A DNA stretch of 64,000 nucleotides. It comes from Lentzea tibetensis. GTDB lineage: Bacteria > Actinomycetota > Actinomycetes > Mycobacteriales > Pseudonocardiaceae. The stretch spans positions 62,001 through 126,000 of the forward strand of contig NZ_VOBR01000020.1 of assembly GCF_007845675.1 (NCBI RefSeq). The letters are read 5' to 3'. Made by a program: the position numbers and the translations under genes. A model generated the notes under the pieces. The model saw nothing but the letters and a program-made list of their open reading frames with translations, did no database searches and had not been told where the DNA came from. Shown here one piece after another: positions 1-64,000 of the stretch (positions are counted from its first letter, which is position 1; the number at the start of each line of letters is the position of its first letter).

Positions 1-83
1 ACGACGCCTTCCTCATGGCGCTCGAGCGTCCACGCGCAGCGCGAGGCAGTGCCCAATGGGGCGGAGTCCAAATGCCCTGTCCG

Positions 84-303
84 CGCGCGATCGGCGAACG
101 TGTCCGTGCGGCGGCCACGACGTCGCCCTGCTGCCCGCGGACGAGGTGGGTTCGGTCGAGCCGTACCACGCGGTCGTCATCGGCAGCGCGCTCTACATGG
201 GACGGTGGCGGCCGGACGCCGTGCGCTTGCTGAAGCGTCAACAGGAACTTCTCGCTCTGCGACCGGTGTGGCTGTTCCACAGCGGGGAACCGGACGTCTG
301 CCA
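84..303 (+). pseudogene. Flavodoxin-domain protein remnant
   Basis: A short stretch reads as a piece of a flavodoxin / HemG-like domain. From about position 107 the frame gives GHDVALLPADEV, then HAVVIGSALYMGRWRPDA and VWLFHSG, which fit the middle of the FMN-binding domain. Just upstream a helix-like IGERVRAA is readable in a different frame (from position 90), so a frameshift lies near 100-112. No N-terminal phosphate-binding loop precedes it, and after VWLFHSG the frame no longer resembles the family. I read this as a decayed gene. The true left boundary cannot be seen. Confidence 0.45.
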
Positions 304-513
304 CACCGGCGACCGCCCGCGCGAGCACCTCGACGACGTGCCGATCCGCGACATCGTCCACCTTGTCCACAATGGACACGAATCCCCTCGTCACCGACAC
401 GCTCCACCGGTGCGGATCGCCAGGACTCGAAGTCGCTCATGACTTCAGCCTCGCGTTCACCTTCGTGAACGGTCAGTGGCCGCAGTCCCTCAGGCCATGG
501 GACTTTCGTCCCG

Positions 514-1746
514 TCACCACCAGGCCATCCCGGCGGCGACGGCCGCGATGACGGGCAGCAGCCATGCGCCGAGGTGCAGTGCGAACCGCGGTCCTCCTGC
601 GATCGTCGCGAGCACGAGCTTCACCACTGTGTTGGCGGCCAGTGCCGCACCGCACGCGAACACCGCCGTGGACACCGAGATCGACTGCGGGGCGAGGGAA
701 GCGGCCGCGATCGCGGAGGCATGCGCGTCGGCCAGCCCGCCGAGCGCACCCGCGGCGACGACTCCTCCGCCCCCGAGCCAGTCCGCGGCCGCGCGGGTGA
801 GCACGAGGAACACGACCAGGATCAGCGTCAGCGTCAGCGCGGCCCGAAGTGACATCGGCCGGGCGACCGCGGGTTCGGAGTTCACCGCTTCTGGTGTCTC
901 GGTCCGCCACACCAGCCAGGCGACCTCCAGGCTCACCACGAGAGCGCCCGCGATGGCGGCGGGCAGCAGCCGGACCGCGACCGGCGGGCTCGCGACAGCC
1001 GTGACCGCGACGACCTGGATCAGGGTTGCGAGGTTGACCGCCACCGCACCTGGAAGCGCGGCCATGCCGACCGTTCGGTACTTGCGCGCCATCACCGCCG
1101 TGGTCGCCGAGCCCGACACGAAACCACCCGCGAAGCCGGCGACGAGCAGCCCCCAGCGTTGTCCGAGCGCGCGGGCCGCGACGTAACCGGCCCACCCGAT
1201 CAACGTCACCGCGACGACCAGCCACCAGACGCGCGCCGGGTTCAGCACGCCGTACGGGCCGAGCGGACGGTTGGGCAGCAGCGGAAGCACCACGAACGCC
1301 ACGACGAACAGCGTCATCGCGTCCTTCACGTCCTGGTTGCTCACCACGTTGGTCGCGAACCGGTGCAACGGCCGTTTCGCGGCGAGCAACACGGCGACCA
1401 CCACGCCGGCGGGCACCGCGAGCTCGGGACGCTGCCACGCCAGCGCGCCCAGCAGGAACGCGGCGATCGCCGCGACCTCGGTCGTGGCGCCCGCGTCGGC
1501 TTCCTCCGTCCTCGTGCTCCGCCAGTACCAGGCGACGACGAGTGCGGACACCGCACCGAGGCCGACCCCGAGTGCGACCGGGGACAGCGCGGCGGCGACG
1601 GCTCCGGCGAGCGAGATCAGTGGAAAGGTCCGCGATCCGGCAGGCCGGACACTCTCACCAGCGGTGTCGTGCTCGCGTTCCACGCCGAGCAGCAGTCCGA
1701 TCGCGAGCGCTGTCGCGAGGTGCGCGAGCGCGACGGTGGTCTCCAC
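514..1746 (-). CDS. MgtC/SapB family membrane protein with DUF4010
   Basis: A 410-residue polytopic membrane protein. The N-terminal third has the MgtC/SapB pattern (AIGLLLGVERE followed by AGSRTFPLISLAGA and TTEVAAIAAFLLG). The C-terminal part is a second hydrophobic block of the DUF4010 type, with GFVSGSATTAVMARK and ANTVVKLVLATIAGG. About eleven membrane segments are visible. Its transport or regulatory role is not known; MgtC relatives affect magnesium limitation and membrane-potential homeostasis. The start is GTG with only a weak GGGTG-like ribosome site. It lies downstream of the universal stress gene on the same strand after an 83-base gap, so it could be part of the same stress unit. 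Confidence 0.85.
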   Translation of the reverse strand: METTVALAHLATALAIGLLLGVEREHDTAGESVRPAGSRTFPLISLAGAVAAALSPVALGVGLGAVSALVVAWYWRSTRTEEADAGATTEVAAIAAFLLGALAWQRPELAVPAGVVVAVLLAAKRPLHRFATNVVSNQDVKDAMTLFVVAFVVLPLLPNRPLGPYGVLNPARVWWLVVAVTLIGWAGYVAARALGQRWGLLVAGFAGGFVSGSATTAVMARKYRTVGMAALPGAVAVNLATLIQVVAVTAVASPPVAVRLLPAAIAGALVVSLEVAWLVWRTETPEAVNSEPAVARPMSLRAALTLTLILVVFLVLTRAAADWLGGGGVVAAGALGGLADAHASAIAAASLAPQSISVSTAVFACGAALAANTVVKLVLATIAGGPRFALHLGAWLLPVIAAVAAGMAWW

Positions 1747-1829
1747 GGGTCACCCGGCACGCGGCCGGGCAGCCCCGTGGCCTGCGGTCCTGACCGGGGC
1801 GACTGGTCGGCTCATCACGTCAGCGGCTT

Positions 1830-2708
1830 TCAGCTCGTCGGGCGGACGATCGCGAGTGGGCACACCGCGTGGTGGACCAGCGCCTGGCTCGTCGAGCCGA
1901 GCAGCATCCCGGTGAACCCGCCGTGACCGCGGCTCCCGACGACCAGCAGCTGCGCGTCGGCCGCGAGCCTCATCATCGCGCGCACGGGGCGATCCCGCAC
2001 CACGACGCGGCTGACCCGCACGTCGGGGTACTTCTCCTGCCATCCGGCGAGCCGCTCCGCGAGCAGCCGTCGTTGCTCGTCCTCGACGTAGTCCCAGTTG
2101 ATCGCGAGCCGCGTGGCGTCGTAGCCGCTGTGGATCATGAAGTCCTCCCACACCATCAGCGCGGTCAGCGGCACTCCGCGCGTCGAGGCGGCGTCGAAGG
2201 CGAAGGCCACGGCGGCTTCGCTCGTCGGTGATCCGTCCACGCCGACCACGACGGGGCCATCGGCGACACCCGGTCCGCGAACGACGACGAGCGGGCACCG
2301 GCCGTGCGACGCCAGAGCGAGCGCGGTGGACCCGACGAGCAGACCGGTGACGTTGCCGAGCCCCTGCGAGCCGAGCACCATCAGCCGGGCTTCCCGTGAC
2401 TCCTCGATCAACGCCGTCACGGTCCCCGAGAACGCGAGGTGCGTCGTCACCTGGATGCCCGGCGCGACGGCGTGAGCCGCCACCACCGCCTCGTCCAGCC
2501 ACTCGCGGGCCCGCGCCTCCATCGCGTGCCTGACCTCGTTGCCGGTCAGCACGATCTCCGGATAGCCGCGGGTCGGCAGCAGATGTGCGTGCACCAGCCG
2601 CAGTGGCGCCCGGTGACGTGCGCATTCGTCGGCGGCCCAGCTGACCGCACCGAGCGCCGAGGACGAGCCGTCGACACCGACGACGACCGGGGCCGCGGGT
2701 CCCTTCAT
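1830..2708 (-). CDS. Universal stress protein, tandem UspA domains
   Basis: A 292-residue cytoplasmic protein with two UspA domains (about residues 1-145 and 150-292). Each carries the ATP-binding signature: GSQGLGNVTGLLVGS in the first and GSRGHGGFTGMLLGS in the second, each preceded by VVVGVDGS. Tandem-domain universal stress proteins of this kind are typical members of actinobacterial dormancy (DosR-type) regulons. The start ATG has an excellent AGGAGGA site. It overlaps the stop of the upstream nitroreductase-like gene (TGATG), so the two are translationally coupled. A longer in-frame extension upstream is arginine/proline-rich shadow sequence and is not used. Confidence 0.92.
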   Translation of the reverse strand: MKGPAAPVVVGVDGSSSALGAVSWAADECARHRAPLRLVHAHLLPTRGYPEIVLTGNEVRHAMEARAREWLDEAVVAAHAVAPGIQVTTHLAFSGTVTALIEESREARLMVLGSQGLGNVTGLLVGSTALALASHGRCPLVVVRGPGVADGPVVVGVDGSPTSEAAVAFAFDAASTRGVPLTALMVWEDFMIHSGYDATRLAINWDYVEDEQRRLLAERLAGWQEKYPDVRVSRVVVRDRPVRAMMRLAADAQLLVVGSRGHGGFTGMLLGSTSQALVHHAVCPLAIVRPTS

Positions 2709-3403
2709 CACTTTCCTCCTGTCAGCACACGGGCGAGCTGGCTGTCGGGACCGTCGGCATCGGCGACCGCACCGACGGAGAGCAACGCCTGCGGGTAGCC
2801 GGCGAGGCCGTGCCGTTCGACGAGGCCGGCCCGCCACTCGGCGCGGTGCGTCAGGTGGATCACCGGGCGGGCGGACACACCCGCGGCCCGAGCGGTGAGC
2901 AGCGCGGCGTGCAGTGCCGCTCCGCCGCGGACGTGGTCCGAGCGGCGGTCGTCGGCCGTCAGCACGACGAGCGTGTCGGGGTCGACCGGGTGCAGTGCCG
3001 TTCCAGCCCACCGGCTCGCGGTCGCGAACCGGCCCGCGTCACCGTCACCGGTCGCCTCGGGCAGCCGGATGGCCCGGTGGCAGTCCAGTTCCTCCGGGGT
3101 CGGTGGTTCGAGGCGGTCCGCGCGGACGACCGCGATGAGCTCGGGGTTCGAACGCTCCGGCAGGAACGCGACCTTGGCGTGCCAGCCGGCGGTCCGGATG
3201 GCGAGGACGACGTGTTCCAGCACGGCGCCGCAGGACAGCAGCCGGTCCACGTCCAGCGGGTCGTACGGCGACCGGTGCGCGACCTCGTACAGGTACACCG
3301 ACCGCCCGTGCAGCTCCAGCACCCACGGCTTCCTGACGCTGTGCACGGGCGCCTGGCGGGCGACCTCAACGATTTCCGCCGCCTCGGCGGCACTCCAACG
3401 CAT
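2708..3403 (-). CDS. Short Acg-family nitroreductase-like protein
   Basis: A 231-residue protein resembling the Acg branch of the nitroreductase fold, but about 100 residues shorter than full Acg proteins. The usual HNSQPW motif is replaced by APVHSVRKPWVLEL, followed by LYEVAHRSPYD and CGAVLEHVVLAIRTAG, as in the family. Acg (Rv2032) of Mycobacterium tuberculosis is a DosR-controlled flavoprotein thought to sequester FMN. By analogy this is a hypoxia or redox-stress protein; its catalytic activity is unknown. The chosen ATG has GGAGGG nine bases upstream. It is coupled to the downstream stress gene. The next gene upstream, divergent, is the DevR-like regulator, which probably controls it. 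Confidence 0.75.
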   Translation of the reverse strand: MRWSAAEAAEIVEVARQAPVHSVRKPWVLELHGRSVYLYEVAHRSPYDPLDVDRLLSCGAVLEHVVLAIRTAGWHAKVAFLPERSNPELIAVVRADRLEPPTPEELDCHRAIRLPEATGDGDAGRFATASRWAGTALHPVDPDTLVVLTADDRRSDHVRGGAALHAALLTARAAGVSARPVIHLTHRAEWRAGLVERHGLAGYPQALLSVGAVADADGPDSQLARVLTGGK

Positions 3404-3471
3404 GACACCGACCCTCCGGCAGGTCAGGACGGACAGACAGAGCGGACCGGCACTCATCGCACAGGGTCTTT

Positions 3472-3485
3472 GGGCACTGTGGCCC
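3472..3485. promoter_or_regulatory. Candidate DevR/DosR box between acg-like gene and devR
   Basis: The imperfect inverted repeat GGGCACTGTGGCCC lies in the divergent promoter region between the short Acg-like gene and the DevR-like regulator gene. It keeps the GGG...CCC frame and 14-bp size of the mycobacterial DosR core (GGGACTWWAGTCCC) but differs at several inner positions. The assignment rests on location and symmetry and is tentative. Confidence 0.35.
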
Positions 3486-3541
3486 GCGCGGCCGGTGGGA
3501 GAGCGTCATCAGTGGAACCGACTCGATGAGAGGTGGTCGTG

Positions 3542-5880
<2,339 letters not shown>

Positions 5881-5893
5881 TCAAGCTTCGCAC

Positions 5894-5930
5894 GTCCCAG
5901 GCATCTCGGGACCTTCGACTGTGGGACCGG
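5894..5930. promoter_or_regulatory. Candidate DevR box cluster between devS and acg
   Basis: Three GGGAC half-sites lie in the divergent promoter between devS and the full-length Acg-like gene: GTCCC at 5894-5898 (minus-strand half-site), CGGGACCTTCGAC at 5907-5919 and GGGACC at 5923-5928. The two plus-strand copies are 15 bp apart, and the middle site closely resembles DosR half-sites. This arrangement could drive both genes. Confidence 0.55.
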
Positions 5931-5995
5931 TTCACCAGGGGACGGAGAGTGAAGCCAGCACGATCTACCAGGCGCAACACGATGAGGTGACGGAG

Positions 5996-6997
5996 ATGGT
6001 CGAGATGACCGCGACCCTGGGGCTCAGGCCCGACCAGGTGGAGGCGGCGCTCACCGCCGCAGCGCTGGCCCCCTCGGTGCACAACAGCCAGCCGTGGCGG
6101 TTCCGGCTGCTGCCGGAGTTGATCGAGCTGCACGGGGACATGGACCGCCAGCTCACCGCCACCGACCCCGACGCACGCGAGCTCCGGCTGTCCTGCGGCG
6201 CCGCGCTCTTCAACCTCAAACTGGCGCTGCAGAGCTTCGGCATCCGTCCTCTGGTCACCCTCTTGCCCGGCCACGACGCGCCGGGCGCGCTCGCGACGAT
6301 TCGCCGGGGCGGCACCGTGAAACCCGACGAGGAGATGCTGGCCCTGCTCAAGGCGGTGCCCGTGCGGCGGACGAACCGCCGCCGGTTCCACGACGCGAAG
6401 ATCGACGCGCCCCACCGCCAGGCACTCGTCCGCGCGGCGGAGCTCGAACGATCCTGGCTCCACGTCGTGTCCGCGCGCGACGAACGGGCCCGCCTGAAGA
6501 GCTTCGTCCAGCGAGCCGACCAGATGCAGCGCGCCGACGCCGGCGTGCAGGCCGAGCTCGCCGCGTTCACCGGTGTCCGGCCGGACGCCCTGGACGGGGT
6601 TCCGCCGGTTTCGGCAGGCCCCCGGCCCGCGCCGCAGGACGAGTGGACCTTCCGCGACTTCCTGCCCGGCGAGTCCGTGGAACGCATACCCGGCAAGGAC
6701 TACGAGTCCGACCCGCTCGTCGTCGTCCTGTGCTCCTTCTACGACGGGGCACTCGCCGAACTGCAGGCCGGACAGGCGATGCAGCGGGTGCTCCTGAACG
6801 CGACCGTCCAGGGACTGTCCGCGTCGTTCCTGTCGCAGCCCGTCGAGGTTCGCCAGGTGCGGGAGGAACTGCGCCGCGCGCTCGGCGGCACCCTCGTTCC
6901 CCAGACCATCCTGCGGATCGGCTTCAGCACGCCGGTGCTGGCCACGCCGCGCCGTCCGGTCGGTGAACTGCTGCTGGAACCGACCGCCACGCGCTGA
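5996..6997 (+). CDS. Acg-family nitroreductase-like flavoprotein
   Basis: A 333-residue full-length member of the Acg family (about 330 residues is usual). The N-terminal motif LAPSVHNSQPWRFRL (His29 onward) is diagnostic, followed by LSCGAALFNLKLALQSFG, VPVRRTNRRRF and a C-terminal AMQRVLLNATVQGLSASFLSQPVE with LRIGF. Acg-like proteins adopt a duplicated nitroreductase fold. They bind FMN but may not reduce nitro compounds, and in mycobacteria they belong to the DosR dormancy regulon. ATG 5996 is used because GAGGTG and GGAG lie just upstream; ATG 6005 is an alternative. The candidate DevR boxes sit 65-100 bases upstream, which supports control by the adjacent two-component system. Confidence 0.88.
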   Translation: MVEMTATLGLRPDQVEAALTAAALAPSVHNSQPWRFRLLPELIELHGDMDRQLTATDPDARELRLSCGAALFNLKLALQSFGIRPLVTLLPGHDAPGALATIRRGGTVKPDEEMLALLKAVPVRRTNRRRFHDAKIDAPHRQALVRAAELERSWLHVVSARDERARLKSFVQRADQMQRADAGVQAELAAFTGVRPDALDGVPPVSAGPRPAPQDEWTFRDFLPGESVERIPGKDYESDPLVVVLCSFYDGALAELQAGQAMQRVLLNATVQGLSASFLSQPVEVRQVREELRRALGGTLVPQTILRIGFSTPVLATPRRPVGELLLEPTATR

Positions 6998-7058
6998 CCT
7001 GCACCGTTACCCCGATTTCATCGCGGCAGGGCACCATCACCTGATGGGAGACCGACGG

Positions 7059-7859
7059 GTGCGCATCGGATGCGAGTTCATCTACGACGCCGCCATCAGG
7101 ACGCCGACGGTGTTCCAGGTGCAGGCCAACGACGCGCCGCGGGTCACGGTCGTGAGCGAGCAGCGGTCGATACGGCCGGAGGTCGGCCTGCGCGGCTACC
7201 GCGACCTCTACGACAACCCGTGCCTGCGGGTGGTGCTGCCCGCGGGCACGTCCACCTTCCGGTACCAGGCCGAGGTGCTGGTGCCGGACGCGACCGAGGA
7301 CGCGGACACCGACGCCCCGGAGATCACCCCGGAATCGCTGCCCGACGAGGTGCTGCTCTACACGCTGCCCAGCCGCTACTGCCTGCCGGACGTGCTCGCC
7401 GACGAGTCGTGGGCACGGTTCGGGGCCGTCCCGCCCGGCTACCGGCGGGTGCAGAAGATCATCGACCACGTCCACGAGCACCTGCGCTTCAGCTACGGCA
7501 GCAGCAGCGCGCAGTCGACCGCGGTGGACGTCAACACCTCCGGGTACGGCGTGTGCCGCGACTTCGCGCACCTGGCGATCTCGTTCTGCCGCGCCCTGAA
7601 CATCCCGGCGCGCTACGTCTTCGGGTACCTTCCCGACCTCGACGTCCAGCCCGCGGCGGAGCCGATGGACTTCGCCGCGTGGATGGAGGTCTGGCTCGGT
7701 GACCGGTGGTGGACCTTCGACCCGCGCAACAACGTGCGCCGCAAGGGGCGGGTCGTGGTCGGCCGGGGCCGCGACGCGTCCGATGTCGCCATGGCGACCA
7801 CGTTCGGTGGTCCCAGGCTCGAGTCGATGGTGGTCCACGCCGAGGAGGTCCTGCCGTGA
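7059..7859 (+). CDS. Transglutaminase-like protein lacking catalytic His
   Basis: A 266-residue protein of the bacterial transglutaminase-like cysteine peptidase family. It has an N-terminal beta-strand domain (residues 1-95), then the transglutaminase core: GYGVCRDFAHLAISFCRA with Cys166, ARYVFGYLPD, and WTFDPRNN with Asp221. The family pattern at the second catalytic position is FHAW; here codons 205-208 read Phe-Ala-Ala-Trp, so the catalytic His is replaced by Ala206. The protein is therefore probably not a normal peptidase and may be a scaffold or regulator. GTG 7059 is chosen because GGGAG lies eight bases upstream; ATG 7044 is possible. The stop overlaps the next start (GTGA), coupling it to a second, intact paralogue. 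Confidence 0.85.
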   Translation: MRIGCEFIYDAAIRTPTVFQVQANDAPRVTVVSEQRSIRPEVGLRGYRDLYDNPCLRVVLPAGTSTFRYQAEVLVPDATEDADTDAPEITPESLPDEVLLYTLPSRYCLPDVLADESWARFGAVPPGYRRVQKIIDHVHEHLRFSYGSSSAQSTAVDVNTSGYGVCRDFAHLAISFCRALNIPARYVFGYLPDLDVQPAAEPMDFAAWMEVWLGDRWWTFDPRNNVRRKGRVVVGRGRDASDVAMATTFGGPRLESMVVHAEEVLP

Positions 7860-8743
7860 CGATCAACGCAGAGGTGCTGGCGCAGCCGTTGCTGGATCAC
7901 CGCGCGCTCGACCTGAACGCGGCCGAGCGCGTCACGTACGTGCTGGAGCAGGAGTTCCACTACGGCTACGACGAGCCGATCGGCGCGCTGCGGCACCGGC
8001 TGGTGGTGGTCCCTCGCGAGCGGCACGGCGACCAGCACCGGCGCGCGCACCGGGTCGCTGCGTCAGGCGCGCAGGTGCGGCGCCGGTCGCGGCGTGACGC
8101 GCACGGCAACGTCGTCGTCCAGATGCGCGCGGACCGGGTGGAGGAGGGCGTGCGGTTCAGCGTCGCCGCCCTGCTGGAACGCGTCCGCGCGGACGGTCCG
8201 ACCGTCCTCGCCGCCACCGCGCTGCGGGATCCCCGGCTGTTGCGCCCGACCCGGCTCACCGCTCCGGACGACCGGCTGCGCGACCTGGCCGCCGACCTCC
8301 TGCGCGCCGGCGGAACCCCGCTGGAGCTGGCCGAGCGAATCTGCCACGTCGTGCACGAAGCGGTGCGCTACGAGCACGACGTCACGTCCGTCGAGACGAC
8401 CGCCGCGGAGGCGCTCGCCGGTGGGCGCGGGGTCTGCCAGGACTCGGCGCACGTGATGATCGCGTTGTGCCGCCTGGCCGGGGTGCCCGCGCGGTACGTG
8501 TCCGGTCACCTGCTCGGCGAAGGCGGCACGCACGGCTGGGTCGAGGTGGTCGTCGCCAGTGGCGACGCGGCGGTGGCGGTGCCGTTCGACCCGTGCAACG
8601 ACCGGCGGGCGGGCGCGCAGTACATCACCGTGGCGACCGGTCGCGACTACGCCGACGTGCCACCTACGTCCGGCAGCTACCTCGGCACACCGAACAGCAC
8701 GCTGACGACCAGCCGCCGGGTCGGTGTGCTCGAGGCCGCCTGA
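7856..8743 (+). CDS. Transglutaminase-like protein, intact triad
   Basis: A 295-residue transglutaminase-like protein with an N-terminal beta domain (residues 25-110, YGYDEPIGALRHRLVVVP) and the peptidase-like core. The triad is complete: Cys194 in GRGVCQDSAHV, His226 in GGTHGWVEV and Asp245 in VPFDPCND. The family is predicted to act as cysteine peptidases or amidases; no substrate is known. It starts with GTG inside the stop of the preceding paralogue (4-base overlap), and GAGGAGG is nearby, so the two proteins are made together and may form a heteromer with one active and one inactive subunit. It converges on the serine hydrolase gene with only eight bases between. Confidence 0.88.
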   Translation: MTINAEVLAQPLLDHRALDLNAAERVTYVLEQEFHYGYDEPIGALRHRLVVVPRERHGDQHRRAHRVAASGAQVRRRSRRDAHGNVVVQMRADRVEEGVRFSVAALLERVRADGPTVLAATALRDPRLLRPTRLTAPDDRLRDLAADLLRAGGTPLELAERICHVVHEAVRYEHDVTSVETTAAEALAGGRGVCQDSAHVMIALCRLAGVPARYVSGHLLGEGGTHGWVEVVVASGDAAVAVPFDPCNDRRAGAQYITVATGRDYADVPPTSGSYLGTPNSTLTTSRRVGVLEAA

Positions 8744-8751
8744 GCGCGAAG

Positions 8752-9951
8752 TCACCCGCACATCGCCTTCAGGGAGAAGGCCGGCAGCGCGTCGTCGATG
8801 GGGTGGGGCTGCGGCTGCCCCGACGAGTCCGCCTTGTTCCACCTCGCCAGGTTCATGGCGACGGACATCTGCCGCTCGCCGTCGGCGCGCGTCCAGGACA
8901 TCGTCAGCGCGCCCCAGACCGTGCCGTCGTTGCCCCAGAAGGTGCCGCAGCCGGGGATCGTGACCCGGTGCAGGCCGAGGCCGTAGTCGATCTGCTCCCC
9001 CACCTGACTGATGACCGGGACCGTGCGCTGCATCTGCGCCAGCGACGACGGCGTGATGATCCTGCCGGCGAGCAACTCGCCGTAGAAGCGGTTGAGGTCG
9101 TCGACGGTCGACACCAGCGCGGCCGCGGGCCCCACCCAGGACATGTCGTAGACGCTGTAGTCGCGCGCCGGTTCGATCAGGCCGAAGAACGCCTCGTACA
9201 TCCGCGAGTGCGGCCCGGTGACGCGCGGCCCGGCCGGAAACCCGGTGTGCCGCAGCCCAGCGCGCTCGATCACGTTGCGGGTGATGTACTTCTCGGCCGT
9301 CGTGCCGGTCACCCGCTCCAGCAGTTGGCCGAGCAGCAGGTAGTTGGTGTTCGAGTACACCCCTGGGGTGCCTCCCGGCTCGCCGACGGCCGGCGCGGTG
9401 ACGCCCATCCTGATCAGCTCGGCCGGGCGGAACCGCCGGAACCTGTTGTCGTCCAGGCTCTTCGGCGACACGTCCGGCAGCGAAGGCCACGCCTTGAGCG
9501 ACGGGAACGCGTACGGGAGGTACTCGGCGAGGCCGCTGGTGTGGTTGAGGAGCATCCGGACCGTGATCCGCCGTCCGCGCTCTCCAGGCACCAGGTGCGG
9601 CAGGTAGCCGCCGATCGGCGCGTCGAGCTGGATCCGGCCCTGCTCGACCTGTTGCAGCACCGCCGCGGCGGTGAAGGTCTTGGTGATGCTGCCGATGCGC
9701 TGCCGCATGTCGGACCGGACGGGACGGCCAGTGCTGACGTCGGCGACACCGGAAGCGCCGCGCCACACCCGGCCGGCCTCGCGCACCTCGGCGTACACCC
9801 CTGGCATCCCCGCGCGGTGGACACCGTCCAATGCGGACTTCAGCTCGGTGCTGCCGGTCAGCGCCGGTGCGGGATCCGCCGCCGCCGTGGCGGCACTGAC
9901 GCTCAGCACGGCGACGCTCGCCAACGCTGCCAGCCTGCGTGCTCCGGACAT
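8752..9951 (-). CDS. Secreted serine hydrolase, beta-lactamase/DD-peptidase fold
   Basis: A 399-residue exported protein. A signal peptide (residues 1-25, ending AAAD) precedes a class C beta-lactamase / D-alanyl-D-alanine carboxypeptidase domain. The nucleophile motif is S88-I-T-K, the second motif is Tyr-Ser-Asn in PGVYSNTNYLLLGQ, and the third region is probably WGNDGTVWG. ITVRMLLNHTSGL is typical of the family. Members hydrolyse or transfer D-amino-acyl peptides or small esters; the substrate cannot be told here. ATG 9951 is chosen over an upstream in-frame extension because it starts a clean signal peptide and has GAGGCGG upstream. The gene follows the esterase gene on the same strand after seven bases. 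Confidence 0.88.
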   Translation of the reverse strand: MSGARRLAALASVAVLSVSAATAAADPAPALTGSTELKSALDGVHRAGMPGVYAEVREAGRVWRGASGVADVSTGRPVRSDMRQRIGSITKTFTAAAVLQQVEQGRIQLDAPIGGYLPHLVPGERGRRITVRMLLNHTSGLAEYLPYAFPSLKAWPSLPDVSPKSLDDNRFRRFRPAELIRMGVTAPAVGEPGGTPGVYSNTNYLLLGQLLERVTGTTAEKYITRNVIERAGLRHTGFPAGPRVTGPHSRMYEAFFGLIEPARDYSVYDMSWVGPAAALVSTVDDLNRFYGELLAGRIITPSSLAQMQRTVPVISQVGEQIDYGLGLHRVTIPGCGTFWGNDGTVWGALTMSWTRADGERQMSVAMNLARWNKADSSGQPQPHPIDDALPAFSLKAMCG

Positions 9952-9958
9952 CGCCGCC

Positions 9959-10855
9959 TCACCCGGCCAGTGCCCGGCGCAGCGCCGCGCCGAGCTCGGC
10001 GTTCTGCCGCTGGGACACCTCGGCGGACAGGATCGCCTGCGAGCCGTGGAAGGTGCCGGGCCACTGGTGCAGCTCGACGGACACACCCGCCTGCATCAGA
10101 CGCAGCGCGTAGGTGATGTCCTCGTCGCGGTTCGGGCAGAACTCCGCGGTGGCGACGTAGGCGGGCGGCAGGCCGGTGAGATCGGCGGCCCGCGCCGGGG
10201 CCGCGTACGGCGAGGCGGGCGCCGAGCCCAGGTAGTGCCCCCACGCGGAGGCGAGCTTGTCGCGCGTCAGCCAAGGAGTGTCCGTGAAGTTCCGCGCCGA
10301 CCACGTCTCCTGCCGGTCGTCGAGCCCCGGCTGGTTGAGCAGCTGGAAGCAGATCCGCGGCCCGTGCTCGTCACGCGCCCGCAACGCCACCGCCGCCGCG
10401 ATCCCGGCGCCCGCGCTGTGGCCGCCGACGGCGATCCGCGCCGGGTCGACGCCGAACTCGGCCGCGTGCTCAGCCGTCCAGGTCAGCACCGCGTGGACGT
10501 CGTCCAGCGCGGCAGGGAACGGGTTCTCGGGAGCGAGGCGGTAGCCGACCGAGATCACCACCGCACCCGAGCTCTCCGCCAACCTGGCGGCCCACGGGTG
10601 CTCGGTGTCCACGTCGCCCATGACCCAACCGCCGCCGTGCAGCCAGATGATGGCGCCCTGCGCCAGCTGCGGGCGGTAGATCCGCACCGGCACGTCCGGA
10701 TCGGCGGGCACCGCGAGGTCCTCGACCTCCATGCCCGCGATGTCGGGTACCGGTATCGAGGCGGCCAGCTCGGCGAGGTTCTTGCGCGCGATGACCGGGT
10801 CGGTCAGGTCGGACTTGGGGAACAGCGGGAGGAATGCTTCGAGTTCGGGATCCAT
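9959..10855 (-). CDS. Alpha/beta hydrolase, HSL (GDXG) esterase family
   Basis: A 298-residue cytoplasmic esterase or lipase of the hormone-sensitive-lipase family. The oxyanion motif HGGGW is at residues 73-77, VISVGYRLAPENPFPAALDD follows, the nucleophile is Ser147 in GGHSAGAG, and the C-terminal catalytic His is in WPGTFHGS. Such enzymes cleave short or medium acyl esters. Three in-frame ATG codons are possible; 10855 is chosen because GAGAGG sits nine bases upstream. Placed before the serine hydrolase, it is probably co-transcribed with it. The divergent PucR-like gene across the 94-base promoter region is a likely regulator. Confidence 0.88.
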   Translation of the reverse strand: MDPELEAFLPLFPKSDLTDPVIARKNLAELAASIPVPDIAGMEVEDLAVPADPDVPVRIYRPQLAQGAIIWLHGGGWVMGDVDTEHPWAARLAESSGAVVISVGYRLAPENPFPAALDDVHAVLTWTAEHAAEFGVDPARIAVGGHSAGAGIAAAVALRARDEHGPRICFQLLNQPGLDDRQETWSARNFTDTPWLTRDKLASAWGHYLGSAPASPYAAPARAADLTGLPPAYVATAEFCPNRDEDITYALRLMQAGVSVELHQWPGTFHGSQAILSAEVSQRQNAELGAALRRALAG

Positions 10856-10937
10856 GTCGACCATCCTCTCGGCCGCCACCCTCGAGATCGCCCGCCAGCT
10901 GTCGGGCATTCCGCCCTGATCGCGCGCCGATCGTCGC

Positions 10938-10943
10938 TACCCT
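10938..10943 (+). promoter_or_regulatory. Leaderless-type -10 element before PucR-like gene
   Basis: TACCCT lies six bases before the ATG at 10950, and no Shine-Dalgarno sequence is visible. This is the arrangement expected for a leaderless mRNA whose 5' end is the start codon. Confidence 0.45.
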
Positions 10944-10949
10944 CGCGCC

Positions 10950-11981
10950 ATGGAGGCTCTGGCCCAACGGCTGTCGCAGCTGGACACGCACGTCGAGGGC
11001 GCGCTCCGCGTCGTGATGTTCTACGACACGCTGATGCGCCGACGGGTGGATCTTCCGGCGCTGGCAAGGGCATCGGCGGGCCTGGCCGAGTGCGTGGCCG
11101 GGATCCGGCTCCACGGCACGGGCCGCACGGTCCGCATGTCTCCGGACGGCAAGGAAGCCGCCGCGCCACTACCCGCCTCCGCCACGTTGCCGATCACGCT
11201 CGACGCGGAGGAGATCGGCACGGTGTGGCTGGAACGCCCCGGCGAGCCCGGCCCGCTCGACGACGTGCTGCTGGACCGCTTCGCGATCGCGTCCGCGGCG
11301 GTCGTCGAGCGGTACGGCCCCGCCCGCACCACGATGGCCGATCCCGCGCTCGTCGAACTGGTGATCAGCTCCGGCACCGACGAGGCGGCACGGGACCGGG
11401 CTCTGCGCCTGCTGGGTTTCGCCGCCGACCTGCCGGTCCGCGTCGTCGCCGTGCGGTCCGAGCTCCCGCTCGACCAGGTCGGTGGCCTGATCTGCCCGGC
11501 CCGCCCGGTGAAGGCGGCATCGGTCGCCGACGTGGGCGTCATCCTCGCCACCACCGCGGACCCGGCCCGGTTCCCGGCGGGCGTGCGGGCGGGCATCGGC
11601 GCCGCCGACCGCCCCGACCGCTCCTGGCGGGAAGCCCGCACCGCGCTGCGCTTCACCACGTCGCGCCAGCCGGTCGTCCACTACGAGAGCCTGGGCTCGC
11701 TGGCCCTGCTCGCCCAGGTGCCCCAGAACTCCGTGCGGGACAACGCAGACGTGGCCGCGATCGCCCGTGTGGCGGGCAACCCGGAGGACCTGGAGACGCT
11801 GGACGCCTACTGCACCACCGGATCCCAGCGCCGGGCCGCCGACCTGCTCCACCTGCACCACAGCAGCGTCGCGCGCAGGCTCGACCAGCTCGGCAGGTCA
11901 CTGGGCATCGAGCTCACCGAACCCACTGGACTGGTGCGGGCCCGGCTCGCACTCATCGCGTGGCGGCTGCTCAACGACTGA
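10950..11981 (+). CDS. PucR/CdaR-like transcriptional regulator
   Basis: A 343-residue regulator. The C-terminus (about 285-343) is a PucR-type helix-turn-helix: LETLDAYCTTGSQRRAADLL then LHHSSVARRLDQLGRSLG. The central part (about 130-280) resembles a degenerate GGDEF-like (CdaR) domain with ADRPDRSWREARTALRF. The N-terminal 110 residues show no recognised sensor domain. Such proteins usually activate nearby genes in response to a small molecule. It is divergent from the HSL esterase and serine hydrolase genes, which are its most likely targets. Its last 11 bases overlap the end of the converging monooxygenase gene. Confidence 0.78.
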   Translation: MEALAQRLSQLDTHVEGALRVVMFYDTLMRRRVDLPALARASAGLAECVAGIRLHGTGRTVRMSPDGKEAAAPLPASATLPITLDAEEIGTVWLERPGEPGPLDDVLLDRFAIASAAVVERYGPARTTMADPALVELVISSGTDEAARDRALRLLGFAADLPVRVVAVRSELPLDQVGGLICPARPVKAASVADVGVILATTADPARFPAGVRAGIGAADRPDRSWREARTALRFTTSRQPVVHYESLGSLALLAQVPQNSVRDNADVAAIARVAGNPEDLETLDAYCTTGSQRRAADLLHLHHSSVARRLDQLGRSLGIELTEPTGLVRARLALIAWRLLND

Positions 11982-13251
11982 CCGTCTCCAGCCCCGCGGT
12001 GTCGTCGGTCCACGTGCTGCCGAAGCTCGAGCGCTTCATCGACGGCACGGCGGAGCACGTCCGCAGCCACGCCCGCATGCCCCGCTTCGCCAGCGCGTTG
12101 GGCGAGGTGAACCGGTACGCGGACGACCGCGACGTCTTCACGGCGTCGAACCCGTAGGCGAGCATGCGGCGTTCGTACTCGTGCAGCGCGGCCAGCAGTT
12201 CGGCCTCACCGCGGTGGACCGCGACGAGCTGGTGCGCGAGCAGCGCGGCGTCGCGCAGAGCGGTGTTGGCGCCCAGTCCCATCACCGGCGTCATGTTGTG
12301 GATCGCGTCGCCGAGCAGCGTCACCCGCGAGGTCGGCCACGGTTCGACCGGCGTCGACGTCTTGAACCTCATCGAGTAGACGCTGGCCGGGTCGGCGTCC
12401 GCGATCATGCGGCGCAGGTCCGGGTGCCAACGGCTGGTGAGCGCGTCCATGTCACCGGCTCGGGCGCAGAACGCCCACAGCACGTAGTCCTCGATGTCGT
12501 CGAGCAGCGCGTCGGGCGTGAGGCCGTAGCCGGCCAGGTCCAGTCCCGCGCCCAGCGCGTCGGCGGTCCGGCGCCTGCCGTCGAACACCGCGCTGAACAG
12601 GAAGCCCTCGCCACGCGGCAGCACGATGTTCAGGCCGTGCTGGATCCGAGCGGGCAGCCACGCACGGGTCTCGTCGTCGAGCCGAACGCGGCCCGCGACA
12701 CCCACCACGTCGGTGTCGACGCGGCGTGCGCCGGGCAGGAACTGGCCGCGTACCGCGGAGTTCGCGCCGTCGGCACCGATCAGGACGTCGCCGGTCGCGC
12801 TGGTGCCGTCAGCGAAGAACGCCGTGACGGTGCCGTCGTCGCCGAGCTCGTACCGTTCGAACGTTCGTCCGAAGTGGACCTTCAGACCCGCGAGCAGCAA
12901 CCTGCGCAACGCGATCCGGCTCACCGCGTAGTTCCCGTCGGCAGGGTCGTCCGACCCGCCGGTCATCAGCTCCTCCTCGACGAACAACAGCTCGTCGAGC
13001 TGCTCGGTCTGGAAGGCGAACCCGAGTCCGGGGCGGCCCGAGGTGGCGACGAACGCCTCCCACAACGGCCGCGGCAGGCAGCGGTGCAGCGCGCGGCTGC
13101 CGTGCCGGTTGACGTGGATCCGATAGCCCTGCAACCAGTCGGCGGACTCGGCGTCGCGCTCGAACACCTCCACGGGCACACCGGCCCCGGTCAGCGCCTG
13201 CGCGAGCGCCAGCCCACCGACTCCCCCACCTATCACCAGAACTCTCGTCAT
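11971..13251 (-). CDS. FAD-dependent monooxygenase (PHBH-like)
   Basis: A 426-residue group A flavoprotein monooxygenase. The N-terminal dinucleotide motif is VLVIGGGVGGLALAQAL (from residue 4). The central DVLIGADGANSAVR motif and the late FAD motif GDAIHNMTPVMGLGANTALRDA are both intact. The family hydroxylates or epoxidises aromatic or polyketide substrates with NAD(P)H and O2; the substrate cannot be inferred. Its ATG overlaps the stop of the PadR regulator gene (ATGA), so regulator and enzyme form a translationally coupled operon, like flavin monooxygenases controlled by PadR/TetR repressors in xenobiotic resistance. An upstream in-frame extension antisense to the regulator frame is not real. 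Confidence 0.9.
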   Translation of the reverse strand: MTRVLVIGGGVGGLALAQALTGAGVPVEVFERDAESADWLQGYRIHVNRHGSRALHRCLPRPLWEAFVATSGRPGLGFAFQTEQLDELLFVEEELMTGGSDDPADGNYAVSRIALRRLLLAGLKVHFGRTFERYELGDDGTVTAFFADGTSATGDVLIGADGANSAVRGQFLPGARRVDTDVVGVAGRVRLDDETRAWLPARIQHGLNIVLPRGEGFLFSAVFDGRRRTADALGAGLDLAGYGLTPDALLDDIEDYVLWAFCARAGDMDALTSRWHPDLRRMIADADPASVYSMRFKTSTPVEPWPTSRVTLLGDAIHNMTPVMGLGANTALRDAALLAHQLVAVHRGEAELLAALHEYERRMLAYGFDAVKTSRSSAYRFTSPNALAKRGMRAWLRTCSAVPSMKRSSFGSTWTDDTAGLETVSR

Positions 13252-13784
13252 CCCTGTGCTCCCAGCTCTTCGAGCAGCCGGTCGTGCCAGGCGAGCTCGG
13301 CGGCCAGCCGCATGAGTGTGTGGTCGAACGCGATCCGCTCCAGGCCGACCAGGTACGGATCGGCGCCCTCGCGGATGTGCTGCCACGAGTCGAGCTCGGC
13401 AGCGATCGCGGCGCGCCTGCCCTGCACGAGAGCGCGCACCTCGTCGCGGGGCATGTCGTCGGTGTAGGCCAGCGCCAGGTCCACCGGGTCCGGCCGCAGC
13501 CTGGTGTCGCGCAGCATCGCGTGCCGCAGCGCGGACATCTCCACCCGGCCGCCGTCGGTGATCGCGTAGACGGTGCGCTGCGGCAGGTTCCCCTCGCGCT
13601 CGGTCCGCACCGCCTCGATCACGCCGTCGGCGGCCATCCGGTGCAGCGCCCCGTAGAGCGAACCCGGCTTCACGTCCGCCCACAGCTCGGTGCGGTCCTC
13701 CTGCGCGGCCCGCCGGATCTGGTGGCCGTGCATGGGTCCGCGCCTCGCCAGCGCGCCGAGGATGAACAACCGGGTAGCACTCAC
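13248..13784 (-). CDS. PadR-family transcriptional regulator
   Basis: A 178-residue PadR regulator. The N-terminal winged helix shows LFILGALARRGPMHGHQI, then DVKPGSLYGALHRMAADGVIE and RTVYAITDGGRVEM. The C-terminal four-helix (Vir) region, from about residue 100, mediates dimers. GTG 13784 is the start that keeps the usual short N-terminus; no Shine-Dalgarno sequence is visible, and a 32-bp palindromic operator lies directly in front. Typical PadR proteins repress their own operon until a ligand binds. The downstream coupled gene is a flavin monooxygenase, so the ligand is likely its substrate or a related toxin. Confidence 0.88.
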   Translation of the reverse strand: MSATRLFILGALARRGPMHGHQIRRAAQEDRTELWADVKPGSLYGALHRMAADGVIEAVRTEREGNLPQRTVYAITDGGRVEMSALRHAMLRDTRLRPDPVDLALAYTDDMPRDEVRALVQGRRAAIAAELDSWQHIREGADPYLVGLERIAFDHTLMRLAAELAWHDRLLEELGAQG

Positions 13785-13788
13785 CAGG

Positions 13789-13820
13789 GTAGTCAAACAC
13801 GAGTACTCGCGTTTGACTAC
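13789..13820. promoter_or_regulatory. 32-bp near-perfect palindromic operator (PadR)
   Basis: The arms GTAGTCAAACACGAGT and its partner (13805-13820) are inverted repeats with one mismatch in 16 positions, centred at 13804/13805. It begins five bases upstream of the PadR start codon, so repressor binding would block transcription of the padR-monooxygenase operon. It is the only strong palindrome between the PadR gene and the rightward hypothetical gene at 13893. Confidence 0.7.
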
Positions 13821-13892
13821 CTCTCGGTGGTCAATTCTCGCCAACGTGGACAAACGGCTAACGCTGGGCCGACCCGGTGCGATGCACGCCAC

Positions 13893-14237
13893 ATGACGCT
13901 CGCCGAGAAAGCACCACTGGACGTCTCGCGCACGGAACAACACGTGCGAGAGGCACTCGAGCGGTGGCTTGAGCAGCGGCACGTGCACCTGTCGGTCGCC
14001 GGGTTCACCGCGGACGTGCAGCCGCGCGCGGTGTTCAGCGAGGTCCTGCGCAGGTCGTTGCAGCTCAGGCAGGGCAACCCGCTGGACGAGGTGGCCATCG
14101 GGCTGCCGGACGTGCCCCGCTGCCGCAGCCTGGTCGCCGGCTCCGAGACCACGCTGCGTTCGCTGCGCATCGACGCCTACTTCGTCCGGCCGGACGGTTG
14201 TGTGGAGCCCTCCCCGCACAACCACCCGGCGGACTGA
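13893..14237 (+). CDS. Hypothetical protein
   Basis: A 114-residue protein of no family I recognise. It opens with a short polar stretch, then an amphipathic helix (TEQHVREALERWLEQR), and later has LDEVAIGLPDVPRCRSLVAG. There is no signal peptide or membrane segment. It lies divergently from the PadR operon behind the shared operator, and ends four bases before the converging VIT/vWA gene. No clear ribosome-binding site precedes ATG 13893. Codon use is strongly G/C in third positions, as in real genes here, but the call rests on that and on filling the gap. Confidence 0.5.
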   Translation: MTLAEKAPLDVSRTEQHVREALERWLEQRHVHLSVAGFTADVQPRAVFSEVLRRSLQLRQGNPLDEVAIGLPDVPRCRSLVAGSETTLRSLRIDAYFVRPDGCVEPSPHNHPAD

Positions 14238-14241
14238 CCGG

Positions 14242-16608
14242 TCAGCGCCAGAACGACGAGCCGCGGTCCGGCGCGACGACCTGCCCGGCGGAGGCGAACT
14301 CGCGCAGCGCCTTCACCGCCCGCGACCACAGCTGGTCGGTGTCCCCGCCCGCGACGAGCTCCGCCACCAGGCGGTGCAGCGGCTCGTACCCTGCACCTGT
14401 CCGCGCGGCGATGAGAGTGCCGAGCCTGCTGGCCAGGTCGGCGAGCAGCTCGAGACGCTCGTGGGCGGGCAGCCCCGCGGCCAGCTCGAGGCGCTGCGCC
14501 TCCATCGCCGCGATCTCCCGCAGTTCGGCCAGGTCGTCCGGCACGATCCCGAAGTCGGACACGAGCCCGGAGTCGGCCATGCGCTCGAGTGACGGCGCGG
14601 CGACCTTCTTCGACTCAGCCCGGCCGCGGAACCGGCCACCGGGACGAGCTCCGGCTGCCTGGACGGCGCGCGGCGCGGGCGGCGGTGGCGGCATGGGAGC
14701 TCCGCCCGTGGGGGTGGGCGCCGCACCGTAGCCACCGGCGAACTGCGGCGCGAACTGCGGCATCGCGAGGTCCCAGCCGGCGGGCAGTTCCACCGGCTGC
14801 GTCACCCGGTGCACCGTGCCGTCGGACACGACTCGCTCGTCGATCGCGACGAACGCCGTGAACCGGCACAACACGCCGAACCTCAACGACATCTGGACGA
14901 TCGCCGGCTCCACTGCCCTGTTGCCGGTGACGAACTCGTCCTCCAGGTGACGCAGTGCGGCACGCGCCCACTGCGTGGTGATCGCGCGCTCGGCACGCCG
15001 CTGGACGGCCACCGCCGCCTGCCACTCCGCGCCCTCACGGGTGCGACCGCGCACCGTCACGGACTCCGGCGCCGCACCGCGGTACCGGCCGAACGCGACG
15101 AGGGGCACGCCGGGGTAGATGGCCGAGGGCAGCCGGGGGACGTCTGACTCCAGCGACACCGCGACGTCGGTGATCACCGGCGCGCCGATCCGGCGCTGGA
15201 TGTGCTCCATCGCTTCGTCCAGGCGGTCCTCGCTCTCGACGAGCTCGCACCGGCCCGCTCCCCTGGCGACGAGCCTGCCGAGGAAGCCCGCGTTGACGGC
15301 CGTGTCGATGCCGACGGCGTGCACCCTCGTCCGGTTGATCATCGGCGCGATGTCGCGCAGGATCTGGTCCTCGTTGCCGACCTGCCCGTCCGTCACGAGC
15401 ACCAGGACGGGGTCGCGCCCGTCGGCGGCGTCGGCGAGCAGACCCAGCCCTTCGTGCAGCGGCGTGAACAGCTCGGTGCCGCCGCGTGCCTGCACCCCGG
15501 CCAGGTGCTCGACGGCGCGGAAGCGGTGGCGGTCGGTGCCCGCGGACAGTCCGGTGCCCAATGTGGACGGCCGTTCGACGCGGTCGTCAAAGGTGATCAC
15601 GGCGAAGCTGTCGTCCGCGGTCAGCGTGTCGACGATGCGGGCGGCCGCACGCCTGGCGGCGACCATCTTCCAGCCGCCCATGCTGCCGGAGCGGTCGAGC
15701 AGCAGGACCACGTCCCGCGGCCGGACCGGCGCCGTCGCGTCCGGCGGCAGGACGGTCAGCTGGTAGGTGCCCTCACCGGAGTCGTCCGCGTCGGGCACGC
15801 ACACGACCGCGGAGCTGTTCCCCGCGTACGCCAGGCGCAGCACGAAGTCGCGGTCGGCGCGCTCGCCGGGCACGACGGTGATCGCGTTGCCCTCACCGGT
15901 CACGGTGTGCAGGCTCGACCGCACCTCACCGAGCTCGAGGCCGGCCGGGTCGATCTCCACTCCGATGGAGAGCCGCAACGGGTTGGGGAAGCCGGGCAGC
16001 AGCACCGGCGGGCTGATCCGCGAGGCGTCCGGGACCACGTCGGTGTCCTGGGCGTGGCCGTCACCCACCGACGGCGACGGCAACGGCGTGCCGGGGATGT
16101 ACCGCGGCGCCACCACGAGCGGGAACCGGAACGTGGCCGCACCGTCCTCGTACACCAGCGGCCCGACCAGGTTCAGCACGACGGTCACGCGTTCGCCCGC
16201 CGGGATGTTCCCCACCCGCATCGTGAAGACGTCGGGCCGTTCCTCCTCGACGATGGACGCCCGTCTGCCCGCCGCGATCGCCTCGTCGTAGGACTGGCGA
16301 GCGGCGCCGCGTTCCTGCAGCTCGGCCTCGACGGTGCGGCCGTCGGCGATCATCTTCATGCCGGTGACGGCGGCGCGGTCGGGCAGCGGGAACACGTACG
16401 TCGCCTCTAACGCCGTGTCGTAGGTGTTCACGAAGTCGGTCGTCAGCACGACGTGGCCGACCAGGCCGGTGATCGTCGCGCGCACGTCGATGCGGTCCAG
16501 CGGCAGGTTGCCGCGTTCGGTGCGCAGCGCGCCGACGCCCGCGTCCGCGGTCGTCCGGCCGATCCGGTCCAGCTCGGCGGACTTCATCCGGGCGACGGAG
16601 TAGGTCAT
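14242..16608 (-). CDS. VIT domain and von Willebrand factor A domain protein
   Basis: A 788-residue protein. The VIT domain covers about residues 25-155 (VVLTTDFVNTYDTALEATY, FPLPDRAAVTGMKM, QSYDEAIAAGR). A vWA domain follows at about 295-470 with an intact MIDAS motif D305-R-S307-G-S309 and VLVTDGQVGNEDQI. The C-terminus has a proline-rich linker (PMPPPPPAP) and a helical tail. No signal peptide or sortase motif is seen, so it is probably cytosolic. The family is widespread in bacteria, but its role (metal-dependent protein adhesion or scaffold) is poorly known. Its ATG overlaps the stop of the MerR-like gene (ATGA), and the two are conserved-looking partners. Confidence 0.88.
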   Translation of the reverse strand: MTYSVARMKSAELDRIGRTTADAGVGALRTERGNLPLDRIDVRATITGLVGHVVLTTDFVNTYDTALEATYVFPLPDRAAVTGMKMIADGRTVEAELQERGAARQSYDEAIAAGRRASIVEEERPDVFTMRVGNIPAGERVTVVLNLVGPLVYEDGAATFRFPLVVAPRYIPGTPLPSPSVGDGHAQDTDVVPDASRISPPVLLPGFPNPLRLSIGVEIDPAGLELGEVRSSLHTVTGEGNAITVVPGERADRDFVLRLAYAGNSSAVVCVPDADDSGEGTYQLTVLPPDATAPVRPRDVVLLLDRSGSMGGWKMVAARRAAARIVDTLTADDSFAVITFDDRVERPSTLGTGLSAGTDRHRFRAVEHLAGVQARGGTELFTPLHEGLGLLADAADGRDPVLVLVTDGQVGNEDQILRDIAPMINRTRVHAVGIDTAVNAGFLGRLVARGAGRCELVESEDRLDEAMEHIQRRIGAPVITDVAVSLESDVPRLPSAIYPGVPLVAFGRYRGAAPESVTVRGRTREGAEWQAAVAVQRRAERAITTQWARAALRHLEDEFVTGNRAVEPAIVQMSLRFGVLCRFTAFVAIDERVVSDGTVHRVTQPVELPAGWDLAMPQFAPQFAGGYGAAPTPTGGAPMPPPPPAPRAVQAAGARPGGRFRGRAESKKVAAPSLERMADSGLVSDFGIVPDDLAELREIAAMEAQRLELAAGLPAHERLELLADLASRLGTLIAARTGAGYEPLHRLVAELVAGGDTDQLWSRAVKALREFASAGQVVAPDRGSSFWR

Positions 16609-17177
16609 GACGGATCCCTTTCATCGGTGAGCAGACCACGGGCGCTGAGCAGGTCGAGCAACGGCTGGGCGGCGGCCGCGATGTCCGCGCAGTCCGCCGC
16701 GGACGGGGCGCCCGGCACGAGAAGGACGGCACCTCCGGCGAGTGCGACACCGGTCAACGCGACCGCCTTCGGCGCCTCGGCCTGGGGCGCGGGCACCGGT
16801 GCGGCGGGTTCGGCCCAGAACCGGGGACGGACGGCTTGCTCCAGTTGCGGTTCTTCGGTTTCGAGCAGTTCATCGGGCAGCCGGGCGATGCCGGCCAGGG
16901 TCGTGTCGGTGGCGCCCGCGAGCTCGGCCTGGATCTCCGCGAGCGTCCTGCCCTCCGCCTGCCGCCTCTTCACGGCCACGAGCTGGAGCAGGTGCCGCTG
17001 CCCGTAGAGCGCGGTCCGGCCGCGCATCGCGGACGGCCGGTCGACCAGGCCGGTCGTCGCGTACCAGCGGACGGCCCGGCGGTCGGGCACGTCGCGCACC
17101 CGGCCGTTGGGCGCGCCCGAGTACTCCGCCGCGAGCGCGACGGACACGCGTTGCACCAGCTCGTCGATCGTCCACAC
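16605..17177 (-). CDS. MerR-like helix-turn-helix protein
   Basis: A 190-residue protein with an N-terminal MerR-type DNA-binding domain (about 1-95): VRDVPDRRAVRWYATTGLVDR and LYGQRHLLQLVAVKRRQAEGRTLAEIQ. The C-terminal half is alanine- and proline-rich without a known ligand domain. It starts at GTG 17177; an upstream extension would run through the operator and is not used. It is coupled to the downstream VIT/vWA gene and probably controls that operon by binding the inverted repeat just upstream. MerR-like plus VIT/vWA pairs occur in other actinomycetes as far as I recall; their signal is not known. Confidence 0.82.
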   Translation of the reverse strand: MWTIDELVQRVSVALAAEYSGAPNGRVRDVPDRRAVRWYATTGLVDRPSAMRGRTALYGQRHLLQLVAVKRRQAEGRTLAEIQAELAGATDTTLAGIARLPDELLETEEPQLEQAVRPRFWAEPAAPVPAPQAEAPKAVALTGVALAGGAVLLVPGAPSAADCADIAAAAQPLLDLLSARGLLTDERDPS

Positions 17178-17187
17178 ACCACGATAC

Positions 17188-17212
17188 TGACACTGCAATC
17201 GTGACAGTGTCA
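17188..17212. promoter_or_regulatory. Inverted repeat upstream of MerR-like gene
   Basis: TGACACTG (17188-17195) and CAGTGTCA (17205-17212) form a perfect inverted repeat with a nine-base spacer, 11 bases upstream of the MerR-like start. This is a plausible operator for that protein. It also overlaps the possible start of a tiny rightward reading frame. Confidence 0.6.
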
Positions 17213-17389
17213 AGGTTCGAGATCCCGTACGGATCCGGGCGCCACGAGTGGAAGCTGAGCATGCGGCACCGTGGCGGCAGCCTTTCGGCCACCGCCACCG
17301 CGGACGGGAAACCGGTGACTCGGACCGGCGGTGCGGGCTCACCGGGGAGCACCAACACCGCCAACCTCACCGGCAGCTTCGAGGACTGA
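17207..17389 (+). CDS. Possible small hypothetical protein
   Basis: A 60-residue reading frame that could begin at GTG 17207 (or 17201) inside the inverted repeat and end just before the converging carotenoid oxygenase stop. The predicted protein is polar, starting VSRFEIPYGSGRHEW and rich in Ser, Thr and Gly toward the end. There is no ribosome-binding site, so translation would have to be leaderless. It fills the only gap between the MerR-like and oxygenase genes. I do not recognise a family and cannot exclude that it is untranslated. Confidence 0.3.
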   Translation: MSRFEIPYGSGRHEWKLSMRHRGGSLSATATADGKPVTRTGGAGSPGSTNTANLTGSFED

Positions 17390-17390
17390 T

Positions 17391-18896
17391 CTACAGGGCG
17401 AAGCCCGCCGTCGGGTCGTTCTCCCAGCCGGTGATGAGCGCACCCGGCGCCCAGGTGGAGTGCGTCCCGCTGCTGACCCGCTCGGGCAACCGGATCCGGG
17501 CGACCGGACCCGCGCTGACGTCCGCGGCGTCGAAGATCAGGCACTCGGACAGGTCGCGGTTCACGTCGGACGTGATGGTGACCAGGTAGCCGTCGTCCTC
17601 GGACTTCGACCCGATCCGGGGCGCCATCGCGGTCTCGCTGCCGAACACGCCGTCGCCGAACCGGTAGTGCTCCTCGGCGCCGGTCAGCGAGTCGTGCTTG
17701 ACCAGGCCGTCGAACAGGAACCAGCCGACCGGGGAGGTCGCGGCGTAGCTGTAGCGGTGCGGCCTGCCAGCGTACTCCTGGTTGATCATGCCGAACTCGG
17801 TGGTCAGCTCGCTGAGGCGTTCTTCCTTGCACAGACCGGTCTTCATGTTCAGCCGCCAGCGGTGCAGCCGCGGCCGGAGCTGGTCGTTGTCGATGAAGCG
17901 GAACATGCGCTGATACAGCGTGCCGCCACCGGAGGGCGGCTGGGGGTTCGTCTGGAAGAACCCCTCGAGGACGATCTCGTCGCCCTGCTCGTAGGCGTTG
18001 GTCCAGTGCAGCACGTAGGTGGGATCGGCCTCGAACCACCGGATGTCCGCGGTCGTGCCGTGGCGCGGGATGACGGCCAGCCTGGTCGGGATGTCGGGCT
18101 GGAACTTCGCGATGTACTTGCCCTGCGCCAGCGCCTCGGGCATCCAGAACAGCGGAAGGTCGTTCAGGATCGCGTAGTTCTCGGTGAACGCCATGTCGTG
18201 CGGCAGCCGCGGTCCGGGCAACGGCACGTCGACGTAGGTGACCAGGTTGTCCTGTCCGTCGACCACGCCGTAGTGCATGTACGGCGCTTCGGTGCTGTAG
18301 TTGAAGAACATCAGCTCACCGGTGCGCTCGTCGTACTTCGGGTGAGCCGAAACCCCGGCGTTGCTGGGGAATCCGCCGTTCCACGTCGCCTTGCCGAGCG
18401 TCTCCAGCGTGGTCGGGCTGAGCCGGTAGAGGTCGCCGCACTGGTAGAAGCTGGTCAGCGCGACACCGTTGTGCAGCACCACGTCGGTGCTGGAGGCGTC
18501 CTTCATCCGGCCACGCGCACCCCAACCGGTCTGCGTCGGCGAGCGCCGGGGGTCCTCGGCGATGCCCGCCCACAGCGGGCCGCCTGCCTCCTGCTCGGCG
18601 ACGAACCCGTCGGTGCGGACGAACCTGTTGCGGTAGAACGCCTTCCCGTCGCGGAAACCGACCGCGTGCACCATCCCGTCACCGTCGAACGGGTGGTAGA
18701 TCTCCACCGCCGGGTGCACCGGGTTCTCGGTGTTGCGCAGGTAGACGCCCTCCAGGTCGGCCGGGATCTCACCGGTCACCTCGAGGTCTACGGCACCGCG
18801 CTCCACCTGCTGGGGCCGCCACGGACCGGTGCGGTACGGGTGGTCGTCGTCGGCCGGAAGGGTCGTGAGCGCGCGGCCCAGCACCTCGATGTCCAT
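17391..18896 (-). CDS. Carotenoid oxygenase / lignostilbene dioxygenase family
   Basis: A 501-residue non-heme iron dioxygenase of the carotenoid cleavage family. The four iron-binding His residues can be placed at 185 (SAHPKYD), 233 (LPHDMAF), 297 (VLHWTN) and 479 (GTHSTW). VYLRNTENPV and YHPFDGDGMVHAV match the family's N-terminal signature. These enzymes split C=C bonds in apocarotenoids or in stilbene-type aromatics using O2. The adjacent thiolases suggest cleavage feeding a beta-oxidation-like step. ATG 18896 is chosen because AGGAGGG lies about ten bases upstream. The next gene upstream (a thiolase) ends five bases away on the same strand. Confidence 0.9.
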   Translation of the reverse strand: MDIEVLGRALTTLPADDDHPYRTGPWRPQQVERGAVDLEVTGEIPADLEGVYLRNTENPVHPAVEIYHPFDGDGMVHAVGFRDGKAFYRNRFVRTDGFVAEQEAGGPLWAGIAEDPRRSPTQTGWGARGRMKDASSTDVVLHNGVALTSFYQCGDLYRLSPTTLETLGKATWNGGFPSNAGVSAHPKYDERTGELMFFNYSTEAPYMHYGVVDGQDNLVTYVDVPLPGPRLPHDMAFTENYAILNDLPLFWMPEALAQGKYIAKFQPDIPTRLAVIPRHGTTADIRWFEADPTYVLHWTNAYEQGDEIVLEGFFQTNPQPPSGGGTLYQRMFRFIDNDQLRPRLHRWRLNMKTGLCKEERLSELTTEFGMINQEYAGRPHRYSYAATSPVGWFLFDGLVKHDSLTGAEEHYRFGDGVFGSETAMAPRIGSKSEDDGYLVTITSDVNRDLSECLIFDAADVSAGPVARIRLPERVSSGTHSTWAPGALITGWENDPTAGFAL

Positions 18897-18901
18897 CCCT
18901 G

Positions 18902-20104
18902 CTATCCCTCCTGAGTCACGACGAACGCGGCGCACGTGGTCGTGCTGCCGCCGATGTTGAGCGTCACCGCGGTCTTCGCTCCCGCGACCTGGTACTCCCC
19001 TGCCGTTCCGGTGACCTGCTTGTACGCGTCGAGCACCATCCGCACACCGGTCGCGCCGACCGGGTGGCCGCCGCCGATCAGCCCGCCGCTGGGGTTGACC
19101 GGGATCCGCCCGCCGATCTCCAGGTCACCCGCCTCCACGGCCTTCCAGCTGTCGCCGGGCGCGGTGATGCCGAAGTGGTCGATGGCGGCGTACTCGCTCA
19201 TCGAGAAGCAGTCGTGGGTCTCGATCAGGTCCACGTCACCGACGTCGGCGACGCTCGCCCTGGCGAACGCGTCGAGGATCGTCATGCGGACGTGCGGCAG
19301 CACGTACGGCTCGTCGGCCGACCGCGCCAGCTTCTGCGCGAGGGGCAGGCCGACGGTGCGGTGTCCCCAGCCGGCGATCACCGCACTCGGCCGGGCGGCC
19401 GGATGGCGGTCGCTCACCAGCACGACGCCTGCCGCACCGTCGGTCAGCGCGCTGCTGTCGGTGCGCCGGATCCGGCCCTCCACCACGGGGTTGGCGATGT
19501 CGTCGGCGGTGAAGCTCTCGGGCGTGTAGTTCCACCCGCGGGTCTGCGCGTTCGGGTTGCGCCGCGCGTTGCGCACGTTGAGCTCGGAGATCGCGTGCAG
19601 GTACCTGTCGTCCAGCCCGTACCGGCGGTCGTACTCGTCCGCCAGGAGGTCGAACATGTGCGGCCACATGAACTTCGCGGTCTCGCCCTCGTGACCGACC
19701 CACGCGGCGGCACCCATGTGCTGCGCTCCCAGTGCGGCGTCCACCGTCTTCTCGATCTCGGCTCCGAGCACCAGCGCGACGTCGTAGCGCCCCGCCTCGA
19801 GGTCCGCCATCGCACCCAGCACGGCCATCGAGCCCGACGCGCACGCCGCCTCGTGCCGCACGGCGGGCACTCCCCACAGGGCCGGTTCGACGGTGGCGGG
19901 CAAGCCTCCCAGGTGCCCCTGGCCGGTGAAGAGCTGGCCGAACGCGTTGCCGACGTGGATGACCCCGACCTCGGCGGGCGACACCGCCGCCCGGTCCAAG
20001 GTGTGCTGGACCGTCTCGGCGAACAGGTCGGCGAAGGTCAGCCCTTCGCGCACGGTGTTGCGGGCGAAGTCGGTCTGGTAGCCACCGATTACCGAGATTC
20101 TCAC
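18902..20104 (-). CDS. SCP2/SCPx-type thiolase
   Basis: A 400-residue thiolase-fold protein of the SCPx / lipid-transfer-associated branch. The nucleophilic Cys lies in EAACASGSMAV, the branch-specific HDCFSMSEYAAI replaces the NEAF motif of classical thiolases, and the catalytic His is in GGGHPVGATGVRM. The C-terminus TLNIGGSTTTCAAF is as expected for this branch. Such enzymes perform thiolytic or retro-aldol cleavage of branched or sterol-like acyl-CoAs. The start GTG at 20104 has only a weak upstream GGTGGG. It is divergent from a second thiolase across a 47-base AT-rich region with direct repeats, and it is probably co-transcribed with the carotenoid oxygenase. Confidence 0.88.
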   Translation of the reverse strand: MRISVIGGYQTDFARNTVREGLTFADLFAETVQHTLDRAAVSPAEVGVIHVGNAFGQLFTGQGHLGGLPATVEPALWGVPAVRHEAACASGSMAVLGAMADLEAGRYDVALVLGAEIEKTVDAALGAQHMGAAAWVGHEGETAKFMWPHMFDLLADEYDRRYGLDDRYLHAISELNVRNARRNPNAQTRGWNYTPESFTADDIANPVVEGRIRRTDSSALTDGAAGVVLVSDRHPAARPSAVIAGWGHRTVGLPLAQKLARSADEPYVLPHVRMTILDAFARASVADVGDVDLIETHDCFSMSEYAAIDHFGITAPGDSWKAVEAGDLEIGGRIPVNPSGGLIGGGHPVGATGVRMVLDAYKQVTGTAGEYQVAGAKTAVTLNIGGSTTTCAAFVVTQEG

Positions 20105-20114
20105 CCCACCATTA

Positions 20115-20153
20115 CTACAACAAACAGAGTTAATACGCTACAACTAGCAGAGT
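20115..20153. promoter_or_regulatory. Paired direct repeats in divergent thiolase promoter
   Basis: CTACAACAAACAGAGT (20115-20130) and CTACAACTAGCAGAGT (20138-20153) match at 14 of 16 positions and are spaced 23 bp apart (about two helical turns). They occupy nearly all of the region between the divergent thiolase genes, the second running into the GTG start. HxlR of Bacillus subtilis is known to bind paired direct repeats, and a tandem HxlR regulator is encoded just downstream, so this is its likely operator. Confidence 0.6.
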
Positions 20154-21312
20154 GGAAGCCTACGTTCTCGACTACGTCCGCACCCCGCGCGGCAAGGGAT
20201 CACCCAAGGGCTCGCTGCACCACGTCACCCCGCTGGACGCACTGGTGCTGCTGGAGAACGCGCTCGTCGCCCGCACCGGGCTCGACCCGGCGCACGTGGA
20301 CGACGTGACGATCGGCGCCGCCACGCAGGTCGGCGAGCAGGGCGCCAACATCGCCCGCACGTCGGTGCTGCTGGCGGGCTGGGGGCACGTCCCAGGCGTC
20401 ACGCTCAACCGGTTCTGCGCGTCCGGCGTCGACGCGGTCGCCCAGACCGCGGCCCGGATCCGGGGCGGCGACCTCGAGCTGGCCGTGGCGGGCGGCGTCG
20501 AGAGCGTCTCCCGCGTCCCGATGTTCGCCGACAACGGTCCACTGTGGACCAGTTCGGTGCACATGGGCATCGCTGCCGACCTCAACGCCACCATCGACGG
20601 CTTCGAGCGCGCGGAGCTCGACGCGTACGGCGTGGAGACGCACACCAAGGCCGCCGCCGCGTGGGACGCGGGGTTCTACGACGACAGCGTCGTCCCGGTC
20701 GGCGAGTTCGCCCGCGACGAGCTGATCCGGCCCACGACCGCGGAGAGCCTGGCCGCGCTGCCGCCCGCGTTCGCCGAGCTGGGCGCGTCCGGCCAGGACG
20801 CCGTCGCGCTGGCGGCGCACCCGGAGGTCGGCGAGATCCGGCACCTGCACACGGTGGGCACCTCCCCCGCGCTCGCCGACGCCGCGGCGTTGCTCCTGCT
20901 CGGGAACGCAGAGACGAGCGAGCGGCTCGGCCTGCCGGTGCGCGCGCGGGTGGTCGCCAGCGCCACCACAGGTGCCGATCCGGTGATCATGCTGACGGCG
21001 GGCCAGTCGGCCGTCGAGCGGGTCATCGCCAAGGCCGGGCTGCGACCGGCCGACATCGACGTCTTCGAGTTCGCCGAGGCGTTCAGCGCGCTGTGCCTGC
21101 GGTTCCGCCGCGACCTCGGCGCCGGGCCGGAGCGGATGAACCCCAACGGCGGCACCATGGCGATGGGGCACGCCTTCGGCGCCACCGGCGCGATACTGGT
21201 CGGCCAGTGCGTCGACGAACTGGAGCGGCGCGACGGGCGCTACGGCGTCGCGGCGGTCAGCGGCGCGGCGGGCCTGGGCGTTGCCGTTCTCGTCGAGCGC
21301 GTGCGGGCATAA
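20152..21312 (+). CDS. Acetyl-CoA C-acyltransferase (thiolase), atypical C-terminus
   Basis: A 386-residue classical thiolase-like protein (FadA branch). The nucleophilic Cys is in NRFCASGVDAV, FAEAFSALCLRF stands at the NEAFA position, and the His motif reads NPNGGTMAMGHAFGATGA. The C-terminal acid/base Cys, normally in CIGGG, is replaced: the sequence is VAAVSGAAGLGVAV, with Ser at the expected place. Activity may therefore be altered. GTG 20152 is the start, preceded by AGCAGA. With the divergent SCPx thiolase and the carotenoid oxygenase it likely belongs to a side-chain degradation pathway, controlled by the tandem HxlR protein encoded eight bases downstream. Confidence 0.85.
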   Translation: MEAYVLDYVRTPRGKGSPKGSLHHVTPLDALVLLENALVARTGLDPAHVDDVTIGAATQVGEQGANIARTSVLLAGWGHVPGVTLNRFCASGVDAVAQTAARIRGGDLELAVAGGVESVSRVPMFADNGPLWTSSVHMGIAADLNATIDGFERAELDAYGVETHTKAAAAWDAGFYDDSVVPVGEFARDELIRPTTAESLAALPPAFAELGASGQDAVALAAHPEVGEIRHLHTVGTSPALADAAALLLLGNAETSERLGLPVRARVVASATTGADPVIMLTAGQSAVERVIAKAGLRPADIDVFEFAEAFSALCLRFRRDLGAGPERMNPNGGTMAMGHAFGATGAILVGQCVDELERRDGRYGVAAVSGAAGLGVAVLVERVRA

Positions 21313-21313
21313 T
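21308..21313 (+). promoter_or_regulatory. Leaderless-type -10 element before hxlR-like gene
   Basis: CATAAT sits seven bases before ATG 21321, overlapping the stop region of the thiolase gene, and no Shine-Dalgarno sequence is seen. The regulator may have its own leaderless transcript in addition to read-through. Confidence 0.4.
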
Positions 21314-21320
21314 CCCCGCG

Positions 21321-22268
21321 ATGGATCCGAACCCCGGCCGCGTCACCCCGCTCGAGGCGGGCGGACCGAACGCGATCGCCGTCAGCAACGGCATCGTCGG
21401 TGACGAGTGGACGCTGTGGATCGTGCAGCAGGCGATGACCGAGGGCCTGACCCAGTTCGGCGAGTGGCTGGGCGCCGGTCCGATCTCCACCGCGGTGCTC
21501 ACCGCGCGGCTGAACCGGCTGGTGCAGGCCGACGTCCTGCAGCACGGCCTGAACGACAAGGGGCGCAAGGACTACCGGCTCACCCGGCGCGGCAGGCAGA
21601 TGTGGCCGATCCTGCTGTCGATGTGGGCGTGGGAGCAGCGCTGGGTGCCCGGCGAGAACCTGCCCGAGATGCGGCATTCCAAGTGCGGCGAGGTCTTCAG
21701 CCCGCTGCTGTGCTGCGAGGCGTGCGACGAGGTCACCGAGGCCAAGGACGTGCGGGGCAGGTTCGGGCCGAGCGGCGGCTGGGAACGCAGCATCCCCACC
21801 GGCGTGACCCGCCGCCGGGCGCACTCGGGCGCTCGTCCGACCGAGCTGGTCCCGCAGACCATGGCGCTCATCGGCAACCGCTGGTCGACGGCGCTGGTCG
21901 GCGCGGCGTTCCTCGGTGCCACCCGCTTCGGCGAGTTCGAGCAGCGCATGGGCGCTCCGCCCACGGTCGTCGCGGACCGGCTGCGGACGTTCTGCGACAT
22001 CGGCGTCCTCGTCGCGACACCGAACCCGCAACGCCCCGTCTACCACCTCACCGAGAAGGGCCGGTCGTTCTTCCCGGTCGTGGCGACGGTGGTCGAGTGG
22101 GGGCATCGCTGGTTCCAGGCACCGGAAGGACCGGCGCTGCGCCTGACCCACACCGGCTGCGGACGCGCGTTCCACCCCCGGCTGCGGTGCGGCGAGTGCT
22201 CCGACCGGCTGCGCGGCACGTCCGTGCAGGTCGTGCGCGGTCACGACGAGCGGGCCTCCGCCGGTTGA
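21321..22268 (+). CDS. Tandem HxlR-type regulator with two zinc-ribbon-like tails
   Basis: A 315-residue protein made of two HxlR/ArsR-like winged-helix units in one chain. Unit 1 covers about residues 17-105 (VGDEWTLWIVQQAM, TAVLTARLNRLVQADVL, DYRLTRRGRQMWP). Unit 2 covers about 176-265 (IGNRWSTALVGAAFLGATRF, VVADRLRTFCDIGVL, VYHLTEKGRSFFP). Each unit ends with the same cysteine pattern: C122, C131/C132, C135 and C280, C290, C293, suggesting a small metal-binding ribbon. Most HxlR proteins have one unit and dimerise; this looks like an internal duplication acting as a covalent dimer. Probable regulator of the two flanking thiolases through the paired direct repeats. Confidence 0.88.
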   Translation: MDPNPGRVTPLEAGGPNAIAVSNGIVGDEWTLWIVQQAMTEGLTQFGEWLGAGPISTAVLTARLNRLVQADVLQHGLNDKGRKDYRLTRRGRQMWPILLSMWAWEQRWVPGENLPEMRHSKCGEVFSPLLCCEACDEVTEAKDVRGRFGPSGGWERSIPTGVTRRRAHSGARPTELVPQTMALIGNRWSTALVGAAFLGATRFGEFEQRMGAPPTVVADRLRTFCDIGVLVATPNPQRPVYHLTEKGRSFFPVVATVVEWGHRWFQAPEGPALRLTHTGCGRAFHPRLRCGECSDRLRGTSVQVVRGHDERASAG

Positions 22269-22291
22269 TCGAGTCGTGCGAGGATCGGCGC

Positions 22292-23335
22292 ATGGCTGAG
22301 TCTTCGTGGACCTTGCAGGTGGGGCGCAAGAACCTGGACGACGTCGAGGTGGTGCGCGCCGAGACTCCGGAGTTGAACGCGGGCGAGGTGCTGCTGCGCG
22401 TCGACCTGGTAGGGGTCACGGCGAACAACGTGACGTACGGCGTGCTCGGCGAGGACTTCCGCTACTGGGACTTCTTCCCGGCGAACGAGGGCCGGGGCAT
22501 CGTGCCGGTGTGGGGCTTCGCCGACGTCGTCTCCTCGACCGTCGACGAGCTCGCCGCCGGCAGCCGCGTCTACGGCTACCTGCCCATGGGCGGCCACCTG
22601 GTCGTCCGCCCCGAGCGGATCGACGCCGGAGGCTTCGTCGACGCGACTCCGCACCGGCGGGACCTGCCCGCGGCCTACAACCGCTACACGCTCTCGAAAA
22701 CCGACGCCGGGCACGAGGAACTGGCCGTGCTGTACCGGCCGCTGTTCTACACGTCGTTCCTGCTGGCCGACCAGCTGGTGAGCGACGAGACGCTCGCCGC
22801 GGACGTCGTCGTCCTGTCCTCGGCGTCGAGCAAGACGGCGTACGGAACGGCGTTCCTGCTCAAGGACTCCGGTGTCCGGGTCGTCGGCCTCACGTCACCG
22901 CGCAACGTCGAGTTCACCGAGTCGCTCGGCTGCTACGACACCGTGGCCACGTACTCCGAGGCGCGGCTCGACCCCGTGCGCACCGCCTACCTGGACTTCG
23001 CAGGCGACGGCGACGTGCGAACCTCGTTGTACCGGCAACTCGGCGACGACCTGGTCAAGGACGTCGTCATCGGCCTGACGCACCAGGAGCGGTCAGCGGG
23101 CGGAGCCCGGAGCGAGGTCTTCTTCGCGCCCGCCCAGATGCGCAAGCGGATCGACGACTGGGGCCAGGACGGACTCGACCAGCGGTTCGGCGACGCGTGG
23201 CGGCGGTTCGCCGTGCGCGCCGAGGGCTGGGTCGACGTGGTGCGGCACCAAGGGCCGGACGAGCTCGCCCAGATGTGGCTGGACGTGCTGGCGGGCCGGG
23301 CGGAGCCGCGCAGCGGCCACGTCGTCACCTGCTGA
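22292..23335 (+). CDS. DUF2855 family protein, MDR-like
   Basis: A 347-residue protein of the DUF2855 family, distantly related to medium-chain dehydrogenases. An N-terminal GroES-like part includes AGEVLLRVDLVGVTANNVTYG and the family word YWDFFPANEGRGIVPVWGFADV. The Rossmann-like part has VVVLSSASSKTAYGTAFLL and VVGLTSPRNVEF in place of the usual glycine-rich loop. No biochemical function is established. It follows the HxlR gene by 23 bases with an AGGA site and probably belongs to the same catabolic unit. It converges on the WD40 gene with five bases between. Confidence 0.85.
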   Translation: MAESSWTLQVGRKNLDDVEVVRAETPELNAGEVLLRVDLVGVTANNVTYGVLGEDFRYWDFFPANEGRGIVPVWGFADVVSSTVDELAAGSRVYGYLPMGGHLVVRPERIDAGGFVDATPHRRDLPAAYNRYTLSKTDAGHEELAVLYRPLFYTSFLLADQLVSDETLAADVVVLSSASSKTAYGTAFLLKDSGVRVVGLTSPRNVEFTESLGCYDTVATYSEARLDPVRTAYLDFAGDGDVRTSLYRQLGDDLVKDVVIGLTHQERSAGGARSEVFFAPAQMRKRIDDWGQDGLDQRFGDAWRRFAVRAEGWVDVVRHQGPDELAQMWLDVLAGRAEPRSGHVVTC

Positions 23336-23340
23336 GGCCA

Positions 23341-25602
23341 TCACCCGCTGACGAGGTCGAGCAGGTGCACGCCGTCCTTGCCGCCGACGCACAGCCCGCT
23401 GCCGTCCGGGAGCCAGTCGCACTGGAACGACTGCTCGGGCATGCGCGCCGCGACCTCCAGCCGACGCGTCGCGACCTGCCACACCTCGACCGCGCCCCAG
23501 CACACCGAGGCCAGCCGGGTCCCGTCCGGGGAGAGCGCCAACCAGCTCACCTGGCCGCCCTTCGTCCTGATCTGGCCGCGGATCTCGCCGGTGGCCGTGT
23601 CCAGGATCCAGATGTCCTCGAAGCTGCCCCCGCTCGCCAGCCACGTACCGTCCGGCGCGATCACCACCGCGTTCACCCGGTGGGCTCGGGACCTCATGGT
23701 CACCCGCATCTCGCGGGTGGCGACGTCCCAGGTGCGGATCGTCCCGTCGGTGCCGCCGGTGGCGATCCAGGTGCCGTCGGGGGACACCGCCACCGCGCTC
23801 ACCTCGCCGTGGTGCCCGGCGAGCGTGGCACGGAGCTTGCCGGTGGACGTGTCCCAGATCCGGAGCTTGCCGTCGCGGGCGGAGTCGTAACGCCGGGTGT
23901 CCCCGGTGTCGACCGCCGCCAGCCAGGTGCCGTCCGGCGCGACGGCCAGGCCGCGCACCAGGCCACCGCCCCTGGCCATGGTGAGCCTCTTGTCCCCCGT
24001 GCCCGCGTCCCAGACGCAGATCTCGTCGAAGTGGGCCGTGGCCAGCCAGGTGCCGTCCGGCGCGATGGCGAGCGCGTTCGGGGTGCTGCCGACGTTCAGG
24101 GCGGACCGCACGGTGCCGTCGGTGGTCCGGCGGAGCTCCAGGGTCCGTCCGGCGCAGGCGGCCAGCCAGGTCCCGTCCGGGGCCACGGCGAGGTTCTCCA
24201 CGCCGAACACGTACGGAACCGCAGCGACCGGCACGCCACCCGCGTCCCACAGGTGCACCGCGCCCACGTAGCCCGCTGCGGCCAGCCAGGCGCCATCCGG
24301 TGCGATGGCCACCGCCGTGACCAGACCACCGTTGCCGGGCAGCACCGCCCGCTGCTCGCCGGTCACCGGGTCCCACACCCGCACGTCGTTGTCACCGCTC
24401 CCGGTGGCGATCCAGGCCCCGTCCGGTGAGACCGCCGCACAGGTCACCGCGCTGGTGTGGCCGCTCAGCGTGGCTCGGACCTCGCCGGTGGCCACGTCCA
24501 GCACCCTGGCTGTCCTCGTCTCGTCCTGCCCTGCGGTCACCAGCCACGATCCGTCCGGCGCGACGGCGAGCGTGGTGAACGGGCCGTAGCGCCGGACGAC
24601 GCTCGGCGTGACCGACTCGACCACGGTGCGGGCGCGCCCGCTGACGAGGTCCCACACGCGGACCGCGCCGTTGCCGGCGAGCGTCACCAGCCACGTGCCG
24701 TCCGGCCCGTACCTCATCGCGGCGACCTCTCCCGCGGACCCGACGAGACGACGCGGAGGAAGCTGCCCACCGATGTCGTGCAGCCACACCCGCTGGTCCT
24801 CACCGGCCAGCGCGAGCGTCGTGCCGTCCGGCGCTGCGGCCAGCGCGGTCACCTTTACGTCCACATCGGACAGTGAGCGGGGCAGCTCCTCCCCTGCCGC
24901 GTCCCAGATGCGCACCGTGCGGTCCTCACCGGCCGACGCCAGCCACGACCCGTCCGCGGCCGCCGCCAGCGCGGTGATGGCACCCTGGTGGCCTTCCAGC
25001 GAGGCGAGCGGCCCGCCCGTGGCCGGGTCCCAGATCCGGACCACGCCGTCGCGGCCCGCACTCGCCAGCCAGGTTCCGTCCGGGGCAAGCACCATCGTCT
25101 TCGTCGTACCCCACGGCGGGCTCAGCACGCGGCGCAGCGCCGGGTGGTTGCGGTCCGGCACCGGCCACCGGTCGATCAGGTACGGGAGAGGCAGCGTCGG
25201 GACGTACGCCTCGACCAGCGGCACCAGGTCCGGTGTGGACGAGAGCAGGCCGGCCAGCGCGGGCCCCAGCCGGGCCGCCGGAGGGGTCGGCTCGAGCCGA
25301 TGGCCTGCCCGGCCGATCATCCGCGCCAGCACCGCCGCCACCGGATCGTCGACGAGCGCCAGATCCTCCAGGACACCGGGCACTCCGCCGTGGGCGAGCC
25401 GGGCGGCCACCCAGCGCAGGTCGACCACGAGCCGGGCGAGCTCGTCGACGCGACCGGTGGCGGCGAGGTGGGCGGCGACGTCGCCGAACCGATGGCTGTG
25501 GCTGTCGGGCAACGCCCACCACGCCGGAGACGCGCTACCGGGGACGGAGGGCAGCAGCCCCGCCACCGCGTCCAGCTCCGCGGCGGCGAGAAGATCAGTC
25601 AT
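23341..25602 (-). CDS. WD40 repeat protein, STAND-type sensor half without NTPase
   Basis: A 753-residue protein. Residues 1-165 form a helical region (FGDVAAHLAATGRVDELARL, VDDPVAAVLARMIGRAGHRL, YLIDRWPVPDRNHPALRRVL) that I recognise as the segment joining the NB-ARC ATPase to the propeller in actinobacterial STAND proteins. The remainder is about thirteen WD40-type blades marked by repeated APDGTWLASAG and VRIWD. No P-loop is present: the ATPase and effector domains expected upstream are missing. It may be a stand-alone sensor, or the product of gene fission. Start ATG 25602; a longer arginine-rich in-frame extension is shadow sequence. A pair of 13-bp repeats lies in its promoter. Confidence 0.82.
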   Translation of the reverse strand: MTDLLAAAELDAVAGLLPSVPGSASPAWWALPDSHSHRFGDVAAHLAATGRVDELARLVVDLRWVAARLAHGGVPGVLEDLALVDDPVAAVLARMIGRAGHRLEPTPPAARLGPALAGLLSSTPDLVPLVEAYVPTLPLPYLIDRWPVPDRNHPALRRVLSPPWGTTKTMVLAPDGTWLASAGRDGVVRIWDPATGGPLASLEGHQGAITALAAAADGSWLASAGEDRTVRIWDAAGEELPRSLSDVDVKVTALAAAPDGTTLALAGEDQRVWLHDIGGQLPPRRLVGSAGEVAAMRYGPDGTWLVTLAGNGAVRVWDLVSGRARTVVESVTPSVVRRYGPFTTLAVAPDGSWLVTAGQDETRTARVLDVATGEVRATLSGHTSAVTCAAVSPDGAWIATGSGDNDVRVWDPVTGEQRAVLPGNGGLVTAVAIAPDGAWLAAAGYVGAVHLWDAGGVPVAAVPYVFGVENLAVAPDGTWLAACAGRTLELRRTTDGTVRSALNVGSTPNALAIAPDGTWLATAHFDEICVWDAGTGDKRLTMARGGGLVRGLAVAPDGTWLAAVDTGDTRRYDSARDGKLRIWDTSTGKLRATLAGHHGEVSAVAVSPDGTWIATGGTDGTIRTWDVATREMRVTMRSRAHRVNAVVIAPDGTWLASGGSFEDIWILDTATGEIRGQIRTKGGQVSWLALSPDGTRLASVCWGAVEVWQVATRRLEVAARMPEQSFQCDWLPDGSGLCVGGKDGVHLLDLVSG

Positions 25603-25682
25603 GGACGGGCACCGTACGCGACCCGGCTGCCGTGCGCGGCGCAGTTGCGGAAAGCGTTGGCAGCAAATGTTCTTCCGCCGCA

Positions 25683-25708
25683 CCGTGCATACAAACCGTG
25701 CACACGAA
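25683..25708. repeat. Two tandem 13-bp repeats upstream of WD40 gene
   Basis: CCGTGCATACAAA (25683-25695) is followed directly by CCGTGCACACGAA (25696-25708), 11 of 13 positions identical. They lie 80-105 bases upstream of the WD40 start in an otherwise gene-free stretch and could be a regulator binding site. Confidence 0.4.
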
Positions 25709-25718
25709 CCGATCCTGC

Positions 25719-26525
25719 TCAGCGACCGGCCAGGCGCTCGCGAACCAGCTGCGCCCGCCACGGCACCTCGTCGGGCCAAGCCGCAGCGACCCGACGGACC
25801 AGCGGCAGGTGCACCTCGAACATCGCCAGCCCGTGCGCGGCGGTGGCCGACAGTTCGATGTCGTCGTGACCGAGCACGGCGACCACGGCGCCGGACTGGT
25901 CCAATGCCGTGTGGTGCTCGGAGTCCCAGAACGGGTGCATCGCCGCCGCCCGAAGGTCCACCGGCAGGCGTTCGTCGGTGAACACAGCGGCGAGCCGGGA
26001 CCCGGCCCGGCGATGCGCCGCCTCGTCGGCACCTGCCAGCCGCCGGCGGCCAGCGGCCAGCAGGTCGGTGCCGAAACGACCCGTGGAGGCCAGATCCGTG
26101 CGGTCGAGCACGGCCAGCAGCGAGTCGAGGTCGCTGCTGGCGCCGTGCTTCGCCACCGCCATGACGGCTTTGCCGAGATGCGGCTTGGTGGCGGTGCCGA
26201 TGGCTGAGCGAGCCCAGGCGAGCAGAGAAAGGATCTCGGTGCACACGTGGTCTTCAGCGGGTGCGGCGTGGAAGTCGGCGACCAAGGCGTCGAGCACCGC
26301 CACGAGCTGCACGACATCGTCCGAGGAGGACCCGGCGACTCGCCAAAGCGCGTCCGCCGCGCTGCCCCAGCCCGCGGTCACCGCCGGTTGGGCGCTGAGC
26401 GGAGCACCGGGGTTGTTGGGATCGCTCGGCAGTCCCGGCGAGTGCTCGTCCATCGCCGTGAGCGCCGCGGCGTCCCGCGCGTCCAGCTCGGTGACGTCCC
26501 CGAAGTTGGCCTCGTAGCCGTACAT
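25719..26525 (-). CDS. Hypothetical helical protein
   Basis: A 268-residue protein I do not recognise. It is mostly helical and alanine- and leucine-rich, with repeated helix pairs from about residue 70 (VVQLVAVLDALVADF, CTEILSLLAWARSAIG, AVMAVAKHGASSDLDSLLAVL, AAAMHPFWDSEHH, VVAVLGHDDIELSATAAHGL), suggesting a HEAT/ARM-like array. There is no signal peptide, membrane segment or catalytic motif. The chosen ATG starts MYGYEANFGDV; there is no strong ribosome-binding site. It precedes the WD40 sensor gene on the same strand with a 116-base gap, so the two may work together. Its upstream region is shared with the divergent MarR operon. Confidence 0.65.
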   Translation of the reverse strand: MYGYEANFGDVTELDARDAAALTAMDEHSPGLPSDPNNPGAPLSAQPAVTAGWGSAADALWRVAGSSSDDVVQLVAVLDALVADFHAAPAEDHVCTEILSLLAWARSAIGTATKPHLGKAVMAVAKHGASSDLDSLLAVLDRTDLASTGRFGTDLLAAGRRRLAGADEAAHRRAGSRLAAVFTDERLPVDLRAAAMHPFWDSEHHTALDQSGAVVAVLGHDDIELSATAAHGLAMFEVHLPLVRRVAAAWPDEVPWRAQLVRERLAGR

Positions 26526-26571
26526 CCGCGGCAGCCTGCCGACCGCCCGGCGCGGCGGAATAAACCGGCAT

Positions 26572-26605
26572 CTGATTGACATATCAATATTGACATGTCA
26601 ATCAG
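26572..26605. promoter_or_regulatory. 34-bp MarR-type operator, two nested palindromes
   Basis: The 34-bp stretch is an inverted repeat with one mismatch in 17 positions. Inside it are two 12-bp palindromes, TTGACATATCAA (26576-26587) and TTGACATGTCAA (26590-26601), 14 bp apart centre to centre, suited to two MarR dimers. It ends against the ribosome-binding site of the MarR gene and is its obvious autoregulatory site; the divergent helical-protein gene may share it. Confidence 0.72.
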
Positions 26606-26618
26606 GGAGGTGAGTGTG

Positions 26619-27062
26619 GTGGAGCGACTGACCTCGAAGCAGCTCGCGACCTGGCGTGCCCTCCTGGACACGACGAACGACCTGCGCCGCGCGCTCGGTG
26701 CGCAGTTGCAGGAGTCGGGCCTGTCGCCGAACGACTACCAGGTGCTGCTGGCGCTCAAGGAGGCCGAGGGGAAGCAGCTGCGGTCCTCCGAGCTCGCGGC
26801 GCGCATCGACTGGGAACGCAGCCGGTTGTCGCATCACCTCGGCCGGATGGAGCGGCGCGGGCTCATCAGGCGGCACGACTGCGCGACGGACAGCCGGGGT
26901 GCCGTGGTGGCGCTGACCGACGAGGGCGCGCACGTGTTCCGGCGTGCGACGCCGCCGCACACGCGGGCCATCAAGAAGCACTTCGCCGATGCGCTGACAC
27001 CGCGGCAGTTCGAGGCGCTCGACGACATCCTGCGAACACTGGGAAGGCATGGTGCGTCATGA
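26619..27062 (+). CDS. MarR-family transcriptional regulator
   Basis: A 147-residue MarR winged-helix regulator. LLDTTNDLRRALGAQL is the dimer helix, SPNDYQVLLAL and LRSSELAARIDWERSRLSHH form the recognition region, and GLIRRHDCATDSRGAVVAL is the wing. GTG 26619 (or 26616) is preferred because AGGGAGG lies just upstream. An ATG at 26595 would place the start inside the operator without a ribosome site. Its stop overlaps the next start (ATGA). It probably represses this reductase-oxidoreductase operon until a small phenolic or electrophilic ligand binds. Confidence 0.88.
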   Translation: MERLTSKQLATWRALLDTTNDLRRALGAQLQESGLSPNDYQVLLALKEAEGKQLRSSELAARIDWERSRLSHHLGRMERRGLIRRHDCATDSRGAVVALTDEGAHVFRRATPPHTRAIKKHFADALTPRQFEALDDILRTLGRHGAS

Positions 27063-27640
27063 GGATCGCGGTTCTCGGAGCGGGGCACGTCGGCCCCGTG
27101 ATCGCGCGGCTCGCGGTTGCGGCCGGGTACGACGTGTCGATCGCGGCTTCCGGTGATCCGCAGGACATCGCGCTCATCGCGGAGTTCCTGGCACCGGGTG
27201 CCGAGCCGCGCTGGGCGGCCGACGCCGTCGGTGACGCGGACCTCGTCGTGCTCGCGATTCCGTGGCACCGGTTCACCTCCCTCGACCCCGGACCGCTGGC
27301 GGGCAAGGTCGTCGTGGACGCGATGAACGAGTGGCCGCCCGCCGACAGCCCCACCGGCACCAGCGAGCACGTCGCCGAGAAGCTCTCCGGCGCACAGGTG
27401 GTCAAGACGCTCAACCACATCGCCTACCACGAGATGGAAGAGCCACGCGGACGCGCGCTCGGCGTCGCCGGGGACGACCCGGCCGCGGTCGGCGTCGTAG
27501 CGACGTTCATCGAACGCCTCGGCTTCGACGCCGTCCGGGTGGGCGATCTCGCCGCCGGGCGGCTGCTCGAGCCCGCGGGCCCCGTCTTCGGGCTCGCGCT
27601 CACCAGATCGGAATTCGAACAGGCAGGAGGTCTGTTGTGA
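27059..27640 (+). CDS. NADPH-dependent F420 reductase-like protein
   Basis: A 193-residue Rossmann protein of the F420:NADP oxidoreductase-like family. It starts directly with MRIAVLGAGHVGPVIARLAVAAGY; further on come VVLAIPWHRF, VVVDAMNEW and VVKTLNHIAYHEM. The homologous enzymes move hydride between NADPH and cofactor F420, although many members are uncharacterised. It is translationally coupled on both sides (ATGA with the MarR gene, GTGA with the LLM gene). Next to a luciferase-like enzyme, it may provide reduced F420 or flavin for that partner. Confidence 0.85.
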   Translation: MRIAVLGAGHVGPVIARLAVAAGYDVSIAASGDPQDIALIAEFLAPGAEPRWAADAVGDADLVVLAIPWHRFTSLDPGPLAGKVVVDAMNEWPPADSPTGTSEHVAEKLSGAQVVKTLNHIAYHEMEEPRGRALGVAGDDPAAVGVVATFIERLGFDAVRVGDLAAGRLLEPAGPVFGLALTRSEFEQAGGLL

Positions 27641-28656
27641 TCACGTTCGGACTGGACACGTTCGGAGACGTCACGAACGATCGTGACGGCCACCCGTTGT
27701 CCCACGCGCAGACGATCCGCAACCTCGTCGAGGAAGGCGTGCTCGCCGAGCAGGTCGGCGTCGACTTCTTCGGCATCGGCGAACACCACACGCCGGACAT
27801 GCCGCTGTCGGCGGCCGACGTCGTGCTCGCCGCCATCGCCGCCCGCACCAGCCGGATCCACCTCGGCTCCGCGGTCACCGTGCTCAGCTCGGACGACCCG
27901 GTGCGGGTGTTCCAGCGCTACTCCACGCTCAACGCCGTGTCGGACGGCCGGGCCGAGGTCATACTCGGCCGCGGGTCGAGCATCGACTCGTTCCCGTTGT
28001 TCGGCTACGACCTGGCCGACTACGAGGACCTCTTCGAGGAGAAGACGAACCTGTTCGCGGAGCTGCTCAAGGGCGGCCCGGTGACCTGGCAGGGCAAGAC
28101 GCGCTCCTCGCTGCACGAGCAGGACGTGGTGCCGCACACCGAGCCGTTCCCCGCGTGGATCGGCGTCGGCGGCAGCCCGCAGTCGGTCGTGCGCGCCGCG
28201 GCGTACGGGTTCTCGCTGATGCTCGCCATCATCGGCGGGCACCCGTCGCGGTTCGCACCGTTCTCGAAGCTGTACCTGCAGGCGCTGCAGCGGTTCGGGC
28301 GCGACCCGCTGCCGATCGGCGTGCACTCCCCCGGCCACGTCGCCGCCACCGACGAGCAGGCGCGCGAGGAGTTCTGGCCGCACTACCGGGAGCTCATCAC
28401 CCGGCTCGGCAAGACGCGCGGGTTCGCCGTCCCTACCGAGGAGTCGTACGCACACGAGGTCGGCCCGCACGGCGCCCTGTTCGTCGGCTCACCCGAGACC
28501 GTCGCGCAGAAGATCGCCGCCACCCTCCGGGTGCTGCAGGCGAGTCGCTTCGACCTCAAGTACGGCATGGGCGGGCTGTCCCACTCCTCGCTCATGACCA
28601 CCATCGAGCTCTACGGAACGCAGGTCGTGCCGCGGGTGCGCGAGCTGATGGACTGA
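27637..28656 (+). CDS. LLM-class flavin/F420-dependent oxidoreductase
   Basis: A 339-residue luciferase-like monooxygenase TIM barrel. FGIGEHHTPDMPLSAADVVL, RIHLGSAVTVLSSDDPVRVF, SDGRAEVILGRGS and PAWIGVGGSPQSVVRAA are family signatures. Members use reduced FMN or F420 to oxidise or reduce diverse substrates. The GTG start lies in the stop of the reductase gene and has GGAGG upstream. The three-gene MarR-reductase-LLM operon looks like an inducible response to an electrophile or xenobiotic. Downstream are 240 bases without a gene. Confidence 0.9.
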   Translation: MITFGLDTFGDVTNDRDGHPLSHAQTIRNLVEEGVLAEQVGVDFFGIGEHHTPDMPLSAADVVLAAIAARTSRIHLGSAVTVLSSDDPVRVFQRYSTLNAVSDGRAEVILGRGSSIDSFPLFGYDLADYEDLFEEKTNLFAELLKGGPVTWQGKTRSSLHEQDVVPHTEPFPAWIGVGGSPQSVVRAAAYGFSLMLAIIGGHPSRFAPFSKLYLQALQRFGRDPLPIGVHSPGHVAATDEQAREEFWPHYRELITRLGKTRGFAVPTEESYAHEVGPHGALFVGSPETVAQKIAATLRVLQASRFDLKYGMGGLSHSSLMTTIELYGTQVVPRVRELMD

Positions 28657-28840
28657 CCGTGATCACAGTCGGCACAGCAGGTGATCCCGAGCGATCGGCG
28701 CAGCCGCGCAGTACCGGCCACGAGTCCGGGAGCTATTTTTGGTCAACACTGAAGCAATAGTGATCCTAAAGCGTTGAACCGGGATCAGTCGCCTGACAGA
28801 CGTCCGATGTCAAGGGTTCGATGTAATCGCTCTCACGCAT
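28657..28840. other. Intergenic region
   Basis: Between the LLM gene and the terminator of the GH79-like gene I see no gene. It contains an AT-richer patch near 28733-28775 (TATTTTTGG and CAATAGTGATCC) unlike the surroundings, but no convincing promoter, hairpin or RNA. Confidence 0.4.
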
Positions 28841-28884
28841 GAAGACGGCCACGCGGTGGCGTCTGCCTCCGCGTGGCCGTCTTC
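28841..28884. terminator. Hairpin terminator after GH79-like gene
   Basis: A perfect 15-bp stem (GAAGACGGCCACGCG with its complement at 28870-28884) with a 14-base loop begins 12 bases after the GH79-like stop. It has no T-run, as is usual for actinomycete terminators. Confidence 0.75.
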
Positions 28885-28896
28885 GTGCGAGCCGGG

Positions 28897-30237
28897 TCAG
28901 CCGGTCGTCACCAGCACCGCGCTGTGCGCCGGAACGTTGACCTTGGTCTTCTTGCCGGAGACGGGCACCGTCTTGGGCAGCGGGGTGAACGCCGCGTTCT
29001 TGCCGACCTTCGAGCCCGCGATCGTGATGGCGGTGGAGTCCAGCGACGGCGCGGTCAGCACGTAGACGCGCGCCTTGCTCGCTCCCGAGGGCAGGGTGAT
29101 GGTCGCGGTCACCGCGGCCCCGCCCTTGTTGTTGACGAACGCGTTGTTGCCGATGCCCCACGCGGTGATGTCCGAGCCGCCGGTCACGGACGCGGCGTGG
29201 TACGCGCCGGGCCCGGCCAGCTTCCAGAGCAGCTCACCGTAGTAGACACCTTGCACACCAACGGGATCGAGCCCGGAGTACTTGATCGGCGAGTAGTGCA
29301 GCGGGAACTGCGTCGAGGTGCCGCCGTGGAAGTTGATGCCCGAGCCGCGCCGGGCCGCGACGCCCGACAGGTAGTCCAGCGACCACAACGCCGCGGCCTG
29401 CACATCGCTCACCCCGGCCGCGCCGCCGTGGTAGTAGTTGTTCGCCTCGGTGACGCGCCACTGCGGGATTCCGTTGGCAGACCAGGCTTTCTCCATGGCC
29501 GCCGAGGCGTTCGGCAGCCTGCCCGACGAGTTCGACGCCAGCATCCCGGGGATGGAGGCCTCGGTGTTGCGGGCGATGTACTGATGCGTGGACAGGATCT
29601 TCGCGCCCTTGTCCTTCTGGGTGCGGGCGAAGTCCTCGGCCCACGCGGTCTTGTTCGCCTCACCGGGACCGTCGAACTTCGCGCCGGGCACCTTCGCCCT
29701 GATCGCGTCGGCGAACGAGGTGTACAGCGCCTCGTACTCCGGCCACGTCTTGACGTAGACGTTCGGCTCGTTGCCGATCTCGAACGCCACCAGGTCCTCA
29801 CCCAGCACCTTCGCCGCGACCGCCGCCTCCTCCGCGGCCTTCGCCGGGGTGTTGGTCTTGAGGTTGAGACCGTAGACGACCTTCCACCCCGTGGCCTTCA
29901 GGAACAGCGAGAGCTCACGCACGTCGGACGGCGCGACCTCCTTCTCCGAGCCACCCGCGCCATCGGGGTTCCAGCCGGTCATGTCGACCAGGTTGCCGCC
30001 GATGCGCAGCAGGCTGGGACCGAGCAGCCTGAACAGCTTCACCAGGTCGGCGTTGCGCGCGTTGAACATGCGCGCCCCGACCCGGTCCTTCTCGTAGCTG
30101 AAACCGGCGAAGTCCGTGCCGACGCGGCTCTTGCTCGCCGGGTCGACCGACACGGACACGGCGGGTGCGGCATGAGCGGACGAACCACTGAAGACGATCA
30201 ACGACGTGATTACCGCGACGACCGCAGCTCGACGCAT
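28897..30237 (-). CDS. Secreted GH79-like glycoside hydrolase
   Basis: A 446-residue exported enzyme resembling glycoside hydrolase family 79 (beta-glucuronidase/heparanase type). A signal peptide (residues 1-23, ending AHA) is followed by a TIM-barrel domain: LLRIGGNLVDMTGW, the acid/base Glu157 in FEIGNEPNVYV, and the likely nucleophile Glu264 in WRVTEANNYYHGG. A C-terminal beta-sandwich (from about residue 370) completes the usual layout. Substrates of the family are glucuronic-acid-containing polysaccharides or arabinogalactan; the exact one is unknown. ATG 30237 has GGGAGGG upstream. It stands alone, with a strong terminator. Confidence 0.8.
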   Translation of the reverse strand: MRRAAVVAVITSLIVFSGSSAHAAPAVSVSVDPASKSRVGTDFAGFSYEKDRVGARMFNARNADLVKLFRLLGPSLLRIGGNLVDMTGWNPDGAGGSEKEVAPSDVRELSLFLKATGWKVVYGLNLKTNTPAKAAEEAAVAAKVLGEDLVAFEIGNEPNVYVKTWPEYEALYTSFADAIRAKVPGAKFDGPGEANKTAWAEDFARTQKDKGAKILSTHQYIARNTEASIPGMLASNSSGRLPNASAAMEKAWSANGIPQWRVTEANNYYHGGAAGVSDVQAAALWSLDYLSGVAARRGSGINFHGGTSTQFPLHYSPIKYSGLDPVGVQGVYYGELLWKLAGPGAYHAASVTGGSDITAWGIGNNAFVNNKGGAAVTATITLPSGASKARVYVLTAPSLDSTAITIAGSKVGKNAAFTPLPKTVPVSGKKTKVNVPAHSAVLVTTG

Positions 30238-30480
30238 CGAGATTCCCTCCCACGGGTGCCTGCGGCGGCTGTCCGACTATAGATCGGATGTCTTCAGGGG
30301 TAAATCCTCGCCACCCGCACGCCGGACACGTCCCGCACAGTTGGAGACCTGCGCTGATGCTCTAGATCTCTGGCGAACCGTGAACGCGGAACGAAAGTCG
30401 CGCTCTACTCCGCGTACTCGGCTGAAAGTAACGATTGAATCCGCAGCTGTCGTGCCGCTGGCGATCCGCTGACACGGATC

Positions 30481-30486
30481 TAGACT
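30481..30486 (+). promoter_or_regulatory. Leaderless-type -10 element before Mo regulator
   Basis: TAGACT lies seven bases before ATG 30494 and no Shine-Dalgarno is visible, which suggests that the molybdate operon begins with a leaderless transcript. The rest of 30238-30480 shows no gene. Confidence 0.45.
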
Positions 30487-30493
30487 CCGATTC

Positions 30494-30892
30494 ATGCCGA
30501 ATCTGCGGATCAGCGAGGCCGCCGCGCTGCTGGGTGTCAGCGACGACACCGTGCGCCGGTGGATCGACCAGGGCCGTCTGAGCTCGATCGTGCTCGACAA
30601 CGGCCGCAAGGCGGTGGACGGCGCCGAGCTGGCCGCGTTCGCGCAGCAGCTGTCGGAGGCGACCGAGACCGGCGCGACGGTCGCGGCGTCCGCGCGCAAC
30701 CGGATGCGCGGCATCGTCACCCGCGTCATCAAGGACGGCGTGATGGCGCAGGTCGACATGCAGGCGGGCCCGTTCCGGATCGTGTCGCTGATGAGCCGCG
30801 AGTCCGCCGAGGAGCTCGGTCTCGAGGTCGGCAGTGTCGCCGTGGCCTCCATCAAGTCCACCCACGTCGTCGTCGAGATCCCGGAGGCCTGA
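30494..30892 (+). CDS. Molybdate-responsive regulator, HTH plus TOBE/Mop domain
   Basis: A 132-residue protein. Residues 1-50 are an excisionase/MerR-like helix-turn-helix (LRISEAAALLGVSDDTVRRWIDQG). Residues 65-132 form a Mop/TOBE molybdate-binding domain (SARNRMRGIVTRVIKDGVMAQVDMQ as a continuous region, with SLMSRESAEELGLEVG). This layout is the actinobacterial counterpart of ModE. It probably senses molybdate and controls the adjacent modABC genes, which begin one base after its stop. Confidence 0.88.
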   Translation: MPNLRISEAAALLGVSDDTVRRWIDQGRLSSIVLDNGRKAVDGAELAAFAQQLSEATETGATVAASARNRMRGIVTRVIKDGVMAQVDMQAGPFRIVSLMSRESAEELGLEVGSVAVASIKSTHVVVEIPEA

Positions 30893-30893
30893 G

Positions 30894-31667
30894 ATGAAGA
30901 AGCTGCTGGCTGCCGTCGCAGCGGCCGTGGCACTGGCGGGCTGCGGCGTGTCGGGCCCCGGTCTCGTCCCTCCCACCAGCCCGCCTGCCGTCACCGGCGA
31001 GATCACCGTGTTCGCCGCCGCGTCGCTCACCGAGTCGTTCAAGGAGCTGGGCGCGGAGTTCGAGGCGGCCAACCCCGGCTCGAAGGTCAACTTCAACTTC
31101 GCTGGTAGCTCCGCTCTCGCGCAGCAGATCAACCAGGGTGCGCCCGCCGACGTGTTCGCCTCGGCCGCGCCGGCGAACATGAAGCAGGTCACGGACACCG
31201 GCGCCGTCACCGCCTCGCCGACGACGTTCGTGAAGAACACGCTGCAGATCGTCGTGCCCAAGGGCAACCCCGGCAAGATCAGCGGGCTGCCGGACTTCGC
31301 CCAGGCCGACAAGAAGATCGCGTTGTGCGCGGAGCAGGTGCCGTGCGGTGCGGCGGCCAAGAAGGTGTTCCAGGTCGCGAAGGTCACGCCCGCGCCGGAC
31401 ACGCTGGAACAGGACGTGAAGGCTGTGCTCACCAAGGTGCAGCTCGGTGAGGTCGACGGCGCGCTCGTGTACCGCACGGACGTCAAGGCCGCGGGCGACA
31501 AGGTCCAGGGCATCGAGTTCGCCGAGGCCGACCAGGCGGTCAACGACTACCCGATCGCCCCGCTGGCCAAGGCGCCCAACGCCGCGGCGGCCAAGGCGTT
31601 CGTCGACTACGTCCTGTCGGACAAGGGGCGCAAGGCGCTCGCCGAAGCCGGCTTCGCGGCACCGTGA
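30894..31667 (+). CDS. modA: Molybdate ABC transporter substrate-binding lipoprotein
   Basis: A 257-residue exported lipoprotein with a signal peptide ending in LAGC (lipidated Cys17). The ModA fold is marked by ITVFAAASLTESFKELG, NFNFAGSSALAQQI, GAPADVFASA and, near the end, GALVYRTDVKAAG. It captures molybdate or tungstate outside the cell and delivers it to ModB. The start codon immediately follows the regulator stop, and its own stop overlaps the modB start (GTGA). Confidence 0.95.
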   Translation: MKKLLAAVAAAVALAGCGVSGPGLVPPTSPPAVTGEITVFAAASLTESFKELGAEFEAANPGSKVNFNFAGSSALAQQINQGAPADVFASAAPANMKQVTDTGAVTASPTTFVKNTLQIVVPKGNPGKISGLPDFAQADKKIALCAEQVPCGAAAKKVFQVAKVTPAPDTLEQDVKAVLTKVQLGEVDGALVYRTDVKAAGDKVQGIEFAEADQAVNDYPIAPLAKAPNAAAAKAFVDYVLSDKGRKALAEAGFAAP

Positions 31668-32467
31668 CCAAGACCCGAACGGCTCGGGGACGGCGGCCTG
31701 TCGTCCTCGTGCTGCCCGCGCTGATCGGGCTCGCGTTCCTGCTCGTCCCGCTGGCGGGCCTGCTCGCCAAGGCACCGTGGGCGACCCTGCCGAGCCAGCT
31801 GTTCAGCCCCGAGGTCGGCCAGGCGCTCCAGCTCTCCCTGGTGTGCGCGAGCCTGGCCACCGTGATCTGCCTGCTGTTCGGCGTCCCGCTCGCGTGGCTG
31901 CTGGCCCGCGGCGACGTGCCCGGCCGCGGGTTCCTGCGCGCGCTGGTGACGGTTCCGCTCGTGCTGCCACCGGTCGTCGGAGGCGTCGCGCTGCTGCTGG
32001 TGCTCGGCAGGCGCGGGCTCGTCGGCCAGTACCTCGACCAGTGGTTCGGCGTCTCGCTCCCCTTCACCACCACCGGTGTCGTGCTGGCCGAGGCGTTCGT
32101 CGCGATGCCGTTCCTCGTCATCTCCGTCGAAGGCGCGTTGCGCGCGGCGGATCCGCGGTTCGAGGAAGCCGCCGCCACGCTCGGCGCGTCGCGCTGGCTC
32201 ACGTTCCGCCGGGTGACCCTGCCGTCGGTCATGCCCGGTGTCGTCGCCGGCACCGTGCTGTGCTGGGCCCGCGCGCTCGGCGAGTTCGGCGCCACCATCA
32301 CCTTCGCCGGCAACTTCCCCGGCAAGACCACCACCATGCCGCTCGCGGTCTACCTCGCGCTGGAGACCGATCCGGACGCGGCGATCGTGCTCAGCATCGT
32401 GCTGCTGCTCGTGTCCGTCGGGGTGCTGGCCGGCCTGCGCGACCGCTGGATCGGTGGCGCGACATGA
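31664..32467 (+). CDS. modB: Molybdate ABC transporter permease
   Basis: A 267-residue membrane permease with about six transmembrane helices. The binding-protein-dependent transport signature is EEAAATLGASRWLTFRRVTLP, where the cytoplasmic loop docks on the ATPase, and ALGEFGATITFAGNFPGKT is typical of ModB. It forms the channel for molybdate. The GTG start overlaps the modA stop, and its stop overlaps the modC ATG, so the three subunits are translated in a coupled series. Confidence 0.95.
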   Translation: MTKTRTARGRRPVVLVLPALIGLAFLLVPLAGLLAKAPWATLPSQLFSPEVGQALQLSLVCASLATVICLLFGVPLAWLLARGDVPGRGFLRALVTVPLVLPPVVGGVALLLVLGRRGLVGQYLDQWFGVSLPFTTTGVVLAEAFVAMPFLVISVEGALRAADPRFEEAAATLGASRWLTFRRVTLPSVMPGVVAGTVLCWARALGEFGATITFAGNFPGKTTTMPLAVYLALETDPDAAIVLSIVLLLVSVGVLAGLRDRWIGGAT

Positions 32468-33495
32468 CGTTGCACGCCGCCCTGCACGTCACCCGCGAGA
32501 CGTTCGCGCTCGACGTCGACCTCACGATCGAGCCCGGCGAGGTCGTCGCACTGCTCGGCCCCAACGGCGCGGGCAAGACCACCGCGCTGCGCGCGCTCGC
32601 CGGACTCCTGGTGAGCGACAGCACGATCCGGCTCGGTGAGTCCACCTGGGACGACCTGCCCGCCGAGCGACGGCCGATCGGCGTGGTGTTCCAGGACTAC
32701 CTGCTCTTCGCACACATGACCGCACTCGACAACGTCGCGTTCGGCCTGCGCGCCCGCGGCACCCGCAAGGCCGACGCCAACGCGGTGGCGGCGCGCTGGC
32801 TCGACCAGGTCGGCCTCGCCGAGTTCGCCGGAGCCAAGCCCCGCACCCTGTCCGGTGGCCAGGCCCAGCGCGTCGCACTCGCCCGCGCACTGGCCACCGA
32901 CCCCGAACTGCTGCTGCTCGACGAACCACTCGCCGCACTGGACGCGAGCACCCGGCTCCGGGTGCGCTCCGAGCTCGGACGGCACCTGCGGGACTACCCC
33001 GGCCACACGCTGCTGGTCACCCACGACCCGCTCGACGCCATGGTGCTCGCCGACCGGCTCGTCATACTCGAGAACGGCCGCGTGGTGCAGCACGGCACAC
33101 CGCGCGAGGTGGTCCGGCAGCCGCGCACCGACTACGTCGCCCACCTCGTCGGCCTCAACTTCTACCGCGGCACCGCCGACGGCACGGAGATCCACCTCGA
33201 CGAGGGCGGCGCACTCACCGTCGCCGAGCCGGTGTCCGGCCCGGTGCACGTGGTGTTCCCGCCCAGCGCGGTGAGCCTGTACCCGGAGAAACCCGTTGGC
33301 AGCCCGCGCAACACGTGGCCCGCCACGGTCGCCGGGATCGAGCAGCACGCGCACACCACCCGCGTCGAGCTCGACGGCACGCCGACCGTGCTGGCCGACA
33401 TCACCACCGCGACCGTCGCCGAACTGCGCCTGCAGCCCGGCGACCCGCTGTGGGTCTCGTTGAAGGCGACCGAGATCCACACCTACCCGCGCTGA
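32464..33495 (+). CDS. modC: Molybdate ABC transporter ATP-binding protein
   Basis: A 343-residue ABC ATPase. Walker A is GPNGAGKTTALRAL, the Q-loop is VFQDYLLFAHMT, the signature is LSGGQAQRVALARAL, Walker B is LLLLDEPLAALD, and the switch His is in VTHDP. The C-terminal part (about 225-343) has TOBE-like strands, consistent with substrate feedback control in ModC. It powers ModAB molybdate import. The ATG overlaps the modB stop. The following 146 bases hold no gene I can support. Confidence 0.95.
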   Translation: MTLHAALHVTRETFALDVDLTIEPGEVVALLGPNGAGKTTALRALAGLLVSDSTIRLGESTWDDLPAERRPIGVVFQDYLLFAHMTALDNVAFGLRARGTRKADANAVAARWLDQVGLAEFAGAKPRTLSGGQAQRVALARALATDPELLLLDEPLAALDASTRLRVRSELGRHLRDYPGHTLLVTHDPLDAMVLADRLVILENGRVVQHGTPREVVRQPRTDYVAHLVGLNFYRGTADGTEIHLDEGGALTVAEPVSGPVHVVFPPSAVSLYPEKPVGSPRNTWPATVAGIEQHAHTTRVELDGTPTVLADITTATVAELRLQPGDPLWVSLKATEIHTYPR

Positions 33496-33641
33496 TCAGA
33501 CCTCAGCAGTCCTGCGGGCCTTCGTCGAACAGGTGGAACTTATCGAAACGTATGCACGGCACAAGGACTGCCGAACGGCGGTTCCGCCGCGGCTCGGCGC
33601 CTGGTTGAGATAGGGGTCGCCGCCGCGTGAAAGGAGCGCGC

Positions 33642-34259
33642 GTGCGTCCGTCCACATTGGTACTCGTCGTCATGGCGATGTGCCTCGGCCCGGCCCCCAC
33701 CGCCGGCGCCGCCACGACGTACACCTACAGCTACGAGAACGACTACGAGGGCTGGGTCGCCAAGACCGACCAGGACACCGGGGTCCCCGAGTGCCGCCCG
33801 CACGACTCGTCGGTGACGCGGTCGGCCCGAAGAGCCCGCGACGGCGTCCACAGCGTCGACTTCGGCACGCACGGCCGGAGCGACTGCGGTCTGCTCTGGA
33901 TCGAGCGCGAGTTCGACGTCGGCACCGCGGCACCGGTCGAGGTGGACCTGTCGTTCTGGGTCTGGAGCGACGACAAGGGGGACATCGGCACCGGCGGCGT
34001 CAACCACGTGAACGCCTCGGTGCGCGCGAGCTGCGTCACCGATCCGGGCCGCGGAACCAAGGGCGGCTGGGACGGCTTCGCCGACCTCGGCTCGCTGGGT
34101 CACCGGGACGGGCCCGGCTGGTTCCTCTACCGCCACAAGGCCAAGCTCACCCCGAGCCCCAGCGGACGCATCTGCGTCGGCCAGGCCGTGATGATCGCGT
34201 CCACGTACAGCTTCATCAAGCACTACCACCTCGACCAGACCACGATCACGATCTCCTGA
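33642..34259 (+). CDS. Secreted protein of unknown function
   Basis: A 205-residue exported protein. The signal peptide (about residues 1-28, VLVVMAMCLGPAPTAGA) is followed by a beta-rich mature domain beginning TTYTYSYENDYEGW, with SVDFGTHGRSDCGLLWIERE and VDLSFWVWSDDKG. It resembles a carbohydrate-binding or jelly-roll module, but I cannot name a family. Cysteines at ECRP, DCGL, SCVT and ICVG could form two disulfides. GTG 33642 is chosen because AAGGAG lies five bases upstream; an upstream GTG at 33627 lacks such a site. The stop overlaps the end of the converging PucR-like gene by 14 bases. Confidence 0.75.
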   Translation: MRPSTLVLVVMAMCLGPAPTAGAATTYTYSYENDYEGWVAKTDQDTGVPECRPHDSSVTRSARRARDGVHSVDFGTHGRSDCGLLWIEREFDVGTAAPVEVDLSFWVWSDDKGDIGTGGVNHVNASVRASCVTDPGRGTKGGWDGFADLGSLGHRDGPGWFLYRHKAKLTPSPSGRICVGQAVMIASTYSFIKHYHLDQTTITIS

Positions 34260-35430
34260 GCGGACCTGGCTGGACCCCGCGGTCGATCCAGGTGCGCAGC
34301 GCCCACCACGTGTGGAGGGTGGTGAGCACGTGGGAACGCCGCGACCGCGGGGTCTCGCCGAGATCGATGTCCGTCAGTTCCGCCAGGCGGTCGAGCCGGT
34401 AGCGAACGGTGTTGGCGTGGATGTGCAACGCGGTCGCCGTGGCGCTGATCCTCCGGCCGTGGTCCAGGTAGCACAGCGCGGTCGCCGCTATCTCCTGGTG
34501 GAACGAGCTCTTCGGGTCGAGCAGGTGCAGGAGCTCGTCGGCCAGGGCACCGGCCATCTCCGGGTGGGCGGCCAGCGCCGTCTCCGCGGCCAGCTCGATG
34601 AGCAGGTGAACGCCGTGCGCTCCCCGTGCCGACGCCGCCGCGAGTGCCTGCGCGCAGATCGGGTACGTCCCGCGCAACGACGTCAATGCGGTGGCGGGAG
34701 AGACCACGAGCAGGGGCGCGTCGTCGTCCGGCCAGCACGGCGGGTCGTCGGTCAGGCCCGCCAGTCGTCCCTCGACCAGTCCGTACAGACCGCCGAAGGG
34801 GTGCAGGCGTTGTTCGAGTGCTCTGGCGTGGCTCGGGTCGGTCACCTCCGAGACGACGCAGTGGTAGCGGCTGCCGGGGCGCAGGCCCGCCCGGTTCAGC
34901 TCCGCCGGGTCTGGGAAGTCGTCGTCCGGCACCAGGAGGCGGCGCAGCACCTGGGTGTTCAGGTCGCGGGCCGTGCGGGCCAGTTGGAGCTCGGCGGTGT
35001 GGTAGCCGCTGATGATGTGGCGTTCGACGGCGCCGACGTAGTGGTCCACGTCGATGATGAAGTCCAGGATCGTGGTGTCGTCGACACCGATCCCGCGGGC
35101 CAGCTCGACGCCCGCCCGGATCAGTTCGTTGCGGCCCGCGTTCAAGCCGCGCAGCAGCCCCGCGATGGAGACGCCCTGCGCCGCGCGGTCGGCCCCCAGC
35201 GCCTGTGCCGCGGAGAAGTCGCCGTCGTCGTGCTCGTCGCCGCGTTCGAGGTGGGCGACGCCCTCGGTCAGCAGGGTGGTGATGTGCCTGCGGTTCTCCG
35301 CTTCCGGCAGCCGGGCCACCTCGGGTGAGTTCTCGCGGGCGGCCTCGACGACCCTCGTCACGACCTTGTCGTCGGCGGCCATGGCCGCCATCACCTGCAG
35401 GGCGATCGCAGTCATCCGCTGGTCCCGCAC
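34246..35430 (-). CDS. PucR-type transcriptional regulator
   Basis: A 394-residue regulator with an N-terminal helical region (LLTEGVAHLERG, GVSIAGLLRGLNAGRNELIRAG), a central degenerate GGDEF-like segment, and a C-terminal PucR helix-turn-helix (about 325-385: ALCYLDHGRRISATATALHIHANTV in part, RYRLDRLAELTDIDLGE). GTG 35430 is preferred to the longer frame because GGAGG lies four bases upstream. It is divergent from a Tat-exported flavoprotein dehydrogenase, its probable target; an inverted repeat in the shared promoter region is a likely site. Confidence 0.82.
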   Translation of the reverse strand: MRDQRMTAIALQVMAAMAADDKVVTRVVEAARENSPEVARLPEAENRRHITTLLTEGVAHLERGDEHDDGDFSAAQALGADRAAQGVSIAGLLRGLNAGRNELIRAGVELARGIGVDDTTILDFIIDVDHYVGAVERHIISGYHTAELQLARTARDLNTQVLRRLLVPDDDFPDPAELNRAGLRPGSRYHCVVSEVTDPSHARALEQRLHPFGGLYGLVEGRLAGLTDDPPCWPDDDAPLLVVSPATALTSLRGTYPICAQALAAASARGAHGVHLLIELAAETALAAHPEMAGALADELLHLLDPKSSFHQEIAATALCYLDHGRRISATATALHIHANTVRYRLDRLAELTDIDLGETPRSRRSHVLTTLHTWWALRTWIDRGVQPGPLRRS

Positions 35431-35446
35431 AGCACCTCCGGGACGT

Positions 35447-35529
35447 CGTTGTGGCTGGGACACAACGGGGTCGATGGCGTTTGGTGGCGCGACCCTATCT
35501 GCGCCCGGTCTCTTCCTGGTTACGTTGTG
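35447..35529. promoter_or_regulatory. Repeated CGTTGTG motifs between PucR gene and dehydrogenase
   Basis: CGTTGTG (35447-35453) and CACAACG (35461-35467) form an inverted repeat with a seven-base spacer. A third CGTTGTG lies at 35523-35529, close to the ribosome site of the dehydrogenase gene. This is a plausible operator for the adjacent PucR-type regulator. Confidence 0.45.
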
Positions 35530-35563
35530 TCAACCCGCGAGCAGATCGACGGAGGACTCAACG

Positions 35564-37351
35564 ATGAGTGCACCCCGCAGAAACATCAGCCGCCGCAACC
35601 TCTTGACGGCTGGAAGCGCTCTCGCCGCGAGCACGACCATGACCACGCTGGGCCTGGGCCGGGCCTCCGCCGCGCCGAGGGTCGACGCGGACGTGATCGT
35701 CGTCGGAAGTGGACTCGCGGGGCTCGTCGCGACCTCCGAGCTCGCCGCCGCGGGCAGGCGGGTTCTGCTGGTGGACCAGGAGCCCGAGGCCAGCCTCGGC
35801 GGCCAGGCCTTCTGGTCGTTGGGCGGGTTGTTCTTCGTCGACTCCCACGAGCAGCGGCTGTCGGGCATCAAGGACTCGCTGGAACTGGCCCGCACCGACT
35901 GGTTCAACACGGCGGGCTTCGACCGCGGCGCCGACGACCCGATGGGCGAGGACTACTGGGCGTCGCGGTGGGCCGAGAAGTACCTGGAGTTCGCCGCGGG
36001 CGAGAAGCGCGCGTGGCTGGCGGGGCTGGGCATGCGGTGGGTGTCCATCGTCGGCTGGGCCGAACGCGGCGGGCAGCTCGCCGACGGGCCGGGCAACTCC
36101 GTGCCGCGCTTCCACCTGACGCTGGGCACCGGCCCCGGTGTCATGGAGCCGTTCGAGAAGCTCGTGCGCGCCGCGGTGGCACGGGGCACGGTCACCTTCC
36201 GGTTCCGGCACCAGGTCGACGGGCTCATCACCACGAACGGTGCCGTCACCGGTGTGCGCGGCAGCGTCCTGCAGCCCAGCGGTGCCGCGCGCGGCACACC
36301 CAGTTCCCGCACCAAGGTCGGCGACTTCGAGCTGTACGCGCCGATGGTCGTCGTCACCTCCGGCGGTATCGGCGGCAACCAGGACCTCGTCCGGCGCAAC
36401 TGGCCCGCCCGCCTCGGCACCCCGCCCGCCCGCATGATCACCGGCGTGCCCGCGCACGTCGACGGCCGCATGCTGGCGATCAGCGAGCTGGCCGGAGCCC
36501 GGCTGGTCAACCGCGACCGCATGTGGCACTACACGGAGGGGCTGGCCAACCACACGCCCATCTGGCCCGGCCACGGGATCCGCGTGCTCGCCGCGCCCTC
36601 GTCGTTGTGGTTCGACGCCGAGGGCCGCCGCTTCCCCAGCCCCGGCATGCCCAGCTACGACACGCTCGGCACGCTGGAGCTGATCCAGCGCTCCGGGCAC
36701 GGCTACTCGTGGTTCGTGCTGAACAAGAAGATCATCGACAAGGAGTTCGTGCTCTCGGGTTCCGAGCAGAACCCGGAGCTCACCCGGAAGGACCTCATCG
36801 CCTACCTCGCCAGCCGGTTGCTCAACAGCACTCCCCCGCCGGTCAAGGCGTTCATGGACAAGGGCGAGGACTTCGTCATCGCGAACTCGCTGCCGGACCT
36901 CGTCACCGGCATGAACAGGCTCGCCGGCGGCAACCGGATCCGTCTCGACGACCTGCGCAGGCAGATCACCCTGCGCGACCAGCAGGTCGACAACCCCTTC
37001 ACCAAGGACAGCCAGATCATGGGCGTCCGCAACTCACTCGCCTACACCGGCGACAGCCTCGCCCGCACGGCTCCGCTGCACAAGATCCTCGACCCGGCGG
37101 CGGGCCCGCTGATCGCGATCCGGATGAACATCCTCACCCGCAAAACGCTCGGCGGCCTGCAGACCGATCTGTCCGGGCGCGTGCTCGGGTCGACGGGCCA
37201 GCCGATTCCCGGTCTCTACGCGGCGGGCGAGGTCGCGGGATTCGGCGGCGGCGGTGTGCACGGGTACCGCGCGCTGGAAGGGACGTTCCTCGGCGGCTGC
37301 TTGTTCTCCGGCAGGCAGACCGGGCGCGCCGCCGCGCAGGAAAGCGCCTGA
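35564..37351 (+). CDS. Tat-exported FAD-binding dehydrogenase
   Basis: A 595-residue flavoprotein. The twin-arginine signal (S9-R-R-N-L-L, then a hydrophobic stretch to about ASAAP) predicts folded export. FAD motif VIVVGSGLAGLVATSELAAAG begins near residue 45, GGQAFWSLGGLFFVDS follows, and the C-terminal PGLYAAGEVAGFGGGGVHGYRALEGTFLGG (in parts) completes the fumarate-reductase/KstD-type flavoprotein pattern. The family is usually annotated as FAD-binding dehydrogenase; the substrate is unknown, with steroid or carboxylic-acid-type oxidations likely. GGAGG lies eight bases before the ATG. Probably controlled by the divergent PucR-type protein. A strong terminator follows. Confidence 0.88.
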   Translation: MSAPRRNISRRNLLTAGSALAASTTMTTLGLGRASAAPRVDADVIVVGSGLAGLVATSELAAAGRRVLLVDQEPEASLGGQAFWSLGGLFFVDSHEQRLSGIKDSLELARTDWFNTAGFDRGADDPMGEDYWASRWAEKYLEFAAGEKRAWLAGLGMRWVSIVGWAERGGQLADGPGNSVPRFHLTLGTGPGVMEPFEKLVRAAVARGTVTFRFRHQVDGLITTNGAVTGVRGSVLQPSGAARGTPSSRTKVGDFELYAPMVVVTSGGIGGNQDLVRRNWPARLGTPPARMITGVPAHVDGRMLAISELAGARLVNRDRMWHYTEGLANHTPIWPGHGIRVLAAPSSLWFDAEGRRFPSPGMPSYDTLGTLELIQRSGHGYSWFVLNKKIIDKEFVLSGSEQNPELTRKDLIAYLASRLLNSTPPPVKAFMDKGEDFVIANSLPDLVTGMNRLAGGNRIRLDDLRRQITLRDQQVDNPFTKDSQIMGVRNSLAYTGDSLARTAPLHKILDPAAGPLIAIRMNILTRKTLGGLQTDLSGRVLGSTGQPIPGLYAAGEVAGFGGGGVHGYRALEGTFLGGCLFSGRQTGRAAAQESA

Positions 37352-37361
37352 AGCTCGAGGG

Positions 37362-37395
37362 CGGCCGCTGGGACCTCCAGGAGGTCCAGCGGCCG
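37362..37395 (+). terminator. Rho-independent-like terminator after dehydrogenase gene
   Basis: CGGCCGCTGG pairs with CCAGCGGCCG, and the stem continues through ACCTCC/GGAGGT with one bulged base. The downstream sequence is T-rich (TTCTTCACTGTTTG). It starts ten bases after the stop codon. Confidence 0.75.
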
Positions 37396-37417
37396 TAGGC
37401 CGTTCTTCACTGTTTGT

Positions 37418-37425
37418 TTGTTCAC
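37418..37425. promoter_or_regulatory. TTGTTCAC motif upstream of DUF4185 operon
   Basis: TTGTTCAC preceded by a TTTG repeat occurs about 80 bases before the DUF4185 start. The same octamer occurs twice in the region between the nSTAND-WD40 gene and the fourth inhibitor-like gene (44180-44187 and 44260-44267). I infer a common regulator of these secreted-protein genes. Confidence 0.4.
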
Positions 37426-37502
37426 CGGCGGACGTCGACCGCTAACAACCCCGCGGCACTACACATGGCGAGGCAGCGACCACGAGCCCGGAAGGGGCGC
37501 CT

Positions 37503-38969
37503 GTGCTTGCCCACCTCGCCACCACCGCACTGCTGCTCGTCTCGACACCGCTCCCCGGCGACGCCCAGGTGGCCGGACTGATCGCCGGCCAGGGCGCGGG
37601 TGACATCAACAGCACGGCGAGCCGGTACGCGGTGCACGCGACGGACCTCGGCGTGATGTGGCGGGACAGCCGCGGCCGGGTGGCGATCGCCTTCGGCGAC
37701 ACCTACGGGGCCGGGTGGGGCGGGCACGGGGCAGGCCCGGAGACCGCGGACTGGCGGTTCAACGTGCTCGCGCACTCGACCGACCGCGACCTCGCCGACG
37801 GCTTGAGCATCGACTCGATGGTCACCGACCGGCCCGGCCACGCGAAGCAGATCCTGCCCGGCGACCCGTCGGTGCAGGAGGTGACCGTGATCCCCACCGC
37901 CGCGGTCAGCGTGGGGTCGCGGGACTACCTGCACTACATGTCGGTGCGCAGCTGGGGACCCGCCGGAACGTGGACGACCAACTACGCGGGCCTCGCCTAC
38001 TCCGACGACGGCGGGCAGAACTGGGTGAAGCCCGCGAGCGCGCGCTGGGCCAACCCCGGCAGCGGTTTCCAGCTCGGCGCGATGGTGCGCAAGGGCGGCT
38101 ACGTCTACCTGTTCGGCACGCCGAACGGCAGGCTCGGTGACTCGAGCGTCAGCCGGGTACCGGAGAACGCCGTGCTGAACCTCGCGGCCTACCAGTACTG
38201 GACCGGCTCGAGCTGGCGGACCGGCGCGCCCGCCAGCGCGGTCCCGGTGATGTCGGGACAGGTCGGCGAACTGTCCGTGCAGTACAACTCGGTGCTCGGC
38301 CGATGGGTCGCGCTGCACCTCGACGAGAACCGCGCGGCCATCGTGCTGCGCACCGCGCCCGATCCGACCGGGCCGTGGACCGGTGGCCAGGTGGTGGCCG
38401 ACGGCGCGACTCATCCAGGGCTCTACGGCGCGTTCCTGCACCCCGACAGCGCGACTAGCTCGGTGCTGCACTTCGCGATGTCGCGTTGGGACCCGTACCA
38501 CGTCGAGTTGATGCGCTTGCCGCTCGCCGACGTGCCCGCCGACCGGAACCTGGTGCAGGAAGGCGGTTTCGAGCACCGCACCGGCGCGTGGCGGGTCACC
38601 GGGCAGGGCGGGGTGGACCAGGGGCTCGGCCAGGCGCACTCGGGCGCGAACAACGGGTGGGTCCGCAACAGCACCGGCTGGAACGACCTGTTCCAGCACG
38701 CGGTCGTCCGGCCGGGCAAGCGCTACCGGCTCAGCGGCTGGGTGCGCAGCTCCAGCACGACCAGTGACGGCTTCTTCGGAGTGCGCCGTCCCGACGGCGG
38801 CGGCGTTGTCGCCGAACAGAAGTACGGCTCGTTGCCCGCGTACCGCAGGCTCGCGGTCGAGTTCACCGCGACCGAGCCGCGGGTCGAGGTCTTCGCGGGC
38901 GTCTGGGCGCACAACGGGCAGGACACCTGGGCGCAGGTCGACGACCTCCTGCTCGAACCGATCGATTGA
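37503..38969 (+). CDS. Secreted DUF4185 protein with carbohydrate-binding-like tail
   Basis: A 488-residue exported protein. A short signal peptide (residues 1-20) leads into a DUF4185 beta-propeller-like domain (about 25-345): GVMWRDSRGRVAIAFGDTY, LAYSDDGGQNWVKP, YVYLFGTPNGR, LHFAMSRWDPYHVELMRLPL. The C-terminal 135 residues (NLVQEGGFEHRTGAWRVTG onward) form a jelly-roll module like CBM or galactose-binding domains. The propeller type resembles sialidase/arabinanase-like glycosidases, but activity is not established. GTG start with GGAAGGGG upstream. First gene of an apparent operon with three small secreted proteins (gaps 16-23 bases). Confidence 0.82.
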   Translation: MLAHLATTALLLVSTPLPGDAQVAGLIAGQGAGDINSTASRYAVHATDLGVMWRDSRGRVAIAFGDTYGAGWGGHGAGPETADWRFNVLAHSTDRDLADGLSIDSMVTDRPGHAKQILPGDPSVQEVTVIPTAAVSVGSRDYLHYMSVRSWGPAGTWTTNYAGLAYSDDGGQNWVKPASARWANPGSGFQLGAMVRKGGYVYLFGTPNGRLGDSSVSRVPENAVLNLAAYQYWTGSSWRTGAPASAVPVMSGQVGELSVQYNSVLGRWVALHLDENRAAIVLRTAPDPTGPWTGGQVVADGATHPGLYGAFLHPDSATSSVLHFAMSRWDPYHVELMRLPLADVPADRNLVQEGGFEHRTGAWRVTGQGGVDQGLGQAHSGANNGWVRNSTGWNDLFQHAVVRPGKRYRLSGWVRSSSTTSDGFFGVRRPDGGGVVAEQKYGSLPAYRRLAVEFTATEPRVEVFAGVWAHNGQDTWAQVDDLLLEPID

Positions 38970-38985
38970 TCCTGGGGAGGAAACA

Positions 38986-39324
38986 GTGAGAAAGGCATTG
39001 CTGGTCAGCATTTCGGCCGCGGCGTTGGGGGCAGCCGCACTCGTGACCGCGGCGCCCGCGAGCGCGGCGCCGACGTGTCCGCGCGGCTTCGCGTGCTTCT
39101 ACACCGGGGATGCCGGCACCGGCCGGGTCCTGATCACGCAGAGCGAGACGTGGCAGAACCTGAACGGCCTCGACGGCGTCAGGTCGATCTTCAACAACCA
39201 GGCGGCCGACGACGACGCGTGCGTCGCGTCCGGCCTCAACGGGACCGGGCAGAGGTTCTGCGTCGACGGCGGGACCATCGCCCAGGTGCCGTCGTTCCTG
39301 ACCGTCAGATCGCTCCGCGGCTGA
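38986..39324 (+). CDS. Small secreted protein, inhibitor I36-like
   Basis: A 112-residue exported protein: signal peptide to about ASAAP, then an 84-residue mature domain starting TCPRGFACFYTGDAGTGRVL. The CPRGxxCFY pattern is that of peptidase inhibitor family I36 (Streptomyces metalloproteinase inhibitor), a beta/gamma-crystallin fold. FNNQAADDDACV and RFCVDGG give a further cysteine pair. GTG start with GGGGAGG five bases upstream. The role may be inhibition of extracellular proteases or cell-wall binding; the family assignment is by motif only. Confidence 0.72.
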   Translation: MRKALLVSISAAALGAAALVTAAPASAAPTCPRGFACFYTGDAGTGRVLITQSETWQNLNGLDGVRSIFNNQAADDDACVASGLNGTGQRFCVDGGTIAQVPSFLTVRSLRG

Positions 39325-39347
39325 TGCGACGACCACGAGGGGGAGCA

Positions 39348-39824
39348 GTGAAAGCGATCACCAGGTTCGGTGCGGCACTGGCCGTCGCCGCCGCGGTGCT
39401 GACGTTCGGCACCGTCGGGGCGCAGGCGACGCCCGACCCCACCATCCAGACCATGCTCGACGAGGTCACCACCGCCAACCCCGGCGCGCGGCAGATCGAC
39501 GCCGACACCGTGCGACTGGCCAACGGGGTCGAGGTGACCGCGTCGGCACCGACGCCCTGCCTCTACAAGCACCTGTGCATCTTCGACGGCGTGAACCTGA
39601 CCGGCCGCCAGTGGTCCTTCTACAACTGCGGCTTCGTGAACATCGGTGGTGCCGGCTGGAGCGACCGCATCCAGTCGTTCGACAACAACCAGACACTCGG
39701 CACGGTCTCGATCTTCATGAACTGGAGCGGCTCCAACTGGCAGGAGCTGTACCGCTCACGGGCTCGTGAGGTCCAGATGTCGGTCAACATCGTGCACTGG
39801 ACCGACGGGATCTGGGTGTGCTGA
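39348..39824 (+). CDS. Secreted crystallin/I36-like protein, paralogue 1
   Basis: A 158-residue exported protein: signal peptide to about AQATP, an N-terminal helical segment with TTANPGARQIDADTVRLANG, then a crystallin-like domain CLYKHLCIFDGVNLTGRQW, CGFVNIGGAGWSDRIQSF and DNNQTLGTVSIFMNW, ending HWTDGIWVC. It is clearly homologous to the next gene and to the protein at 44362-44886. Probably an extracellular inhibitor or binding protein. GTG start with GGGGGAG upstream. Confidence 0.78.
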   Translation: MKAITRFGAALAVAAAVLTFGTVGAQATPDPTIQTMLDEVTTANPGARQIDADTVRLANGVEVTASAPTPCLYKHLCIFDGVNLTGRQWSFYNCGFVNIGGAGWSDRIQSFDNNQTLGTVSIFMNWSGSNWQELYRSRAREVQMSVNIVHWTDGIWVC

Positions 39825-39841
39825 AAAATCGGGGAGGACAC

Positions 39842-40315
39842 ATGAAAATCATCAGCGCCATCGGGGCGGTGCTCGTCACGCTCTTCGCACTGACCGGGGC
39901 ACCCGCGCAGGCGGCACCGCTGCCGGACAGCACGGTCAAGGCCATGGTCGAGGAGATGATCGACGCCAACCCCGGCGCGCGGCAGATCAACACCAACACC
40001 GTGCGGCTGGCCAACGGGGTCGAGGCGAGTGCCGTGCCCGCGAGCATCTGCCCTTACTACCGCCTGTGCATCTACGACGGTGAGTACCGCAGCGGCCAGC
40101 AGTGGAACTTCCTCAAGTGCGGGTTCGTCAACATCGGCGCGAGCGGGTGGAGCGACCGGATCAGGTCGTTCTCGAACAACCAGACCCCCGGCACCGTGGC
40201 GATCTTCATGAACTGGACCGGTTCCCAGTGGCAGGAGCTGCACCGGTCCACCGCCTACGAGCGACAGGACACGGTCGGTTCGGTGCACTGGACCGACGGA
40301 CTGTGGGTGTGCTGA
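39842..40315 (+). CDS. Secreted crystallin/I36-like protein, paralogue 2
   Basis: A 157-residue tandem duplicate of the preceding gene: the same ANPGARQI-TVRLANGVE segment, CPYYRLCIYDGEYRSGQQW, CGFVNIGASGWSDRIRSF, NNQTPGTVAIFMNWTGSQW and the terminal HWTDGLWVC. By eye the two share well over half of their residues. A signal peptide precedes (ends about AQAAP). The ATG has GGGGAGG seven bases upstream. Last gene of the DUF4185 operon, followed by a strong terminator. Confidence 0.8.
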   Translation: MKIISAIGAVLVTLFALTGAPAQAAPLPDSTVKAMVEEMIDANPGARQINTNTVRLANGVEASAVPASICPYYRLCIYDGEYRSGQQWNFLKCGFVNIGASGWSDRIRSFSNNQTPGTVAIFMNWTGSQWQELHRSTAYERQDTVGSVHWTDGLWVC

Positions 40316-40326
40316 TCGCTTGACCG

Positions 40327-40363
40327 GTGCGGCCGGGCAGCCGAGGAGGCTGCCCGGCCGCAC
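40327..40363. terminator. Bidirectional terminator hairpin
   Basis: A perfect 16-bp stem (GTGCGGCCGGGCAGCC and its complement) with the five-base loop GAGGA lies between the converging inhibitor operon and the nSTAND-WD40 gene. It can serve both strands. Confidence 0.85.
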
Positions 40364-40367
40364 GGGC

Positions 40368-43300
40368 TCACTGGCGGGCGGACGGGCACGGTGGCTGGAA
40401 GTCGACGCCGGTGAAGTGCTCGTTCCACTCCCCCTGTCCGAGCGCCTGGAAGTTGGCGCAGATCCACGCCGCCGCGCGGTCGGTGTCGCCGTCCCACAAC
40501 CGGGTCGTGCGGTCTTCGCCACCGGTGGCCAGCGTGTGGCCGCCGGGCCGGAACGCCACCGCGTAGACGCGGGTCGTGTGGCCGGTGAGCACCGCCAGTT
40601 CGGCGGGCTTGCCGGGGTCCTGGACGTTCCACAGCCGAGTGGTGACGTCGGCGCCTGCGGTGGCGAGCGTGCTGCCGTCGGCGCTGAACGCGACCGAGTG
40701 GACGGTTTCGGTGTGACTGGTCAGGCTCGCGATCTCCTTGCCGCGCCGGGGATCGCCGACGTCCCACAGCCGGACCGTGTGGTCGGCGCTGCCGGTCGCC
40801 AGTGTGCGGCCGTCGCGGTGGAAGGCCACCGACTTGATGCTGTCGGTGTGCCCCTTCAGCGACAGCAGCTCGTACGGGTGGAGCCGGTCCGTGACGTCCC
40901 ACAGCCGCACCACGTGGCCGGAAGTGCCTCCGGCCACGATGCGACCGTCCGGGCTGAAGGCCACCGACTCGATGTTGTCGACGTCCGAGTCGCCCGTCAG
41001 CACGGTCAGCTGACGTGGCTGCCGGGCGTCGGCGACGTCCCACAGGCGCAGCGAGTGGTCCGCGCTGCCGGTCGCCAACGTCCGGCCGTCCGGGCTGAAC
41101 GCCACCGACTGCACCGACTCGGCGTGACCGGTGAGAGTGGCGAGCTCACCCGGCCGCTGCGGATCGGCCAGGTCCCACAGGCGGACCGTGCGGTCGAGGC
41201 TCGCGGTGGCGAGCAACCGGCTGTCAGGGCTGAAGGTCACGGAGTTGACCGCCGCGGTGTGCGTGGTCGACAGAGCGACATGCCGGGGCCGTCGCACGTC
41301 ACCGATGTCCCACAACCGGACCGTGCCGTCGTAGCTGCCGGTGGCCGTGAAGCGGCCGTCGGGGCTGAACGCCACGGTGTAGACGGCGTCGTCGTGCCCG
41401 GTGAGCACCGGGCCGGGGATGTCCCACAACCGCACGGTGCGGTCGAACCCGGCGGTGGCCAGGGTGCGTCCGTCCGGGGTGAACCGCGCGGTCAGCACCG
41501 GACCGGTGTGGCCCTGCAGGACAGCGAGCTCTCGGGGGCGGCGCGGCGCGGTGACGTCCCAGAGCCGCACGTCGCGCCCCAGGCTGGCGGTGGCCAGGGT
41601 GTGGCCGTCCGGACTGAACGTGACCGCGTGGATGCCGTTCATGTTGTCGGTGAAGACCGCCAGCTCCTCGGGGTGGCGCGGGTCGGTGACCTGCCAGAGG
41701 TGCACGGCGTGGTCGGAGGTGATGCTCGCCAGGGTGGTGCCGTCAGGGCTGAAGGCGACCGATCCGGGCTTGTCGGTGTGCGTCCCCACCAACGCCTGCT
41801 CCGCAGGTGCACCGGGGTTCGTGACGTCCCACAGCCGGACGGTGCGGTCCCAGCTGACCGTCGCCAGCGTGCGGCTCCTCGGACTGAACGCGACCGTGGT
41901 CACCACGTCGGTGTGACCGGTGAGAATGCCGATCTGCCTGGCGTTGCGGGGATCGGTGACGTCCCACAGGCGAACGGTGTGGTCGCTGCTCGCGGTGGCC
42001 AGCAGGGTGCCGTCCGGCGCGAACGCGGCCGACACGACGGCGTGCTCGTGCCCGGTCAGCGGGACCAACTTGGCCGGATGACGGGGATCGGCGAGGTCCC
42101 ACAGCCGGACCGTCCTGTCCTCGCCCGTGGTGACCAGCACCGTGCCCGCCGGGTTGAACGCCACCGACCAGACCGTGCCGGTGTGCGCGGTGAGCACGGA
42201 CAGCTCGACCGGGTGATGGGGGTCGGAGATGTCCCGCACCCGGACGGTGTGGTCGGAGCTCGCCGAGGCCAGCAGTCGCCCGTCCGGGCTGACGGCCACC
42301 GACTGGACGATCGCCTCGTGGCCGGTCAACCGGGTCGCGACCGGCGTGGCCGCCGCGCTGAGCAGGCTGCTGCGGGCCTCGAAGGTGGGCGCCACCTGGA
42401 AAGCGGCCAGGCTGAGCTGGGCGGCCAGGCCCGGATTGCTGGTGCGCGACGTGGCGGCCTGTCCGGCGACCTTCTGGGACAGCGCCGTGTTGCGCTGCCC
42501 GGCGATCGTCTGCCCGGCTTCGGCGGCGAAGATGGTGGTCGCGGTCGCGAGCACGAGCAGTGCGGTGAGCACCCCGACGAGCTGCCGCAGCCGGCGCGCC
42601 CCGCGACGAGCCGCGGCCTGTTCCTCGGTTCGCGCCGCCGCGCTCGCGGCGAGGAAGTCCTTTTCGGACGGACTGAGCGCCACGCCCGCACGGGCCCACT
42701 CCTGCGCCACGTCCAGCCGCACCCCCCGGTACAGCGAGCCAGGATCACGGCGCAGCGCCAGCCAGTCCGCGGTCGCGTCGGTGAGGCCGCGGTGGATCCG
42801 CAGCCCGTCGCGGTCCTCGGCCAGCCAGGCGCGCAGCCGCGGCCACGAGCGGATGAGGGCTTCGTGCGCGATCTCCACGCCGTCCGAGTCGAGCACGATC
42901 AGGCGCGCGGTCGCCAGCCGCTCCAGCACCTCCAGGGTGCTCCCGTCGGAACGGTCGAGCTCGTCGACGCTCACCCGGCGCTTGGTGTCCTCGGTGCCCT
43001 GCCCGAGGGCGCACAGGCGGAGGAAGAGCTGCTTGGCGATGCGTTGCCGTTCGGCGGGCAGGTGGTTGTAGACGTCCTCCGCGGTGTGGGCGACCGCGTG
43101 CTCGATCCCGCCGGCCGCCTCGTAGCCCGCCGTGGTCAGCGTGGTGCCGCGTCGCCGCCGCCACGTCTCCATCAGCGCGTGGGACAGCAGCGGCAGCACC
43201 CCCGGCTGGCCGGAGGCTTCCGCGACGATGCGGGTCACCAGCGCGGACTCCACCGTGCACTTGGCGCGCACCGCGGGCTGGACGACGGCGAGCCTCAGCT

Positions 43301-44159
43301 CGTCGGCCGTCATCGGCCCGACCGTGACCTGACCCGCCCGCAGCACGTCCACCAGCTCCGGGTGCGTGGTGCAGTGGGCGTAGAAGTCCGCGCGCACGCC
43401 GAGCACGACGCGGCAACGGCTGTTGTCGGTCTGCGCGGCGGTCAGCAACTGGTCGATGAACCGAACCCGCTCGTCGGCGTCACGGCACAGGGTGAAGACC
43501 TCTTCGAACTGGTCGACCACCAGCGTCAGCTCGGCGTCGTCCGGCACCACCTGCCGGACCGCGCGGTGCAGCTCCCGCCGGTCCCCACCGAGCGGTTCCA
43601 CCGGCGAGCCCGCGAACCGGCCGAGGTGGATGGCGCACTCCTCGAGCGGGTGCGTCCCCGGCGTGAACAGCACCACCGGACCGGACGAGCCCGCGACCAG
43701 CCCGGCCCGCAGCAGCGACGACTTGCCCGAACCCGACGCGCCGACGACCACCACGACGCGGTGCTCCGCGAGGCGGGAGACCAGCTCCCGCACCAACGGG
43801 TCCCGCCCGAAGAACCTCTCCGCGTCCTCCGCCTGGAACGCCGCCAGCCCCACGTAGGGCGGTGAGCCGGGCCCGTCGACGGGCTCCGGTGGTTCCATCT
43901 CGGCCGCGACCTCGCGCCAGCGCTGCTCCCACTCGTCGGCCGCTCCCCCGCAGGCGCTCACGTACGCGAGCGCGACCTGCAGGCTCGGCAACCGGCGCCC
44001 CGCGGCGGCCTGCGACAGCACCGCCTGCGAGTAATGCGTCTCCGCGCTCAGCTCCCGGTACGTCGGCGATCCAGCCTTTTCCCGCAACAACCGCAGGTCT
44101 CGGGCGAATCTGAGCAGCGCACTGTCACCCGCGTCGAGCGGGCGTTCCCCTCTTGGCAT
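40368..44159 (-). CDS. HTH-nSTAND1-WD40 signalling protein
   Basis: A 1263-residue multi-domain protein. Residues 10-85: XRE-like helix-turn-helix (TYRELSAETHYSQAVLSQAAAG). Residues 100-510: nSTAND1 NTPase module with a lead FFGRDPLVRELVSRL, Walker A GASGSGKSS at 140-148 and Walker B VVDQFEE at 214-220. Residues 526-546: one predicted transmembrane helix (LVGVLTALLVLATATTIFA). From about 610 to the end: some fourteen WD40 blades (TGHTDVVTTVAFSP, VRLWDVTDP and variants). The architecture is that of actinobacterial STAND regulators that couple ligand sensing by the propeller to NTP-driven oligomerisation. It is flanked on both sides by secreted inhibitor-like genes and may regulate them. Confidence 0.92.
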   Translation of the reverse strand: MPRGERPLDAGDSALLRFARDLRLLREKAGSPTYRELSAETHYSQAVLSQAAAGRRLPSLQVALAYVSACGGAADEWEQRWREVAAEMEPPEPVDGPGSPPYVGLAAFQAEDAERFFGRDPLVRELVSRLAEHRVVVVVGASGSGKSSLLRAGLVAGSSGPVVLFTPGTHPLEECAIHLGRFAGSPVEPLGGDRRELHRAVRQVVPDDAELTLVVDQFEEVFTLCRDADERVRFIDQLLTAAQTDNSRCRVVLGVRADFYAHCTTHPELVDVLRAGQVTVGPMTADELRLAVVQPAVRAKCTVESALVTRIVAEASGQPGVLPLLSHALMETWRRRRGTTLTTAGYEAAGGIEHAVAHTAEDVYNHLPAERQRIAKQLFLRLCALGQGTEDTKRRVSVDELDRSDGSTLEVLERLATARLIVLDSDGVEIAHEALIRSWPRLRAWLAEDRDGLRIHRGLTDATADWLALRRDPGSLYRGVRLDVAQEWARAGVALSPSEKDFLAASAAARTEEQAAARRGARRLRQLVGVLTALLVLATATTIFAAEAGQTIAGQRNTALSQKVAGQAATSRTSNPGLAAQLSLAAFQVAPTFEARSSLLSAAATPVATRLTGHEAIVQSVAVSPDGRLLASASSDHTVRVRDISDPHHPVELSVLTAHTGTVWSVAFNPAGTVLVTTGEDRTVRLWDLADPRHPAKLVPLTGHEHAVVSAAFAPDGTLLATASSDHTVRLWDVTDPRNARQIGILTGHTDVVTTVAFSPRSRTLATVSWDRTVRLWDVTNPGAPAEQALVGTHTDKPGSVAFSPDGTTLASITSDHAVHLWQVTDPRHPEELAVFTDNMNGIHAVTFSPDGHTLATASLGRDVRLWDVTAPRRPRELAVLQGHTGPVLTARFTPDGRTLATAGFDRTVRLWDIPGPVLTGHDDAVYTVAFSPDGRFTATGSYDGTVRLWDIGDVRRPRHVALSTTHTAAVNSVTFSPDSRLLATASLDRTVRLWDLADPQRPGELATLTGHAESVQSVAFSPDGRTLATGSADHSLRLWDVADARQPRQLTVLTGDSDVDNIESVAFSPDGRIVAGGTSGHVVRLWDVTDRLHPYELLSLKGHTDSIKSVAFHRDGRTLATGSADHTVRLWDVGDPRRGKEIASLTSHTETVHSVAFSADGSTLATAGADVTTRLWNVQDPGKPAELAVLTGHTTRVYAVAFRPGGHTLATGGEDRTTRLWDGDTDRAAAWICANFQALGQGEWNEHFTGVDFQPPCPSARQ

Positions 44160-44179
44160 GCCACACCCCCAGATGTCGA

Positions 44180-44269
44180 TTGTTCACGAATCCGCGGGCG
44201 CACGTCTCGCTCAATGATCACAAATACTCCATACGCAGTACGGAGAAGCCACTGTTCGGTTGTTCACGA
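44180..44269. promoter_or_regulatory. Divergent promoter region with repeated TTGTTCACGA
   Basis: TTGTTCACGA occurs at 44180-44189 and again at 44260-44269, 80 bp apart. Between them lies the inverted repeat CTCCATAC / GTACGGAG (44227-44234 and 44238-44245, one mismatch). The region separates the nSTAND-WD40 gene from the fourth inhibitor-like gene and likely holds sites for a shared regulator. Confidence 0.5.
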
Positions 44270-44361
44270 GGTTGTTTGTTTGGCGCTCGCCACCGATCCG
44301 AATCAACGCGGCCGAGCTAGCTTGGGGCCACCTCGATCGAGCAAGAACTGGGGAGGAATAC

Positions 44362-44886
44362 GTGATCCGTACGTTGTCGAGGCCTCGCAGGGTGGTCGCC
44401 GCAGCGGCGATGGCACTGCTGGCCGTCATTTCGTTCAGCAGCCCGGCTTCTGCCGATGTGCCACCGCCGACCACGAGCAACTGGACGGTGGATGCCTGGT
44501 CCGACGGTGCGCTGGACTCCATGGTGGCCGCGAACCCCGGCGCCAGGCGAATCAGCCAGGACACCGTGATTTTCGCCGACGGGGGCGGCGTGAAAGCAGC
44601 GCCCGCGGCCGGTACGTGCCTGTACCGGTATCTCTGCGTCTGGAAGGGATTGGGCTACAACGGGGCGAAGCTCATGTTCTGGAAGTGCGAGTTCCGGAAC
44701 TTCGGCGCCGAATACCCCGGCTGGAGCGACGCGATTCGCTCGTACCAGAACCACCAGAGCGGAGGGGCGGTCTCCGTCTTCTACGACTGGCAGGGACGGT
44801 GGATCGAGGTCGAGCGGACGCGGGCCATCGAGGACATCCCCGTCGAGCGCGGTGCGGGCCGGGCCGACGGCGTGCAGGTGTGCTGA
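44362..44886 (+). CDS. Secreted crystallin/I36-like protein, paralogue 3
   Basis: A 174-residue exported relative of the two tandem proteins at 39348-40315. Signal peptide to about PASAD, then AANPGARRISQDTVIFADGG, CLYRYLCVWKGLGYNGAKL, CEFRNFGAEYPGWSDAIRSY and the terminal Gly-Val-Gln-Val-Cys. The GTG has GGGGAGG six bases upstream. It is divergent from the nSTAND-WD40 gene and followed by a perfect palindromic terminator. More diverged than the tandem pair; similar extracellular role presumed. Confidence 0.78.
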   Translation: MIRTLSRPRRVVAAAAMALLAVISFSSPASADVPPPTTSNWTVDAWSDGALDSMVAANPGARRISQDTVIFADGGGVKAAPAAGTCLYRYLCVWKGLGYNGAKLMFWKCEFRNFGAEYPGWSDAIRSYQNHQSGGAVSVFYDWQGRWIEVERTRAIEDIPVERGAGRADGVQVC

Positions 44887-44906
44887 CCTCGTAGCTGAAC
44901 GACCGT

Positions 44907-44940
44907 GCTGCGGAGAGCTCCAGCTGGAGCTCTCCGCAGC
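44907..44940. terminator. Perfect 34-bp palindrome, terminator
   Basis: GCTGCGGAGAGCTCCAG and its exact complement form a loopless 17+17 palindrome between the converging inhibitor-like and MFS genes. Position between two gene ends supports a bidirectional terminator. Confidence 0.8.
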
Positions 44941-44967
44941 GCTGTCTCACCAGCCGATGCCGAGGGG

Positions 44968-46185
44968 TCAAAACGTGCGCGCGGAAGCGCGAGCATCCCT
45001 CGGCTTCGCCCTGCCGACCTGCACGGCCATCCCCAGCCCCGCGAGCACGAAGATGCCGGCGAGCACGAACCAGCCGGGCGGGCCGAGCTGGATGGTCAGC
45101 AGGATGAGCGCCGCGGGGGCGATCTGCTGCGCCGCGGCGGTTCCGGTGTTGAACAGCCCCAGGTACTGACCGGTGGCGTCGCGCGGCGCGAGCTCGTAGC
45201 TCACCACCCACGCTCCCGACGCCTGGAGCATCTCGCCGTGCGCGTGCACCGCCGCACCCACGACGAGCAGCAGCACGGTCACCGGCGTGGAGACGTACGA
45301 GGCCGTCGCGAACAGCACGCAGGCCGCCGCGAGCAGCAGACCGGTCGTGCGCACCTCGCGGGCCGCCTTCGCCAGCGTGTCGACGCGCGTGCTGACCCTG
45401 ATCTGGAACAGGACGACCGCCGTCGTGTTCACCACCACCAGCACCGCGACGAGGAACCGGGGTGCGTCGGTGTACCTCGTGATCCACAGCGGCAGCACGA
45501 CCTCGATCAGCGGCGCGTGCAGCAACAGCAGCATGTTCGTCGCGGCGAGTGCGACGTAGCGGCGGTCGCGCAGCACCGCGTACCAGCGCGGACGTTCGCC
45601 GGCCTCGGCATCCGCCGCCCGGTCGGGCAGTCGCAGGAACACCGCGGCGCACGCGACGAAGCTCACCGCGTCCAGCGCGAGGACCGCCAGGTACGCCTCG
45701 CGGGTGTCCACGACCAGCGCGACCGCGGCGAATCCCGCGCCGACGGTGACCCCGATGTTGGTAACGCTGCGGAGAAAGGCCCTGGTGCGCACCAGCTTCT
45801 CGCCGTCGACGACGGAGACGATCAGCGCCTGCCTCGCTGCGTAGGCGGCCCGGTCGCACACCGCGAACGCCACCGCGACCACGACGAACAGCCACGCGCT
45901 GCTGACGAACAGGTAGCCGGCCACGCACAGGCCGGTCAGCGCGGTGAGCACGGCGGTGGTGCGGCGAGGCCCGTGGACGTCCGCGAGGTGACCGCCGGGC
46001 ACACCCGCGAACAACCCCGCCAGCCCGGCCGCGGTCAGGCCGGCGCCCATCGTCAGCGGCGACAGGCCCGCGACACGGGTGAAGTACAGGGCGGACGCGG
46101 TGATGAACGCCCCGTTGCCCACGGTCGTCGCGAAGATCGCCGCCGCGAGCGTCCGCGCCGGACCTGGTTCGGGCAGCAGGGCTAT
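44968..46185 (-). CDS. MFS transporter, probable exporter of the cluster product
   Basis: A roughly 405-residue major facilitator with about twelve membrane helices: ALYFTRVAGLSPLTMGAGLT, GHLADVHGPRRTTAVLT (the loop 2-3 motif) and ATGQYLGLFNTGTAAAQQIAPA. The N-terminus is uncertain: there is no ATG, GTG or TTG in frame between the upstream gene stop and the first helix. Candidates are ATA 46185, CTG 46179 or a truncated start at GTG 46122, and a sequence error is possible. It overlaps the PhyH gene end and is the last gene of the radical-SAM/ATP-grasp run. Inferred role: export of, or self-protection from, its product. Confidence 0.8.
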   Translation of the reverse strand: MALLPEPGPARTLAAAIFATTVGNGAFITASALYFTRVAGLSPLTMGAGLTAAGLAGLFAGVPGGHLADVHGPRRTTAVLTALTGLCVAGYLFVSSAWLFVVVAVAFAVCDRAAYAARQALIVSVVDGEKLVRTRAFLRSVTNIGVTVGAGFAAVALVVDTREAYLAVLALDAVSFVACAAVFLRLPDRAADAEAGERPRWYAVLRDRRYVALAATNMLLLLHAPLIEVVLPLWITRYTDAPRFLVAVLVVVNTTAVVLFQIRVSTRVDTLAKAAREVRTTGLLLAAACVLFATASYVSTPVTVLLLVVGAAVHAHGEMLQASGAWVVSYELAPRDATGQYLGLFNTGTAAAQQIAPAALILLTIQLGPPGWFVLAGIFVLAGLGMAVQVGRAKPRDARASARTF

Positions 46186-46883
46186 GACTTCACGCTCCAG
46201 CCGTCGGCGTAGGCGGGGTGGAAGCTCCGCCCGCGCACCGCGAGCCGCCGCCCGTGCGCCACCTTGCCGCCCTCGTGCACCAGATCGCTGTCGATCACCA
46301 GCAGCGTGCCCGCCGGTCCGTCGACGGGCCGGGTGTCCTGCGGAACGGAGTCGGGCAGCACCCTGGTCTCGTCCTGTCCGGGCAGCACGCCCGCCAGCCG
46401 GTTCTCCCGCTGGGCCGCCTTCGCGTAGCCGTGCGATCCGGGGACGCAGCGGAACGCGCCGGTGCTCTCGTCCACGTCCGTCAGGTACAGGAAGAACTTG
46501 AGGTTCGGCATGCGGTCGTAGTGCGGGTGGTGCGCCGCGTGCACGGTGCCGGGCAGGTCGAGCACGGCGATCACGTCGTGGTTGAACAGGTGCGGTTCGT
46601 CGCCGAAGAACGCCGCGGCCACCTCGCGCATCCACGGCCGGTCGAACACCTCGTCCAGCACCGGGAAGCCGGCGCGCACGAACTCCCGCTCGGCCCGCAC
46701 ACCCGCGCCGCCCGAGTAGTCCAGCCGCTTCGCCCGTTCCGGCGGAGCCTCGAGAAACCGTTCCACGTCCGCGACCAGGCGGGCGTTCTCGGCGGGCGAC
46801 AGGTAGCCGGGCACGCGCGCGATGCCGTGCTCGACCACGGCGGCCAGCACGTCGGCCTGCTCCGCTGCCACGGTGAAAGTCAT
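46182..46883 (-). CDS. PhyH-family Fe(II)/2-oxoglutarate dioxygenase
   Basis: A 233-residue phytanoyl-CoA dioxygenase family enzyme. The iron ligands can be placed: H121 and D123 in HPHYDRMPN, and H203 in DSDLVHEGG; the Arg that holds 2-oxoglutarate is probably in HGRRLAVRGRS. YLTDVDESTGAFRCVPGSH is characteristic. Such enzymes hydroxylate or halogenate small molecules and are frequent tailoring enzymes in natural-product clusters. ATG 46883 has GGAGG upstream. It sits between the histidine phosphatase and the exporter, 64 bases after the former. Confidence 0.88.
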   Translation of the reverse strand: MTFTVAAEQADVLAAVVEHGIARVPGYLSPAENARLVADVERFLEAPPERAKRLDYSGGAGVRAEREFVRAGFPVLDEVFDRPWMREVAAAFFGDEPHLFNHDVIAVLDLPGTVHAAHHPHYDRMPNLKFFLYLTDVDESTGAFRCVPGSHGYAKAAQRENRLAGVLPGQDETRVLPDSVPQDTRPVDGPAGTLLVIDSDLVHEGGKVAHGRRLAVRGRSFHPAYADGWSVKS

Positions 46884-46972
46884 CGTTGTCCTCCAGTCAG
46901 CACCGGCAGGTCCACCCACGACCTCGCCTCCCCCACCACCACGAAAGTCACCGTCGTTCCTCAGTCAGCACC
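46875..46972. repeat. Diverged 30-bp direct repeat around the PhyH start
   Basis: The 30 bases at 46875-46904 (the PhyH start codon and ribosome site) recur at 46943-46972, across the end of the phosphatase gene, with 24 of 30 matches. This looks like an old local duplication of 68 bp that created, or displaced, the PhyH start region. Confidence 0.5.
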
Positions 46973-47478
46973 AGATGTCCCGCGGGCGGCAGATCCGCCC
47001 ACGGTCCGACCTCCCCCAACAGCCGCCGCACCACCGCGTAGGCGGTGTTCGCGTGGGTGACCACCACCAACGGATCGCCCGCCACGTCGTCGATCGCCTC
47101 GACCGCCCGGTCGGCCACGGCGTCGAGCCCTTCGCGGTTCTCGCCGGGCGCCCACAACTCGCCTGCCCGCCACCGCGCGTACTCCGCGGGAAACCGTTGG
47201 CGCACCTCGGAGTGATCCAGCCCGCTCCACGCGCCGAGGTGCTCCTCGCGCAGCCGTGCGTCGACGGTGAACCCGAGGCCGGCCGCGGCCGCGATCTCGG
47301 CGGCGGTGGCGGTGGCCCGCGCCAGGTCGCTGCTGATCACCGCGCGCGGGCGGAGCGCGGCCACGGTCCGCGCCACCGTCTTCGCCTCGACGAGGCCCTG
47401 AGCGCTGAGCTCGACGTCGCGGTGCCCGGTGAACCGGCCCGGCCACACCGTCGCCCCGTGCCGCACCAGCACGATCAC
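46948..47478 (-). CDS. Histidine phosphatase (phosphoglycerate mutase-like)
   Basis: A 176-residue histidine-phosphatase-superfamily enzyme. The phospho-acceptor His7 is in VLVRHGAT; SSDLARATATAAEIA, REEHLGAWSGL and the second His in VVVTHANTA complete the pattern. It would remove a phosphate from a small metabolite; in this cluster, possibly a phosphorylated intermediate. The GTG at 47478 overlaps the SDR gene stop (GTGA) and gives the usual family N-terminus; a GTG at 47487 is possible. Confidence 0.88.
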   Translation of the reverse strand: MIVLVRHGATVWPGRFTGHRDVELSAQGLVEAKTVARTVAALRPRAVISSDLARATATAAEIAAAAGLGFTVDARLREEHLGAWSGLDHSEVRQRFPAEYARWRAGELWAPGENREGLDAVADRAVEAIDDVAGDPLVVVTHANTAYAVVRRLLGEVGPWADLPPAGHLVLTEERR

Positions 47479-48245
47479 CCGTGCCACGCACCCAGCCCCC
47501 CGGACACGTCGACGACGGCACCGACCACGTAGGACGACAACGGCGAGAGCAGCATCGCCACGATCGGGGCGACCTCCTCGGGCGTGCCGAACCGGCCGAC
47601 CGGGATCCCGCGCCTGGCCGCCTCCCGCGCGGACCACGAGGCGAAGTCCAGGTCCGTGCCGGACCGCGCGTGCTTGGCGTGCTGCCGCTCGGTGCTGATC
47701 GCGCCGAGGTTCACCGTGTTCACCCGGACACCGCGCGGCGTGAGCGTGCTCGCCAGCATCGTGGCCAGCGCGCCCGCGGCGGCCCGTGCGGCGCTCACCG
47801 CGGCCATGTCCGGTTCGGGGGCGCGCGCCGTGACGCCGTTCATCAGCACGACGGCGCCATCGGTCGTGAGGTGCTCGACCGCGGGCTCGACGAGGTTGAG
47901 CACGCTGGACAACTTCACGTCGCACTGGTCGCGCCACACGTCGAGCGGCGTGTCGAGCACGCCGCCCACCGCGCCGGCGCCCGCGTTCGCGACGACGCCG
48001 TCGATCCCACCGAGCTCCGCGGCGGCCTCGGCGACGAACTCCCGCATCCGGTCCCGGTCGCGGACGTCGGCCTGCCGCGCCACCAGCCGATCAGTGTCTC
48101 CCCAGGCCTCGCGCAGGACCGACTCGTCACGCGCGCAGGTCGCCACCCGCGCGCCCTCGGCGAGCAGGGTGGCGACGACCGCCCTGCCGATCCCCCGGCT
48201 GCCGCCGGTGACCACGTACCGGCGACCGGCCAGATCCAGGTCCAT
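47475..48245 (-). CDS. SDR-fold protein lacking the catalytic Tyr-Lys pair
   Basis: A 256-residue short-chain dehydrogenase/reductase fold protein. The cofactor loop VVTGGSRGIGRAV and VVANAGAGAVGG are intact. At the active site the family YxxxK motif is replaced: MAAVSAARAAAGAL puts Val at position 150 and Arg at 154, and the usual catalytic Ser region reads VLMNGVTA. It may therefore not be a conventional oxidoreductase. It follows the ATP-grasp gene by 30 bases and is coupled to the phosphatase gene. Start ATG 48245 with a GAGG site upstream. Confidence 0.85.
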   Translation of the reverse strand: MDLDLAGRRYVVTGGSRGIGRAVVATLLAEGARVATCARDESVLREAWGDTDRLVARQADVRDRDRMREFVAEAAAELGGIDGVVANAGAGAVGGVLDTPLDVWRDQCDVKLSSVLNLVEPAVEHLTTDGAVVLMNGVTARAPEPDMAAVSAARAAAGALATMLASTLTPRGVRVNTVNLGAISTERQHAKHARSGTDLDFASWSAREAARRGIPVGRFGTPEEVAPIVAMLLSPLSSYVVGAVVDVSGGLGAWHG

Positions 48246-48275
48246 GACATCTCCTCGCCTCGGCTCCCCGCCTGC

Positions 48276-49472
48276 TTACCGCAGGTCCCAGGCGATCTGC
48301 TCGCCGAGCCAGCGCACGACCTCGTCGTGCACCGGCACGAGCCCTGCCGGATCGTCGGCGGTGAACAGCACGTCGGCGGCCAGTGCGGACGCCTTGCGGG
48401 TGCGCTCGAGCCGTTGCCCGGCAACGACGTGCGGCCGCCAGTCGACGACACCGCTGACCGGGCAGGTCGCGGGCATCCTGGTGACCCGGCCACCGGGCGC
48501 GGGCAGGAGCACGAAACCGGCCGCGGCCTGAGCGTTCTCGCGCGGCAGGTCCGTGATGCCCGCCTGGCCGAGGCACGACCACCGCTCCAGGTCGACACCG
48601 AGCGCGATCCGGGCCTGGTCGTTGATCCGGCCGCCGCCGGTCCTGGCGGTGATCTCGCACAGGACCACGTCCTCACCCGGCACGTCGAAGAGCTCGCAGT
48701 GGAAGCTCGTCGGCTCCTGCGGGCCCGGCATGGCCTTGACCAGCCGCTCGACGTACGCGGCCGCCCGCACCGCCACCGGATCGTCGTCGTCCAGTCCCAC
48801 CACCCCCAACGGCTGGAGGCCGGCGACCAGGCCGTGGCACGTGCCGACGTACCTGCTCACCATCCGCACCAGCACGTCGCCCGCCGCCATCACCCCGTCG
48901 ACCAGCACCATCGGCGCGTCGACGTGCTGCTCGACCACCAGTCCGGCCGAGGAGTCCCACGGCGTGCGCCGCGCCGCCGCCCAGGCGGTCAGCTCGTCAC
49001 GGCTCAGCACGGTGACGTCGAGCGCACCCGAACCGTCGACCGGCTTGACCACCACCCGGTCCCGCCCTGCGGCGAAGTCGAGCAGGTCCCACACGGTGTC
49101 CACGCGTGCGAACTCCGGCGTCGCGAGACCGGCCTCGGCGGCGAGCCGCTTCATCACCACCTTGTCCCGGAAGGCAACCGCGGATCGAGTGTCCATTCCG
49201 GACACACCGAGCAGGTCGCGCAGCTCGCCCGCGCGCACCAGGTCGCACTCGCTCAACGCGACGATCCGGTCGAACGGCCGCCGCCGGTGCGCGGCGACCA
49301 CGGCGAGGTCGACGGCCCGGTTGGCCTTCCAGTCGTCGAACACCTCGACCGAGCCGAACCCGGCGGTGGACGGCGGCGGCTGGGCGGCGAACAGCGCCAC
49401 GTCGTGCCCGGCCAGCCAGCTGCCGACCGGGTGTGCGCGCAGATCCTTCTTGCACAGCACCGCAATCCTCAT
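48276..49472 (-). CDS. ATP-grasp ligase 1
   Basis: A 398-residue ATP-grasp enzyme of the type that joins a carboxylate to an amine through an acyl phosphate. An N-terminal Rossmann-like domain (RIAVLCKKDLR, VALSECDLVRAGELRDLLG) is followed by the ATP-grasp core: VVVKPVDGSGALDV, EQHVDAPMVLVDGVMAAGD, and the metal-binding strand VVLCEITARTGGGRIND. SFHCELFDV is also typical of L-amino-acid-ligase-like members. The ATG overlaps the stop of a paralogous ligase gene. Inferred: one of two consecutive amide-bond-forming steps in a small peptide-like product. Confidence 0.88.
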   Translation of the reverse strand: MRIAVLCKKDLRAHPVGSWLAGHDVALFAAQPPPSTAGFGSVEVFDDWKANRAVDLAVVAAHRRRPFDRIVALSECDLVRAGELRDLLGVSGMDTRSAVAFRDKVVMKRLAAEAGLATPEFARVDTVWDLLDFAAGRDRVVVKPVDGSGALDVTVLSRDELTAWAAARRTPWDSSAGLVVEQHVDAPMVLVDGVMAAGDVLVRMVSRYVGTCHGLVAGLQPLGVVGLDDDDPVAVRAAAYVERLVKAMPGPQEPTSFHCELFDVPGEDVVLCEITARTGGGRINDQARIALGVDLERWSCLGQAGITDLPRENAQAAAGFVLLPAPGGRVTRMPATCPVSGVVDWRPHVVAGQRLERTRKASALAADVLFTADDPAGLVPVHDEVVRWLGEQIAWDLR

Positions 49473-50671
49473 CGCCACGGCTCCATCGCGTCCCACCAGC
49501 GCACCGCCGCGCTGATCCGCTCCCGCACCTGCGCCGCGTCGGCGCCCTCGACGACGACGGTCGCCACCGAGTCACCCGCGTGCACGGCGCCCGTGCCCCG
49601 CACGCCGGTCAACTCCAACCGCACACCGGGCACGGGACACGGTTCCGCCGGCGGGGTGAACGTCCCCTGCCGCGGCGTGATCGCGACCCAGCCGCCGTAC
49701 CGGACCGGCACGGCGGGCACGGCGGAGACCGGCAGCCCGGCCTGCCCGCGCAGGTTCTCCTTCGACAGGTGCACGCCGAACGCCGCGGCGTACACGTCCG
49801 CCACGAACGCACCGCCGGTGCGGGAAGCGGCCTCGCACAGCACCGGCGCACCTCCGTCGTGCGGCAGCCACGCCTCCAGGTGGAAGCTCGTCGGCAACGG
49901 GAAGTGCGGCAGCGCGTCGAGCACCGCGGCCGCGTGGTCGAGCAGCGGGAGGAACGACCCGTCCTGCGGAGCGAGCATGGCGCTCGTCAGCGGAACGCCG
50001 TCCCTGACCGCCTCGGCGTTGCCGCCCGAGTAGCGGCTCGGCCAGCAGTGCAGGATCCGCCCGCCGGCCGCGAGACCGTCCACGTGGCACAGCACGCCGT
50101 CCACGAACGACTCCGCCATCCACTCACCGGGCCGCGCGGGCGCCGCGGGCAGCACGCCGCAACCCAGCAGGGACACCAGGTCCGCCGCCGAGCGCAGCAC
50201 GTGCACGCCCTCCGACCCGCCACCCCGGCGCGGCTTGACCACGACGGGAAACCCGTGCACCTCGGCGAACGCGACGAGGTCGCCGGGCGTCTCGACCGCG
50301 GCGAACTCCGGCACCGCGATGCCCGCCGCCCGCGCGTACCGCTTCATCACGAGCTTGTCGCGGTAGGCGATGGCCGACGCGACGGACTGCCCGGTGAGCC
50401 CCAGCCGTTCCCGCAGCCGGGCGGCGCGGACGACGTCCACCTCGCTCGACGACGCGACGAGCTCGGCCGCACGCCGCGCGGCCAGCCGTTCGGCCTCGAT
50501 CTCGACCTGCCACGAGCCGTAGTCGTCCACCGCGACGACCTCGGCGAAGCGGTCCACAACGGACTCGTCGACCGCGCCGGTGACCGTGACGAGGCTGACC
50601 GGCGCGCCCGCCAGCCACTCGTCGACCGGCCGCTGCCGCACCGGCTTCTTGCTCAGCACCAGAACGCTCAT
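49469..50671 (-). CDS. ATP-grasp ligase 2
   Basis: A 400-residue paralogue of the neighbouring ligase with the same layout: N-terminal MSVLVLSKKPVRQRPVDEW, then YRDKLVMKRYARAAGI, VVVKPRRGGGSEGVHVL, AESFVDGVLCHVDGLAAGG, FHLEAWLPHDGG and PVLCEAASRTGGAFVAD. Both neighbours are coupled to it by ATGA overlaps. Tandem ATP-grasp ligases suggest two amide couplings with different substrates. The family match is by motif; the substrates are unknown. Confidence 0.88.
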   Translation of the reverse strand: MSVLVLSKKPVRQRPVDEWLAGAPVSLVTVTGAVDESVVDRFAEVVAVDDYGSWQVEIEAERLAARRAAELVASSSEVDVVRAARLRERLGLTGQSVASAIAYRDKLVMKRYARAAGIAVPEFAAVETPGDLVAFAEVHGFPVVVKPRRGGGSEGVHVLRSAADLVSLLGCGVLPAAPARPGEWMAESFVDGVLCHVDGLAAGGRILHCWPSRYSGGNAEAVRDGVPLTSAMLAPQDGSFLPLLDHAAAVLDALPHFPLPTSFHLEAWLPHDGGAPVLCEAASRTGGAFVADVYAAAFGVHLSKENLRGQAGLPVSAVPAVPVRYGGWVAITPRQGTFTPPAEPCPVPGVRLELTGVRGTGAVHAGDSVATVVVEGADAAQVRERISAAVRWWDAMEPWR

Positions 50672-51780
50672 GGCTTGCGCAGCAACGAGTCCGGCGCGAA
50701 CACCGGCGCCTCGGCCTTCCAGTCGATCGGCGTGGGACTGACCACCGACGTCGGCGTGCTCCAGTTCATCCGCGCCGGGCACGACGCGACGCCGTGGTCG
50801 TCCATGATCTGCGAGTACATCTCGCGGCGCTTCTGGACGCACGCCAGCAGCCCGCCGTCCTCCGGGTACCAGCTGCCGAGGTACTCGTCGGAGAAGTTGC
50901 AGATCAGCGCGTGCCCGCACGGTTCGGCGTAGATCTTGGCGACGTTCGCGCAGTCCTTCACGGTGAACCCGAGCTGCCGCGCGGGCGGGTAGCACGACAC
51001 CGTCAGCTCCGGCCCCTCGCCGGACTCGATGACCTCGCCCAGACCTTCGGCGATGCCCATGAACACGTCGAAGAGTCGTTGCGGTGAAAGGCAGAGCTCG
51101 GTCTGGTTCGTCGCGGCGAGCCCGGACGGGATCCACGGCTTGATCTGCACGACGTCCACGCCGATGCCGGCGAGCGTGTGGTACAGGTCGACGACCTCGT
51201 CGTGGTTGTGCCGCCCCATCCCGATCCGGACGAACACCCACAGCCCGGACTGCTTGGCCCGCTTGATGTTGTCCAGGATCCGTTGGGCGTCACCGTCGTG
51301 CGATCCCTTCATCAACGCGAGCAATCGCTGATCGTCCGCGGTGTTGAAGGTGACCTTCACGCCGGACAGCTTCATGTCCGTGAGCTTGGCGATCCGCTCC
51401 TCGGTGAGCAGTGTCCCGTTGGTCACCAGCCGGGTGGTGATGCCGCGCTCCCCCAACGGCCGGAACACGGCGTCCACGAGATCGAGCGCCATCAACGGCT
51501 CACCGCCGGTGCCGAACACCGCGGCGGGCTTCTCCGGTTCGTCCGGGTCGTCGATCCAGTCGAACAACGAGGTCACGAACTTGTCGGTGTCCAGCGGGTT
51601 GAGCCTCTTGCCGATGTAGTCCTCGTTCACGCAGAAGATGCAGGCGCGGTTGCACCCGTCGAGGAACTTGACCTCGACCCCGTCCGTGGGGACGTAGGAC
51701 GACAGGTCGGTTTGCGGGAAGTTCTCAGCGCGAAATTTGTAGTAAGGGTCAGAGGACGCGTTTGCGCGCAAATTCGACAC
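50668..51780 (-). CDS. Radical SAM enzyme with Cys-rich C-terminus
   Basis: A 370-residue radical SAM enzyme. The [4Fe-4S]-SAM motif is C43-x3-C47-x2-C50 in DGCNRACIFC; GTGGEP (the GGE motif) and RLVTNGTLL follow in the barrel. The C-terminal third has cysteines at 263, 277, 288, 294, 314 and 334, suggesting one or two auxiliary clusters as in SPASM/twitch enzymes that act on peptides or amino acids. GTG 51780 has GGGGGA six bases upstream. It is the first gene of the run, so its promoter, with the palindrome at 51832-51847, probably controls the cluster. Confidence 0.9.
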   Translation of the reverse strand: MSNLRANASSDPYYKFRAENFPQTDLSSYVPTDGVEVKFLDGCNRACIFCVNEDYIGKRLNPLDTDKFVTSLFDWIDDPDEPEKPAAVFGTGGEPLMALDLVDAVFRPLGERGITTRLVTNGTLLTEERIAKLTDMKLSGVKVTFNTADDQRLLALMKGSHDGDAQRILDNIKRAKQSGLWVFVRIGMGRHNHDEVVDLYHTLAGIGVDVVQIKPWIPSGLAATNQTELCLSPQRLFDVFMGIAEGLGEVIESGEGPELTVSCYPPARQLGFTVKDCANVAKIYAEPCGHALICNFSDEYLGSWYPEDGGLLACVQKRREMYSQIMDDHGVASCPARMNWSTPTSVVSPTPIDWKAEAPVFAPDSLLRKP

Positions 51781-51831
51781 GTTTTTCCCCCAGGTGTGTG
51801 AGCCCTAGGAGATCGACGCTAGCCACTTCGA

Positions 51832-51847
51832 TGTGAGCTGGCTCTCA
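51832..51847. promoter_or_regulatory. Imperfect palindrome in promoter of the radical SAM cluster
   Basis: TGTGAGCTGGCTCTCA has dyad symmetry at 12 of 16 positions and lies about 52-67 bases upstream of the radical SAM start, in the only gene-free stretch before the cluster. Candidate operator; no regulator gene is adjacent. Confidence 0.35.
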
Positions 51848-51858
51848 GTTGCGCCGGG

Positions 51859-52322
51859 TTAACTCGGATGGACTAGCCGGCCCGCGTCGAGCACCGCGTC
51901 CACGAAGGCGCGCGGCGCCTCCTGCGGGACGTTGTGACCGATGCCGGGGAGGGTGCGGTGCCGAGCGCCTTGTCGATCCCGAGTGCGTCCATCAGCGCGA
52001 TGACGTCCAGCGCGAACGCCGCCTGCTGGGCGTTGCGCACCGTTGCGGCGTCACGGAACCGCGTCGTCCCGTGGCCGCGCAGGTGCGGGACGATCACCCG
52101 GTGGCCCCGGCGGGCCAGCATCGGGGCGACCTCGGCGTAGCTGTGGATGTCGTAGGGCCAGCCGTGCAGCAGGATGACCGGCCTTCCCCGTGGCGGCCCG
52201 AGCTCGACGTATCCGATGTTCAGCATCCCAGCGTCGATCTGGTTGAGCGGCCCGAAGGTGGCGGGCGGCGCCCCCGCCAGTCCAGCACCCACTACCTTGC
52301 CGAAGGTTCGCCTGCTGATCAT
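51859..52322 (-). pseudogene. Alpha/beta hydrolase pseudogene, internal deletion
   Basis: The reading frame from ATG 52322 starts with a Tat-like signal (MISRRTFGKVVGAGLAG) and a normal alpha/beta-hydrolase N-terminus (VILLHGWPYDIHSYAEVAPM, VIVPHLRGHGTTRF, VIALMDALGIDKAL). It then leaves the family. In another frame the sequence resumes a hydrolase C-terminus (LPGIGHNVPQEAPRAFVDAV) and ends at a TAA at 51859. The middle of the enzyme, including the nucleophile elbow, is missing, so an internal deletion of roughly 400-450 bases with a frameshift has destroyed the gene. Confidence 0.75.
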
Positions 52323-52333
52323 GTGGGTCCCTC

Positions 52334-53317
52334 TCACCGAGTGATGCGACGCGCGAGGTCGCGCAAGGTGCCGGCGAGGATCGCCAGGATGGCGGCGGTG
52401 GTGATGCCGAGGACGGTCCAGGCGACGACCTGCCAGCCGTCGAAGCGCAGTGCGGCGGACCACCGGACGCCGAGGTTGCCGACCACCGCGAGCGGGAAGG
52501 TGAAGACCCAGTGCTGGGCGCTGAACGACAGCCGCAGGTAGTCCGGAACGAAGAACAGCTGGATCAGCAGCATGAACAGGGTGATCCCGCCGACCGCGAC
52601 CTGCAGCTGGTCGATCTGCCCGTGCTGGATGGCGAACCACGCGAGGCCCGCGGTACCGGGCGGTGACAGCAGGATCGACAGGACCGGCCGGAACGGCAGT
52701 GGCAGTGGTGAGCCGAAGAACAGGCGGCTGGTGATCACGGCTCCGAGCAGCAGCCAGAAGAAGATCCCGATGCCGAAGAACGCGATCGCCACCTGGGTGT
52801 CGCCCACGCTCATCACCCCGATGGCGGCGATGAACGGTCCCGCGGTGACCGGGAGGAAGTAGCCGGGGTGCATGGCGTTCTGCTCGAGCGGTGCTTTGAG
52901 CCAGTGCGCGACCAGTGCGGCGGCGTTGATCACCAGTGCCGCCACGGCGGCGTAGACCAGCCAGCGGGCGGCGCCGCCGAGATCGGGCGCGTAGTAGGCG
53001 ACCAGCAGGATCGCGATCACCGGGATGTACGCGGTCAGCGGGCCGAGCAGCGGATGACGCAGATCGAGGTGGAAGCTGCCCGTCTTGTGCCGGATCGTGC
53101 CGACGACGTAGGCGACCGTGAAGGCCGCCCAGACGACGGTCGCTGCCGCGTAGGCGAGTCCGGCCGGTGCGGCGGTCGCGCCGAGCAGCTGCGCGGCGGC
53201 GGTCCAGGCCCCGCCGAGCCCGGCCAGGCCCAGCGGGATCGAGAAGAGGCTGATCGGCAGGGCCCACGACGAGCTGGTGGTGCTCGCCGTGGGCGCGGCG
53301 GTCGCGGTGAGAGTCAC
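52334..53317 (-). CDS. TDT/SLAC1-family transporter
   Basis: A 327-residue membrane protein with about ten helices, resembling the tellurite-resistance/dicarboxylate transporter (TDT, SLAC1-like) family. SWALPISLFSIPLGLAGLGG, then HPLLGPLTAYIPVIAILLVA, GYFLPVTAGPFIAAIGV and HWVFTFPLAVVGNLGVRWS are readable signatures. It may carry small anions. GTG 53317 overlaps the stop of the epoxide-hydrolase-like gene (GTGA). The hydrolase pseudogene follows 11 bases downstream, so all three formed one operon. Confidence 0.85.
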   Translation of the reverse strand: MTLTATAAPTASTTSSSWALPISLFSIPLGLAGLGGAWTAAAQLLGATAAPAGLAYAAATVVWAAFTVAYVVGTIRHKTGSFHLDLRHPLLGPLTAYIPVIAILLVAYYAPDLGGAARWLVYAAVAALVINAAALVAHWLKAPLEQNAMHPGYFLPVTAGPFIAAIGVMSVGDTQVAIAFFGIGIFFWLLLGAVITSRLFFGSPLPLPFRPVLSILLSPPGTAGLAWFAIQHGQIDQLQVAVGGITLFMLLIQLFFVPDYLRLSFSAQHWVFTFPLAVVGNLGVRWSAALRFDGWQVVAWTVLGITTAAILAILAGTLRDLARRITR

Positions 53318-54264
53318 GACGCCGCCTCTGCGCGGTACGGCGCGAGGAACTCGGTCAGTGCGGCCAGCATCGCCTCGGGCGCCTGTTCGGCGACCCAGTG
53401 GCCGGCGCCGGGGATGACCACGGTCCGCACGTCCTTCGCGGTGGCCTCCATGCCGTGCCCGACGTGGTCGCCCCAGCTCGCCTCGCCGCCGACCGCCAGC
53501 ACGGGCATCGTCAGCGGCTGGTTCTTGCGCTCGCCGTTCTGCGTCTGGGTGGCGTCCCACGCGCGGTAGAACCCGAAGCTGCCGTGCAGGGAGTCCGGGT
53601 TGGACAGTCCGCTGACGTAGTAGTCGACCGCGTCGGCGGGCACGTTCCCGCCCTGGATGGCGAACTCGTAGCCGAAGAAGATGGCTTCGCGGCCGGTGAC
53701 GAGCTGTTCGGTCAGGTCGTTGTCGACCCGGTTGAACGGGATGTGCCAGATCCTGTTGTTGACCGCCTCGGGGACGAACAGCGGCGGTGCCGGAACCACT
53801 CCGGGAGGACCGGGGACCTCGGCGACGACCAGGCGCTCGACCCGGTCCGGGAAGTCGGCGGCCAGCGCGTAGCTGATGATCATGCCGGTGTCGTGGCCCG
53901 CCACGGCGAACCGCTCGTGGCCGAGCTCGTCCATCAACGCGGCCAGGTCACCGGCGAGGGTGCCGGTGTCGTAGCCGTCCGCGGGCTTGTCGGTGAGTCC
54001 CATGCCCCGCTGGTCGACCGCGATGACGGTGAAGTCCTCGGCCAGCGCCGGCATCAGGAAGCGCCACGCGTACCAGGTCTCCGGCCATCCGTGCACCAGC
54101 AGCAGCGGCGGGCCGTCGCCGCCGATCACGACGTGCTGCCGCAGGCCGCCGGCCTCGACGAACCGGCTGGTGAACGTCTCGGTGAACCCGGCGGGGAGCT
54201 GGGGAGCGCCGGAGGCGGAGCCGGGGCCTTCGGCCGCGGGGTACCGGGTGAGGTCCGATCGCAT
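53314..54264 (-). CDS. Alpha/beta hydrolase, epoxide-hydrolase-like
   Basis: A 316-residue alpha/beta hydrolase of the epoxide hydrolase branch. HGWPETWYAW (residues 58-67) carries the oxyanion HGWP motif, VIAVDQRGMGLTDKP follows, and the nucleophile position is Asp135 in VAGHDTGMIIS. The catalytic His is in IPGAGHWVAEQAPE. GFYRAW in the cap is typical. It likely opens epoxides or cleaves related bonds. ATG 54264 has AAGGAA nine bases upstream; a longer extension is not supported. Coupled to the transporter gene. Confidence 0.88.
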   Translation of the reverse strand: MRSDLTRYPAAEGPGSASGAPQLPAGFTETFTSRFVEAGGLRQHVVIGGDGPPLLLVHGWPETWYAWRFLMPALAEDFTVIAVDQRGMGLTDKPADGYDTGTLAGDLAALMDELGHERFAVAGHDTGMIISYALAADFPDRVERLVVAEVPGPPGVVPAPPLFVPEAVNNRIWHIPFNRVDNDLTEQLVTGREAIFFGYEFAIQGGNVPADAVDYYVSGLSNPDSLHGSFGFYRAWDATQTQNGERKNQPLTMPVLAVGGEASWGDHVGHGMEATAKDVRTVVIPGAGHWVAEQAPEAMLAALTEFLAPYRAEAAS

Positions 54265-54396
54265 GATGTGTTCCTTTCGGGGATTCCGGCTCCTCGCCGG
54301 CTGGATCCAAGACTCGCCTTCTTCGGCGCGCTTCGAACCCGTGTGACCCACTGGCCGGTGCCCTGGCCCACGTGCGACGCACTAGGGTCCTGACGA

Positions 54397-57174
54397 GTGG
54401 GACCCACCTCGAGTCGTGATCCCGGACCAGGCCTGCGCGGCAGGCGCGGCGAGTGCGACACCCTCGACCGCCTGCTGGCGGACGCACGCGCGGGGCGGAG
54501 CCAGGTGCTGGTGCTGCGCGGCGAGGCGGGGATCGGCAAGACTGCGTTGCTCGACCACGTGCAGAGCCGTGCGTCGGGATGCGCGGTGACGCGGGCGACG
54601 GGTGTCGAGTCCGAGATGGAGCTCGCCTACGCCGGGCTGCACCAGCTGTGCGCCCCCTTCCTCGACCGGCTCGAGCGCCTTCCCGATCCCCAGCGCGACG
54701 CGCTCGGCACGGCGTTCGGCCTGACCGCCGGGGAGCCGACCAACCGCTTCCTGGTCGGGCTCGCGGTGCTGACCCTGCTGGCCGAGGTCGCGGAGGAGCA
54801 GCCGCTGGTGGTGCTCGTCGACGACGCCCAGTGGCTCGACCGCGTCTCCGCGAACACCCTCACGTTCGTGGCGCGGCGCCTGCTGGCGGAGCGCGTCGCA
54901 CTGGTGATGGCGGTGCGCGACGGCGACGGCGAGCCGCAGCTGGCCGGGCTGCCGGACCTCGTGGTCGACGGCCTGAGCGACCTCGACGCGGGCGAGCTGC
55001 TGGACTCGGTGGTCCGGGGGCCGATCGACGGGCGCGTCCGCGACCGGATCGTCGCCGAGGCCCGCGGCAACCCGCTCGCACTGCTCGAACTGCCGCGCAT
55101 GTGGACGGCGGCGGAACTGGTCGACGGGTTCGAGCAGTTCGACGCGGTCCCGCTGGCGGGCCGCATCGAGCAGTGCTTCGCCCGGCAGCTCGATCCGCTC
55201 CCCGCCGACACCCGCCTGCTGCTGCTCACCGCCGCCGCCGAGCCGCTCGGTGACGCCACGCTCCTCTGGCGGGCGGCAGGTCTGCTCGGGCTCGGCGCCG
55301 ATCCCGCCGCGGCCGTCGAGGCGGCCGGACTGATCGAGTTCAGCGCCCGCGTCCGGTTCCGCCATCCGCTGGTGCGCTCAGCGGTCTACCGGGCGGCGTC
55401 GCCTCAGCAACGGCTGGAGGTGCACCGCGTCCTCGCGGAGGTCACCGACGCCGCCGTCGATCCCGACCGCCGGGCGTGGCACCGCGCACAGGCCAGTGCG
55501 GTGCCGGACGAGGACGTCGCGCTCGATCTCGAGCGTTCGGCCGAGCGGGCGCAGGCGCGCGGCGGGCGGATGGCGACCGCCGCGTTTCTCGAACACGCGG
55601 CGATGCTGACGCCCGACCCCGCGCACCGCGCGGAACGCGAGCTCGCCGCGGCCAGGGTGAAGCGCGAGGCGGGCATGCTCGACCCGGCGCTGCGCCTGCT
55701 GGCCGCCGTCGAGGCGGGTCCGCCCGACGCGCTGCGCAGCGCGGAGGTCGAGCACCTGCGCGGGCAGATCGCGTTCGACCAGCGGCGCGGCGGTGACGCC
55801 GCGCGGATGCTGCTCAGCGCGGCCCAGCGGCTCGGCGGGCTCGACGCCGGCCTGGCGCGCGAGACGCACCTCGAAGCACTCGCCGCCGCCGTGTGGGCGA
55901 CCGGAGCCGACGGGCACGACGGCGTCGCCCGAGCGGCCGAGGCCGCGCGGGCCGCTCCCCCGGCCCTCACCCCGCCGAGAGCGGTCGACCTGGTGCTGGA
56001 CGCGCTCGCCGCCAGGTTCACCGATGGCTACGCGGCCGCCGCACCGATCATGAGCCGCGCGCTGGACGCCGTCCGCACGCTCGGCGTCGACCACGTCGGC
56101 CAGTTCCTCTGGCTGGCGGGCAGCAGGGCCAGCGGCGTCATCGCCACCGAGGTGTGGGATTTCGACGCGGGACGCGCGCTCGCCGCGCACCAGGTGCGGC
56201 TCGCCCGCGACACCGGTGCGCTGGTCCAGCTGCAGGTCGCGCTCAACTTCCTCGCGACCAACGAGCTGCTCGCGGGCGAGCTGGCCGCGGCCGAGGCGCT
56301 GGTCGAGGAGGACCGCCAGATCGCGGACGTGACCGGCAACGCGTCCAGCGCGCACACCCCGATGCTGCTCGCCGCCTTCCGCGGCCAGGAAGCGCTGGCG
56401 ACCTCGCTGATCGCGGCCGCCGGGCACGAGGCGTCGGAGCAGGGGCAGGGCCGGGTCGCCGCCTTCGCCGACTACGCGAACGCGGTGCTGCACAACGGTC
56501 TCGGCCGTCACGACCTGGCGCTCGACGCCGCTCGCCGGGTGTTCGACCGCGACGTCGTCGGCTACCAGGTCCTCGTGATGACCGAGCTGGCCGAGGCGGC
56601 GTCGCGGACCGGCGACGAGGCGGTGCTGGCGGCCGCGGTCGCGCGGATGTCGGAGCGCGCGCCGGCCGCGCCCACCGAGTGGGCGCTCGGTGTCGAGGCA
56701 CGGCTGCGCGCCCTGCACGGCAAGGGCGACCTCGCGGAGGACCTGCACCGCGAGTCGATCGAGCGGCTGCGCCGCACCTCGCTGCGGGTCGAGCTGGCAC
56801 GCGGGCACCTGCTGTTCGGGGAGTGGCTGCGCAGGGAAGGCCGACGCGTCGACGCGCGCGAACACCTGCGCACCGCGCACGAGATGCTGACGGCGTCCGG
56901 CCTCACCGCGTTCGCCGACCGGGCGCGTCGCGAGCTGCTCGCCACCGGTGAGACGGCGCGCAAGCGCACCGTCGAGACCAGTGACGAGCTGACCGCCCAG
57001 GAGTTCCAGATCGCGCGGCTCGCCCGCGACGGTCTGTCCAACCCGGAGATCGGGACGCAGCTGTTCATCAGCCCGCGCACCGTCGAGTGGCACCTGCGCA
57101 AGGTCTTCGCCAAGCTCGGCGTCAGCTCGCGCAGACAGCTGCGCCACGCCGAGCTGGCCGTCAGGCCGTCCTGA
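54397..57174 (+). CDS. LuxR-family ATPase regulator (LAL type)
   Basis: A 925-residue large ATP-binding LuxR regulator. The N-terminal AAA-like module has Walker A GEAGIGKTAL (42-51) and Walker B VVLVDDAQWLD. A long TPR-like helical middle fills 370-860, and the C-terminal LuxR helix-turn-helix reads LTAQEFQIARLARDGLSNPE with SPRTVEWHLRKVFAKLGVSS. Such proteins act as pathway activators for catabolism or secondary metabolism. GTG 54397 lacks a Shine-Dalgarno sequence, but TAGGGT stands eight bases upstream (54383-54388), suggesting a leaderless mRNA. It is divergent from the epoxide-hydrolase/TDT operon, its likely target. Confidence 0.92.
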   Translation: MGPTSSRDPGPGLRGRRGECDTLDRLLADARAGRSQVLVLRGEAGIGKTALLDHVQSRASGCAVTRATGVESEMELAYAGLHQLCAPFLDRLERLPDPQRDALGTAFGLTAGEPTNRFLVGLAVLTLLAEVAEEQPLVVLVDDAQWLDRVSANTLTFVARRLLAERVALVMAVRDGDGEPQLAGLPDLVVDGLSDLDAGELLDSVVRGPIDGRVRDRIVAEARGNPLALLELPRMWTAAELVDGFEQFDAVPLAGRIEQCFARQLDPLPADTRLLLLTAAAEPLGDATLLWRAAGLLGLGADPAAAVEAAGLIEFSARVRFRHPLVRSAVYRAASPQQRLEVHRVLAEVTDAAVDPDRRAWHRAQASAVPDEDVALDLERSAERAQARGGRMATAAFLEHAAMLTPDPAHRAERELAAARVKREAGMLDPALRLLAAVEAGPPDALRSAEVEHLRGQIAFDQRRGGDAARMLLSAAQRLGGLDAGLARETHLEALAAAVWATGADGHDGVARAAEAARAAPPALTPPRAVDLVLDALAARFTDGYAAAAPIMSRALDAVRTLGVDHVGQFLWLAGSRASGVIATEVWDFDAGRALAAHQVRLARDTGALVQLQVALNFLATNELLAGELAAAEALVEEDRQIADVTGNASSAHTPMLLAAFRGQEALATSLIAAAGHEASEQGQGRVAAFADYANAVLHNGLGRHDLALDAARRVFDRDVVGYQVLVMTELAEAASRTGDEAVLAAAVARMSERAPAAPTEWALGVEARLRALHGKGDLAEDLHRESIERLRRTSLRVELARGHLLFGEWLRREGRRVDAREHLRTAHEMLTASGLTAFADRARRELLATGETARKRTVETSDELTAQEFQIARLARDGLSNPEIGTQLFISPRTVEWHLRKVFAKLGVSSRRQLRHAELAVRPS

Positions 57175-57579
57175 CTACCGGCGACGCGCTGACCGGCCGA
57201 TGCTGGGCTCCGCGGGCCGCTCCTTGAGGCGCGCCGCTTCCTTCTTGACCTCGGCCGCGGTGGCGCGCTCCTGCTGCAGCCACTCCGGGTTGGCCGTCTT
57301 CAGCTCTTCGATCTGCTCGGTGGTCAGCGACTCGGTGATGCCGCTGCGCGCCAGTCCGCTCATGGAGATGCCGAGCTTCAGCGCGATGATCTGCCGGGGA
57401 TGCGGCCCGTTGCGGCGCAGGTCCCGCAGCCACTCGGGCGGGTCGGCCTGCAGGGCGTTCAGCTCGTCGCGCGAGACGACACCCTCCTGGAACTCCGCGG
57501 GGGTGGCTTCGAGGTGCACGCCCAGCTTCTTCGCCGCGGTCGCGGGCTTCATCGTCTGGGGCGTCTTCGGCGACTTCAT
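57175..57579 (-). CDS. DUF5997 family protein
   Basis: A 134-residue basic cytoplasmic protein matching DUF5997: TAAKKLGVHLEATPAEFQEG, VSRDELNALQADPPEWLRDLR, GPHPRQIIALKLGISMSGLA and LTTEQIEELKTANPEWL. Its function is unknown. As I recall, in actinobacteria this gene usually stands divergent to a LysR-substrate-domain gene, exactly as here. TACCCT lies seven bases before the ATG (minus strand, 57587-57592) and no ribosome site is seen, so translation is probably leaderless. Confidence 0.85.
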   Translation of the reverse strand: MKSPKTPQTMKPATAAKKLGVHLEATPAEFQEGVVSRDELNALQADPPEWLRDLRRNGPHPRQIIALKLGISMSGLARSGITESLTTEQIEELKTANPEWLQQERATAAEVKKEAARLKERPAEPSIGRSARRR

Positions 57580-57619
57580 GACGAGAAGGGTAACGGGCGC
57601 CCGCACCGGTCACGCCCGG

Positions 57620-57625
57620 TAGTCT
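57620..57625 (+). promoter_or_regulatory. Leaderless-type -10 element before LysR-domain gene
   Basis: TAGTCT lies six bases before GTG 57632 with no Shine-Dalgarno. The divergent DUF5997 gene has the matching TACCCT (57587-57592 on the other strand), so two leaderless promoters stand back to back within 52 bases. Confidence 0.5.
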
Positions 57626-57631
57626 GCCCTC

Positions 57632-58420
57632 GTGACCGGCTCGGACGTACCTCCCTCATTCACGCTCGCGTACGTCCCGGGGGTGACGCCCGCCAAGTGG
57701 GTCCGGATGTGGAACGAACGGTTGCCCGACGTCGAGCTGACCCTCGTCCAGGTGCCCGCCGCGCAAGCCGCTGACCTGGTGCGCAACCGCGAGGCCGACG
57801 CGGTCCTCCTGCGGTTGCCGGTCGACCGGACAGGTCTGCACGCGATCCCCCTCTACACCGAGACGACCGTCGTCGTGCTGCCGAAGGACCACGCCGCCGC
57901 CGCGGCCGAGGAGATGTCCACAGAGGACTTCGCCGACGCCGTGGTGCTGCACCCGCTCGACGACACGCTCGAGTGGGAGCGGCCGCCGGGTCAGCCCGCG
58001 ATCGAACGCCCCGCCACGACAGCCGACGCCGTCGAGCTGGTGGCCGCTGGCATCGGGCTGCTCGTCGTCCCCCAGTCACTCGCGCGGCTGCACCACCGCA
58101 GGGACCTCACCTACCGGCCCATGCCGGACGCCCCTGAGTCGCGCGTCGCGCTGTCGTGGCTGGAGGACGAGACCACCGACCTGATGGAGCAGATGATCGG
58201 GATCGTCCGCGGGCGGACCGTCAACAGCACCCGCGGACGTCCCGCGGAACCCGCGAAGCGCGAGCGTCCCAGCGACGGTGCGCGCAAGGCGGTGGCAGGC
58301 AAGGGCGCGGGCAACGCTGCGGGCAAGAGCGCGGGCAAGGAGTCAGCGGGCAAGGGCACGCGGCGGGGTGCGGGTGCCCGTGACAGCGGCAAGCGCGGGA
58401 AGCCTCGCCGCCGGTCGTAG
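57632..58420 (+). CDS. LysR substrate-binding-domain protein
   Basis: A 262-residue protein consisting of a LysR-type periplasmic-binding-like domain without the usual N-terminal helix-turn-helix: FTLAYVPGVTPAKWVRMWNE, LVQVPAAQAADLVRNREADAVLLRLP, VVVLPKDHAAA and AVELVAAGIGLLVVPQSLARL. The C-terminal tail (from about 195) is highly basic and low complexity (AGKGAGNAAGKSAGKESAGK), resembling histone-like tails that bind nucleic acid. The tail may replace the missing DNA-binding domain. Divergent to DUF5997, its apparent partner. Confidence 0.85.
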   Translation: MTGSDVPPSFTLAYVPGVTPAKWVRMWNERLPDVELTLVQVPAAQAADLVRNREADAVLLRLPVDRTGLHAIPLYTETTVVVLPKDHAAAAAEEMSTEDFADAVVLHPLDDTLEWERPPGQPAIERPATTADAVELVAAGIGLLVVPQSLARLHHRRDLTYRPMPDAPESRVALSWLEDETTDLMEQMIGIVRGRTVNSTRGRPAEPAKRERPSDGARKAVAGKGAGNAAGKSAGKESAGKGTRRGAGARDSGKRGKPRRRS

Positions 58421-58425
58421 CCCGC

Positions 58426-58842
58426 TCACTCCCGGACGTAGATGATCTCCCGAGAGCCGGCGCCGTTGGCCCACACCGCTTCCAGCCGGGCGCCGCGGGT
58501 GCGGCTGTGCTTCGGTGACGGCACGGGCGACGAGAAGTTGATGACGCCGGTGTCACCTGGACAGAGTGGAGTCGACTTGTACACCGGGTCGCTCCCCAGT
58601 GTCCGGTCCACCTGCAGGTGCAGGTGCACGCACTGCTGATGAGGCCTGATCCCCAGTCTGGCGTGGAGACTCCACTCGGTGACGTCGTTGCCCACCCAGA
58701 CCTGTCCCCACACGGTGATCTGGAGGTGGGGCTTGTCGTTGTAGTCGACGAAACCCGTACCCGCGTCGGCCGTGCCCGCCAGTCCCGGTGTCATGGCCAG
58801 CGCCATGGCTCCGGCGACCAGCGCCTTGCTCCGCTGCCGCAT
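58426..58842 (-). CDS. Small secreted protein of unknown function
   Basis: A 138-residue exported protein: signal peptide to about TADAG, then a short beta-rich domain (HLQITVWGQVWVGNDVTEWSL, HQQCVHLHLQVDR, TPLCPGDTGVINF). Two cysteines could form one disulfide. I do not recognise the family. The ATG has a GGAAGGAG site upstream. It converges on the LysR-domain gene and has no obvious partner. The 96 bases upstream hold nothing I can identify. Confidence 0.75.
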   Translation of the reverse strand: MRQRSKALVAGAMALAMTPGLAGTADAGTGFVDYNDKPHLQITVWGQVWVGNDVTEWSLHARLGIRPHQQCVHLHLQVDRTLGSDPVYKSTPLCPGDTGVINFSSPVPSPKHSRTRGARLEAVWANGAGSREIIYVRE

Positions 58843-58938
58843 CGTTCGGCTCCTTCCTGTTGCTGCGGCACATCGAACTCCTCGGCGGCTGGAGAAAAGC
58901 TGGAGAGCGGCGGGAACATCAGTCGCAGCCGGGCAACC

Positions 58939-61164
58939 TCACGAATCCAGCGACGACCTGCGTTCGACCGCCCACGTGGCGATCTGGCTGCGTGAGGTGA
59001 AAGCCAGCTTGCCCATGATCCGTCCGACGTGGCCTTCGGCGGTCCGTCTGGAGATCACCAGCCGCTTGGCGATCTCCTGGTTGGACAACCCGAGCGCGAT
59101 CAGTTGCGCCACCTGCACCTCGCGGTGGGTCAGCCCGCCGGTGCCCGCGGTGCGTCGCCGGGACGTCGGTGACTCGGGCCCTTCCAGCGCGAGTGAGACG
59201 GCCTCGTCGAGCGTGCGTTCGTCACCCCGGCTGAACGCCTCGTGGAACGCCGGGTCGCCGAGCGCCCGGCTGGCGTTCGCGACGCAGTTCTCGTGCGGTG
59301 CGACGTATCCCCCGGAGATGTGCTCGGCCAGACCGAAGGTGCGCCGGATCATCTCGCCTGCGCCGAGCAGCTCGGCCGCGCGCTCCGCCTGGTTCTCGGC
59401 ACCGGCGATCCAGGCCGACAGCTCGATGATGATCCGGATGCCGATGACGTCGCGGAAGGACTGCTTGATCTCCAGGCACTGTCTCGCATACCTGGTCGCC
59501 GCGCGCAGGTCGGCTCGGCCGAAGGAGATCAGGACGAGCGTGTTGAGCACGTACGACAACACCCACCGTTCGCCGCGCGCTTCGCACAGCCGCACCGTTT
59601 CCCGGCACAGCCGCGCGGCGCGGTCGGGATCGCCGAGGAACAGGTGTGCCGCGGCGAGCTCGAAGCGGGTGATCGTCGCGAAGGTGTCGACCACGCCCAG
59701 CCCGTCGAACCGGCGCAGCGCCTCCCCGAGCAGGTCGGCTGCGCGGGAGTGGTCGCCCTCCATCAACGTCGCGAGTCCCAGGACGCGGATCGCGTTGGCC
59801 TCCAACGACTCCGCACCGACCTCCGCCGCGACGGCCAGCGACTCGACGGCGTGCTCGTGGCACGCGGGCACGTCACCCCGCATCGCGGCCACCGCGCTCG
59901 CCGCCTGCAACGCCTCCGCTCGTTGCCTGCTGGGACCGGTGTCCAGCGCGAGGAACTCGTCCAGCCAGAAGCGCTGCTCGGCGGGCTGAGCGCCGCACGA
60001 GGACCAGTAGAACCACAGCGCCGCCGCCATCCGCAGGCCCGTTCGCGCTTCACCGCGCACGGTGGCGCAGTAGTCCAGCGCGAAACGCAGGTTCGCGTGG
60101 CCGGCTCGCAGCCTCGCGCACCACACCGACTGGTCAGGCCCGAACCACTCGGCGGCGCACCGTTGCGCCAGTGCCAGGAAGTGGTCCCGGTGCCGCATCC
60201 GCAGCCGCGGCCGCTCCCCGCTCGCACCGAGCTTCAGCTGGCCGTACTGCCGAATCGTCTCCAGCATGGAGTAGCGCGACGAGTCGTCACCTCGGCGTTG
60301 CAGGACCGACTTGTCCACGAGTGCGGCGACACCGTGGGACAGGTCCACGCCGCCGCAGACCTGCTCCGCGGCGTGCAGGTCGAACCCGTCGGCGAACACG
60401 GACAGCCGCGCCCACAACGACTTCTCCTCGTCCGAGCACAGGTCGTAGCTCCAGTCGAGCATCGCCCGCAACGTCCGATACCGCGCGGGGGCAACCCGCG
60501 AGCCGTGCGTGAGCAGCCGGAAGCGGTCGTCGAGACGCTGCAGGATCTCTTCGGGAGACAACGCGCGCAGCCACGCCGTGGCGAGCTCGATTCCCAGCGG
60601 GATGCCGTCGAGCTCACGGCAGATGTCGGCGACCACCAGCCAGTTGTCCTGGGTGACCTGGAAACCCGGCTCGGCCGCGGAAGCACGTTCGGAGAACAGC
60701 TGCATGGCCGCGGACCGCCGCTGGACCACGCCCTCGGAACGGGGCACCGGCAAGGGCTGCACCCGCACCACGTGCTCAGCCGGAATCCGCAACGCGTGCC
60801 TGCTCGTCGTCAGCACGCGCAGACCAGGTGCGGCGCCGAGCAGTTCGTCGATCAGCGACGCGCTGGCGGCGGCCGAGGCCTGCACGAGCCCGAACGTGCT
60901 CGCGACCGTCTCCGCCAGCAGGTCGTGGCGTTTCAGAGTGCCCAGCTGCACCAGCCACGCGCCGTGCGGCAACCTCCGACGCAACTGGGTCGCGACGCGC
61001 AGCGCGAGCCGAGTCTTGCCGACACCGCCGATACCGGTCAACGTCACCAGTCTCGCGCTGGACAGCGTCGTCTTGATCTCGCTGATCTCCCGTCGCCGCC
61101 CGACGAAACTGTTGACCTCGGCGGGGAGGTTGCCCATCTGTTCCGCTGACGCCGTTGTGACCAC
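58939..61164 (-). CDS. NB-ARC-like ATPase LuxR regulator
   Basis: A roughly 741-residue regulator. After a short lead, NLPAEVNSFVGRRREISEIK opens the ATPase module with Walker A LTGIGGVGKTRLALRV and RVLTTSRHALRI. A TPR-like central region follows (about 330-650). The C-terminal LuxR helix-turn-helix has LTHREVQVAQLIALGLSNQE with SRRTAEGHVGRIMGKLAFTS. The start is uncertain: GTG 61164 or ATG 61137 follow the ribonucleotide-reductase terminator, whereas longer in-frame starts overlap that hairpin. Target genes are not evident; the gene stands alone. Confidence 0.88.
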   Translation of the reverse strand: MVTTASAEQMGNLPAEVNSFVGRRREISEIKTTLSSARLVTLTGIGGVGKTRLALRVATQLRRRLPHGAWLVQLGTLKRHDLLAETVASTFGLVQASAAASASLIDELLGAAPGLRVLTTSRHALRIPAEHVVRVQPLPVPRSEGVVQRRSAAMQLFSERASAAEPGFQVTQDNWLVVADICRELDGIPLGIELATAWLRALSPEEILQRLDDRFRLLTHGSRVAPARYRTLRAMLDWSYDLCSDEEKSLWARLSVFADGFDLHAAEQVCGGVDLSHGVAALVDKSVLQRRGDDSSRYSMLETIRQYGQLKLGASGERPRLRMRHRDHFLALAQRCAAEWFGPDQSVWCARLRAGHANLRFALDYCATVRGEARTGLRMAAALWFYWSSCGAQPAEQRFWLDEFLALDTGPSRQRAEALQAASAVAAMRGDVPACHEHAVESLAVAAEVGAESLEANAIRVLGLATLMEGDHSRAADLLGEALRRFDGLGVVDTFATITRFELAAAHLFLGDPDRAARLCRETVRLCEARGERWVLSYVLNTLVLISFGRADLRAATRYARQCLEIKQSFRDVIGIRIIIELSAWIAGAENQAERAAELLGAGEMIRRTFGLAEHISGGYVAPHENCVANASRALGDPAFHEAFSRGDERTLDEAVSLALEGPESPTSRRRTAGTGGLTHREVQVAQLIALGLSNQEIAKRLVISRRTAEGHVGRIMGKLAFTSRSQIATWAVERRSSLDS

Positions 61165-61198
61165 CGTGGCATTGCTACCAGGAATGGGTGTGAAAGGC

Positions 61199-61246
61199 GT
61201 GCGGCCGCTCGGGTTGCGCGCAACGCACAACCCCGAGCGGCCGCAC
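61199..61246 (-). terminator. Terminator of the ribonucleotide reductase operon
   Basis: A perfect 15-bp stem (GTGCGGCCGCTCGGG with its complement at 61232-61246) with an 18-base loop begins nine bases after the nrdB stop codon; on the minus strand it is followed by CCTTTCAC. Confidence 0.85.
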
Positions 61247-61254
61247 CCGTTCTC

Positions 61255-62283
61255 CTAGAAGTCCTCGTCGAAGGCGACCGTGCCGCTCACCGCGACCTGG
61301 TAGGCCGACACGCGGCGTTCGAAGAAGTTGGACAGCTCCTGCACGTCCTGCAGCTCCATGAACGCGAACGGGTTCTTGGAGCCGTAGATCGGCTCGATGC
61401 CGAGCACCTGCAGCCGCCGGTCGGCGACGTGCTCCAGGTAGGACCGCATGTCCGCGACCGACATGCCCGCGACGCCGCCCTCGAGCAGGTCCTCCGCGAA
61501 CTGGACCTCCGCGTCCACGGCCTCGCGCAGCATCTGCCGCACCTCTTCGTGCAGCTCGTCGTCGAAGAGGTCCGGCTCCTCGCGGCGCACGGTGTCGACG
61601 ACGTCGAACGCGAACGCCATGTGCATCGACTCGTCGCGGAACACCCAGTTCGTGCCCGAAGCCAGCCCGTTGAGCAGGCCGCGCGAACGCAGGAAGTACA
61701 CGTAAGCGAAGGCGCCGTAGAAGAACAGGCCCTCGATGCACGCGGCGAAGCAGATCAGGTTCAGCAGGAACGACCGGCGGTCGTCCCGCGTCTCCAGCTG
61801 CGTCAGCGACGAGATCGAGTCGATCCACTTGTAGCAGAACTCGGCCTTGGCGCGGATCGACGGGATGGTGTCGACCGCGGCGAACGCCTCGGCGCGGTCG
61901 TTCTCGTCGGGCAGGTAGGTGTCGAGCAGCGTCAGGTAGAACTGGACGTGCACGGCCTCCTCGAACAGCTGCCGCGACAGGTAGAGCCGGGCCTCCGGCG
62001 CGTTCACGTGCTCGTAGAGGTTGAGCACCAGGTTGTTCGCGACGATGGTGTCGCCGGTCGCGAAGAACGCCACGAGCCGGTTGACGAGGTGCCGCTCGGC
62101 CTCCGACAGCTTGTTCAGGTCGGCGAGGTCCGAGTGGAGGTCGACCTCCTCGACGGTCCACGTGTTCTTGATCGCGTCACGGAAGCGCTCGTAGAACAGC
62201 GGGTAGCGCATGGGCCGCAGGGTGAGGTCCATGCCGGGGTCGAGCAGGGCGTGCTTGCGGGCGGTGGACTCGAGCGTGGTCAC
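61255..62283 (-). CDS. nrdB: Ribonucleotide reductase small subunit, class I
   Basis: A 342-residue radical-carrying beta subunit. The di-metal ligands lie in helices LFEEAVHVQFYL (ExxH) and FRDESMHMAFAF (ExxH), with further carboxylates earlier in the barrel; NPFAFMELQDVQELSNFFERR is the characteristic C-terminal part, and the last residues (AFDEDF) contact the large subunit. It generates the radical needed for deoxyribonucleotide synthesis. The GTG start overlaps the large-subunit stop (GTGA), so both are translated together. Confidence 0.95.
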   Translation of the reverse strand: MTTLESTARKHALLDPGMDLTLRPMRYPLFYERFRDAIKNTWTVEEVDLHSDLADLNKLSEAERHLVNRLVAFFATGDTIVANNLVLNLYEHVNAPEARLYLSRQLFEEAVHVQFYLTLLDTYLPDENDRAEAFAAVDTIPSIRAKAEFCYKWIDSISSLTQLETRDDRRSFLLNLICFAACIEGLFFYGAFAYVYFLRSRGLLNGLASGTNWVFRDESMHMAFAFDVVDTVRREEPDLFDDELHEEVRQMLREAVDAEVQFAEDLLEGGVAGMSVADMRSYLEHVADRRLQVLGIEPIYGSKNPFAFMELQDVQELSNFFERRVSAYQVAVSGTVAFDEDF

Positions 62284-64000
62284 TGGCAGGCCTCACAGGA
62301 CTCGGGGTTTTCCAGGGAGCAGGCGAGCGCGTCGGCGTCGGTGACCGGGGCGGGCGCGGCCGAGGTCGGCACGGTGGCCTGCTGGATGCGCGTCGCCGGA
62401 CGGGAGCGCAGGTAGTACGTGGTCTTCAGCCCGGCTTTCCAGGCGTACAGGTACATCGACGAGAGCTTCCCGATCGTCGGCGACGCGACGAACAGGTTCA
62501 GCGACTGGCTCTGGTCGATGTACGGGCCGCGCGCGGCCGCCAGCTCGATCAGCGCCTTCTGCGGGAGCTCCCACGCCGTGCGGAACAGCTCGCGCACCTC
62601 GGCGGGCAGTTCGGTGAGGCCCTGCGCCGAGCCGTCGTCGCGCTTGAGCCGCGACCGGATCTCCTCGGTCCACAGGCCGCGCGACTTGAGCTCGCGCACC
62701 AGGTACGAGTTGATCTGCAGGAACTCGCCGGACAGCGTCTCGCGCTTGAAGGCGTTGGACACCTGCGGCTCGATGCACTCGAAGCACCCGGCGATCGACG
62801 CGATCGTGGCGGTCGGCGCCACCGCGATCAGCAGCGAGTTGCGCAGGCCGTGCTCGGAGATCCGCTCCCGCACCGCGGCCCAGCGTTCGGTCTGCGTGGG
62901 CGTGACGCCCCACAGGTCCGGCTGCAGATCACCGCGCGCGGCACGGGTCTGCGCGTACGCGGGGTGCGCACCCGCCGAAGCCGCGAGCTCGGCCGACGAC
63001 TCCAGTGCGGTGAGGTAGATCTCCTCGGCGATCCGCGTCGACAGCTCGCGCGCCCGCTCGGAGTCGAACGGCAGGCGCAGCTTGAAGAACACGTCCTGCA
63101 GACCCATGACACCGAGCCCGACCGGGCGCCAGCGCGGGTTGCTGCGACCGGCCTGCTCGGTCGGGTAGTAGTTGATGTCGATCACGCGGTCGAGGAACAC
63201 GACCGCCGTGCGCACCGTGGACCGCAAGCGGTCCCAGTCGAGGTCGTCACCGTCGACGTGGGCGCCGAGGTTGACCGAACCGAGGTTGCAGACAGCCGTC
63301 TCGGCGTCGCTGGTGACCTCGAGGATCTCCGTGCACAGGTTGGACAGGTGCACGACGTTGCCGGGCTCGGCGGTCTGGTTGCACGTGCGGTTGGACGTGT
63401 CCTTGAACGTCATCCAGCCGTTGCCGGTCTGCGCCAGCGTGCGGATCATCCGGCCGTACAGGTCGCGGGCCTTGACCGTGCGCACCGCGCGCCCGGCCGC
63501 CTCGGCGGCCCGGTACTCGCGGTCGAAGTCCTCGCCCCACAGGTCGGGCAGCTCCGGCACCTCGTCCGGGTTGAACAGCGACCAGTCGGCGTCCGCCTCG
63601 ACGCGGCGCATGAACTCGTCCGGGATCCAGTTGGCCAGGTTGAGGTTGTGCGTGCGCCGGGCGTCCTCACCGGTGTTGTCGCGCAGCTCGAGGAACTCCT
63701 CGACGTCCGGGTGCCACGTCTCCAGGTACACGCACGCCGCACCCTTGCGGCGGCCGCCCTGGTTGACCGCCGCGACCGACGCGTCCAGCGTCCGCAGCCA
63801 CGGCACGATCCCGTTGGAGTGGCCGTTGGTGCCGCGGATCAGCGCGCCGCGCGACCGCACTCGCGACCACTGCACGCCGATGCCGCCCGCGAACTTCGAC
63901 AGGTGCGCGATCTGGGAGTACCGCTCGTAGATCGACGCGAGCTCGTCGCGCGGCGAGTCGAGCAGGTAGCACGACGACATCTGGGTGTGCTGGGTGCCGG
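62280..64000 (-). CDS. nrdA: Ribonucleotide reductase large subunit, class I (partial)
   Basis: The C-terminal 573 or so residues of the alpha subunit; the start lies beyond the right edge. SSCYLLDSPRD and GGIGVQWSRVRS, CNQTAEPGNVVHLSNLCTEI and CNLGSVNLGAH, NPRWRPVGLGVMGLQDVF, and TYYLRSRPATR with the radical-transfer Tyr pair are all readable. The C-terminal CEACQ holds the cysteine pair that re-reduces the active site. It reduces ribonucleoside diphosphates to deoxy forms with the NrdB subunit. The numbering of N-terminal allosteric domains cannot be judged from this window. Confidence 0.95.
   Translation of the reverse strand, partial: GTQHTQMSSCYLLDSPRDELASIYERYSQIAHLSKFAGGIGVQWSRVRSRGALIRGTNGHSNGIVPWLRTLDASVAAVNQGGRRKGAACVYLETWHPDVEEFLELRDNTGEDARRTHNLNLANWIPDEFMRRVEADADWSLFNPDEVPELPDLWGEDFDREYRAAEAAGRAVRTVKARDLYGRMIRTLAQTGNGWMTFKDTSNRTCNQTAEPGNVVHLSNLCTEILEVTSDAETAVCNLGSVNLGAHVDGDDLDWDRLRSTVRTAVVFLDRVIDINYYPTEQAGRSNPRWRPVGLGVMGLQDVFFKLRLPFDSERARELSTRIAEEIYLTALESSAELAASAGAHPAYAQTRAARGDLQPDLWGVTPTQTERWAAVRERISEHGLRNSLLIAVAPTATIASIAGCFECIEPQVSNAFKRETLSGEFLQINSYLVRELKSRGLWTEEIRSRLKRDDGSAQGLTELPAEVRELFRTAWELPQKALIELAAARGPYIDQSQSLNLFVASPTIGKLSSMYLYAWKAGLKTTYYLRSRPATRIQQATVPTSAAPAPVTDADALACSLENPESCEACQ

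Follow-up and report, generated by a model that had tools for sequence, protein, structure and literature searches.

A rare, co-linear block of genes for a radical SAM enzyme and two ATP-grasp ligases in Lentzea tibetensis, with a small di- or tripeptide-like compound as its candidate product

The window analyzed here is a stretch of 64,000 nucleotides from Lentzea tibetensis. Its minus strand, read from position 51780 to 44968, carries seven co-directional open reading frames, each with a third-position GC of 91–95%, and all were confirmed at the coordinates given in Table 1. A first-pass annotation had assigned these leftward genes to a radical SAM enzyme (rSAM), two ATP-grasp ligases (AG1 and AG2), an SDR-like protein, a histidine phosphatase (HP), a PhyH dioxygenase, and an MFS exporter. 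All seven family assignments held, and its interpretation as a whole is partly supported. The genes had also been described as joined mostly by 4-base overlaps, which is true of three of the six junctions (rSAM/AG1, AG1/AG2, and SDR/HP). AG2 and SDR are separated by a gap of 30 nt, HP and PhyH are separated by 64 nt (28 nt with an upstream GTG as the start), and PhyH and MFS either overlap or abut, the MFS start being not placeable. No in-frame ATG, GTG, or TTG occurs in the 40 codons before or the 22 codons after the translation start chosen for MFS. A promoter and terminator scan returned no promoter-like site and two terminator-like sites, compared with 2.3 in shuffled sequences.

Table 1. 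Genes of the radical SAM and ATP-grasp block, with positions in the window
Feature	Position	Strand	Remarks
Radical SAM enzyme (rSAM)	50668..51780	-	370 aa, GTG start
ATP-grasp L-amino-acid ligase 1 (AG1), putative	49469..50671	-	400 aa
ATP-grasp L-amino-acid ligase 2 (AG2), putative	48276..49472	-	398 aa; AG1 paralogue
SDR-fold protein	47475..48245	-	256 aa; nucleotide-binding glycines present, Ser-Tyr-Lys absent
Histidine phosphatase (HP), branch 1	46948..47478	-	176 aa; RHG and other catalytic residues kept
PhyH-type Fe(II)/2-oxoglutarate oxygenase	46182..46883	-	233 aa; HxD...H kept; accessory
MFS exporter (predicted)	44968..46185	-	~405 aa; start uncertain (ATA at 46185 or nearby CTG)

The seven-gene set is no chance run of open reading frames, because the gene order recurs in other genomes. 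A six-gene core (rSAM, AG1, AG2, SDR, HP, and MFS) was found in identical order in all eight loci long enough to judge, which comprise the window, one genome of another family, and six genomes of the genus Nocardia; a ninth locus ends inside the first ligase and was left out of this count. Genome comparison had been named beforehand as able to refute the grouping, should the genes not travel together, and the co-linearity of the core shows that these six do. The distribution of the block is rare: among 25 genomes from its genus, only the window's own has rSAM, which was also present in 7 of 150 Nocardia-genus genomes. The genome sets for order, class, and phylum overlap, are samples rather than censuses, and in most rows had the five best candidates per genome scored. 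Within Nocardia, the block occupies at least three different genomic surroundings, and for pairs of loci without common flanks, nucleotide matches of more than 400 nt are limited to approximately the stretch from the start of rSAM to the end of MFS. When the eight loci are compared in pairs, the identities of the six core proteins rank alike, as if co-inherited (Spearman 0.79–0.94, an agreement owed largely to the divide between Nocardia and the other two loci). When insertion sites were compared within the window's genus, the flanks proved to be rearranged and lone SDR genes turned up, but no empty site. No shared regulator was seen beyond three Nocardia-genus loci. A plasmid origin was considered and rejected, as none of the 16 plasmid records that match the rSAM protein covers 80% of it; the best of these is a pqqE, at 27% identity.

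The rSAM protein matches the Pfam Radical_SAM model (1.4e-21; 77.8 bits against a cut-off of 29.5), and the CX3CX2C (C43, C47, and C50) and GGEP motifs are present in nine of nine sequences, placing it in the radical SAM superfamily. Four further cysteines (263, 277, 294, and 334) are invariant in the C-terminal half. These only suggest an auxiliary cluster; rSAM probably holds a second iron-sulfur cluster. The spacing C277-X11-G-X4-C294 fits the cysteine spacing rule of SPASM and twitch domains. The same half matched no Pfam or NCBIfam model, those of the SPASM and twitch families included, in three of three sequences, in a search with a limit of E 10 whose filters discard most matches above 0.1. 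By sequence profile, the nearest solved relatives are BlsE (7.8e-8) and MoaA (1.5e-5). Profile matches to BlsE and to pVip (viperin) are confined to the common core, approximately residues 30–210, with two pVip profiles scoring 43 and 34 bits. The best NCBIfam matches of this core include Clo7bot and PqqE, which are SPASM peptide maturases, alongside heme and molybdopterin enzymes. Foldseek, run on a predicted model of low confidence (pLDDT 58), ranked BlsE first and NifB second, with viperins and SkfB after them; we treat this list as a lead only, because the model is too poor to name a substrate. A defense system was also considered and rejected: beyond the viperin matches of the rSAM core, nothing was detected in PADLOC at 0.001.

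The two ligases had been taken for the ATP-grasp type that joins amino acids, and family comparison agrees with this. Both proteins match Pfam weakly, AG1 above one cut-off and AG2 above none. A joint AG1/AG2 profile matches 4wd3, an L-amino acid ligase (presumably RizA), at E 5.9e-31 over positions 73–391 of 409, leaving positions 1–72 outside the ligase match, and also matches 3vot (1.7e-17) and BacD (3.9e-15). Residues K146, H264, E266, E280, and R284 are invariant in all 16 ligases of the eight loci and, judged by printed alignments, common to 4wd3, 3vot, and BacD; we take K146, H264-x-E266, E280, and R284 to be catalytic or ATP-binding residues. At the level of sequence, the assignment of AG1 and AG2 to the L-amino-acid-ligase type of 4wd3 and BacD is supported by this family match and the retained residues. 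In the window, AG1 and AG2 are paralogues with 35% identity. Each is closer to its own orthologue than to the other ligase, so two distinct roles appear to be conserved.

Ligase matches were found in 46 of 298 genomes (the window's own and G012 included), and eight loci outside the block were tallied: the seven best-scoring ones (L054 to L060) and L061, which scored below several loci outside the tally. Two ATP-grasp matches were present in all eight, an enzyme of amino-acid or phosphonate metabolism in six, and an MFS match in four, these counts coming from family searches of chosen genes, none of them from L056 or L061. In the order sample, the ligase relative that scores highest among those outside the block, L054, lies beside a PEP mutase (345 bits against a cut-off of 319.55) and an AEP-type aminotransferase, also above its cut-off. 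EDKx5NS, the PEP-mutase motif, is present in L054, and it occurs in neither the window nor the stretches read of the eight other cluster loci; on this ground a phosphonate pathway, and with it a phosphonopeptide product, was rejected for the block.

The name "SDR-like" proved right for the fold of the next protein (Pfam adh_short_C2, 3.8e-43) but conceals the state of its active site, as the catalytic Ser-Tyr-(X3)-Lys of classical SDRs is replaced by G137, V150, and R154 in eight of eight loci. Its closest solved relative by a wide interval is Q9HYA2 (PDB 3lf1 and 3lf2; E 9.6e-59, the next being 8.2e-36), for which we know of no function. In a printed alignment, Q9HYA2 likewise has neither Tyr nor Lys at the catalytic positions but retains Ser where the window's protein has G137. 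Two of the 24 remaining genomes in the genus encode a lone SDR that is 74–77% identical to that of the window; neither has rSAM, and no other cluster gene lies in the stretches examined around the lone gene. The SDR may thus serve a separate function, or the lone copies may be relics. HP matches His_Phos_1 (1.2e-37) as well as alpha-ribazole phosphatase and glucosyl-3-phosphoglycerate phosphatase, and MFS matches MFS_1 (2.8e-30). PhyH (Pfam match at 4.6e-12) is present in two of the eight complete loci, those of the window and one other genome, and a search with two positive controls found no relative of it in any of the seven Nocardia-genus carriers at E 1e-6. PhyH is therefore accessory and outside the conserved core, and hydroxylation, which the first-pass annotation had included in the chemistry of the product, was not borne out as a core step.

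On balance, we favor a specialized-metabolite operon in which an unusual building block, ATP-grasp ligases, and an exporter would together yield a di- or tripeptide-like compound. Such a small product is the most economical reading, since two ligases that each act once would form at most two amide bonds. In this scheme, rSAM would remodel a small polar, probably phosphorylated substrate, the histidine phosphatase would take the phosphate off, and the SDR-like protein would contribute something different from a plain ketone reduction (isomerization, elimination, or binding), the three together making an unusual acid, which might be an amino acid. The block contains no aminotransferase and no other enzyme that obviously makes amino acids, and so the product of rSAM need not be an amino acid. 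One ligase may then form a dipeptide or activate the new acid and the other may add the next residue, with the MFS protein as the exporter; PhyH would add a hydroxyl in two species, that of the window and one other. More tentatively, the block could represent an undescribed class of ligase-assembled peptides, in which an rSAM with a new auxiliary-cluster domain and an SDR-fold protein lacking the catalytic residues would give a radical-made warhead from a phosphorylated precursor, the two ligases and the exporter would finish the compound, and the six genes would be mobile as a block.

Other orders of events can be weighed against the same data. A peptidyl-nucleoside or sugar-acid pathway, with rSAM acting on a nucleotide or sugar in the manner of BlsE, MoaA, and viperins before the phosphatase acts and the ligases add amino acids, seems to us rather unlikely. 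It would account for BlsE and MoaA as nearest profile relatives, for the Foldseek ranking of BlsE with viperins among the followers, for the stronger of the pVip matches, and for the two phosphatases that HP resembles. However, these rSAM matches cover only the common core, the Foldseek model is of low confidence, and neither a glycosyltransferase nor a nucleotide hydrolase is found among the seven genes. Less probable again is modification after assembly, where the ligases would join ordinary amino acids and rSAM, perhaps with the SDR-like protein, would then cross-link or rearrange the peptide. A phosphatase has no obvious part in that order of events, the C-terminal half of rSAM is without a family match, and the approximately 35 residues ahead of the rSAM core leave no room for a leader-binding domain, whereas the Clo7bot and PqqE matches and the SPASM/twitch-like cysteine spacing would suit it.

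A ribosomal, graspetide-like origin, with a precursor gene that escaped notice, is very improbable, even though ATP-grasp loci for graspetides often include SPASM radical SAM enzymes (PMC8939145). The initial observation of no NRPS, no PKS, and no obvious precursor peptide still stands, as the block contains neither NRPS nor PKS genes and no flanking short frame was found to be conserved between distant loci. This comparison took stop-to-stop frames of at least 18 residues from approximately 800 nt on either side of seven loci, covering the flanks rather than the inside of the block, and no pair from distant loci matched at 1e-3 in blastp, which is insensitive to very short peptides. Short stretches matched only among L005, L006, and L018, three Nocardia loci that are related to one another, and several of these matches were frames of the same DNA. 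In addition, AG1 and AG2 appear to be of the L-amino-acid-ligase type, and no graspetide ligase is among the matches listed (for AG1, the best 25 of 42). A graspetide or other RiPP origin was thus rejected for the block on account of its ligase type and the lack of a conserved precursor.

Cluster finders can miss gene sets that bear none of the hallmarks of NRPS, PKS, or RiPP pathways. This block is short, kept as a unit, and small enough for whole-block expression. In it, a well-known ligase family occurs together with an rSAM that has no Pfam or NCBIfam match in its second half and with an SDR for which the textbook mechanism is impossible, and identification of the product would give chemistry to both. 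As the first-pass annotation had supposed, we found no described pathway with this exact gene set in the literature on radical SAM enzymes together with ATP-grasp or L-amino-acid ligases, the Pbo operon being a partial precedent.

Comparison with known systems places the block near several pathways. Bacilysin biosynthesis (BacA-G) uses one ligase, BacA/BacB, active SDRs, and an MFS gene. Its ligase BacD belongs, with 4wd3 and 3vot, to the family of AG1 and AG2, and both gene sets include SDR and MFS genes, but the block has two ligases rather than one and encodes a radical SAM enzyme, and its SDR lacks the catalytic residues. BlsE, described in PMC3715490 as the cytosylglucuronate decarboxylase of blasticidin S, is the top solved-structure relative of the rSAM core both by sequence and by Foldseek with the low-confidence model. 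The match is limited to the core, with 16% identity in the Foldseek alignment, and the gene partners are different; rSAM also has four extra invariant cysteines relative to BlsE. An association of ATP-grasp genes with dehydrogenase and radical SAM genes had been noticed earlier (PMC8939145, citing its reference 23).

The nearest parallels are the Pbo operon and the phosphonoalamides. According to PMC8473136, pboE-pboI of Pseudomonas syringae pv. phaseolicola are adjoining genes for an MFS protein, a radical SAM enzyme, an L-amino-acid ligase, a 2OG-Fe dioxygenase, and a second MFS protein, and the product of the operon is given as not identified. Pbo thus resembles the block in combining a radical SAM enzyme, an L-amino-acid ligase (ATP-grasp), a dioxygenase, and MFS in one operon, a likeness at the level of gene descriptions. 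It differs in having one ligase, a radical SAM enzyme modeled on lysine 2,3-aminomutase, and NRPS and PKS parts, and an SDR and a histidine phosphatase are absent from the part of its 16 genes compared (PMC8473136). In the phosphonoalamide pathway of Streptomyces (PnaA-D and PnaT), two ATP-grasp ligases converge on a special amino acid, and the steps described in PMC11867202 share with the block two such ligases, transporter genes, and no NRPS. The block differs from this pathway in having neither the PEP-mutase motif nor an aminotransferase, and the place of the building-block maker is taken by rSAM, the SDR-fold protein, and the phosphatase.

The block comprises seven minus-strand genes, as established from the ORF list and codon-level inspection, and the families assigned to them by the first-pass annotation agreed with Pfam, weakly for the two paralogous ATP-grasp L-amino-acid ligases, AG1 and AG2. 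Junctions described as mostly 4-base overlaps proved to be so in three of six cases, the others being a 30-nt gap, a gap of 28–64 nt, and one with an uncertain MFS start. GC at third positions was 0.91–0.95 in every gene, and no TTA codons occurred in the seven. Directly upstream of the operon, a shortened α/β hydrolase gene matches Pfam over profile positions 2–71 of 245 only, after which the frame enters unrelated sequence; it resembles a gene remnant at this edge of the operon. Just downstream is an nSTAND1 NTPase gene, with a small protein that weakly matches I36 encoded between it and the operon.

Features of the block, its flanks, and related loci
Feature	Location	Strand	Detail
Block	window 51780–44968	minus	seven genes
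Radical SAM	first gene of block	minus	370 aa
AG1	second gene of block	minus	400 aa
AG2	third gene of block	minus	398 aa
SDR	fourth gene of block	minus	256 aa
Histidine phosphatase	fifth gene of block	minus	176 aa
PhyH	sixth gene of block	minus	233 aa
MFS	seventh gene of block	minus	about 405 aa
Shortened α/β hydrolase	window 51873–52301	minus	
nSTAND1 NTPase	window 40368–44159	minus	1263 aa, 12 WD40 stretches
Small protein	window 44353–44886	plus	weak peptidase inhibitor family I36 match (1.6e-5)
Lone SDR	L066:14806–15537	minus	74–77% identity to window SDR
Lone SDR	L070:11–739	minus	74–77% identity to window SDR
Outside-block ligase locus	L054:8254–16018	minus	PEP mutase + AEP-type aminotransferase
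Outside-block ligase locus	L055		Cys/Met PLP enzyme
Outside-block ligase loci	L057, L060		cysteine-synthase-like PLP enzymes
Outside-block ligase locus	L058:8517–14422	plus	cysteine-synthase-like PLP enzyme
Outside-block ligase locus	L059		serine acetyltransferase

A pattern scan with the radical SAM protein, run across the genome collection, returned four loci, all from Nocardia (N. vinacea, N. anaemiae, N. carnea, and N. jinanensis). Searches with the same protein found only the window's own genome in the phylum (1 of 396 genomes), class (1 of 394), and genus (1 of 25), and two carriers in the order (397 genomes searched), namely the window's own genome and G012, which belongs to another family and was the single carrier among five genomes of that family. 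The Nocardia genus yielded 7 carriers in 150 genomes, four of them the named species, and therefore nine distinct carriers in all. The N. vinacea locus stops within AG1 at a contig edge and was left out of the order count. G012 has all seven genes in the window's order and orientation, and the six complete Nocardia-genus loci read radical SAM-AG1-AG2-SDR-phosphatase-MFS without PhyH. The core order is thus kept in 8/8 loci and PhyH is present in two, so that the genes do travel together, as the first-pass annotation had asked. A PhyH profile that recovered both positive controls found no relatives in the seven Nocardia-genus genomes at 1e-6.

Pairwise identities of the six core proteins rank alike over the eight loci (Spearman 0.79–0.94); between the window and the other loci, the radical SAM protein is best conserved (65–76%) and the MFS protein least (36–42%). 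The Nocardia loci occupy at least three different genomic contexts. L003, L004, and L021 share surroundings; an upstream gene, at differing distances from the block, is common to L005, L006, and L018 (a PucR-type regulator in L005 and L006, where searched); and L023 matches other Nocardia loci inside the block only. Between contexts, nucleotide matches of >400 nt span approximately the radical SAM start to the MFS end. These block-limited matches and the matched identity ranks fit inheritance, and probably also transfer, of the block as a single unit. No short frames beside it were conserved between distant loci. By eye, upstream genes in L003, L004, and L021 resemble inositol catabolism (sugar kinase and 5-deoxyglucuronate isomerase types).

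Among the 24 other genomes of the window's genus, two (G777 and G794) carry a lone SDR gene. In translation, V replaces the catalytic Tyr and R the catalytic Lys, as in the window's SDR, and the frame stops a few residues short of where the cluster's phosphatase gene starts. The radical SAM gene is absent from both genomes, and no other cluster genes were found in a 20-kb stretch of G794 or on the 10.5-kb contig in G777, at whose edge the SDR gene lies. Genes related to the SLAC1-type and LuxR-type neighbors in the window also lie in the G794 stretch, rearranged. The lone SDR genes, which complicate the mechanism proposed below, are possibly operon relics, left by a block that decayed in the genus; either this or an SDR with a role of its own would account for them.

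The radical SAM protein has CX3CX2C and GGEP motifs and four further cysteines (263, 277, 294, and 334) invariant in 9/9 sequences. C277-X11-G289-X4-C294 fits the SPASM/twitch spacing, but no family model recognized the C-terminal half; a second cluster is likely. The nearest solved relatives by sequence, over the core region only, are BlsE, the cytosylglucuronate decarboxylase of blasticidin S, and MoaA. An AlphaFold model from nine sequences was poor (mean pLDDT 58.1), and its Foldseek ranking, with BlsE first (TM 0.46 and 0.51) and NifB second, may serve as a lead. The joint AG1/AG2 profile matches the L-amino-acid ligases 4wd3 (E 5.9e-31), 3vot, and BacD; K146, H264, E266, E280, and R284 are invariant in 16/16 ligase sequences from eight loci, and AG1 and AG2 form separate orthologue sets. 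The SDR retains the nucleotide-binding glycines, with G137, V150, and R154 at the catalytic Ser, Tyr, and Lys positions in 8/8 loci. In 3lf1, the closest solved SDR, Tyr and Lys are likewise absent, but Ser is present, unlike in the window SDR. The phosphatase, nearest to glucosyl-3-phosphoglycerate and phosphoserine phosphatases, retains RHG and its remaining catalytic residues (8/8 loci), and both PhyH copies have HxD...H.

Of 298 genomes of the order, 46 had a match to the ligase profile, the window's own and G012 among them. Eight outside-block loci, the seven best-scoring (L054–L060) and the lower-scoring L061, all have two ATP-grasp matches, and none has a relative of the block's radical SAM protein at E 1e-4. 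Pfam/NCBIfam searches of chosen genes in six of the eight (L054, L055, and L057–L060) identified an amino-acid or phosphonate metabolism enzyme in each. An MFS match occurs in four (L055, L056 weakly, L057, and L059), one L059 protein being 44% identical to the block's MFS. The pattern around the ligase pair is a varied building-block maker alongside; by position, the maker's place in the block would be filled by the radical SAM enzyme, the SDR-fold protein, and the phosphatase. L054, from a genome of the window's family, holds a likely phosphonate cluster: both tabulated enzymes score above cut-off, and the genes with them include one for an FAD/NAD-binding protein and one resembling phosphatidylserine synthase. 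L058 clusters its PLP enzyme with two AG1/AG2-related ligases and a glutathione-synthetase-type ATP-grasp gene.

In phosphonoalamide synthesis, as set out in PMC11867202, dipeptides made by PnaC are joined to phosphonoalanine by PnaB, which shows how two such ligases can divide the work. The block would follow this logic, except that its building block would be another one, made by radical chemistry. From the presence of the phosphatase, the substrate or an intermediate may carry phosphate; an ordinary ketoreductase role for the SDR-like protein seems unlikely, and PhyH would decorate the product late or optionally. Both the sequence of steps and the nature of the substrate are inferred. Alternatively, the radical SAM protein, with BlsE and MoaA as its nearest solved relatives, may act on nucleotides or sugars, or it may act on the finished peptide.

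The literature searched gave no description of a two-ligase block with a phosphatase and a tetrad-less SDR; within that literature, the claim that no described pathway has this exact set stands for the full set, with partial precedent in print. PMC8473136 places MFS, radical SAM, L-amino-acid ligase, and 2OG-Fe dioxygenase genes together in the Pbo operon of Pseudomonas syringae, as in the block, although Pbo also has NRPS and PKS parts and its product is there unidentified. According to a graspetide survey (PMC8939145), ATP-grasp loci frequently contain SPASM radical SAM enzymes, and ties between ATP-grasps and both dehydrogenase and radical SAM genes were already on record. On these printed precedents, a radical SAM gene beside ATP-grasp genes is not new in itself. 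The block is a rare, conserved operon whose general type is known but whose maker is unusual.
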